Source: a bacterium
GTDB taxonomy: Bacteria; Zhuqueibacterota; Zhuqueibacteria; Zhuqueibacterales; Geothermadaptataceae
Assembly: GCA_024275575.1 (NCBI GenBank)
Contig: JAJRYV010000138.1
Location: 1 to 33,482, forward strand
DNA length: 33,482 nt
Direction: 5' to 3'
In this document: one piece after another, positions 1-33,482 of the stretch
Position numbering within the stretch: the stretch's first letter is position 1
Layout of the letters: each line of letters begins with the position of its first letter
Made by a program: the position numbers and the translations under genes
Notes under the pieces: generated by a model
What the model saw: only the letters and a program-made list of their open reading frames with translations
The model's database searches: none
Told to the model about the DNA's origin: nothing

Positions 1-423
1 GGCTCCACCTTTAACAATTTCTGTAAACTGAAAATAGTCAGGTTGTACGAAATCTCCGCTTGCGAGCCCTGCCCGCATGATTAAAACCGCAATGATGACA
101 AGGGTGAAATTTGCGGCAGGTCCGGCGAGGGCCATCAGCGCAGCGCGTTTCGGATAACGACGTTGCCATTGGGGGTCGTAAGGTGCGTTGGCCCAGCCAA
201 GCATCCAGCCACTGAAAAGAAGCATTGCTATTGGCACCACGACCGTGCCGAATGGCGCACGACGGATATGTGGCAGTGGATTGAGTGAAACCTGACCACC
301 TTCGTAAGCCGTTGGATCCCCACCCAGTTTTGCCACCAGCGCATGCGCCGCTTCGTGGCAAGTCAACGCAAAAAGAAAACACACATACCAGATCGGAATT
401 GATGTCAATAATTCAGGGTTCAT
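1..423 (-). CDS. M50 family (site-2) membrane metalloprotease, N-terminal part
   Basis: Open frame running off the left window edge; 141 codons are visible. It starts at ATG 423 behind AAGGA (Shine-Dalgarno). The zinc-binding motif HEAAH is at residues 23-27 inside the first hydrophobic segment. It is followed by the typical GGDPTA-like turn, a second hydrophobic segment (P-F-G-T-V-V-V-P) and later LMALAGPAANF, where Gly-Pro-Ala-Ala-Asn is a family hallmark near the active site. M50 proteases cut substrates within the membrane. This short-N-terminus form resembles the bacterial YwhC/rip-like group rather than RseP, because no PDZ domain is seen in the visible part. The start lies 13 bp after the GMC oxidoreductase stop, so the two are probably co-transcribed. 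The C-terminal half, including the expected NPDG metal ligand, is outside the window. The substrate is unknown. Confidence 0.88.
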   Translation of the reverse strand, partial: MNPELLTSIPIWYVCFLFALTCHEAAHALVAKLGGDPTAYEGGQVSLNPLPHIRRAPFGTVVVPIAMLLFSGWMLGWANAPYDPQWQRRYPKRAALMALAGPAANFTLVIIAVLIMRAGLASGDFVQPDYFQFTEIVKGGA

Positions 424-436
424 ATTTTCCTTAAGT

Positions 437-2065
437 TTATTTTTCAATCTTGCTTGGCATTTGATAATTACCGCCGGGCGCAGCGGATTTTATCTTTGCC
501 GGAATTTTATTCATCGCCCTTTCCGCCAAGGCGAGTATGGTCAGCGACGGATTAACACCCGGATTGGCGGAAAGCGTCGAACCATCGCAAATGTACATAT
601 TTTTATAGCCGAAAGCACGGTTATCTTTATCGATCGCGCCTTCGGTACTGTTTCTTCCCATCACCGCACCACCGAGAATATGTGCCGTCGTCGGGATGCC
701 CAATAATGTTTCGCTGATCAATGCTGTCGCTTTGCCGTCGACAATTTCAGCGTATTGATTGGCCAGCTCTCCTGCTTCCGGAATGTAGGCCGTGGGCGCC
801 GGCCCGCTCGATAGTGAAGATTTCAAACCAAACAAACCACGCGAAAAACGCAACGTATTGTTCAGTGTTTGCATGAAAAGCAAAACTTGCGTTTTTTTCG
901 CCCAGTCCGAGACGAAATAGGCCTTTAAATTATCCACCGGATGTAGCAAATAATCTTTAAGGATATTGAAAAGCCGTGTCAACACATTTTTACCCGACAC
1001 CAATGGAGAGCCGAGAAAACGCCAAAAACCTGATCCTGCCGGATAGCGAACAGGTTCAAGATGGCTGTGCGCGTCGGTGTGAACGATGGAGCCGATGGCC
1101 ACACCTTCAGAAAACACCGTCTCTTTATCGAAAGTCGTCACCCCGATCAAACATTCTGAATTGGTACGAATGTCAGCACCCACTTTTTTCGAGAGTCCGG
1201 GCAGTGATTTTTCCTTCAAGTTCAACAACAGCTTGACGGTTCCGAGAGCACCACCGGCAAAAACCACATTGCGTGCCGTCCATTCGCCCCGTTTTTTAAA
1301 AAACCGTGTCGCTGATTTCCATTTGATGCGGTAGCCATCGCTGCCGTCGGTTTCGTTCAACGGGCACACATCGTATACCTCCGATTCCGCCTGAATTTGC
1401 GCACCTTTTTTTTGCGCGAGATAGAGATAGTTTTTATCGAGGGTATTTTTGGCATTATAGCGGCAGCCGATCATGCAGCCGGCGCAAAAATTACAGCCGG
1501 CGCGTTCCGGGCCCTCGCCACCGAAGTAGGGGTCGGGTACCGTTTCCTGCGGTTTGCCAAAAAATACCGCCACATTCGTCGGGCGAAAATCTTTGCTTTT
1601 GCCGATATTCTCCGCCAGTTTTTTCAGCGCCAAATCACCTGTTTTCAAGACCGGATTGACGGCTGTGCCCATCATTTCCTGAGCTTTTTCATAGAATGGT
1701 TTCAGCTCTTTCTGCCAATCGGCGAGATGTCCCCACGAAACGCTTTCGAAAAAATCTGCTTTGGGAACAGGCAACGTGTTGGCATAAACCAGCGACCCGC
1801 CGCCAACGCCAACGCCTGAGAGTGTGGTGATATGGCGGAAAAATGTGATTTTGAAAAAGCCGAAAAAACGAAAGGCCGGCAGCCACATCCAGCGACGCAG
1901 ATTCCAGTTGCTGCGCGGGAAATCATCTGCTGTGAACCACTTGCCTTTTTCCAAAACCAGCACGCTATACCCTTTTTCCGCAAGACGCAATGCTGCGACC
2001 GAACCACCAAAACCAGAGCCGATAACGACGAAATCATAGTCATGTTTTGCCGAAGTGCTCATCAT
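437..2065 (-). CDS. GMC-type FAD-dependent oxidoreductase (cholesterol oxidase-like)
   Basis: A protein of about 542 residues. An N-terminal Rossmann FAD motif (VVIGSGFGGSVAALRLA) lies about 11 residues in. The middle carries a Cys-rich stretch (CNFCAGCMIGC) followed by NAKNTLDKNYL, as in the cholesterol oxidase branch of the GMC family. The C-terminus has HILGGAVMG and DGSTLSANPGVNPSLTILALAERA, the usual GMC C-terminal active-site and FAD-binding segments. The family oxidises alcohols or sterol-like substrates with FAD; the substrate here cannot be read from sequence. The longest frame begins at 2119, but GGAAGGGAAG lies directly before an ATGATG pair at 2065/2062, which I take as the start. 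No signal peptide is seen, so it is probably cytoplasmic or membrane-associated. The M50 protease gene follows after 13 bp. Confidence 0.88.
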   Translation of the reverse strand: MMSTSAKHDYDFVVIGSGFGGSVAALRLAEKGYSVLVLEKGKWFTADDFPRSNWNLRRWMWLPAFRFFGFFKITFFRHITTLSGVGVGGGSLVYANTLPVPKADFFESVSWGHLADWQKELKPFYEKAQEMMGTAVNPVLKTGDLALKKLAENIGKSKDFRPTNVAVFFGKPQETVPDPYFGGEGPERAGCNFCAGCMIGCRYNAKNTLDKNYLYLAQKKGAQIQAESEVYDVCPLNETDGSDGYRIKWKSATRFFKKRGEWTARNVVFAGGALGTVKLLLNLKEKSLPGLSKKVGADIRTNSECLIGVTTFDKETVFSEGVAIGSIVHTDAHSHLEPVRYPAGSGFWRFLGSPLVSGKNVLTRLFNILKDYLLHPVDNLKAYFVSDWAKKTQVLLFMQTLNNTLRFSRGLFGLKSSLSSGPAPTAYIPEAGELANQYAEIVDGKATALISETLLGIPTTAHILGGAVMGRNSTEGAIDKDNRAFGYKNMYICDGSTLSANPGVNPSLTILALAERAMNKIPAKIKSAAPGGNYQMPSKIEK

Positions 2066-2683
2066 CTTCCCTTCCTTAAAACCTGAAAATGCACCTGAAG
2101 ATCCGATTTGCCCGGCCATTTAATTTTGCTTTTCATTAAAACCCTGCTGCAATAAATACGAACAACAAATAAACTTAACATTTTCATGCGGTGAATACAA
2201 TCATTTTTAATACAGGAATTATGGTTTTGAAAATTTCACCCGGACAAAACTCTGAATGTCCCCCGAAAATGATGACCGGGAACAATAAATCAGTATTTGT
2301 TCAGTGTGCGCGCGAGAAGCGCTCCCTGAGCTTGAAGGAAGGTGCGTTTCGGACAAGATGAGCGGATGCTCCCGCTTCGGCAGGCTCAGCGTCTTCGTGT
2401 GAAATTTTTACTTTTGATGATTTAGATTAATATTTCTTGCCAAAAAAGGGCAGAAAATAATTTGTCAGTTACTAAAAAACAGAGGGACATTCAGACCCGG
2501 GCGAAATTCAATTTTTTTATTCTCTTCTTTTGTTTATCTTTTGCAACATCAACTCATTCAGGGAGCAGCAACCGCCGTCAGCTTTTATTGGTGAAGCGAA
2601 AGCGGTTTTTACTATCGGACGATCTCCAACTGATTGCGCCATTATCGACTTTTTAATTTTTTCCACCAAAAGGAGAAAAATCG
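2066..2683. other. Intergenic region between divergent genes
   Basis: A 618-bp gap between the GMC gene (minus) and the M61 gene (plus), so promoters for both are expected here. Most of it is AT-rich. The only structured part is the GC-rich repeat block at about 2319-2396 (separate entry). Short open frames on the plus strand (2462-2656 and 2530-2745) lack a convincing ribosome site and I do not call them. A good ribosome site (AAAAGGAGAAA) sits just before the M61 start. Confidence 0.6.
2319..2396. repeat. Intergenic CTTCGGCAGGCTCAGCG-type repeat, inverted pair
   Basis: The segment at 2369-2393 contains CGCTTCGGCAGGCTCAGCG and is 23/25 identical to 16743-16767, with a further partial copy at 16782-16797. 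At 2322-2338 there is CCCTGAGCTTGAAGG, which reads as a degenerate copy in the opposite orientation. The block is GC-rich against an AT-rich background. Similar CTTCGRCARGCTCAG units are common scattered intergenic repeats in many bacterial genomes (from memory). A genome-wide count would settle the identity. Confidence 0.55.
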
Positions 2684-4477
2684 ATGCGATTTGGAAAAAT
2701 CATCTTTTTTCTGACATTGATAAGCCCCTCACTTTTTGCCGCTAAAATCAGCTACACAATCAAACCGGCACAGGGAAATTCACATATTTTGCGCATTGAA
2801 ATAAGTGCTATGGTTAGCGGAGATTCGACGAATTTCCGCATGCCCGCCTGGCGGCCAGGCCGATATGTCATCCAGAATTTTGCCCGTAACGTGCTGAGAT
2901 TCAGCGCGTTCGGCGAACAAAAAAACGCCCTGCCGTTTCGAAAAACCGATAAAGACACCTGGCGGGTACAAAATGCCGGACAAAAATCGATCGTTGTCAC
3001 ATATGACTATTACGCTGCCGAGTTCGATGCCGGCAACAGCTATTTCGACGACCGGGAAATCTACCTCAACCCCATCACCTGTCTGATGTACATTCCCGGC
3101 CGGGAGATGCAAGCGACCGGGCTTTTTATTGAAAACAAGATGAATTGGCCGGTTGCTACCGCACTGGATTATAACGCAAAAACCGGGATTTTCAGCGCTG
3201 CGAATTATCATGAGCTGGCCGATAACCCCATCGTTCTCAGTCCATATTTTACCCGGATTTCATTTCAGGCCGGGGGACGGCCGCACGAAATTGTCATGCT
3301 CGGTGAATACTGGTACGACAAAGAAAAAATCATCGCTGATTATCAAAAAATGATCGGCCAATCGTGTGCTATATTTGACGAGCTGCCGGTCTCCCGATAC
3401 ATGTTTCTGATTCATCTGGTCGATTACCGCAGCAGCCACGGCGTCGAGCATAAAAACAGCACTTCACTGGTTACCGGGCCGGCAAATTTTCACAGTCCGA
3501 AATATTACCGCCAGTTTCTCGGCCTGGCAACACATGAATATTTTCATTTGTGGAATGTTGAACGTATCCGCCCACTGGCGATTCTATTGCCCGATTATTC
3601 AAAAGAACAGTATTCTCAAAATTTCTGGTTTTTTGAAGGCGTAACCTCATACTACACCCCTCTTATTTTGCGTCGCGCCGGGCTGATTAACCCCAAACAA
3701 TTCTTGCGCGAATTTGCCGGAGCGATCAATATCTACCGGCAAAATTACGGCCGCAAAGTAACCAGCCCGGCCAAATCCAGTTTTGAAAGCTGGACCCATT
3801 CAGTTGGTCAGATGCCTCCCAATTCGCAGCTTTCCTTTTATCTCACAGGAAAAATGCTCGGATTGGCGCTCGATCTGGAAATTCGCCAACAGACAAAAAA
3901 CCAGAAATCTCTCGATGACGTCATGCGCAAGCTGTGGAACAGATTCGGCAGCAAAAATATCGGCGTGCCGGAAGACGGCATCGAAAAAATAGTTACAGAG
4001 ATTTCCGGCAGTTCGTTCGATGATTTTTTTAAAGATTATGTGTACGGCAGCAAAGTCATCAACTTTGACCGCATTTTGGGCTATACCGGGCTCGAAATAA
4101 AAAACGATCTGCAGAAAGACAGCACTAAAGTCTATCTCGGTTTGGGGCTTTCCGGCGATAAAGACCGAACTGTCATCCGCAGCCTGCGACCGGAATCTCC
4201 GGCATGGCAGGCCGGTCTCGATCGCGGTGATGTGCTCGTCGCCATCGATGATCGCCGTGTTCACAATCGGAATTTTAAACAGTTTATCGCACGGTTTGAA
4301 CCCGGAGATTCCCTGAAATTTACGGTATTGCGCGGCGAATATCTGCGTGAGTTTACCGTTATACTGGAAGTACCGCCACAGGAAATGCGTACGATTAAGC
4401 TGGTACCGCTCGAAAAACCGAGCACACTGCAAACAAAAATCCGCGAAAGCTGGGCAGGGAAATTGGATAAAAAATAA
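2684..4477 (+). CDS. Secreted M61 family aminopeptidase with PDZ domain
   Basis: 597 residues with a clear signal peptide (about 1-19, ending LFAAK). The N-terminal half is a beta-rich M61 N-domain. The catalytic zinc motif HEYFH is at residues 284-288, followed by LWNVERIRP, and the third ligand glutamate is in FFEGVTSYY (E318). These are hallmarks of the glycyl-aminopeptidase family M61. A PDZ domain follows at about 485-565 (SPAWQAGLDRGDVLVAID), the usual M61 architecture. The start ATG has the strong ribosome site AAAAGGAGAAA. It probably trims peptides in the periplasm or outside the cell. It is monocistronic: the next gene is convergent, and a hairpin lies between the two. Confidence 0.95.
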   Translation: MRFGKIIFFLTLISPSLFAAKISYTIKPAQGNSHILRIEISAMVSGDSTNFRMPAWRPGRYVIQNFARNVLRFSAFGEQKNALPFRKTDKDTWRVQNAGQKSIVVTYDYYAAEFDAGNSYFDDREIYLNPITCLMYIPGREMQATGLFIENKMNWPVATALDYNAKTGIFSAANYHELADNPIVLSPYFTRISFQAGGRPHEIVMLGEYWYDKEKIIADYQKMIGQSCAIFDELPVSRYMFLIHLVDYRSSHGVEHKNSTSLVTGPANFHSPKYYRQFLGLATHEYFHLWNVERIRPLAILLPDYSKEQYSQNFWFFEGVTSYYTPLILRRAGLINPKQFLREFAGAINIYRQNYGRKVTSPAKSSFESWTHSVGQMPPNSQLSFYLTGKMLGLALDLEIRQQTKNQKSLDDVMRKLWNRFGSKNIGVPEDGIEKIVTEISGSSFDDFFKDYVYGSKVINFDRILGYTGLEIKNDLQKDSTKVYLGLGLSGDKDRTVIRSLRPESPAWQAGLDRGDVLVAIDDRRVHNRNFKQFIARFEPGDSLKFTVLRGEYLREFTVILEVPPQEMRTIKLVPLEKPSTLQTKIRESWAGKLDKK

Positions 4478-4479
4478 GA

Positions 4480-4507
4480 AAGCAGCCGAACATGCGCCCG
4501 GCTGCTT
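4480..4507 (-). terminator. Rho-independent terminator between convergent genes
   Basis: A perfect 9-bp stem, AAGCAGCCG (4480-4488) and CGGCTGCTT (4499-4507), with a 10-nt loop. Read on the minus strand, the stem is followed by a T-rich stretch (TTCTTATTTTTT). It therefore fits best as the terminator of the minus-strand gene ending at 4530. On the plus strand no U-tract follows, so it may be only a weak stop for the M61 gene. Confidence 0.8.
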
Positions 4508-4529
4508 CGGCATGAGAAGCTGAGGGAAA

Positions 4530-5405
4530 TCAATAACCGACAGCAAGAATGCTGCCATTGATGGTTTTGAGTTTTATCCGGCCTTCGCCGTTGCCCAGCC
4601 TGCCGCTCATGGAACGCGGCGTCGTGGCAACGTTGCTCAGCGTCAGGTCGCGCAGGGTGATTTCACCGTTAGCGACACTGGCGGTGAAATCTGCCGAGGT
4701 CGTTTTGGGGATGTGCAATTCGATATTGCCGTTTACCATTTCCAGTTGACAGTTGCGGTTGGGCGCGAATTTCATCCGGGTAAAAATGATACCATTGGTC
4801 AGACCAACCTGCACATCCCCATCGATTTCACGCAAATCAGCATTGCCGTTGGTCAGATCGACATTGACATTACCGGTAATATTTATCAGGTTCACATTGC
4901 CGTTGGTGACATCGACTTCAACATTACCGTAAACCGAATCAATAGTGACGATGCCATTGGTGAGACCGATGCGCACATCCCAATCATCGGGGATGAGCAC
5001 ATTGTAGTACACCTCATATTCACGGCCATCATCACGACCGGGTTGTTCCGTTTCGAGCACAAAAGTCGTTCCCATATCGCGCAGACTGATTTGCAAATAT
5101 TGTAATTGATCTTCAGCATCGCGTTGGCTGTGCGATCGTACCGTACGTTTCCCAGTGATTTCGATCTCGTTCAGTCCGGCAACGCCGAAAACTTCCACCG
5201 GGCCGTTGATATTATCCAGGCTTAGTGCCGTCTGTCCGGTAACAGCCACACGCAGATTTACAGGGTCAGAAGCGCTATATTTTGCATCATTAGCGCCATC
5301 ACCGACATCAATAGTGCCGTTGACATCACAGCCATTGAGTAAAATGAGCAGAGCGAGCCCGGCAAGCACCACGAACTGGCGCCTGAAAATAATGAAATTT
5401 TTCAT
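4530..5405 (-). CDS. Lipoprotein with DUF4097-like beta-helical repeats
   Basis: 291 residues. The N-terminus is a lipoprotein signal: a hydrophobic run ending LLNGC, with the lipidated Cys at residue 26. The body consists of short repeated turns such as LTNGIVTI, VTNGNVNL, LTNGNADL, GLTNGIIF, VNGNIEL, VANGEITL and TINGSI, spaced about 17-20 residues apart. This pattern is typical of DUF4097/DUF2807 putative auto-adhesin proteins, which fold as right-handed beta-helices. The start ATG follows AAAGGA. It is probably anchored in the outer or inner membrane facing the periplasm or surface. Function is unknown; members are often encoded near envelope stress or sensing genes. It is the last gene of the minus-strand envelope cluster. 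Confidence 0.82.
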   Translation of the reverse strand: MKNFIIFRRQFVVLAGLALLILLNGCDVNGTIDVGDGANDAKYSASDPVNLRVAVTGQTALSLDNINGPVEVFGVAGLNEIEITGKRTVRSHSQRDAEDQLQYLQISLRDMGTTFVLETEQPGRDDGREYEVYYNVLIPDDWDVRIGLTNGIVTIDSVYGNVEVDVTNGNVNLINITGNVNVDLTNGNADLREIDGDVQVGLTNGIIFTRMKFAPNRNCQLEMVNGNIELHIPKTTSADFTASVANGEITLRDLTLSNVATTPRSMSGRLGNGEGRIKLKTINGSILAVGY

Positions 5406-5599
5406 CGGTATTTCCTTTCGAAATTAGGATTTCCAGCCTGAAAAACACTGTGGGCCCGACAGCATTCTCCGGTTATGCAGATTTATTTTGTTAGTTGCCA
5501 AATTGTACTTTTTTTCGAATTTATTCTCACGATCGAACTATCGGTAAGCGGCTCAAGACCGCGCGGCATCCGGCAGTGAGCAGATATCGATTTTATTTT

Positions 5600-6316
5600 T
5601 TACCGTTTCAGGCGCAGAATTGCTTTCCCGGCTTTTTCCCGCCGCAAAAAAGCCGCCTCACCGGTGCATTCGTCAGCAACATTCGATTTGATGGAACTCG
5701 TATAAGCTTCCAGCGCCTGTCCTTGATTCTGCAAACCTTCAAAAGCCTGGCCGAGATAAAAGTAGAGTTCGCCACAATCTTTCACATCGATATAGGTTTT
5801 CAGCGTTTTATGGAATTTGATGATAGCATTTGTATAAAACCGTTGCTCCAGCAAATCGACACCGCCGTTGCGGTTGCGTCTCCATTCCAGTTCGAGTTGC
5901 GGGTTGACGCCATCTGCATCAGTATCCAATTTTTTCGATCCATGCAGGACGTTGACATTGTTGATGTGAAAGCCGCTACCGCCCCGGCGTTGCGGCAGTT
6001 TTTCAATTTTTTCGGAGGTGATGATCAAAAAAAGCTCGCGTTTTGAAATGCGCCGCAAATCAGCGATATCGAGGATCGCGTTGGCACCGAGAATGAATTG
6101 CCCGCCGTCAGCGAGCAGCAGTTTGACGCGGCTTTTCTCGCCTGTTAAAATCGTATCAAAGGTTTCGAGTATCAAACTGCTATGTGCCGGCTGCCAGCTT
6201 TCGTCCAGTCCACGGCGGATTTTTACATCCCCGGTAAAATTTTCAATTCGTGCTGTATTTCCAGCCTGCAGCATACCGGATAAAAACAAAAGACAAAAAA
6301 AGATATTTTTCTTCAT
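5600..6316 (-). CDS. Secreted FecR-domain protein with C-terminal TPR
   Basis: 238 residues from ATG 6316 (an in-frame GTG immediately upstream at 6319 is less likely); GGAAA is the ribosome site. A signal peptide covers about residues 1-19. Residues 20-90 look like a FecR domain: GDVKIRRG, then an LxxxDTILTGEKSRVKLLLADGGQFILG core. Residues 152-210 form tetratricopeptide-like helices (YTNAIIKFHKTL, LYFYLGQAFEGLQNQGQALEAY). FecR-TPR proteins are usually periplasmic or surface scaffolds. No sigma factor or TonB receptor is nearby, so a classical Fec-type signalling role is not supported. Gaps of about 195 bp separate it from both neighbours, so it may have its own promoter. Confidence 0.78.
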   Translation of the reverse strand: MKKNIFFCLLFLSGMLQAGNTARIENFTGDVKIRRGLDESWQPAHSSLILETFDTILTGEKSRVKLLLADGGQFILGANAILDIADLRRISKRELFLIITSEKIEKLPQRRGGSGFHINNVNVLHGSKKLDTDADGVNPQLELEWRRNRNGGVDLLEQRFYTNAIIKFHKTLKTYIDVKDCGELYFYLGQAFEGLQNQGQALEAYTSSIKSNVADECTGEAAFLRREKAGKAILRLKR

Positions 6317-6511
6317 CACGTTTCCAATTCATGAATTGCCGGTCGTTATTTCAACAACCATTTTGTTTAAACTATTGATTTAGTCTCCAGTTTCGTAGTT
6401 AAATTTGATAATAAAAACGTTGAACCACCAGGCAGAGCAATGCTATTGGCTATTGGCCAACAGCATTTTAACTAAAAATCGTTGAACCTTGCCTTAAATT
6501 CTCCAACCCGA

Positions 6512-8113
6512 TCAATGATCGATAATCCGCACCCAGCCATCCGCCAGGCCATTACGCAGCTTGCCTTCCTGCAAATAGGCCATCGCAGCGCTGCGCCAGG
6601 CATCTTCGAAGCTCCGATCGATCATGGTTGCTTCGACGGGAATCCACACTGTACTGCGTTCGCTTTCGCGCAGACGGATGACGTAGCGTTTATCATTTTG
6701 GGCAAGGCGATAACCTTCCGATGGCGGCACGCCGGTATCAAACATCATATAAACATGAGCAATGGATTTTTCCGGGTATTTCACTTCGATGAAAGCTGTT
6801 TGAATACCGACGCTTTCGAGCAAAGTTGCGTAGAGAATAACCAGATCGTCACAATCGCCGCTGCCTTTTTCCAGGGTTTCCCGGGCGAATTGCACACGAT
6901 CATCCATGTAAAACGGAATATTGGGATCGGGGTGATAGCGCAAATCCTGCTGTAGCAACGCGGTAAAAATCGATTTTGCCAATTTAAAATTCTGCGGTAC
7001 CCGGCTGCTGTCACCGGCAATGCTGCGGCTGATACTGCGGGTGAAGTTGCGAATTTCCCGGTCTTCCGGTGTGAGAAATACCACGAGTTTATCGATGCTG
7101 CCATCCCAGGCGTTGCGGCTGTGCACAGTCAATTGCGCGCTGGTGGTTTTGCTGGCTTTGTGACCGGCTTTGCCTTCCACTTCGATATCGAGCACCGCGC
7201 TGCGGCGGCTTGCAACGCGCAGTAAATTTGAGCCGAGCAGGGAATAGACCGGGATATCACGGCTACGGTTTTTGCGAATTTTAAAATAACCACTGTTTTT
7301 TGGGCGTACCGAGAAACCCTGCAGTTTTGATCGCAGGTTGACTTCAATATCATAACCCGCCGTATTTTTCACCGTCACCAGCGCGATGGGGTAAGTGTTG
7401 TAAAATTGATAATACGCCGGGTAAAGGTCTTGCACAATCACACGCACATCGAGGATGCGAAACATCTCTTTTTTTGCCCCCCACATGACCACGAAACCGA
7501 GGCTGGTTTCCAGGCCGCTGAAATCGTCCTCCATTTCATAATTGATAAAATGGTGTTTAACATCGAAATTGAGGGCAAACCAGCTTGCCAGGGTGAGATT
7601 CATACCACCACCGGCATACCAGCCGAGACGAATCCCGGTTTCCACCAAGACCTCGTTTTGAACCGCATTTTTCGAACGGCCGGTAATCTCGGTGTTCCAG
7701 TAGGGCCCGCCACCGATGGTGAGATAGGGCTGAAACGAAGTTGGCAATTTGCCCGGCAATAAATCCCAGCGCAGACCGAAGAGCAGCGGAATGATGAGGG
7801 AAACGCCATTGGCATCACCATCGATCAGGCTCCAGCTCCCGGCAGCAAAAACGCCGAGGTGGGTTTCAAAAAATATATTGCTGTGAAAGCGTGAAAAATA
7901 ATAAAGATAGGCTCCAAGACCGTTCATCGAAACGGTTGAATTTAATTCTTGCGTGCCTGTCTGCAGACTGAAACTGGTTTTCTGGTTGGTGATGTTCCAG
8001 AAAGCGGCGCGCACCCCCAAACCGCTGGGGCGCGAGATGCCCTGCGCGGTTATTTCAGCGTTCAACAGAAGCAGGTAGCTGGTGAATGTCATGACAATTT
8101 TTACGCTTCTCAA
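6512..8113 (-). CDS. Outer-membrane barrel fused to a transglutaminase-like protease domain
   Basis: 533 residues. The start is TTG 8113, with GGAG six bases upstream; an ATG seven codons in (8092) is the alternative. A signal peptide ends near ITAQG. Residues 30-212 form an outer-membrane beta-barrel similar in sequence to the upstream 217-residue protein (shared LGxxAAFWN/LRGSFWN, NGxGAxLYxFSR, RPYLSFG/QPYLTIG, YAGGG and KHHFINY/KYHFIDY blocks). Residues 220-350 are a beta-rich linker. Residues 370-520 are a transglutaminase-like domain: GSGDCDD with nucleophile C421, AHVYMM with H453, and WIPVEAT with probable acid E494. The domain family includes proteases, transglutaminases and peptide-bond hydrolases. 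Its side of the membrane is unknown, with periplasm the simplest assumption. It lies 22 bp after the barrel gene, so the two are co-transcribed. Confidence 0.8.
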   Translation of the reverse strand: MRSVKIVMTFTSYLLLLNAEITAQGISRPSGLGVRAAFWNITNQKTSFSLQTGTQELNSTVSMNGLGAYLYYFSRFHSNIFFETHLGVFAAGSWSLIDGDANGVSLIIPLLFGLRWDLLPGKLPTSFQPYLTIGGGPYWNTEITGRSKNAVQNEVLVETGIRLGWYAGGGMNLTLASWFALNFDVKHHFINYEMEDDFSGLETSLGFVVMWGAKKEMFRILDVRVIVQDLYPAYYQFYNTYPIALVTVKNTAGYDIEVNLRSKLQGFSVRPKNSGYFKIRKNRSRDIPVYSLLGSNLLRVASRRSAVLDIEVEGKAGHKASKTTSAQLTVHSRNAWDGSIDKLVVFLTPEDREIRNFTRSISRSIAGDSSRVPQNFKLAKSIFTALLQQDLRYHPDPNIPFYMDDRVQFARETLEKGSGDCDDLVILYATLLESVGIQTAFIEVKYPEKSIAHVYMMFDTGVPPSEGYRLAQNDKRYVIRLRESERSTVWIPVEATMIDRSFEDAWRSAAMAYLQEGKLRNGLADGWVRIIDH

Positions 8114-8135
8114 CCCTCACTCCAGCATTTAATAA

Positions 8136-8789
8136 TTAATAGCGTGAACGGTAGCGACCCCACATGAAGCTGATTCCCAAACCGAAGTCGAAACCGCTGT
8201 AATCATGTTTCACATTATAGTCAATAAAATGATATTTTGCATCCAAATTTAGAGAAAGATTTGGCGTCAGATGGAAATTGAAACCACCGCCGGCATAACC
8301 GCCGGGTTCAAAATTTGTGTCGACGACCACTTCATCGCTGTAATAGTCGTATTGCCGCACACGGATATCGCTGATCCAGTAGGCGCCAACGCCGAAAGAG
8401 AGGTAGGGCCGCAGGGCGCTGTAGCTGCGCGGGTGCATCAAATCCTGACGAAAACCGAGTAAAAACGGGGTGATCGCCGCCACGTCAACTTTATCATTGT
8501 TATAATAGTAGTCATCCGCTTTCACCTCGCTGATACCGCCAAGATTAAACTCCACGAACCAGTAATCATCGATACGCGAAAAAAAATAGAGCCATGCGCC
8601 AGCGCCGTTGACACTCACATCGTTGTGAAATCTGTTGCTGGTGATGCGAACACCACCGTCATTTTTGTTCATATTCCAGAAACTGCCGCGGAGGCCGAAA
8701 CCTAAGTTTTTCGGCCGGTACTGGGCCTGCAATGTGGTGATAAAAAGCAAGCCTGAGATAAATACTATAAAGCTGAGTTTTCGTTTCAT
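8136..8789 (-). CDS. Outer-membrane beta-barrel protein
   Basis: 217 residues with a signal peptide ending LQAQY and alternating hydrophobic/aromatic strands throughout, ending in an aromatic-rich strand (FDFGLGISFMW) plus a short tail. This is the 8-strand OmpA/OmpW-like porin-family layout. The start ATG has AGGAGTGATAG just upstream. It is clearly paralogous to the N-terminal barrel of the next gene, so the pair probably arose by duplication followed by domain fusion. It is the first gene of the minus-strand envelope cluster, so the promoter should lie in 8790-9241. No ligand can be inferred. Confidence 0.82.
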   Translation of the reverse strand: MKRKLSFIVFISGLLFITTLQAQYRPKNLGFGLRGSFWNMNKNDGGVRITSNRFHNDVSVNGAGAWLYFFSRIDDYWFVEFNLGGISEVKADDYYYNNDKVDVAAITPFLLGFRQDLMHPRSYSALRPYLSFGVGAYWISDIRVRQYDYYSDEVVVDTNFEPGGYAGGGFNFHLTPNLSLNLDAKYHFIDYNVKHDYSGFDFGLGISFMWGRYRSRY

Positions 8790-9241
8790 TCTATCACTCC
8801 TGAATTATTGATGAATAGCACGCAGAGAGCAAAGCAATTTTTTTAAAACGAAACTATTCAAATCGGATGCCAGAATATTAAAAAGAGTTAAGTTCCTGGA
8901 AATCATTAGTTAGAGTCGCACACCAATGGTTTGATAAAATGCGGAAAACAACTTAATTGCGGAATTATTCCGCGAACGAAGTAATTTTTCTCGCCAGCTC
9001 AAACAACAAACCGAAAGCAGAACATCAAAGGAGCAACCGCATTAAAGATGAATTAGAACTTGCCATACATGAAATAAGTGGTAATAACCGATGATAAACT
9101 TAAAAACGGGGGGCAATTCATCAGCTCGAATTAGTGCTTGCATTTTTTATCTTAATACCTTTTATTAATTTCTAAAATATTTTAGCATATTATGTGCAAA
9201 TGCCATGCTTGCTTTTGACCCCAACAACCCTCAGGAAATTC
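8790..9241. other. Divergent intergenic region
   Basis: 452 bp of AT-rich DNA between the minus-strand barrel gene and the plus-strand oxidase-like gene. A short perfect dyad GCGGAA-TTA-TTCCGC lies at 8959-8973 with no T-run, so it is more likely an operator-like site than a terminator. A possible plus-strand promoter is listed separately. I see no credible open frame or RNA gene. Confidence 0.5.
9138..9166 (+). promoter_or_regulatory. Possible promoter of the oxidase-like gene
   Basis: TTGCAT (9138-9143), 17 bases, then TTTATT (9161-9166), about 75 bases before the chosen start. The same TTGCAT hexamer occupies the -35 position of the better-supported leu and pncB promoters in this window, which is the main reason to list it. 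The -10 is poor. Confidence 0.3.
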
Positions 9242-10594
9242 ATGCAAACCAATATTCTCAATTCCAAACGTTGGCTCACCGTAGCAATTGGTGGGTTGAT
9301 GACGGGCGGATTGTTATCAGTAATATTGGTCATCGGTCGTGCCCCGCTTGTTAATACCCTCTTTGCCGATCCGAATTTTGCCAAAAAGTGCTTAATCGTT
9401 CATGTCAACCTGACGATATTTGTCTGGTTTTCCGCGTTCATCGTCGCTTTGTTTAATTTGCTGCGAGTGGACAATAAAACCGGAGGCGCGTTTGGTTTAC
9501 CCCTCCCGGGCGCTGCAGCAGGTCTGCTCCTTCTAACTATTTCGCTTTTTATTCCGGCGGGCAAACCGGTTCTATCAAATTATATACCCGTCATCGATCA
9601 CATGGTATTTTTTGCCGGGCTTGGCATTTTTGCTTGCAGTGTCACGCTTGCAATCGCCGATTTCCGGCTGTGGCAGCCCGCTGATACAGATGATTTTCCG
9701 GCGCCCGCGATATTAGGAATCCGTTTCGCAGTACTCACCTGTTTATTGGCTGGCATTACTTTTCTCATTTCCCGGGTTTTACTCGATGAGGCCCTACCCG
9801 TCCGGCAGTTCTATGAAATGCTTTTCTGGGGTGTTGGACATGTGCTGCAATTCGCCCATATTTTCGCCATGTTGGCGGTATGGATTTTTCTCATCAAAAA
9901 ACTGACCGGAAGTCTTTTTATTACAAAAAAACCCGCTTTTTGTCTTTTCACACTCATGTTTTTACCTCTCGTTTCAACGCCATATTTCGCCGCTCAAATC
10001 CAAAATCAGGGTTTATACCTGCTGAGATTTACCCAGCTTATGCAGTACGGCATTTTCCCGGTCGTGTGCATCTTCATATTTCTGGCAGTCAAACATTTGT
10101 ATGCAGCAAAAAAAAATGACGCCCTGCAAGGCAGTCTGTTTGCACATTTTGCCTTTAACGGATTTGCAGCAGCCGTCGTTCTCATCCTTACCGGATTTAT
10201 TTTCGGCGCACTTATCGAGGGTTCGGATACGATGATTCCGGCGCATTACCATGCTGCCATCGGCGCCGTAACAGTCTCGTTTATGGCGACGTCATTCGCC
10301 CTGTTCCCGCAATTCGATCTAAATTTTCCCACAGAACGGCTGGCACGCCTGGCACGCTGGCAACCCGCACTTTACGGTGCGGGGCAATTTTTACTCGCCT
10401 CAGGGCTTGCTTACGCCCGAATGATGCGAAAAATTTATGGCGAGGAGCAGATCGTCCATTCGGTTTCGCAAAAAATCGGACTGGGTATCATGGGAATTGG
10501 CGGTCTGTTCGCAGTCTGCGGCGGCATTTTGTTTATCTGGATTACGCTGCGAACATTTTTCAGCAGAAGGCAGAAGAAATTTGCGGTGATTTAA
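9242..10594 (+). CDS. Divergent heme-copper oxidase subunit I-like membrane protein
   Basis: 450 residues from ATG 9242 (AGGA six bases upstream); upstream in-frame GTG 9194 and ATG 9200 lack a ribosome site. About 12 transmembrane helices. Residues resembling heme ligands of the COX1 superfamily are present: H54 in the second helix (IVHVNLTIF), H200 in FWGVGHVLQFAH, and H335/H337 in IPAHYHAAIGAVTVSFMA, the counterpart of the helix-X HxH. The helix-VII His-His pair that binds CuB is absent (the segment reads LPLVSTPYFA). It may therefore be a heme b membrane protein without oxygen reductase chemistry, although databases often name such proteins 'cbb3-type subunit I'. It sits upstream of SCO and the caa3 genes, which suggests a role in electron transfer or oxidase assembly. 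Confidence 0.72.
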   Translation: MQTNILNSKRWLTVAIGGLMTGGLLSVILVIGRAPLVNTLFADPNFAKKCLIVHVNLTIFVWFSAFIVALFNLLRVDNKTGGAFGLPLPGAAAGLLLLTISLFIPAGKPVLSNYIPVIDHMVFFAGLGIFACSVTLAIADFRLWQPADTDDFPAPAILGIRFAVLTCLLAGITFLISRVLLDEALPVRQFYEMLFWGVGHVLQFAHIFAMLAVWIFLIKKLTGSLFITKKPAFCLFTLMFLPLVSTPYFAAQIQNQGLYLLRFTQLMQYGIFPVVCIFIFLAVKHLYAAKKNDALQGSLFAHFAFNGFAAAVVLILTGFIFGALIEGSDTMIPAHYHAAIGAVTVSFMATSFALFPQFDLNFPTERLARLARWQPALYGAGQFLLASGLAYARMMRKIYGEEQIVHSVSQKIGLGIMGIGGLFAVCGGILFIWITLRTFFSRRQKKFAVI

Positions 10595-10743
10595 ATACGC
10601 TTTCGTTGTGCCGGTTCGTTTGATCTTTCAAAGAGTCCGGCGCCGGCATTTATCCTTAAAATGATTAGAAAAAAACCTGAAGTTATCAACGCAGCCCGCA
10701 GCCAAAGTGGCGACGGAAAGCAAAATTTGGAGTTTACAATTCC

Positions 10744-11544
10744 ATGAAACAAACAAATAAAAAATGGATGCTGTGTTTATTCCTCACCCTGTTGCTTTTT
10801 CTTTTCCCGGGTACGGAGATGCCGGCACAAGTACAGCCGGTCAATGAAATCGTCGGTATCGATGAAAAACTCGGTGAGATGACCGATCTCAATTTTCAAT
10901 TTGTCGCTTCCAGCGGCGATACGCTGATGATCGCGGAGCTGGTCGATCGCCCGACGGTTCTGAACCTGGTTTATTTCAATTGTCCCGGCATCTGCACGCC
11001 AATTTTAAACGGTCTGCAACGGGCTTTACACAGCATGGATATGCAGCCGGGAAAAGATTTTCGTGTGCTGACCATCAGCTTTAACAAAGACGAAGATTAC
11101 AAATTGGCCGGCCGGAAAAAGGCCAATTTTCTCAAAATGTTTTCCAAACCATTCCCGCAAGATGAATGGATATGGCTCACCGGCGACAGCCTGAATATCG
11201 CCGGTATAACCCGGACTGTCGGTTTTAATTTCAAACGCACAGCAGACGATTTCGCTCATTCCGCCGCGCTCATCGTATTGTCCGGCGAAGGCAAAGTGAC
11301 GCGCTATCTTTACGGCACCTATTTCAATCAATTCGATCTCAAAATGGCGATCATCGAAGCGAGTGAGGGCCGCGTCGGGCCATCGATCGCCAAAGTGCTA
11401 AAATTTTGTTTCAGCTACGATCCCGAAGGCCGAAAATACGTTTTCAATTTTCTCAAAATTGCCGCCAGCCTGATCATCGGCTGTGTGATTATTTTCGTCT
11501 TTGCCATCGGCCTGCGTTCGAAGAATAAAAATGTTGCAGGTTGA
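10744..11544 (+). CDS. SCO1/SenC family copper chaperone for cytochrome oxidase
   Basis: 266 residues. An N-terminal signal or anchor segment ends near MPAQ. The thioredoxin-like fold carries the copper ligands CPGIC (C80, C84) in LVYFNCPGIC and a distal His (H172, DFAHSAALIV), matching SCO proteins that load the CuA site of subunit II. It is longer than typical SCO because a C-terminal transmembrane helix (about 238-257, IAASLIIGCVIIFVFAIGL) and a basic tail are added, so the domain could be tethered at both ends. Ribosome site GGAG is 11 bases from the ATG. It lies directly upstream of the oxidase operon. Confidence 0.93.
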   Translation: MKQTNKKWMLCLFLTLLLFLFPGTEMPAQVQPVNEIVGIDEKLGEMTDLNFQFVASSGDTLMIAELVDRPTVLNLVYFNCPGICTPILNGLQRALHSMDMQPGKDFRVLTISFNKDEDYKLAGRKKANFLKMFSKPFPQDEWIWLTGDSLNIAGITRTVGFNFKRTADDFAHSAALIVLSGEGKVTRYLYGTYFNQFDLKMAIIEASEGRVGPSIAKVLKFCFSYDPEGRKYVFNFLKIAASLIIGCVIIFVFAIGLRSKNKNVAG

Positions 11545-11585
11545 AGATTACGAGCTACAGGTTACCAGGTTGTTGGCTGGAATAA

Positions 11586-11637
11586 TTTGTACGGCAGACA
11601 AAAGTTGGTGACCTGTTTTTATAATGTAAAAATCACC
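11586..11637 (+). promoter_or_regulatory. Candidate promoter and dyad operator before ctaD
   Basis: A TATAAT hexamer (11620-11625) lies 51 bases before the ctaD start, centred in an imperfect palindrome from GGTGA (11607) to TCACC (11637) with inner TTTTTA/TAAAAA arms. Just upstream is a second dyad TTTGT-N7-ACAAA (11586-11602). The -35 is not convincing. An operator overlapping the -10 would suggest control of oxidase expression; this is an inference only. Confidence 0.35.
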
Positions 11638-11675
11638 TGCGGGTGCATTTTATATTCACAATTTAAGGAGGAAGT

Positions 11676-13307
11676 ATGTCGCGTCATGCTGTGGCTGATG
11701 CAGTACGAACACAGGAAAGTTATCTCGATGTAAAAGGCCGCTACTCCGGTCTTTTCGGCTGGATATTTTCTGTTGACCACAAAAGAATCGGTCTTTTGTA
11801 CCTCGGCTCTGTTTTTCTGTTTTTTATTGTTGGCATTTTTCTCGGGCTTTTCATGCGTCTCGAGCAATTGACCATGGGCGAAACGCTGATGACGGCGAAT
11901 ATGTATAACCGTCTGTTCACCCTGCACGGCGTCATCATGATTTTTTTCTTTATCATTCCCGGCATCGCCGGCACGATGGGCAACTTCTTTTTGCCGATTC
12001 AGATCGGCGCCAAAGATGTTTTCTTTCCCAGGCTCAATTTGCTTTCGTGGTGGCTCTATCTCGCCGGCGCTGTTCTGGCCCTGTTCGCCATTTTCTCCGG
12101 CGAAGGCATGGCCGATACCGGCTGGACTTTTTACGTGCCTTACAGCGTCCAGACCGGCACCAATGTGACACTGGCGCTGTTCGCAGCTTTCATCCTCGGA
12201 TTCTCATCGATTTTGACCGGTCTGAATTTTATCGCCACGGTGCACCGTTTGCGGGCGCCGGGCATGACTTTTCACCGTATGCCACTTTTTATCTGGAGTT
12301 TGTATTCAACCGCCTGGATTCAGGTTTTGGCCACACCCGTCGTCGGTATCACGCTGCTACTGGTTATTCTGGAGCGCACGCTCGGTATCGGTATTTTTAA
12401 TCCGGCGATGGGCGGTGATCCCATTCTCTTTCAGCATTTATTCTGGATTTATTCACACCCTGCGGTTTATCTCATGGTGCTGCCGGGCATGGGAATCGTC
12501 TCTGAAATCATCCCGACCTTTTGCCGTCGCATCATCTTCGGCTATAAAGCTATCGCCTGGTCCAGCGTTGGCATCGCCGGCGTCGGCACCCTCGTTTGGG
12601 GACACCATATGTACGTCAGCGGCCAGAGCAGTACTGCCAGTATCGTTTTTTCTTTTCTTACATTTTTTGTCGCCATCCCCACTGCGATAAAAGTTTTCAA
12701 CTGGGTGGCGACGATGTACAAAGCCTCCATCAAAGTCGAGGTGCCGTTTTTATACGCACTGGCATTTCTCTTCCATTTTCTCATCGGCGGGCTCACCGGC
12801 TTGATGAATGCCGCCATCTCCGTCGACGTGCATGTGCATGACACCTATTTCATCGTCGGCCATTTTCACTACACCATGTTCGGCGGCTCTGTTTTTGCCC
12901 TTTTCGGCGCGCTTTATTACTGGGGCCCGAAAATGTGGGGCAAAATGTATCATAAAAAATCAGCCGTGGTCGCGCTGGTATTGCAGCTCATCGGCTTTAA
13001 TATGCTCTATCTGACAATGATGTATATGGGGTATCAGGGTATGCCGCGGCGTTATTATGACCACCTGCCGCAATTTCACGATGCCCACCTCGTCGCCACT
13101 GTGGGTTCGTGGTTTCTCGTTACCGGCCTGCTGATGATGATCGGCACCCTGATCCATTCGATTTTTAAAGGCGAAAAAGCGCCGCAAAACCCCTGGGGCG
13201 GCACGACACTGGAGTGGCAGGTTCCCACACCGCCGCCATTGGAAAATTTTGACGTCGTGCCCACGATTACGAGTGGACCGTATAACCACAAAGAGGAGGC
13301 CGAATAA
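11676..13307 (+). CDS. ctaD: caa3-type cytochrome c oxidase subunit I (A2-type)
   Basis: 543 residues, about 12 helices, with the strong ribosome site AAGGAGGAAGT. The catalytic subunit reduces oxygen to water and pumps protons. Visible ligands: H84 (heme a, LHGVIMIFF), H261 (CuB), H310-H311 (CuB, VWGHHMY), and H396 and H398 (heme a3 and heme a, VGHFHYTM). Helix VI reads YSHPAV (Y259, S260) instead of GHPEV, so the proton-channel glutamate is replaced by the Tyr-Ser pair that defines A2-type oxidases such as that of Rhodothermus marinus. It heads the run ctaD-ctaE-IV-ctaC, with the stop overlapping the ctaE start (TAATG). Confidence 0.97.
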   Translation: MSRHAVADAVRTQESYLDVKGRYSGLFGWIFSVDHKRIGLLYLGSVFLFFIVGIFLGLFMRLEQLTMGETLMTANMYNRLFTLHGVIMIFFFIIPGIAGTMGNFFLPIQIGAKDVFFPRLNLLSWWLYLAGAVLALFAIFSGEGMADTGWTFYVPYSVQTGTNVTLALFAAFILGFSSILTGLNFIATVHRLRAPGMTFHRMPLFIWSLYSTAWIQVLATPVVGITLLLVILERTLGIGIFNPAMGGDPILFQHLFWIYSHPAVYLMVLPGMGIVSEIIPTFCRRIIFGYKAIAWSSVGIAGVGTLVWGHHMYVSGQSSTASIVFSFLTFFVAIPTAIKVFNWVATMYKASIKVEVPFLYALAFLFHFLIGGLTGLMNAAISVDVHVHDTYFIVGHFHYTMFGGSVFALFGALYYWGPKMWGKMYHKKSAVVALVLQLIGFNMLYLTMMYMGYQGMPRRYYDHLPQFHDAHLVATVGSWFLVTGLLMMIGTLIHSIFKGEKAPQNPWGGTTLEWQVPTPPPLENFDVVPTITSGPYNHKEEAE

Positions 13308-14101
13308 TGAGTAATCATGCTGCAACCCTGGTCGCTCACAAACATCCCGGCGATGTGGAAGGCGTAAAAATCGGCATGTGGCTTTTCCTCTTCACCGAGA
13401 TGCTGCTCTTCGGTGGTTTGTTCATCGCTTATGCCGTCTATCGTTCCATTTACTCCGAGGCTTTTCATACTGCGGCTGCAAATTTAGATGTGACGCTCGG
13501 CGCTGTAAATACAATCTTTCTACTCACCAGCAGCCTGACCGTAGTTCTCGGCATCGTCGCACTGCAAAAAGGAAAACAAAAATTTGCAGTCTTGATGATC
13601 TGGCTTACCGTGCTTTTCGCTCTCGGATTCATGGTGAATAAATACTTCGAATGGAGCGTCAAAATTCATCACGGCATCTATCCGGGTTCGCCGGAGTTGC
13701 TCGCCAGCCATGACAAGGGTGAAATCGTCTTTTATAATCTCTATTATACCATGACCGGACTGCACGGGCTGCACGTCATCATCGGGCTCGTCGTCTTCTT
13801 TGTCGTGCTGTATTTTATCAAACGCCGGCCTGTTGTCACCGAGGAAATGCCCTTTGATATTCTAAAACATGTGCGGGGCGGCACACGGCTGGCGGTGCTC
13901 TCAGAAAAAGGTGATGAGCTGGGCACCGTCGCCGAACTCGACGACAAAGTTGAACTCGTCGACATCCGCCTGACCTACGAGCCGGTCATCGAAAAAATGG
14001 ACCCGCGCAATATCATCAAACTGGAAAATGCCGGCCTCTACTGGCACCTCGTCGACGTCATCTGGATTTTCCTTTTTCCACTTTTTTATCTCATCTCATA
14101 G
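13307..14101 (+). CDS. ctaE: Cytochrome c oxidase subunit III with an extra soluble insert
   Basis: 264 residues. Start overlaps the ctaD stop by one base (TAATG), which suggests translational coupling. Typical subunit III segments: KIGMWLFLFTEMLLFGGLF, NTIFLLTSSLTV, YNLYYTMTGLHGLHVIIGL and the last helix NAGLYWHLVDVIWIFLFPL. Between the HGLHV helix and the last helix lies a polar stretch of about 65 residues (roughly 173-238, including FDILKHVRGGTRLAVLSEKG and later VEKM-like charged sequence). Most bacterial homologues have about 15 residues there. Subunit III stabilises the core and proton uptake; the role of the insert is unknown. Confidence 0.93.
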   Translation: MSNHAATLVAHKHPGDVEGVKIGMWLFLFTEMLLFGGLFIAYAVYRSIYSEAFHTAAANLDVTLGAVNTIFLLTSSLTVVLGIVALQKGKQKFAVLMIWLTVLFALGFMVNKYFEWSVKIHHGIYPGSPELLASHDKGEIVFYNLYYTMTGLHGLHVIIGLVVFFVVLYFIKRRPVVTEEMPFDILKHVRGGTRLAVLSEKGDELGTVAELDDKVELVDIRLTYEPVIEKMDPRNIIKLENAGLYWHLVDVIWIFLFPLFYLIS

Positions 14102-14117
14102 AAAGGGAACGTGGATT

Positions 14118-14399
14118 ATGCATGAAAATGATCATGAATTGAAATACAGCACTTATATTTATGTCTGGCTGGCACTGGTCGTTCTGACCTGGGTCACAGT
14201 TTTTATCGCCGGTTTGCATTTCGGTAACGCCGCTGTTTTCGTCGCTTTGTTGATCGCAGCCTTTAAATCATCGCTGGTCTTCGCCTGGTTTATGCATTTA
14301 AAAAATGAATCAGGCACGATAAAATGGATGGTCGCGACACTTTTCGTCGTCTTCGCTATTTTTATCGGGATAACCTTTACCGATTATCCGTTTCGATAA
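14118..14399 (+). CDS. Cytochrome c oxidase subunit IV (prokaryotic, caa3-type)
   Basis: 93 residues from ATG 14118; the frame stays open upstream into ctaE, but that part has no start signal and overlaps a real gene. The sequence begins MHENDHELKYSTYIYVWLAL, followed by three hydrophobic helices with KSSLVFAWFMHLK, the signature of the small prokaryotic COX4 family. It lies 16 bp after ctaE and 105 bp before ctaC. It is an accessory membrane subunit, probably for assembly or stability. Confidence 0.92.
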   Translation: MHENDHELKYSTYIYVWLALVVLTWVTVFIAGLHFGNAAVFVALLIAAFKSSLVFAWFMHLKNESGTIKWMVATLFVVFAIFIGITFTDYPFR

Positions 14400-14504
14400 A
14401 AATATAGTTTTTAACTTTTATTATTCTCGTGAAGACGCAGTGGCGCAGAAAAAAACACCATAAAATATTTAAAATAAAAATCTTTTAAAATAAAAGGAGA
14501 AACT

Positions 14505-15428
14505 ATGCTCTCTGGTGCATCGAGTTTTGCATCGCTCGTCGATGATGCATTTTTCTTCATTCTTGTCGTTTCGATCATCTTTTTTGTCGGCATCGTTGCG
14601 ACGATGATTTATTTCGTCGTGCGCTACCACCATACTCGCAACAAAAAAGTCAAAAATATTGAAGGCAATCTGACACTGGAAATCGTCTGGACGGTCATCC
14701 CCACTCTGCTGGTGATGGGCATGTTTTATTACGGTTTCATCGGTTATTCCGACATGCGCAACGTGCCCGATGACGCGATGAAAATCAAAGTCACGGCACG
14801 CAAATGGTCGTGGACTTTCACTTATCCCAACGGCTACCAGGCCACGGCGTTAACCGTGCCGCAGGGCAAAGCCATCAAGGCGGAAATCGAGTCGGAAGAC
14901 GTGATTCACAGTTTTTATATTCCGGCTTTTCGCGTTAAGCAGGACGCCGTGCCCGGCCGCGATACCTACCTCTGGTTCCGTGCAACCGAAATGGGAAAGT
15001 TCGATATTCTCTGTACCGAATTTTGCGGCGACCGCCATGCTTATATGCTCTCGAGTGTCGATGTTTTGCCGCAAGAACAGTTCGACCGTTGGTATGCAAA
15101 CACCGGGAAACAGGAAATTAGCGGAGGTGCAGATTTGAGTAAAACCGGTGAAAAGCTGGTCACGCTGAAAGGCTGCATTGCCTGCCACAGCATCGATGGT
15201 ACGCCGCGTGTTTCGCCCACATTCAAGGGTTTGTATGGCAAAACAGAGACCATCTACACCGACGGCAAGGAACGCCAGGTGCGCGTCGATGAGGCTTATA
15301 TCAGCAAATCCATCAAAGAACCGGCGGCAGACAAAGTCAAGGGATTTGAAAATATTCCCATGCCACAGCAAGACCTGAGTGACGACGAAATCGAAGCGAT
15401 CATCGCTTATTTAAAATCGAATAAGTAA
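14505..15428 (+). CDS. ctaC: Cytochrome c oxidase subunit II with fused cytochrome c
   Basis: 307 residues; ribosome site AAAAGGAGAAA. Two N-terminal transmembrane helices are followed by the cupredoxin domain with the CuA ligands H135, C170, E172, C174, H178 and M181 (CTEFCGDRHAYM). A C-terminal class I cytochrome c has heme motif C224-I-A-C227-H228 and axial Met 286 (NIPMP). This fusion defines a caa3 oxidase, in which the fused cytochrome feeds electrons to CuA. No lipobox or clear cleavable signal is seen, unlike some Bacillus homologues. The gene is last of the four subunits, whereas it usually comes first. Confidence 0.96.
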   Translation: MLSGASSFASLVDDAFFFILVVSIIFFVGIVATMIYFVVRYHHTRNKKVKNIEGNLTLEIVWTVIPTLLVMGMFYYGFIGYSDMRNVPDDAMKIKVTARKWSWTFTYPNGYQATALTVPQGKAIKAEIESEDVIHSFYIPAFRVKQDAVPGRDTYLWFRATEMGKFDILCTEFCGDRHAYMLSSVDVLPQEQFDRWYANTGKQEISGGADLSKTGEKLVTLKGCIACHSIDGTPRVSPTFKGLYGKTETIYTDGKERQVRVDEAYISKSIKEPAADKVKGFENIPMPQQDLSDDEIEAIIAYLKSNK

Positions 15429-15450
15429 ACCTGATATTGCTGCAGGGTTT

Positions 15451-15490
15451 AAACCTTCCAGGTTTGTGAAACCTGAAAGGTTTTTAATTG
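15451..15490 (+). terminator. Rho-independent terminator after ctaC
   Basis: Arms AAACCTTCCAGGTTT (15451-15465) and AAACCTGAAAGGTTT (15469-15483) pair over 15 positions with one mismatch and a GTG loop, followed by TTAATTG. It lies 23 bases after the ctaC stop. It separates the oxidase subunits from ctaB, which probably has its own promoter. Confidence 0.75.
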
Positions 15491-15496
15491 CTTAAA

Positions 15497-15564
15497 AGCC
15501 ACTGATTGACGCAGATCGAACACTGATTTTAAAATAAGTGTCTTATCGGTAAATATCCGTGGCT
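15497..15564. repeat. Short intergenic repeat-like element with inverted ends
   Basis: The 68-bp segment begins AGCCACTGAT and ends ATCCGTGGCT, which pair at 9 of 10 positions. The interior has weaker half-matches (GACGCAGATCGAACACTGAT). It resembles the AGCCAC...GTGGCT intergenic repeats seen in many environmental genomes. Only one copy is in the window, so this rests on form and recall. Confidence 0.4.
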
Positions 15565-15712
15565 AAAACAACCTGTAGTTCAATACTAAAAATGAAAATC
15601 ATCTTTTTTGTATTATGAGAAGTTGCCCGGCTCCGCTCATATCAGTGATCTGACAAGTTTGTGGCAAAATAAACAAAGCGGGTGAATAATGGCTGGTCGA
15701 AAAATTTGAAAT

Positions 15713-16708
15713 ATGGAGTTAAAGGCCGAATCAAAAAATACATTGGAGATAAAAACATCTCGAGTAGCCAGTACCGCACTGTCATCCCCGGAAATTTCTA
15801 CCTGGGATCCAGAAATTACAAAAATCGAAAAAATTCATAAAGTGAAATACTGGCTGAAAATCCTGCTCGATCTGAGCAAAATCCGCATTTCCGTGCTGGT
15901 CGCGATGTCCACATTTGTGGGATATATTCTGGCAGCCGGCACCTTCGATCAAACCGGCCTGCTGGCCGTGCTCGGGACGTTTTTTCTCTCCTGCGGCTCT
16001 GCCGGTTTGAATCAGGTGCAGGAATGGCGGCTCGATAAAAAAATGCAGCGGACATGCGCCCGCCCCATTCCCGCAGAACATCTTTCACCACGGGCAGGGT
16101 TACTCATTTCAGCCCTGCACATTGCCGTTGGCGGCCTCATCCTCGGTTTCGGAAGTACTGGCATGGCGCTGATGCTCGGCTTGGCAAATATCCTCTGTTA
16201 TAACGGCATTTACACACCGCTAAAACAAAAGACTGCATTCGCTGTTTTTCCCGGCGCCCTCATCGGCGCTATTCCGCCGGCCATCGGCTGGGCCACCGCC
16301 GGACGGACGCTTGTGGAACCACAGATTCTAATCTTGGCTCTCTTCTTTTTTATCTGGCAAATCCCTCATTTCTGGTTGCTGCTGCTCAATCTCAGCCGCG
16401 ACTATGAACGCGCCGGATTTCCCACCCTGGCCAGCCTATTCAGCGATAAACAACTGGCTCGCCTCACCTATGTCTGGACTATCGCCACCGCACTTATCAG
16501 CCTGATGCTGCCGCTGTATGGTTTCGGCAACTCCCTGTTCATTTATTCATGTCTGATTTTCACCACCTTCTGGCTCATCTGGGTCAACCGCAAACTGCTG
16601 CAAATCGCCATTTCCAGCACAATATTTAAAACCGCTTTTATGAATATCAATATTTACATGCTGCTGGTGATGGTCAGCCTATCACTACAGATCCTTGTTT
16701 TGCAGTGA
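15713..16708 (+). CDS. ctaB: Protoheme IX farnesyltransferase (heme O synthase)
   Basis: 331 residues with a polar N-terminal extension of about 45 residues and about eight transmembrane helices. The prenyl-diphosphate/Mg motif is N100-x3-E104-x3-D108-x2-M111-x-R113-T114-x2-R117-P118 (Glu where many homologues have Asp), and a second motif DYERAGFPTL is present. The enzyme attaches a farnesyl group to heme B to give heme O, the precursor of the heme A needed by the neighbouring caa3 oxidase. No heme A synthase (CtaA) is seen in the window. The start ATG 15713 lacks a strong ribosome site, so the exact start is less certain. Confidence 0.93.
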   Translation: MELKAESKNTLEIKTSRVASTALSSPEISTWDPEITKIEKIHKVKYWLKILLDLSKIRISVLVAMSTFVGYILAAGTFDQTGLLAVLGTFFLSCGSAGLNQVQEWRLDKKMQRTCARPIPAEHLSPRAGLLISALHIAVGGLILGFGSTGMALMLGLANILCYNGIYTPLKQKTAFAVFPGALIGAIPPAIGWATAGRTLVEPQILILALFFFIWQIPHFWLLLLNLSRDYERAGFPTLASLFSDKQLARLTYVWTIATALISLMLPLYGFGNSLFIYSCLIFTTFWLIWVNRKLLQIAISSTIFKTAFMNINIYMLLVMVSLSLQILVLQ

Positions 16709-16742
16709 GGAATAATCAACAGCCAATTCCGCTGGAGGTGGC

Positions 16743-16800
16743 CTCCCGCTTCGGCAGGTTCGGCGTCCGCGACACAACGGTGGCAGGCTCAGCGTCTGTC
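16743..16800. repeat. CTTCGGCAGGCTCAGCG-type repeat copies at the regulator gene 3' end
   Basis: 16743-16767 matches 2369-2393 at 23 of 25 bases, and 16782-16797 is a second partial copy (GGCAGGCTCAGCGTCT). The second copy runs through the stop codon of the minus-strand CHASE2 regulator, so the last codons and stop of that gene are formed by repeat sequence. Confidence 0.55.
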
Positions 16801-19290
16801 GTAATTCTTTGCTAAAAAATCGAGCACCACATCCAGCGCAGGGTGGAATTTTTTCGGCAGGCCTTTATATTGCGGATGGCCGGGCTCCTTCTGTGCAGGA
16901 TCGAGATTGGCGAGATAGGCTTGCAGTTTTTTCTGCACCCGCTGCAGAATTTCAGCGTCGGAGGTTGCAGCGAGGGCGGCAGCGGTTTTGCCGACATCAA
17001 ATTCATTTTCCACAAAATATTGGAAGCACAGACCGCGATAATATTCGGTGATAGTGCCGCGGTCTTTATTGCCCAGAAAGCGTGCTGTCCGGCTGATCGC
17101 TGAACGGCTGAATTCGAATTTGCGCAAGGCCGTGAGAATTTGTTCTTCCAGCGATTTATATTCCGCTTCATAATTTGCCGGGGCAAAAAAAGTCAGGACT
17201 TCTTCCGGCAGATGCTCCTGCTGCACGATATTTTTGTCCTCGCCTGTCGCCAGAAGCCCCATGCGGCGGACGGTATTTTCGAGTTCGCGCACATTGCCCG
17301 GCCAGTTATAAAAACAGAGATTATCCAGCGCTGCTTTGGAAATCTTCAAATGTGCATATTCGTATTTGGCTAAAAAATGCCGCGCCAGCAGCGGAATATC
17401 TTCTTGCCGCTGCCGCAGAGGCGGAATGGTGATGGGAAAACCATTGAGGCGGTAGTACAAATCAGCGCGGAATTTCACTGCATCCACCAGTTTTTTAATA
17501 TCCTGATTACTGGCGGCAATACAGCGTACATCGATTCTGATACTGCGTTCGCTGCCCAGGCGTTCGATCGATCCTTCCTGCAAAACCCGCAGCAAGCGTG
17601 CCTGAAAAGCCGGGCTGGTTTCGCTAATTTCATCGAGAAAAATAGTGCCGCCATCGGCGAGCTCGAAGCGGCCGCGACGTAAACTCTGCGCCCCGGTGAA
17701 AGCTCCTTTTTCGTGTCCGAAAAGCTCGCTTTCCAGCAGTGATTCCGGCAACGCACCACAGTTCACGGCGATAAAAGGTTTGCTTTTGCGCCGGCTTTGC
17801 GCATGAATCGCCCGGGCGATCACCTCTTTTCCGGTGCCCGTCTCCCCGCTGATGAGCACCGGAATATCATCAGCCGCAACTTTTTGCACCATATTGATCA
17901 CGGCCGTAAGCGGGCTGTCGGCTGCATGAATGATGCTGGCGATGCGAACCGGAACAGAATCGACGATTTTATTTTCTTCACACACCTGCAGATCGCGCAA
18001 CTGCTTTTCTAATGCGATGACTTTTTTTTGTTGCGCCAGCAGTTTGTTTTCATTTTCCCATGAAAGCACACTCGATTTCTGCTGTTCAACGAGCTGTTGC
18101 TTGCGCAATTCGAATAAGGCCGTTTCTGCGGCTGCAACTTGCTGTTGGGTACGACTTATCTCCGACTTCAGCACAGCAGCCCGATCGTTGAGTTCCTTTT
18201 GCAGCAGTTTCTCTGCCACCCAAAAATTGACAAAAAACAAAACCCCAAATGCACACAACGGATAAAAAACCGGCACCACAGTGAAGAGCAGCGCGAATGC
18301 TAAAAATGCGGCAATGAGATAAACGATAATCGTTGCAGGCAGGTAGAAATACCAATACTTTCGCAGGGCCGTTGTGCTAAGCGCCCATGCCAGCGCACAG
18401 AGAATGGCCATGATTATGGCGACAAAAAGCCAGGGTAAAGTGCACAGATAATTCTGTTGTACAATGTTTTCAGCGACATTGAGATGGATCAATGCGGCCG
18501 GCACTGCGGGTGCAAAAGGCGTTTGCCGGACAATCGGCAATCCCGGCGCCACCGGTGCGATGAGCACGAATTTGCCCGCCAAATCAAGTGAGCCGGGATT
18601 TGTGCGCAACGTTTGTAAAAACAAGACGAAACTCATGCCATATTTTGTCATCGAATAGCCGGCGAAATTGACGCGGATTTTTTCGCTTTCGGGGAGAAGT
18701 GCGTTGAACTCTTCGCCCGTACGGCCGGATAGCGCTCGCGCTATTTCAATCCCGAATGAATAAAACTGCAAGCTGTCATTCGCAACCATCACCGGGACTT
18801 CGCGCACAGTGGGCTGATTGCCGAGATTGGCAAAACCGATCGCCCTGGCAGCTTTACGCAAAGCGGAAAACGGTGCTGCAATTTCTCCGATGAGCAGGCT
18901 GTCACCGCGTGGCAAAATATCGATGACCAGCGGTAAAATCAGATTTTTACCGGCTGCAGCGATCTCCACCAACGATTGATCGAACTCATGGTACAATTGG
19001 TTTTCCGTCGAAAATAAAACATCGATGGCGACAGCACGGGCACCCGCATCCGTCGCCTGATGAATGGCATAAGCCCAGTAATCGCGGGTCAGTGGCCAGC
19101 CGCCAAGGGATTGAATATCCTGTTCGTCGAGGTAGACAAAAAGCACATCTTGCGGCATTTCGCATGTGCCGCGTATTTTAAAAAAGGAGTCGAGCAGCCG
19201 GTTATCGAGCATGTGAAACCAGGAAAAATCAAAATTCGAAGCACCGATCAATAAAAAAGACAGGACGACTGCGCTATACTTTTTCAGCAT
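16789..19290 (-). CDS. Membrane-bound CHASE2 sensor fused to a sigma54 activator AAA+ domain
   Basis: 833 residues; ATG preceded by GGAAGAGAA. An N-terminal membrane segment is followed by an extracytoplasmic CHASE2 sensor domain (about 20-280: [30 protein letters not shown]), then three membrane helices (about 286-358) and a coiled coil (about 360-440). A complete sigma54-interaction AAA+ domain follows: Walker A GETGTGKE (482-489), the GAFTGA loop (529-534), Walker B FLDE (551-554) and the arginine-rich LRQRQEDIP. The C-terminal 125 residues contain helices that could bind DNA ([24 protein letters not shown]) but not a standard Fis helix-turn-helix. It probably senses a periplasmic signal and directly activates sigma54 promoters from the membrane, with no phosphorelay. 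It is divergent from the porin-PBP-kinase genes. Confidence 0.9.
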
Positions 19291-19626
19291 TTCTCTTCCA
19301 ATTACATTTTAAAATTCAGGCGGACAAAGTTGTGGCCAATTGAACTGGGTAAGTGGAGCCGGTTGTTTCTAAAAGTAAGATTTCCAGAGGTTTGAAACAA
19401 TAGAATTGTGTCTGTTCAGCATCCTCCCAATAAATAGTGCCTGAGCTTCGCTCTATATTCAAAAATTGTACGGGCCAACAGATATCATAGAATTATCATG
19501 ATCCCGGTGCGAGCCGGCAAAAGAAAGCGCGATGTGGTATCTTTTCTCTTTCATTGAAATCGAGATTTTTCTATTTTAGATGGCTCAAAATGAGCTGAAA
19601 ACCGGGTGATATAACTGACGGCAAAA
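19291..19626. other. Divergent intergenic region with a repeated octamer
   Basis: 336 bp between the regulator and porin genes. ATAGAATT occurs twice (19400-19407 within the dyad ACAAT-AGA-ATTGT, and 19487-19494), 87 bp apart. These could be activator sites for the divergent sigma54 regulator, but this is only inference. The candidate -24/-12 element is listed separately. No open frame is supported. Confidence 0.4.
19581..19596 (+). promoter_or_regulatory. Candidate sigma54 (-24/-12) promoter before the porin genes
   Basis: TGGCTCAAAATGAGCT has the TGGC box and the GC of the -12 box with the required 10-base spacing between GG and GC. The predicted transcript start would be about 20 bases before the porin ATG. 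The -12 box (TGAGCT) is a poor match to TTGCA, and the element is also a small palindrome (GCTCA/TGAGC), so an operator is an alternative. A sigma54 activator gene next door is what makes it worth noting. Confidence 0.4.
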
Positions 19627-20808
19627 ATGAATTGGCTTAATATGCGGGATTTCTGGTCAAAATCAAAGACTCTGCTTTTATTTGTACTGACAGCTGTTCT
19701 TCAGCCTTGGGAACCTGTTCTCGCGCAGACCAGTTTCGAGCAGATAAAAATATTCGGCTATTTTCAGAACAGTTTTTCGCAGCAGAAAAATGACGGCAGC
19801 GCCACATCGAACACCTTCAACACAGATCAGTTCAATCTTTTTTTTCAGACGCAGCTCTCATCCAACTGGATTGCGCTGGTCAATTTCGAGATGATCAATT
19901 CATTTTCAACTTCCAATAAATGGGGCGCTTTCAATCTCGAAGAAGCCTGGGTGCGCTATCGCAACAGTGAAAAATTCAACCTGAAACTCGGCCTGCAAAT
20001 TCCGGTTTTCAACCACCTGAATGAGATCAAAAACAAGACACCGCTACTGCCCTACATCACCCGGCCTTTCGTTTATGAGGCTTCGCTGAGCGAACTGATC
20101 GAGATCGAGGATTTTGTGCCGCAACAGGCTTTCGTACAAATTTACGGTTTCCTGCCTTTGGGCCGCCTGAAGTTCGATTATGCCCTGCACACCGGCAACA
20201 GCCCCAACATCGGCAGCGGGGCATTCGGGCAAAGAGCAACCGGCGAAGCATTCATCCCGTCTCATCGCGAGAATCATAAAAAGCAATCAGGCGTTGATAC
20301 CACAGCCACGTTTTCCTACGGCGGACGGATCGGCGCCAGATTTGGCGAAATAAAAGTCGGTTTTTCGATGACTTATGACCGAACCAACAAATACAAATCA
20401 TTTGCCGGATTGACAAACGGCGATTTGAACCTGCTGCCGCGCTACCGTTTTGGTGGTGATTTTTTATTTGACTGGCGGGATCTCAGCTTTCAATCTGAAT
20501 ACATCGCTGTGCGCCTCAGCAGTGATGATACTGCACTCGATTTTAACAAATATTTTTACTACGGCACCCTCGGCCACCATTGTAGCGAGAAGTTCTATTA
20601 TTTCCTCAGCTACTGGAACGCTGAAGAGCATCTCAAACCCCTCGGTGAGGTGGAATATACCGCCGCAGGATTGGGCGTCGCTTACTCATTCCGCGATCGA
20701 ATCACATTCAAAGTGCAGTTCGCCAAAGTGAATTTCCGATCCGATGATTTTGTTTTTAACTCGCCAAATTTCCATATCGCCAGCGTGGCGATTTCCAGCT
20801 ACTTTTGA
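19627..20808 (+). CDS. Outer-membrane porin-like protein (first of a tandem pair)
   Basis: 393 residues with a signal peptide ending VLAQTS. The rest is made of amphipathic beta strands with aromatic girdles (IFGYFQNSFSQ, WIALVNFEMIN, EAWVRYR, LKLGLQIPVFNHL), ending with a terminal strand in Phe (VAISSYF), as outer-membrane barrels do. It is about half identical in its core to the next gene; the block LNEIKNKTPLLPYI is shared exactly. The family is porin-like, reminiscent of phosphate-selective or carbohydrate porins, but the substrate is not identifiable. The ribosome site is weak. The neighbours (second porin, PstS-like protein, histidine kinase) suggest an uptake and sensing unit. Confidence 0.75.
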   Translation: MNWLNMRDFWSKSKTLLLFVLTAVLQPWEPVLAQTSFEQIKIFGYFQNSFSQQKNDGSATSNTFNTDQFNLFFQTQLSSNWIALVNFEMINSFSTSNKWGAFNLEEAWVRYRNSEKFNLKLGLQIPVFNHLNEIKNKTPLLPYITRPFVYEASLSELIEIEDFVPQQAFVQIYGFLPLGRLKFDYALHTGNSPNIGSGAFGQRATGEAFIPSHRENHKKQSGVDTTATFSYGGRIGARFGEIKVGFSMTYDRTNKYKSFAGLTNGDLNLLPRYRFGGDFLFDWRDLSFQSEYIAVRLSSDDTALDFNKYFYYGTLGHHCSEKFYYFLSYWNAEEHLKPLGEVEYTAAGLGVAYSFRDRITFKVQFAKVNFRSDDFVFNSPNFHIASVAISSYF

Positions 20809-20825
20809 AAGGAATCGCAAACCTG

Positions 20826-21929
20826 ATGAAAAAAATACTGCCGATAATTTGCCTCTTCTGCACTGCACGCCTGTTAGCACAAAGCAGTGGTGATGGCCCA
20901 TTAAAGGTATTCGGCTATTTTCAAAACATCGTACAACAGGAATCGTTAAACCGGAAAATCGGCGTTTTGAACACCTTTGCCCTGCAGCAACTGAACCTGT
21001 TCTTGCAAAAAGACCTGGCGAAAAACTGGACCAGTTTAATCAATATTGAAATTCTCAATAATTATTCATCCGCCCGACAATGGGGCGCTCTGAATTTACA
21101 GGAAGCATGGGTGCGTTATCGCCACAGTGCGGCGCTGAGCATTAAATTTGGCCTACATACTCCTGTTTTTAATCATCTTAACGAAATAAAAAACAAAACA
21201 CCGCTGCTGCCCTACATCATTCGGCCGATTGCTTATGAAACTTCATTTGAGGAGTTCATCACCGTCGACGAATTTGCGCCGGATCGCGCCAATATCCAGA
21301 TTTCAGGTTATGTGCCCTGGCGTGGCGTGAAAGTGGATTACGCTGTTTTCGGCGGCAACGGGCCCAATATCAACAGCGATCCGGGCAAGGGGCAAACAGG
21401 CATCGACACCACAGGTACGATGATGGCCGGCGGCCGTTTCGGCCTGCGCTGCAAAGGCTTAAAAGCAGGTTTATCCTTCACTTACGACCGTTACAGTCAG
21501 CTTGCGGCCATCGAAGATATAAAAATCCCAGGGCGCGATGATTACGGTGAAATTCCCCGCGTGCGCTTCGGCATCGATGCGCAATACCATTTTGACCGGG
21601 CCGGGATCGAGAGTGAATACATTCATGTGAACTATCATGATAAAAACGATGAAATCAATTTTGACCGCGATTTTTTTTACACGACGGTGAATTACGAGTA
21701 TCGTGAATGGTTTAGCGCCTATTTGACCTACTGGTTGATTCAACAACAGGCCCTGCCGGTAAAATCGAAAATGACGGTTTACTCGCTGGGGGTTTCCTGC
21801 CCCGTTGGTGAACGCATCACTTTGAAACTGCAAAGCGGCAAAGTCCTGTCGAACACCTGGTTGAACAAGGTGAATATCGGGCGGGCTCGCGGTAATTATT
21901 ATGATGCCGCGATTTCTGTTTTCTTTTAA
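20826..21929 (+). CDS. Outer-membrane porin-like protein (second of a tandem pair)
   Basis: 367 residues from ATG 20826; an in-frame TTG at 20805 overlapping the previous stop is less likely because the ATG gives a clean signal peptide (MKKILPIICLFCTARLLAQ). AAAGGA lies upstream. Paralogue of the preceding porin with the same strand order and the shared WGALNLQEAWVRYR and LNEIKNKTPLLPYI blocks, ending in a Phe-terminated strand (AAISVFF). The 17-bp spacing from the first porin indicates one transcript. Divergence is strongest in presumed loop regions, as expected for porins with different ligands. Confidence 0.75.
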   Translation: MKKILPIICLFCTARLLAQSSGDGPLKVFGYFQNIVQQESLNRKIGVLNTFALQQLNLFLQKDLAKNWTSLINIEILNNYSSARQWGALNLQEAWVRYRHSAALSIKFGLHTPVFNHLNEIKNKTPLLPYIIRPIAYETSFEEFITVDEFAPDRANIQISGYVPWRGVKVDYAVFGGNGPNINSDPGKGQTGIDTTGTMMAGGRFGLRCKGLKAGLSFTYDRYSQLAAIEDIKIPGRDDYGEIPRVRFGIDAQYHFDRAGIESEYIHVNYHDKNDEINFDRDFFYTTVNYEYREWFSAYLTYWLIQQQALPVKSKMTVYSLGVSCPVGERITLKLQSGKVLSNTWLNKVNIGRARGNYYDAAISVFF

Positions 21930-21959
21930 ATTATGGCTGGATTTTAAAGCAACCTTGCG

Positions 21960-22385
21960 ATGAAAAAATATATTTACATGATATTTTTATTGTTCAATTT
22001 GGCCGTGCCACTGTTCGCACAGGTCACGGTGATCGCCCACCGCGATGTGCCGGTTGAAAAAATAAAAAAATCACAGTTGCTCGATTTTTATATCGGGGAT
22101 ATCAAAAAATGGCCTGATGGTACGGCTGTGGTGGTTTTCGATCTAAAAGAAAAAAAGGCGGTGAAAAAAATATTTTACAAATATTTAGGCAAGACATCCT
22201 CGCGGATGAAATCGATCTGGATGAAAAACATGCTTGCCGGAGAAGGCGCGCCGCCGAAAGCAATGAAAACGGAAAAGCAAATGTTGCTCGAAGTGGCTTC
22301 AACGCCGGGGGCCATCGGCTTTATCGGTCAGACATTTGTCGACAACTCGGTGAAAGTTCTCAAAACCATTCCATTAAAAAAATGA
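21960..22385 (+). CDS. Small periplasmic PstS-like (phosphate-binding-protein-like) protein
   Basis: 141 residues with a signal peptide ending LFAQ. The mature part matches one lobe of the phosphate ABC transporter substrate-binding family: VEKIKKSQLLDFYIGDIKKWPDGTAV, then a segment with SSRMKSIWMKNMLAGEGAPP, and the TPGAIGFIG glycine motif near the end. Such short PBP-like proteins lack a full two-lobed fold and are usually encoded beside sensors or porins rather than transport permeases. No pst permease or ATPase is present. It lies 30 bp after the second porin and just before the histidine kinase, so it could be the periplasmic ligand-binding partner of that kinase (inference). Confidence 0.75.
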   Translation: MKKYIYMIFLLFNLAVPLFAQVTVIAHRDVPVEKIKKSQLLDFYIGDIKKWPDGTAVVVFDLKEKKAVKKIFYKYLGKTSSRMKSIWMKNMLAGEGAPPKAMKTEKQMLLEVASTPGAIGFIGQTFVDNSVKVLKTIPLKK

Positions 22386-22457
22386 TTGATCAGACCTTTT
22401 ACTCGACGTTTTTGCCAGACAGCCCGATGAAAAGTATGATTCGTGCGGACAGAAAAT

Positions 22458-24170
22458 ATGCATTATAAAAATCTGAAACTGGGTACAAAACAGACTCTCG
22501 GCTTCGGCCTGATTCTATTTATCATGGCGAGCCTGAATTTTTTCAGTATTCACAAAATGCGTGAAATTCAGAATGAAATCGATGAAGTGACCTCAAACTG
22601 GCTGCCGCGTATCTCCGCTATTTCCGAGATCAATCTGCATACCTCGAATTTGTACGTACACCAGTTACAGCACGCCATCGCTATCGACGAAGTGGTTAAA
22701 CGGGAGCAACAGGCGGAAATGATCGCACTCATCGATAAAATCAATGCCAACATCGACGCCTATGATTCGCTGCGTGCCGAATCAGAAAAAAAGACCCTCT
22801 ACGCATCGCGTGAACAGCGTCTTTATTTGCATTTCGATGAAAAATGGGAGCAATATCTCGATCTGTCCTTCGAATTTATCGAGCTTTCTTCGGCGAACAA
22901 ACGTCAGGCAGCCATCGAACTACTCAACAGCCAGGGGCAAAGGGTGTATAAACTTTTGAGCAACGACCTCGAAGGCATGGTGCACGTCAATCGCGATGAA
23001 TCATCAAAAGCGGCCAAGAGAGCCGAAACCGCCTTTCTCTCGACACGAAAAGTCATTACTTCCCTGTTCATTCTCACGATTATTTTCTCCGCCATCATCA
23101 CGATGATTTTTATCCGTTACATCACTGTGCCGGTAAAAGAGCTGGAGCAGGCAGCGAAAAAAGTAACTACCGGGGATTTGAGCGTGCGGCTGGCGATCAA
23201 CAGTAAAGATGAGATCGGCAACATGGCAGCGTCTTTTAATCTTATGACCAAAGCGCTCGCCGAGGCGCGCGATCAGATGGAAGATCAGGCATCGCAGCTC
23301 AAAAGCCAGCAGCTTGTTTTGCAAGCGACCAATGAAGAGCTGCAAGGCAAATCCCGGCATTTGGAGCAGCAGAAAGAAGAAATTCAGCAAAAAAACCGAC
23401 ATCTGCAAAATACGCTAAAAGAATTGCATGCAACGCAACAGCAATTGTTGATGAAAGAAAAAATGGCTTCCCTGGGTGATCTGGTTGCCGGTGTGGCGCA
23501 CGAAATCAACAATCCCCTCGGCGTCATTCAGAGCTCCGCCGATGTCTGTGAGCGCTGTATTCAAAATATCGAGCAGAATGGCCGCGATGGCGAACAGACT
23601 GTGCCGTTGGAAACAGTGACCCGGCTCCTACGACGAAATATCGATGTAACGTTTGCCGCCAGCAAACGCATTAGGCTCATCGTCGACAGTTTGAAAAATT
23701 TTGCCCGCCTCGATGAGGCTGATTTTCAGGTTGTCGATATCCATGCGGGTATCGAGAGCGCGTTGACCCTGCTGACACGGGAAATGCAGGGCAGGCTTAC
23801 CGTGATTAAAAAATTTGTCGCACCGCCGGAGATTGGCTGCTACCCGGCGCTGCTCAATCAGGTTTTTCTCGCACTGATCAAAAATGCCATCCAGGCGATG
23901 CACGACCGTGGTACTTTGACGATCTGCACTGCGCAACAGGATGATAGGATTCTCATTTCATTTACCGATGACGGCAAGGGTATTTCCCCGGAAAAATTGC
24001 AGCACATTTTTGATTTTGGCTTTTCCGCAGGTGACGGCAAACGCATTAAACTGGGAACCGGCCTGGCGACGGCTTACGATACGGTGCAGAAGCATGGCGG
24101 TGAAATCAGGGTCAGCAGTGAAGAAGGCGAGGGAACTACTGTCGAAATTCAATTGCCGCTTTCCCGCTAA
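22458..24170 (+). CDS. Membrane sensor histidine kinase with HAMP domain
   Basis: 570 residues from ATG 22458 (GTG 22443 is an alternative). Transmembrane helix 1 at about 14-30; a periplasmic helical sensor of about 165 residues resembling the four-helix-bundle chemoreceptor domain; helix 2 at about 200-220; HAMP at about 220-275; a long Gln/Glu coiled coil at about 275-335. The kinase core has phosphoacceptor H348 (VAHEINNPLG), N-box N476 (LIKNAIQA), G1 DDGKG (504-508) and G2 GTGLA. This places it with the NtrB/ZraS-like kinases whose partners are often NtrC-type activators. No response regulator is encoded next to it. The neighbouring sigma54 activator has no receiver domain, so a partner must lie elsewhere. 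Confidence 0.92.
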   Translation: MHYKNLKLGTKQTLGFGLILFIMASLNFFSIHKMREIQNEIDEVTSNWLPRISAISEINLHTSNLYVHQLQHAIAIDEVVKREQQAEMIALIDKINANIDAYDSLRAESEKKTLYASREQRLYLHFDEKWEQYLDLSFEFIELSSANKRQAAIELLNSQGQRVYKLLSNDLEGMVHVNRDESSKAAKRAETAFLSTRKVITSLFILTIIFSAIITMIFIRYITVPVKELEQAAKKVTTGDLSVRLAINSKDEIGNMAASFNLMTKALAEARDQMEDQASQLKSQQLVLQATNEELQGKSRHLEQQKEEIQQKNRHLQNTLKELHATQQQLLMKEKMASLGDLVAGVAHEINNPLGVIQSSADVCERCIQNIEQNGRDGEQTVPLETVTRLLRRNIDVTFAASKRIRLIVDSLKNFARLDEADFQVVDIHAGIESALTLLTREMQGRLTVIKKFVAPPEIGCYPALLNQVFLALIKNAIQAMHDRGTLTICTAQQDDRILISFTDDGKGISPEKLQHIFDFGFSAGDGKRIKLGTGLATAYDTVQKHGGEIRVSSEEGEGTTVEIQLPLSR

Positions 24171-24207
24171 AGCCGATTTAAAAAGTTTTGCAAAACCGAG
24201 GAATTAC

Positions 24208-24236
24208 TTGCATTTAATAAAAGAAAACAATATAAT
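24208..24236 (+). promoter_or_regulatory. Promoter of the leu leader-leuA transcript
   Basis: TTGCAT (24208-24213), exactly 17 bases, then a perfect TATAAT (24231-24236). The start of transcription would be near 24243, just before the first pairing segment of the attenuator. It is one of the best sigma70-type promoters in the window. Confidence 0.65.
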
Positions 24237-24277
24237 TGCTGAAATTTTTTTAGCATGGAATGCAATTGGACAAAAAA

Positions 24278-24361
24278 ATGGTTAATCTGTATCTACACAT
24301 TCTCATCATTTCCCTACTCGAGCGACTGCTGCTCCCGGGTAAAGTCCATATTCCATGGTAG
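24278..24361 (+). CDS. leuL: Leucine leader peptide of the leuA attenuator
   Basis: A 27-codon frame, ATG 24278 to TAG 24359-24361, with GGA seven bases before the start. Eight of 27 codons are Leu, including three in a row at codons 17-19 (24326-24334), plus four Ile codons. It lies between a good promoter and a strong terminator, upstream of leuA. The peptide itself probably has no function: ribosome stalling at the Leu run is the leucine sensor. The stop codon follows directly after CCATGG (24353-24358), the segment able to pair with the terminator's left arm. Confidence 0.8.
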   Translation: MVNLYLHILIISLLERLLLPGKVHIPW

Positions 24362-24391
24362 AATAGCGATCATATATTCATCAACTTCGAT

Positions 24392-24428
24392 AAAAAAAGC
24401 CATGGAGATTTAAACCATGGCTTTTTTT
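24392..24428 (+). terminator. Attenuator terminator upstream of leuA
   Basis: A perfect 14-bp stem, AAAAAAAGCCATGG (24392-24405) and CCATGGCTTTTTTT (24415-24428), with a 9-nt loop and a seven-T tract. The position, 56 bp before the leuA start and after the leader peptide, marks it as a regulatory terminator rather than the end of the kinase operon, though it would also stop read-through from the kinase gene. Confidence 0.9.
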
Positions 24429-24484
24429 GTTATCACCCCGCCCACATAAATTTAAACCTAAACTGCATGAAAAAGGATTGAACA

Positions 24485-26170
24485 ATGGAAGCTGACAAAG
24501 TTAAAAAATACTGTGCCTTTCCGCGAGTTGAATTGGCAGACCGGTTATGGCCGGGCAAAATCATTGAACAGGCGCCAACCTGGTGCAGCGTCGATTTGCG
24601 CGACGGCAATCAGGCGTTGCAGATTCCCATGGACCTCGAACGAAAGCTTAAATTATTCAATCTGCTGGTGCAAGTGGGATTTAAGGAAATCGAAGTGGGT
24701 TTTCCGGCGGCATCGGCGGTGGAGTTCGCTTTTGTACGCGAACTCATCGAAAGCAACCGTATTCCCGGGGATGTGACGATTCAGGTTTTGACCCAGGCGC
24801 GCGAACACCTGATCCGTAAAACATTCGAGGCCGTCGAAGGGGCGAAAAACGTCATCGTGCATTTGTATAACTCAACATCGACGGTGCAGCGGCGAGTAGT
24901 ATTTGGGGCGGCAAAGGCCGAGATTACAGCGATCGCCACAAAAGGCGCACATTTGATGCAGGAATTGAAATCGCGATCGAACAACCCCGGCATTCGTTTT
25001 CAATATTCGCCGGAGAGTTTTACCGCTACCGAACTCGATTATGCGTTGGAAATCTGTCACGCCGTACTTGAAATCTGGCAGCCATGTGCGACGAATAAAG
25101 TGATCATCAACCTGCCGGCAACAGTGGAAATTTGTCCGCCCAACATTCATGCAGACCAGATCGAATGGATGGGGCAACATCTGAAAAACCGCGAAAACCT
25201 CATCATCAGTCTGCACACGCACAACGACCGTGGCACCGCCGTTGCCGCTACCGAACTGGCATTGATGGCCGGCGCCGACCGGGTTGAGGGGACTTTGTTC
25301 GGCAACGGCGAGCGCACCGGCAATCTCGATATCGTCACAGTTGCACTCAATTTATTTTCCCAGGGCATCGATCCCGGGCTCGATTTTTCCAATATCAATC
25401 GAGTTCTGCAAACCTATGAGCACTGTACGCGCATGTCGGTTCACCCGCGCCATCCTTATTCGGGCGCACTGGTTTACACTGCTTTTTCCGGTTCCCATCA
25501 GGATGCCATCAGCAAAGGCATGGCGGCGCGGGGAACTGTCGGTTCACCGCTGTGGAACGTCCCCTATTTACCCATTGATCCCGGCGATGTCGGGCGGACT
25601 TATGAGAAGATTATCCGCATCAACAGCCAGTCGGGAAAAGGCGGTGTAGCGTACCTCATGGAACAGGAATTCGGGCTCAAGCTGCCGAAAACCATGCACC
25701 CGGAATTCGGGCGAATTGTGCAAAAAGTGACGGACAAAGAAGGCGGCGAATTGAATCCCAAAGCCATTCTCGATATTTTCAAAAAGGAATATCTGCAGAC
25801 CACCTCGCCTTACGCCTTAAAACAGTGTTCGATTCACACAGCCGCCGAAGAGGAAAGCAGCAACGCCAAAGCGAAAACCTCCATCAACGCCGTCGTCAAC
25901 ATGAACGGCGTGCAAACCTACATCGCCGGCAAAGGCAATGGGCCTATCGATGCTTTTGCCAACGGCCTGAAAGAGCAGCTCGATTTCGATTTCACCATCG
26001 AATCCTACGACGAGCATGCGGTGGAACACGGTTCATCGTCGCGCGCTGTTTCATATATCAGCTTGAAAGTTGGTGAAAAAACCGCCTTCGGCGCCGGACT
26101 CGATTCCAGTATCAGCCTGTCGTCGTTTAAAGCGATGCTGAGTGCGCTGAACCGGTTGGAAAACGTTTGA
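24485..26170 (+). CDS. leuA: 2-isopropylmalate synthase
   Basis: 561 residues; ribosome site AAAGGA. Catalyses acetyl-CoA + 2-oxoisovalerate to 2-isopropylmalate, the first committed step of leucine synthesis. The TIM-barrel domain carries TWCSVDLRDGNQAL (metal Asp 37) and the metal ligands H244 and H246 (LHTHNDRG), and FGNGERTGN. The C-terminal part (about 430-560, with SINAVVNMNG and HGSSSRAVSYISL) is the LeuA regulatory dimer domain for leucine feedback. Length and the early PTWCSVDLRDGNQAL context place it in the longer (type 2, actinobacterial-like) LeuA group. It stands alone, without leuBCD, downstream of a leucine leader and attenuator, so it is likely controlled both by attenuation and by feedback. 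Confidence 0.95.
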   Translation: MEADKVKKYCAFPRVELADRLWPGKIIEQAPTWCSVDLRDGNQALQIPMDLERKLKLFNLLVQVGFKEIEVGFPAASAVEFAFVRELIESNRIPGDVTIQVLTQAREHLIRKTFEAVEGAKNVIVHLYNSTSTVQRRVVFGAAKAEITAIATKGAHLMQELKSRSNNPGIRFQYSPESFTATELDYALEICHAVLEIWQPCATNKVIINLPATVEICPPNIHADQIEWMGQHLKNRENLIISLHTHNDRGTAVAATELALMAGADRVEGTLFGNGERTGNLDIVTVALNLFSQGIDPGLDFSNINRVLQTYEHCTRMSVHPRHPYSGALVYTAFSGSHQDAISKGMAARGTVGSPLWNVPYLPIDPGDVGRTYEKIIRINSQSGKGGVAYLMEQEFGLKLPKTMHPEFGRIVQKVTDKEGGELNPKAILDIFKKEYLQTTSPYALKQCSIHTAAEEESSNAKAKTSINAVVNMNGVQTYIAGKGNGPIDAFANGLKEQLDFDFTIESYDEHAVEHGSSSRAVSYISLKVGEKTAFGAGLDSSISLSSFKAMLSALNRLENV

Positions 26171-26210
26171 AAGTGGGCACGTGACCTGTCCCGTTTAAAC
26201 GTTATTTCCC

Positions 26211-26248
26211 TTGCATCTTGCCGGACTTGGTGTAAATTACACACCAAG
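26211..26248 (+). promoter_or_regulatory. pncB operon promoter with overlapping palindrome (candidate NrtR operator)
   Basis: TTGCAT (26211-26216) is followed 16 bases later by TAAATT (26233-26238), a fair -35/-10 pair. The -10 lies within the perfect palindrome GTGTAA-A-TTACAC (26230-26242). An overlapping inverted repeat CTTGGTGT/ACACCAAG spans 26226-26248. No T-run follows, so it is not a terminator. Since the operon encodes an NrtR-like repressor, this is the natural candidate for its binding site. That assignment is an inference. Confidence 0.6.
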
Positions 26249-26265
26249 ATTAACCGGAGAATGCG

Positions 26266-27747
26266 ATGAACACCTTAAAATCCCTCTATGGCCATTCGTT
26301 GGCGCTGCTCACCGATTTTTATCAACTGACGATGGCCTACGGTTTCTGGAAATCGCAGAAAGCGCACTATGAGGGCACCTACAATCTATACTTTCGCGCC
26401 AATCCGTTCAAGGGCGGATACACCATCGCCTGCGGTTTGCAGACAGCCATCGATTATGTAAAAAACTTCCATTTCACTGCTGACGACATCGCTTATCTGG
26501 CCACATTAAAAGGCAATGATAATTACCCGATTTTTGCCGCAGAATTTTTAAATTACCTGCAAAACCTGACTTTCTCCTGCGATATCGATGCCATGCCCGA
26601 AGGCACCGTCGTTTTCCCCAACGAACCGCTCGTGCGTATTACCGGACCGATCATCCAGTGTCAATTACTGGAAACACCGCTGCTGAACATCATCAATTTC
26701 CAAACACTCATCGCTTCGAAAGCGGCGCGTATTTGCCAGGCCACAAACGGTGAACCGGTGCTGGAATTCGGTCTGCGTCGCGCCCACGGCATCGACGGAG
26801 CGGCCACCGCCAGCCGCGCGGCCTACATCGGCGGCGTCGACGCCACCTCCAATGTTTTGGCCGGCCGGCTTTACAACATCCCGGTGCGCGGCACCCACGC
26901 CCATAGCTGGATCATGGCTTTCGAATCGGAAACCGAAGCTTTCGAAGAATACGCCCGCGCCATGCCCAACAACTGCATTTTTCTCGTTGATACCTACGAT
27001 ACGATTGCAGGCGTGCGCAAAGCAGTGCAGATCGGCAAAAAATTACAGATCAAAGGATTCAAGCTCGGCGGCATCCGCCTCGATTCGGGCGACCTGGCTT
27101 ATCTCAGCATTCAAGCGCGTGAAATTCTTGACAAAAACGGTTTCACCGAAGCCGTCATCGTCGCCAGCAACGATCTCGACGAAAAAATTATCGGCAGCCT
27201 GAAAGAGCAGGGTGCGAAAATCGGCGTTTGGGGCGTGGGCACACGTCTGGCGACCGCCTGGGATCAACCGGCGCTCGGCGGGGTTTACAAACTGGCAGCC
27301 CTGCGGCAGCCGGGTGACGATTGGCAGTATAAAATCAAACTGTCGGAACAACGTGAGAAGGTCTCCAACCCGGGCATCCATCAGGTGCGACGCTACAAAT
27401 ATCAGGGTGAATTTATCGCCGACGCGATTTATGACCTCAACATCAGCGATATAAAAAATCCCGTCATCATCGACCCGTTAGACTATACGCGGCAGAAGCT
27501 GATTCACGCTGATGCGGCATTCGAAGACCTGCTCAAACCCATTTTCCGCCAAGGCAATTTTGTTTATTCAGCCCCGACAATTCACCAGTCGCGGGAGTAC
27601 GCCCGAACCCAACTCGGTGGATTTCATGCCGGCATCAAACGCTTTGTCAATCCACATCAATATCCAGTGGGGCTGGAACGCAAACTCGACCAACTCAAAA
27701 CCAAACTCATATTTGAGGCACGGGGGAAAAATATGCGCGGGAATTGA
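26266..27747 (+). CDS. pncB: Nicotinate phosphoribosyltransferase
   Basis: 493 residues; ribosome site GGAG. Converts nicotinate + PRPP (with ATP) to nicotinate mononucleotide, the entry to Preiss-Handler NAD salvage. The start (LLTDFYQLTMAYGFWKSQ) and the block with YFRANPFKGGYTIACGL are typical of the longer NAPRTase family. Later motifs include EFGLRRAHGIDGA, GTHAHSWIMAF, LVDTYDT, KGFKLGGIRLDSGDLAYLS and ASNDLDE, which form the nucleotide and PRPP sites. It is the first gene of the NAD operon, preceded by the palindrome-bearing promoter. Confidence 0.96.
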   Translation: MNTLKSLYGHSLALLTDFYQLTMAYGFWKSQKAHYEGTYNLYFRANPFKGGYTIACGLQTAIDYVKNFHFTADDIAYLATLKGNDNYPIFAAEFLNYLQNLTFSCDIDAMPEGTVVFPNEPLVRITGPIIQCQLLETPLLNIINFQTLIASKAARICQATNGEPVLEFGLRRAHGIDGAATASRAAYIGGVDATSNVLAGRLYNIPVRGTHAHSWIMAFESETEAFEEYARAMPNNCIFLVDTYDTIAGVRKAVQIGKKLQIKGFKLGGIRLDSGDLAYLSIQAREILDKNGFTEAVIVASNDLDEKIIGSLKEQGAKIGVWGVGTRLATAWDQPALGGVYKLAALRQPGDDWQYKIKLSEQREKVSNPGIHQVRRYKYQGEFIADAIYDLNISDIKNPVIIDPLDYTRQKLIHADAAFEDLLKPIFRQGNFVYSAPTIHQSREYARTQLGGFHAGIKRFVNPHQYPVGLERKLDQLKTKLIFEARGKNMRGN

Positions 27748-27821
27748 GATGAATAAATTCATTAAAAATCGGTGTCAATCCATGGCTAAAAAACCCATCA
27801 TTTCAGCAAAAAGCGATAAAG

Positions 27822-29825
27822 ATGAAACCAGTTAAAATCGCTGCCGCGGCGCTCAACCAGACACCGCTCGCTTGGGACAGCAATCGCAAAAGCATACTGC
27901 AAGCCATTGCACGGGCGAAAAGAGAAAAAGTGGCCATTCTCTGTCTCCCCGAACTCTGCATCACCGGCTATGGCTGCGAGGATATGTTCCATTCTCACAG
28001 TCTGCACCAGCGGGCGCTCGATGAACTTTTCGAAATCGCAAATGCCTGCCGCGATATCATCGTTGCGGTCGGTCTGCCGCTGGCGTTGCAGAATGGCGTT
28101 TTCAATACGGCTTGTCTCGTCGCCAATGGCAAAATCAGCGGGTTTACTGCGAAACAGTTTCTCGCCGGAGATGGTGTGCACTATGAAAACCGCTGGTTCA
28201 AACCCTGGCCTGCGGGCGTAAAAACGATGTTGGAGCACGCTGGCGAAACCTGGCCGGTTGGTGATATTTTCTTCGATTGCGACGGCATCAAAATCGGTTT
28301 TGAAATCTGTGAAGACGCCTGGGTGGGCAACCGTTCCGGCAGCCGGTTGGCGCAGTTTGGCGTCGATGTGATTCTCAATCCCAGCGCCAGTCATTTTGCT
28401 TTTGGCAAACATGAAATCCGCAAACGCTATGCGCTTGAGGGTTCGCGCGCTTTTAATGCCACTTATGTTTACTGCAATATGCTGGGCAATGAAGCTGGGC
28501 GTGTCATTTACGACGGTGGTTGCCTGATTGCCAGCGCAGGGAAAATGCTCGCCGACGGCCCGTTGTTTTCTTACCGCGATTTCGAACTGACGACGGCGGT
28601 CGTCGACTTGCAATTACCGCGTTTAAATCAGATGCGCATCAGCAGTTTTCAACCCGAGCTCAAAGAATGTGGCCGGCGAATCGCTGTCGATTGTCGTATC
28701 GAACTATCACCTGAAACGATCACCTCCCCCCTGCTCGATCCACTCAAAGCCACGGCAAAAGAGGAAGAATTCAGCCACGCCGTCACGCTGGGTCTGTTCG
28801 ATTATATGCGTAAAAGCCACTCAAACGGTTTTGTGGTTTCCCTCAGTGGCGGCGCCGATTCATCCGCCACCGCATGCCTCATTCATTTAATGATCGAAAG
28901 GGCAGGCAAAACACTCGGATTCTCTCATTTGCGCAAAAAACTGGCCTATCTGCCGGACAGTGAAAAGATCAAATCGCTCAAACAGCTCAAACACAAACTT
29001 TTGTTGTGTGTTTATCAGGCAACGCGCAACAGTTCAGATATCACCAAAAATGCCGCACAGAAACTGGCTGCCGCCATCAATGCTGATTTTTATACCCTTG
29101 AAATTGACGAGCTGGTGGAAGGTTATAAAAATATTATCAGCGGCGCTATCGGGCGGCCGCTTTCGTGGGAAAAGGACGATATCGCACTGCAAAATATTCA
29201 GGCGCGTGTGCGGGCGCCGGGCGTCTGGCTACTCGCCAATATTCGTAGCGCCCTGCTGCTCTCCACCAGCAACCGCTCCGAGGCTGCGGTAGGTTACGCC
29301 ACGATGGATGGCGATACCAGCGGCGGCCTCTCCCCAATCGCCGGCATCGACAAAAATTATCTGCGCCACTGGTTGCGCTGGTTGGAAAAATCCGGCCCAG
29401 CAGACCTGGCGCCGGTTCCTGCTTTAAGTCTCGTCAATGCCCAGCAGCCGACCGCCGAGCTGCGTCCGGCGAGCAGCAGGCAAACCGATGAAGATGATCT
29501 CATGCCCTACGAAATTCTCGATGCCATCGAGCGCGCGGCGATTCGCGACAAGAGATCACCTGTTGAGACTTTGCAAATTCTCCGGCATAAATTTACCGTT
29601 TATGCGGATGCGGATTTGCTTTTATGGAACGAATGCTTTTTCCGGCTCTGGGCGCGCAATCAGTGGAAACGGGAGCGCTACGCCCCATCATTTCATCTCG
29701 ATGATGAAAATCTCGACCCCAAAACATGGTGCCGTTTTCCCATTCTTTCCGGCGGTTTTGAAAAGGAGTTGCAGGAAATGCACGATTTCGCCAATGCCGC
29801 GAACAGGAAAAATCCGGGGGAATGA
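27822..29825 (+). CDS. nadE: Glutamine-dependent NAD+ synthetase
   Basis: 667 residues. Converts nicotinate adenine dinucleotide to NAD using glutamine nitrogen and ATP. The N-terminal nitrilase-type glutaminase domain (1-280) has the catalytic Glu 44 (LPELCITGYG) and nucleophile C163 (FEICEDAWVG). The C-terminal synthetase domain has the ATP-pyrophosphatase P-loop S342-GGADSS and STSNRSEAAVGYATMDGD. The start has a poor ribosome site (AAAGCGATAAAG), and the frame is preceded by a 28-codon open frame that begins at the pncB stop and ends across the nadE start, so translation may depend on coupling. The gene ends in an ATGA overlap with the next gene. Confidence 0.96.
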   Translation: MKPVKIAAAALNQTPLAWDSNRKSILQAIARAKREKVAILCLPELCITGYGCEDMFHSHSLHQRALDELFEIANACRDIIVAVGLPLALQNGVFNTACLVANGKISGFTAKQFLAGDGVHYENRWFKPWPAGVKTMLEHAGETWPVGDIFFDCDGIKIGFEICEDAWVGNRSGSRLAQFGVDVILNPSASHFAFGKHEIRKRYALEGSRAFNATYVYCNMLGNEAGRVIYDGGCLIASAGKMLADGPLFSYRDFELTTAVVDLQLPRLNQMRISSFQPELKECGRRIAVDCRIELSPETITSPLLDPLKATAKEEEFSHAVTLGLFDYMRKSHSNGFVVSLSGGADSSATACLIHLMIERAGKTLGFSHLRKKLAYLPDSEKIKSLKQLKHKLLLCVYQATRNSSDITKNAAQKLAAAINADFYTLEIDELVEGYKNIISGAIGRPLSWEKDDIALQNIQARVRAPGVWLLANIRSALLLSTSNRSEAAVGYATMDGDTSGGLSPIAGIDKNYLRHWLRWLEKSGPADLAPVPALSLVNAQQPTAELRPASSRQTDEDDLMPYEILDAIERAAIRDKRSPVETLQILRHKFTVYADADLLLWNECFFRLWARNQWKRERYAPSFHLDDENLDPKTWCRFPILSGGFEKELQEMHDFANAANRKNPGE

Positions 29826-30514
29826 TGTCATTTGCATATGATTATCCCCGCCCCAGCGTGACTGCTGACTGCATCATTTTCGGGCTAGCGAACAGGCAAC
29901 TCAATGTTTTACTCATCGAGCGAAAAAGTGAACCCTTTAAAGGCTGCTGGGCATTTCCGGGAGGATTCGTCGCGGAAAACGAACCGCTGCAGGCAGCAGC
30001 CAAACGCGAGTTGGCAGAAGAAACCGGGCTGGAGAATATTTTTCTCGAGCAATTATATACCTTCGGTAATCCCGGCCGGGACCCGCGCGGCCATACCATC
30101 ACCGTTGCCTATTTTGGTTTGGTGGCGCTCAATGAATATCAGCCACATGCGGCCTCGGATGCAGTGCGTGCGCAGTGGTTTGCAGTGAATGCCTTGCCGC
30201 CGCTCGTTTTTGACCATGAACAGATTTTTGCCGTTGCGCTATCACGATTAAAAAGTAAAGTCCGCTATCAGCCCATCGGATTTGAATTATTACCGAAAAA
30301 ATTCACCCTGACGCAATTGCAGCAGCTCTATGAAACCATTCTCGAAAAACCGCTCGACAAACGCAATTTTCGCAAAAAAATCGACCGGCTGAACCTGCTG
30401 GTCGATTTAAAAGAGAGACAGACCGAGGTGCCCCACCGCGCTGCCCGGCTTTTCAGTTTTGATGAAAAAAGATATTTAACCCTGAAAGAAGAAGGTTTTA
30501 ATTTTGAAATCTGA
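29822..30514 (+). CDS. nrtR: NrtR-type Nudix transcriptional repressor of NAD metabolism
   Basis: 230 residues. The N-terminal Nudix domain carries an intact box G48-x5-E54-x7-R62-E-L-A-E-E-T-G-L70. The C-terminal winged-helix region reads FTLTQLQQLYETILEKPLDKRNFRKKI, the signature of the NrtR/COG4111 family. NrtR repressors bind ADP-ribose or related NAD products and then release DNA. The complete Nudix box suggests possible ADP-ribose pyrophosphatase activity as well. The start overlaps nadE by four bases (ATGA), which indicates tight coupling. A location inside the pnc/nad operon argues for autoregulation of NAD salvage. Confidence 0.9.
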   Translation: MMSFAYDYPRPSVTADCIIFGLANRQLNVLLIERKSEPFKGCWAFPGGFVAENEPLQAAAKRELAEETGLENIFLEQLYTFGNPGRDPRGHTITVAYFGLVALNEYQPHAASDAVRAQWFAVNALPPLVFDHEQIFAVALSRLKSKVRYQPIGFELLPKKFTLTQLQQLYETILEKPLDKRNFRKKIDRLNLLVDLKERQTEVPHRAARLFSFDEKRYLTLKEEGFNFEI

Positions 30515-30558
30515 CTGTGGGGCAGGCAATGCTCACAAGTCAAAAACGAGGAAAACCA

Positions 30559-31170
30559 ATGCACGCACTTTTACTCATCGATATCCAAAATGATTTTATG
30601 CCCGGCGGAGCGCTGGCGGTTAAAGAGGGCGATCAAATCATCCCGGTTGTCAATGCGCTGCAGGAAAAATTCGAGCTGGTGATCGCAACACAGGATTGGC
30701 ACCCGCAAAACCACGGCAGTTTTGCCGCAAATCATGCAGGAAAAAATATCGGAGAGATTATTGAGCTCAACGGATTACCACAAATTTTATGGCCGGTGCA
30801 CTGTGTGCAGAATTCACCGGGAGCAGCTTTTCACCCCGGTTTGAATACGAAAAAAATTAAACACACCATCGTCAAAGGCACCGATCCGGGAATCGACAGC
30901 TACAGTGGATTTTTCGATAACGGCCATAAAAAAGCGACCGGTCTCGAAGAATATCTCAAACAAAAAGGCGTCGATTCAGTCTCACTGTGCGGGCTCGCAA
31001 CCGACTATTGTGTCAAATTTTCAGCGCTCGATGCAGCCGAACTCGGTTTCAAAACAACGTTGATCCGCGATGCCTGTCGCGGCGTCGAGCTTTCCCCCGG
31101 GGATACGGAACAGGCAATCTGTGAAATGAAAGCAACAGGAGTGCAGATTACCGACAGCAGCGTCGTTTAA
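30559..31170 (+). CDS. pncA: Nicotinamidase
   Basis: 203 residues from ATG 30559 (AGGA eight bases upstream); an in-frame ATG at 30517 lacks support. Hydrolyses nicotinamide to nicotinate, supplying PncB. The catalytic triad is D8 (LLIDIQNDF), K106 and C151 (ATDYCVKF); the metal site is D46, H48 and H52 (QDWHPQNHGSF). LWPVHCVQNSPGA is also typical of the family. It is the last gene of the pncB-nadE-nrtR-pncA operon. Confidence 0.96.
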   Translation: MHALLLIDIQNDFMPGGALAVKEGDQIIPVVNALQEKFELVIATQDWHPQNHGSFAANHAGKNIGEIIELNGLPQILWPVHCVQNSPGAAFHPGLNTKKIKHTIVKGTDPGIDSYSGFFDNGHKKATGLEEYLKQKGVDSVSLCGLATDYCVKFSALDAAELGFKTTLIRDACRGVELSPGDTEQAICEMKATGVQITDSSVV

Positions 31171-31221
31171 TAAGTACATTTGACGTTTAATAAATAGTGG
31201 CAGGTTTGAACGTTGAAAGGT

Positions 31222-31363
31222 ATCTGTTCGGCCATATCTGCTTGGCGGGATTTTCTTCCTGTTTGTCAACCCGTAGAATCCCACCACCGACTCTGTCGGG
31301 AATTCCTTGCCGGGGCAGCACGTGCGCTTAAATCCCCGACGAGCATATCCTGGCTGAACAGAT
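31222..31363. repeat. 142-bp element with inverted ends and internal hairpins (MITE-like or structured RNA)
   Basis: The ends ATCTGTTCGGCC (31222-31233) and GGCTGAACAGAT (31352-31363) pair at 11 of 12 positions. Inside, GGCGGGATT (31244-31252) pairs with AATCCCACC (31277-31285) at 8 of 9, and CCGAC-TCT-GTCGG (31287-31299) forms a hairpin that competes with GTCGGG (31295-31300) pairing to CCCGAC (31335-31340). The element fills most of the gap between pncA and the next gene. The GC-rich, multibranched form fits a miniature mobile element or an RNA. No target-site duplication is clear, and no second copy is in the window. Confidence 0.5.
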
Positions 31364-31413
31364 GGCGAATGGTCGGGAAATATTTGATCGTTTAAGAATT
31401 TAAGGATTGCATT

Positions 31414-32070
31414 GTGGTGACGAATCGTGCAGCGTGGTGGATACTCTTTTTTGTTTTTTTTGTCGTTATCGCTGTTTTAGCTGGCAACATCTGGATCATT
31501 GCACGCACGGATGAACGAATTTTTTCAGGCGACGAATTGGCCAACTTGCCCGAGAACTCGACAGCCCTGGTGCTCGGCACCTCCAAATTTCGTTCAAACG
31601 GTGCGCCCAACCCATATTTTGCCAATCGCATAAAAGCTGCGGCCACACTCTATCATCAGGGCAAACTCAAACAACTCCTGCTCAGTGGTTCGAGCCAGGA
31701 ATCATATTACAACGAACCGCGTGCCATGCGCAAGGCGTTGTTAAAGCTGGGCGTACCCGATTCGATTATCACACTGGACCCGGAAGGATATCGCACTTTC
31801 ACCAGTATTCTGCGGGCACGCGAGGCTTTTCATATCGACACCGTCACCGTGATTTCGAACCGCTTTCACCTGTATCGCGCCCTGTTTATAGCCCAGCAAA
31901 ATGAAGTGCAGGCCATCGGTTATGCCTGCGAACAGGTGCCACTGCGAACTTCATTCCCCACCCGCCTGCGTGAATTGGTCGCACGTGTTCGCGCCCTCAT
32001 CGATATCTATATTTTTCATACCAGCGCTGTGGATTTATCAAAACCGGCAGCGGGCAAAACCACGCAATAA
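31414..32070 (+). CDS. SanA/DUF218 family membrane protein
   Basis: 218 residues with a GTG start (AAGGA seven bases upstream). An N-terminal membrane helix (about 8-28) anchors a DUF218 domain containing ALVLGTSKFRSNGAPNPYFANRI, LLLSGSSQESYYNEPRAMRKAL, GYRTFTSILRARE and ISNRFHLYRALFIAQ. These align by eye with E. coli SanA (vancomycin high-temperature sensitivity protein), which affects envelope barrier function. The domain is periplasmic if the helix is an N-in anchor. The biochemical activity of the family is not established. Confidence 0.88.
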   Translation: MVTNRAAWWILFFVFFVVIAVLAGNIWIIARTDERIFSGDELANLPENSTALVLGTSKFRSNGAPNPYFANRIKAAATLYHQGKLKQLLLSGSSQESYYNEPRAMRKALLKLGVPDSIITLDPEGYRTFTSILRAREAFHIDTVTVISNRFHLYRALFIAQQNEVQAIGYACEQVPLRTSFPTRLRELVARVRALIDIYIFHTSAVDLSKPAAGKTTQ

Positions 32071-32195
32071 AGCCGGTTTATCCGGGTTTATAATTTCGCG
32101 GGATTTTTTACAACGATTTACACTGGACTCCTGTCTATCACGGGTAATACTTAATTGCCTCAATTCAATGAACGCAAAAATCCTGTGAGATAATC

Positions 32196-32283
32196 ACCCT
32201 TGCGAAGGATAGAAAACATACCTAAACTGATCGGAATCCTGATGCAGATGACCTTTTATTTGAAGGTGAAGCTTCGCAAGGGT
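32196..32283. repeat. 88-bp element bounded by a perfect 12-bp inverted repeat
   Basis: ACCCTTGCGAAG (32196-32207) and CTTCGCAAGGGT (32272-32283) are perfectly complementary with 64 bases between them; ACCTT-N7-AAGGT forms an inner hairpin near the right arm. It lies about 75 bp before the M13 peptidase start. It could be a miniature transposable element or a structured leader. No second copy is in the window. Confidence 0.5.
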
Positions 32284-32357
32284 CAACAGTGCCCCTGGAT
32301 AACGTACAAAGCGGCGCATCTGAATTGATTGACTAAAACTGTTTTTTGGAGGAGGAA

Positions 32358-33482
32358 ATGTACAAGTACGTCCCTTTTTTATTATTACTTGCCTTCGGAT
32401 TTCTTGCTTGTGAGCAGCAACCGCAAAAATCCGGTATCGATTTGACCCACATGGACACCTCAGTTCGTCCGCAGGATGATTTTTATCGCTACATGAACGG
32501 AACATGGCTGGATAAATTTGAGATTCCCGCAGACAAGGATAATTACGGTTCATTCACCAAACTTTACGACAAGGCGCAGGAAAACCTCAAAGCGATCATC
32601 GAAGAGGCTGCCGGAGATGAGGGCAGCGACGGCCAAAAAATCGGTGACATGTATGCCGGCTACATGGATAGTCTCAAGCTGGAAGAACTCGGGGTGAATC
32701 CGCTCAAGCCTGAATTCGAAAAAATCCGTCAGCTCGCCGACAAATCCGATCTGGTTCAATACGCGGGTCATTTGGTGACCATAAACGTGCCGTCGCTCTT
32801 CATTCCGTTCATCAATCAGGATCAGAAGAATTCGACACGTTATATCGTCAATATTTATCAGGCTGGATTGAGCCTGCCGGATCGCGATTATTATTTGAAA
32901 GATGACCAGCGCTATGTTGATTTTCGTGCTGATCTCGTGGCGCACATCGCCAAAATGTTCGAACTCGCCGGTTTCAAAAACGGCCAGGCAAAAGCATTGC
33001 GCATTCTTGAAATCGAAAAGATGTTAGCGGAAAATCACTGGAGCCGTGTACAGAACCGCGATCCGGTGAAAACATATAATAAAATGGCGATCTCCGGTCT
33101 TGCTAAAAAGATGCCTGATTGGGACTGGCAAGCTTACGCCGCTGCGGTGGGATTTGCCGGTGAAGACAGCATCAATGTTTACCAGCCGAGTTATCTCACT
33201 GCCTTGGATGGAATTTTCAAAAAAGTATCCCTCAACGACTGGAAAAATTATTTTACTTGGAGAATACTCACCGATGCGGCGCCGCTATTAAGCGATACTT
33301 TCGTCAGCGAAAACTTTAAGATGTACCGTCAGAAATTGCGCGGCATCAAAGAGCAACGCCCACGTTGGAAACGCGCTGTTGTAACAGTACAGGGCGCTAT
33401 GGGTGAGCTCGTCGGCAAATTGTATGTCAAGCGTCATTTCAAACCGGCAGCCAAAAAACGTATGCAAGAATTGGTGGGTAAC
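32358..33482 (+). CDS. M13 family (neprilysin/PepO-like) zinc endopeptidase lipoprotein, N-terminal part
   Basis: Open frame cut by the right window edge; 375 codons are visible. The start ATG has an excellent ribosome site, GGAGGAGG. The N-terminus is a lipoprotein signal ending FLAC, with the lipidated Cys at 18, followed by the M13 N-domain signature DDFYRYMNGTWLDKFEIPAD. Later segments (PDRDYYLKDD, LEIEKMLAENHWSRVQNRDPVKTYNKM) are typical of PepO/M13_N. The zinc motif HExxH and the C-terminal catalytic domain lie beyond the window, so activity cannot be checked. It probably degrades peptides in the periplasm or at the surface. Confidence 0.93.
   Translation, partial: MYKYVPFLLLLAFGFLACEQQPQKSGIDLTHMDTSVRPQDDFYRYMNGTWLDKFEIPADKDNYGSFTKLYDKAQENLKAIIEEAAGDEGSDGQKIGDMYAGYMDSLKLEELGVNPLKPEFEKIRQLADKSDLVQYAGHLVTINVPSLFIPFINQDQKNSTRYIVNIYQAGLSLPDRDYYLKDDQRYVDFRADLVAHIAKMFELAGFKNGQAKALRILEIEKMLAENHWSRVQNRDPVKTYNKMAISGLAKKMPDWDWQAYAAAVGFAGEDSINVYQPSYLTALDGIFKKVSLNDWKNYFTWRILTDAAPLLSDTFVSENFKMYRQKLRGIKEQRPRWKRAVVTVQGAMGELVGKLYVKRHFKPAAKKRMQELVGN

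Follow-up and report, generated by a model that had tools for sequence, protein, structure and literature searches.

A probable leucine-specific, ribosome-mediated attenuator of a lone type-2 leuA in one genus of Calditrichota

The 33,482-nucleotide stretch of DNA analysed here (the window) carries a leuA gene of type 2 preceded by a promoter, a Leu-rich leader ORF and a U-tailed terminator, an arrangement whose best explanation is, with high probability, the ribosome-mediated, leucine-specific transcription attenuation of this lone and probably horizontally acquired gene. This reading draws on the anatomy of the sequence, on its conservation, the coding constraint of the leader and a few compensatory base changes, and on the thermodynamic possibility of the alternative helices and the ribosome geometry as modelled by folding. 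The window genome (G000) was compared with two congeners, G001 (Calditrichaeota bacterium CLD2) and G002, so the placing of the host in an “FCB-like” lineage by a preliminary description of the region was correct in substance.

Anatomy and genomic setting of the leuA leader

The promoter, the leader of 27 codons with eight Leu codons (three of them consecutive) and the 14-bp terminator with seven Ts, which had all been described beforehand, were all confirmed to the base (Table 1); the seven Ts lie within the stem. Read directly, the −35 element TTGCAT (24208–24213) is separated by 17 nt from the −10 element TATAAT (24231–24236). Neither the promoter nor the terminator passed the thresholds of generic scans for such elements, the window promoter escaping because its −35 agrees with TTGACA at only three of six positions. 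The leader begins with an ATG at 24278, and its stop (24359–24361) is directly abutted by the CCATGG of segment 2 (24353–24358), as had been claimed. The CCATGG-based alternative pairings also proved real: helix 1:2 comprises 8 bp between the segment 1 core CATGGAAT (24254–24261) and ATTCCATG (24350–24357), helix 2:3 comprises nine pairs, including two G–U, between TTCCATGGT and GCCATGGAG, the latter lying at 24399–24407 in the segment 3 region, and helix 3:4 is the 14-bp terminator stem. The region thus combines a short Leu-rich leader with an intrinsic terminator and with a helix 2:3 that excludes both 3:4 and 1:2.

Table 1. Features of the leuA leader region and of the companion ilvD leader (window positions, unless a contig is given)
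Feature	Position	Strand	Basis
Promoter TTGCAT-17-TATAAT, then TGCTG	24208–24236	+	sequence; conserved in both congeners
Segment 1, in the 5′ UTR, 5′ of the leader ORF	24248–24262	+	partner 24349–24363 in the predicted fold, 3/3 species
Weak Shine-Dalgarno-like GGA, 7 nt 5′ of the leader ATG	24268–24270	+	GGA conserved in three species
Predicted leader peptide ORF, MVNLYLHILIISLLERLLLPGKVHIPW then stop, 27 codons	24278–24361	+	length, frame and C-terminal pattern shared with G001 and G002; Leu invariant in six columns
Control codons CTG CTG CTC (Leu17–19)	24326–24334	+	RLLL invariant in 3/3, codons varying synonymously
Segment 2, ATTCCATGG plus stop TAG (its last three bases)	24350–24361	+	TCCATGGTA invariant in three species
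Segment 3, terminator 5′ arm, AAAAAAAGCCATGG	24392–24405	+	segment 2 partner GCCATGGAG (24399–24407) invariant in three species
Segment 4, terminator 3′ arm and U tract, CCATGGCTTTTTTT	24415–24428	+	CCATGGC and T run in 3/3; one compensatory stem pair
leuA, type-2 2-isopropylmalate synthase, 561 aa	24485–26170	+	TIGR00970, 735.7 bits (cut-off 697.4); NF002991, 851 bits
ilvD leader region (L117)	G000:C96, 13999–14368	minus	Ile/Leu/Val-rich leader ORF

When both strands of the window were searched for a short Leu-run ORF with a strong terminator no more than 80 nt away, the combination was found once, at the leuA leader, and it appeared in none of 20 whole-window shuffles. A histidine kinase gene ends at 24170, upstream of the leader, and the same kinase is found upstream in G001; together with the symmetry of the stem, this lends some colour to the view that the hairpin is a constitutive or boundary terminator for kinase transcripts, the ORF being fortuitous. 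Such a view is nonetheless very improbable, since the terminator is separated from the kinase gene by a conserved promoter, the length, frame and Leu positions of the leader are kept, leader and terminator together never arise in 2000 dinucleotide shuffles of this region, and in G002, where the upstream gene is a different, divergent one on the other strand, the unit of leader and leuA is still intact.

The attenuator had also been said to control a lone leuA, and this is borne out by the rest of the genome. An array ilvD-ilvB-ilvN-ilvC-cimA-leuC-leuD-leuB, devoid of leuA, occupies one strand of G000:C96 (leuB scored above its family cut-off, the leuC match fell below it, and the other genes were assigned by translation and gene order). 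Because the remaining pathway genes lie elsewhere, leuA is a detached gene with a switch of its own. Type-2 leuA (TIGR00970) is present in three of 82 Calditrichota genomes, all belonging to the genus of the window, and several other members of the phylum carry type 1, a distantly related enzyme. A phylogeny of 38 synthases puts the three Calditrichota sequences next to Pseudomonadota, with support so weak (87/85) that no donor can be named; these comparisons of sequence make acquisition of leuA by horizontal transfer likely. On the 3′ side of leuA the window contains an NAD salvage cluster (26266–31170) with genes for nicotinate phosphoribosyltransferase, an NAD synthase-like protein, a nicotinamidase and a Nudix/NtrR-like ADPR-responsive regulator (best match, below the family cut-off).

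Conservation of the leader among three congeners

The check suggested by the preliminary description, namely a search of leuA orthologues for Leu-rich leaders and compensatory changes, had a favourable outcome: leader, segments and terminator are kept in each of the three genomes with type-2 leuA, the order promoter → 27-codon leader → segment 2 running into the stop → terminator → type-2 leuA being common to all. The promoter reads CTTGC(A/T)TTT...TATAAT.GCTG in both congeners, with the 17-nt spacing, and their leaders, MIQFNLNILILSLLERLLLLGNVYHPW and MINLNLLFLLPYLAGRLLLLGDLRHPW, each end in a stop after 27 codons. These are followed in G001 and G002 by the same succession of elements, i.e., CATCCATGG with the stop, 36–43 nt, GCCATGGAG, a loop, CCATGGC and a T run, and a GCCATGG/CCATGGC terminator is found in each genome of the three. 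A pattern search of the 82 genomes found the pair CCATGGTA(R)...GCCATGGA in leader position in these three only. Three further matches to the CCATGG attenuator pattern in the 82 genomes were taken, from sequence alone, as chance; a longer G001 leader starting at an upstream ATG was discarded, as G002 lacks this ATG and the window species has it in another reading frame.

The three leaders share the pattern ...RLLL(L/P)G......PW followed by the stop and contain 8 to 11 Leu among their 27 codons, five of the six invariant Leu columns being maintained through synonymous codon changes; the Ile and Val content is not conserved. Substitutions between the window leader and that of G001 number 11, 2 and 12 at codon positions 1, 2 and 3, a pattern that looks like the one expected of selection for a translated, Leu-rich peptide. 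The hydrophobicity and conserved length of the 27 residues would also suit a functional small protein to whose translation the hairpin is unrelated, an alternative with hardly any probability given that conservation is poor outside the Leu and segment 2 codons (the three species pairs have 9, 7 and 10 identical codons out of 27) and that the conserved C-terminal codons are the RNA pairing segment itself.

At the level of RNA, two pairs of helix 1:2 and one pair of the 3:4 terminator have changed on both sides with pairing kept; some pairs of 1:2 cannot form in one species, and with only three species this covariation is thin. Direct sensing of leucine or tRNA-Leu by a T-box or a metabolite riboswitch, for which the T-box control of Bacillus ilv-leu operons (as cited in PMC5794164) provides a precedent, is the least probable alternative of all: no Rfam family reached its gathering score in the leuA leader, no leucine leader, T-box or riboswitch was listed at E values up to 10, where the best matches were other U-tailed hairpins, and the conserved portion is a coding leader.

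Folding, ribosome geometry and the proposed mechanism

Folding in the three species yields −12 to −18 kcal/mol for the terminator stem and −13 to −18 kcal/mol for the 2:3 region, helix 2:3 consisting in all three of 8–9 pairs with an invariant core. Upon equilibrium folding of the full-length RNA the terminator is usually the favoured structure, which means that switching has to depend on kinetics, as it does in trp. The effect of a ribosome was modelled by masking a 28-nt footprint and folding the nascent RNA to equilibrium, a procedure that speaks to possibility and not to kinetics. A ribosome at the stop (24359) covers ~24343–24371, thereby hiding the whole of segment 2 while segment 3 stays accessible; in all three species 2:3 is then excluded, by construction of the imposed mask, and 3:4 forms (0.96–1.0). 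A ribosome at Leu19 (A site at 24332) has its front edge at ~24344, short of segment 2 (24350), and with the footprint at Leu17–20 each of the three species adopts 2:3 in its nascent RNA, G001 and G002 clearly and the window species partially, 1:2 still competing with 2:3 in the latter when the ribosome is at Leu19.

These properties suggest a mechanism in which charged tRNA-Leu, i.e., the leucine supply, would set the transcription of leuA, the gene being turned down at high leucine. Transcription would start at ~24244. At low leucine the ribosome translating the leader is predicted to stall at Leu17–19; since its front edge would precede segment 2, the CCATGG of the latter could pair with the GCCATGG of segment 3, and this antiterminator, forming as segment 3 emerges, would allow RNA polymerase to continue into leuA. 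At high leucine the ribosome would reach the stop and cover segment 2, so that the 3:4 terminator forms and the transcript ends at ~24428. Should the leader not be translated, segment 1 could pair with segment 2 around the entire ORF and so also favour termination, and a second ribosome loading at the leader start would presumably cover segment 1. The role of helix 1:2 is nevertheless uncertain and the untranslated state not uniformly “off”, because 2:3 outcompetes 1:2 in the ribosome-free nascent RNA of G001.

The attenuation reading as a whole was upheld with a departure in layout: segment 1 sits 5′ of the leader ORF in all three species, so that helix 1:2 encloses the ORF, and the overlap of segment 1 with the control codons, a hallmark of the classic enterobacterial arrangement, is found in none of them. 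This overlap is not treated as essential, since the mechanism needs only 2:3, 3:4 and the ribosome.

The leader peptide might instead act through translation-coupled or Rho-dependent control of leuA, the hairpin playing a minor part; in its favour stand the leuA of actinobacteria, where such control is suspected and a Leu-run leader comes with a pseudoknot but no terminator (PMC1262725), and the ilvD leaders of Calditrichota described below, which lack an evident intrinsic terminator. We regard this as improbable, insofar as all three species retain the U-tailed terminator, one arm of which matches segment 2 exactly as its pairing partner, and the window terminator ends more than 50 nt 5′ of the leuA start, too far away to mask the ribosome site of that gene.

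Companion leaders and comparison with known systems

The leuA leader is not the only leader-peptide arrangement in this pathway. A 75-codon leader ending ...LIDVAIIISPVVLHILGILLISVIIISR stands before the ilvD operon of the window genome (ilvDBNC-cimA-leuCDB), and most of the Calditrichota examined have an Ile/Leu/Val-rich leader upstream of ilvD (further instances are L120–L123, L127, L128, L136–L141 and L149). At 12 of 19 ilvD loci the bases after the leader stop pair with a segment 40–140 nt downstream, a result matched in 0–1 of 100 shuffles; the sequence of this helix differs between lineages, and at part of the loci the final stretch of the leader ORF is a rival partner for this downstream segment. 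No evident U-tailed terminator was seen in the ilvD loci read closely, and no Rfam match was obtained for these leaders. Sequestration of the ribosome-binding site (RBS) as their common output was set aside, masked folding fitting the window genus weakly and not being general. At locus L119 (RBS of ilvD and segment AATCGCTTCT), the window genome has one copy of AGAAGCGA 3′ of the leader stop and another at the ribosome site of ilvD, TCGCTTCT lying in between; this repeat arrangement is possibly a translational switch, not general in the phylum. The promoters of four ilvD loci (L119, L123, L127, L128) share with the window promoter (24208–24239) CTTGC.TTT and a −10 like TATNTTTGC or TATAATTGC, resembling the Bacteroidota TAnnTTTG type.

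Leu-run leaders are not confined to Calditrichota either. A Leu-run leader ORF lies within 400 nt upstream of type-2 leuA at 27 of 80 loci (3.0 expected from shuffles, 1 found on the reverse strand); the 80 loci stem from several phyla, include one window congener and are mutually non-independent, so that the figure denotes enrichment and not a number of origins. The statement that such leaders are best described in Proteobacteria and Actinobacteria thus has to be widened, inasmuch as before type-2 leuA they occur beyond those phyla. Examples are MVKLLLLLLLLLIVPYGHFDRSTRDML in a ktedonobacterium, MTTNALLLSLMRPAAV in Granulosicoccus, M...(L)LRLTKLDxLLLG in Opitutales and TALLLTYPAL in Azospirillum. 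Loci of this kind in Chloroflexota, Verrucomicrobiota and Pseudomonadota include L035, L036, L039, L043, L044, L062, L065–L067, L085, L091, L103, L104 and L108; those of Opitutales (L043, L065, L066, L067, L085, L091) share the leader sequence CTACGACTTA and, further 3′, the motif TTTGTATTGC (TTGG.ATTGC in some). Two Anaerolineales loci (L048, L068) have a Leu-rich leader followed, upstream of leuA, by a T-tailed terminator (GCCTCCC..GGGAGGC) and, judging from these elements, are likely classical leuA attenuators in Chloroflexota. The recurrence of Leu-run leaders in several phyla suggests that control by a leader peptide has been gained repeatedly by the type-2 enzyme or moves along with it.

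The attenuators of the enterobacterial leu and trp operons consist of a promoter, a run of control codons, a stop beside segment 2, mutually exclusive 2:3 and 3:4 helices and a U-tailed terminator; classically, segment 1 overlaps the control codons, and the leu leader controls leuABCD. The window element shares with leuL/trpL the promoter, the control-codon leader, the stop next to segment 2, the alternative 2:3 versus 3:4 and the U-tailed terminator, yet it bears no detectable sequence relation to them, leader and control run being different in sequence, has its segment 1 5′ of the ORF, and would control a lone type-2 leuA instead of leuABCD. With the actinobacterial LEU element it has in common a Leu-run leader ORF before leuA; that element, however, is a pseudoknot whose base stem is formed between the run of Leu codons and the Shine-Dalgarno sequence of leuA, with no obvious terminator (PMC1262725), whereas the window has a conserved intrinsic terminator and an antiterminator. 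In Staphylococcus aureus (Firmicutes) ilvD is preceded by an Ile/Leu-rich leader peptide with a terminator 3′ of its stop, mutants supporting attenuation, and the antiterminator sequesters the U tail (PMC5794164); a branched-chain leader peptide and a terminator are common to both, but the S. aureus attenuator controls the entire ilv-leu operon from ilvD and that of the window leuA alone. The Calditrichota ilvD leader, finally, belongs to the same genome and pathway and likewise combines a leader peptide with alternative helices after the stop; it differs in being longer and Ile/Leu/Val-rich, in having helices 1:2 and 2:3 and in having no evident intrinsic terminator.

The ilvD leader may be the more novel element of the two and points to a wider, undescribed set of leader RNAs for branched-chain amino acids in Calditrichota. 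A variant layout of attenuation, in which a “protector” helix from the 5′ UTR encloses the ORF and the loading of a second ribosome, not the stalled one, frees segment 2, together with a general use of ribosome-sensed leader peptides to control branched-chain synthesis in the phylum (leuA together with a phylum-wide ilvD leader), is a tentative proposal that we consider rather doubtful. The kind of switch proposed for leuA is well known; the literature on attenuation in Bacteroidetes or Calditrichota offered nothing direct, and no report was found for the latter phylum. Classical leucine attenuation is very probably extended, with comparative support, to Calditrichota, where it is attached to the leuA of one genus.
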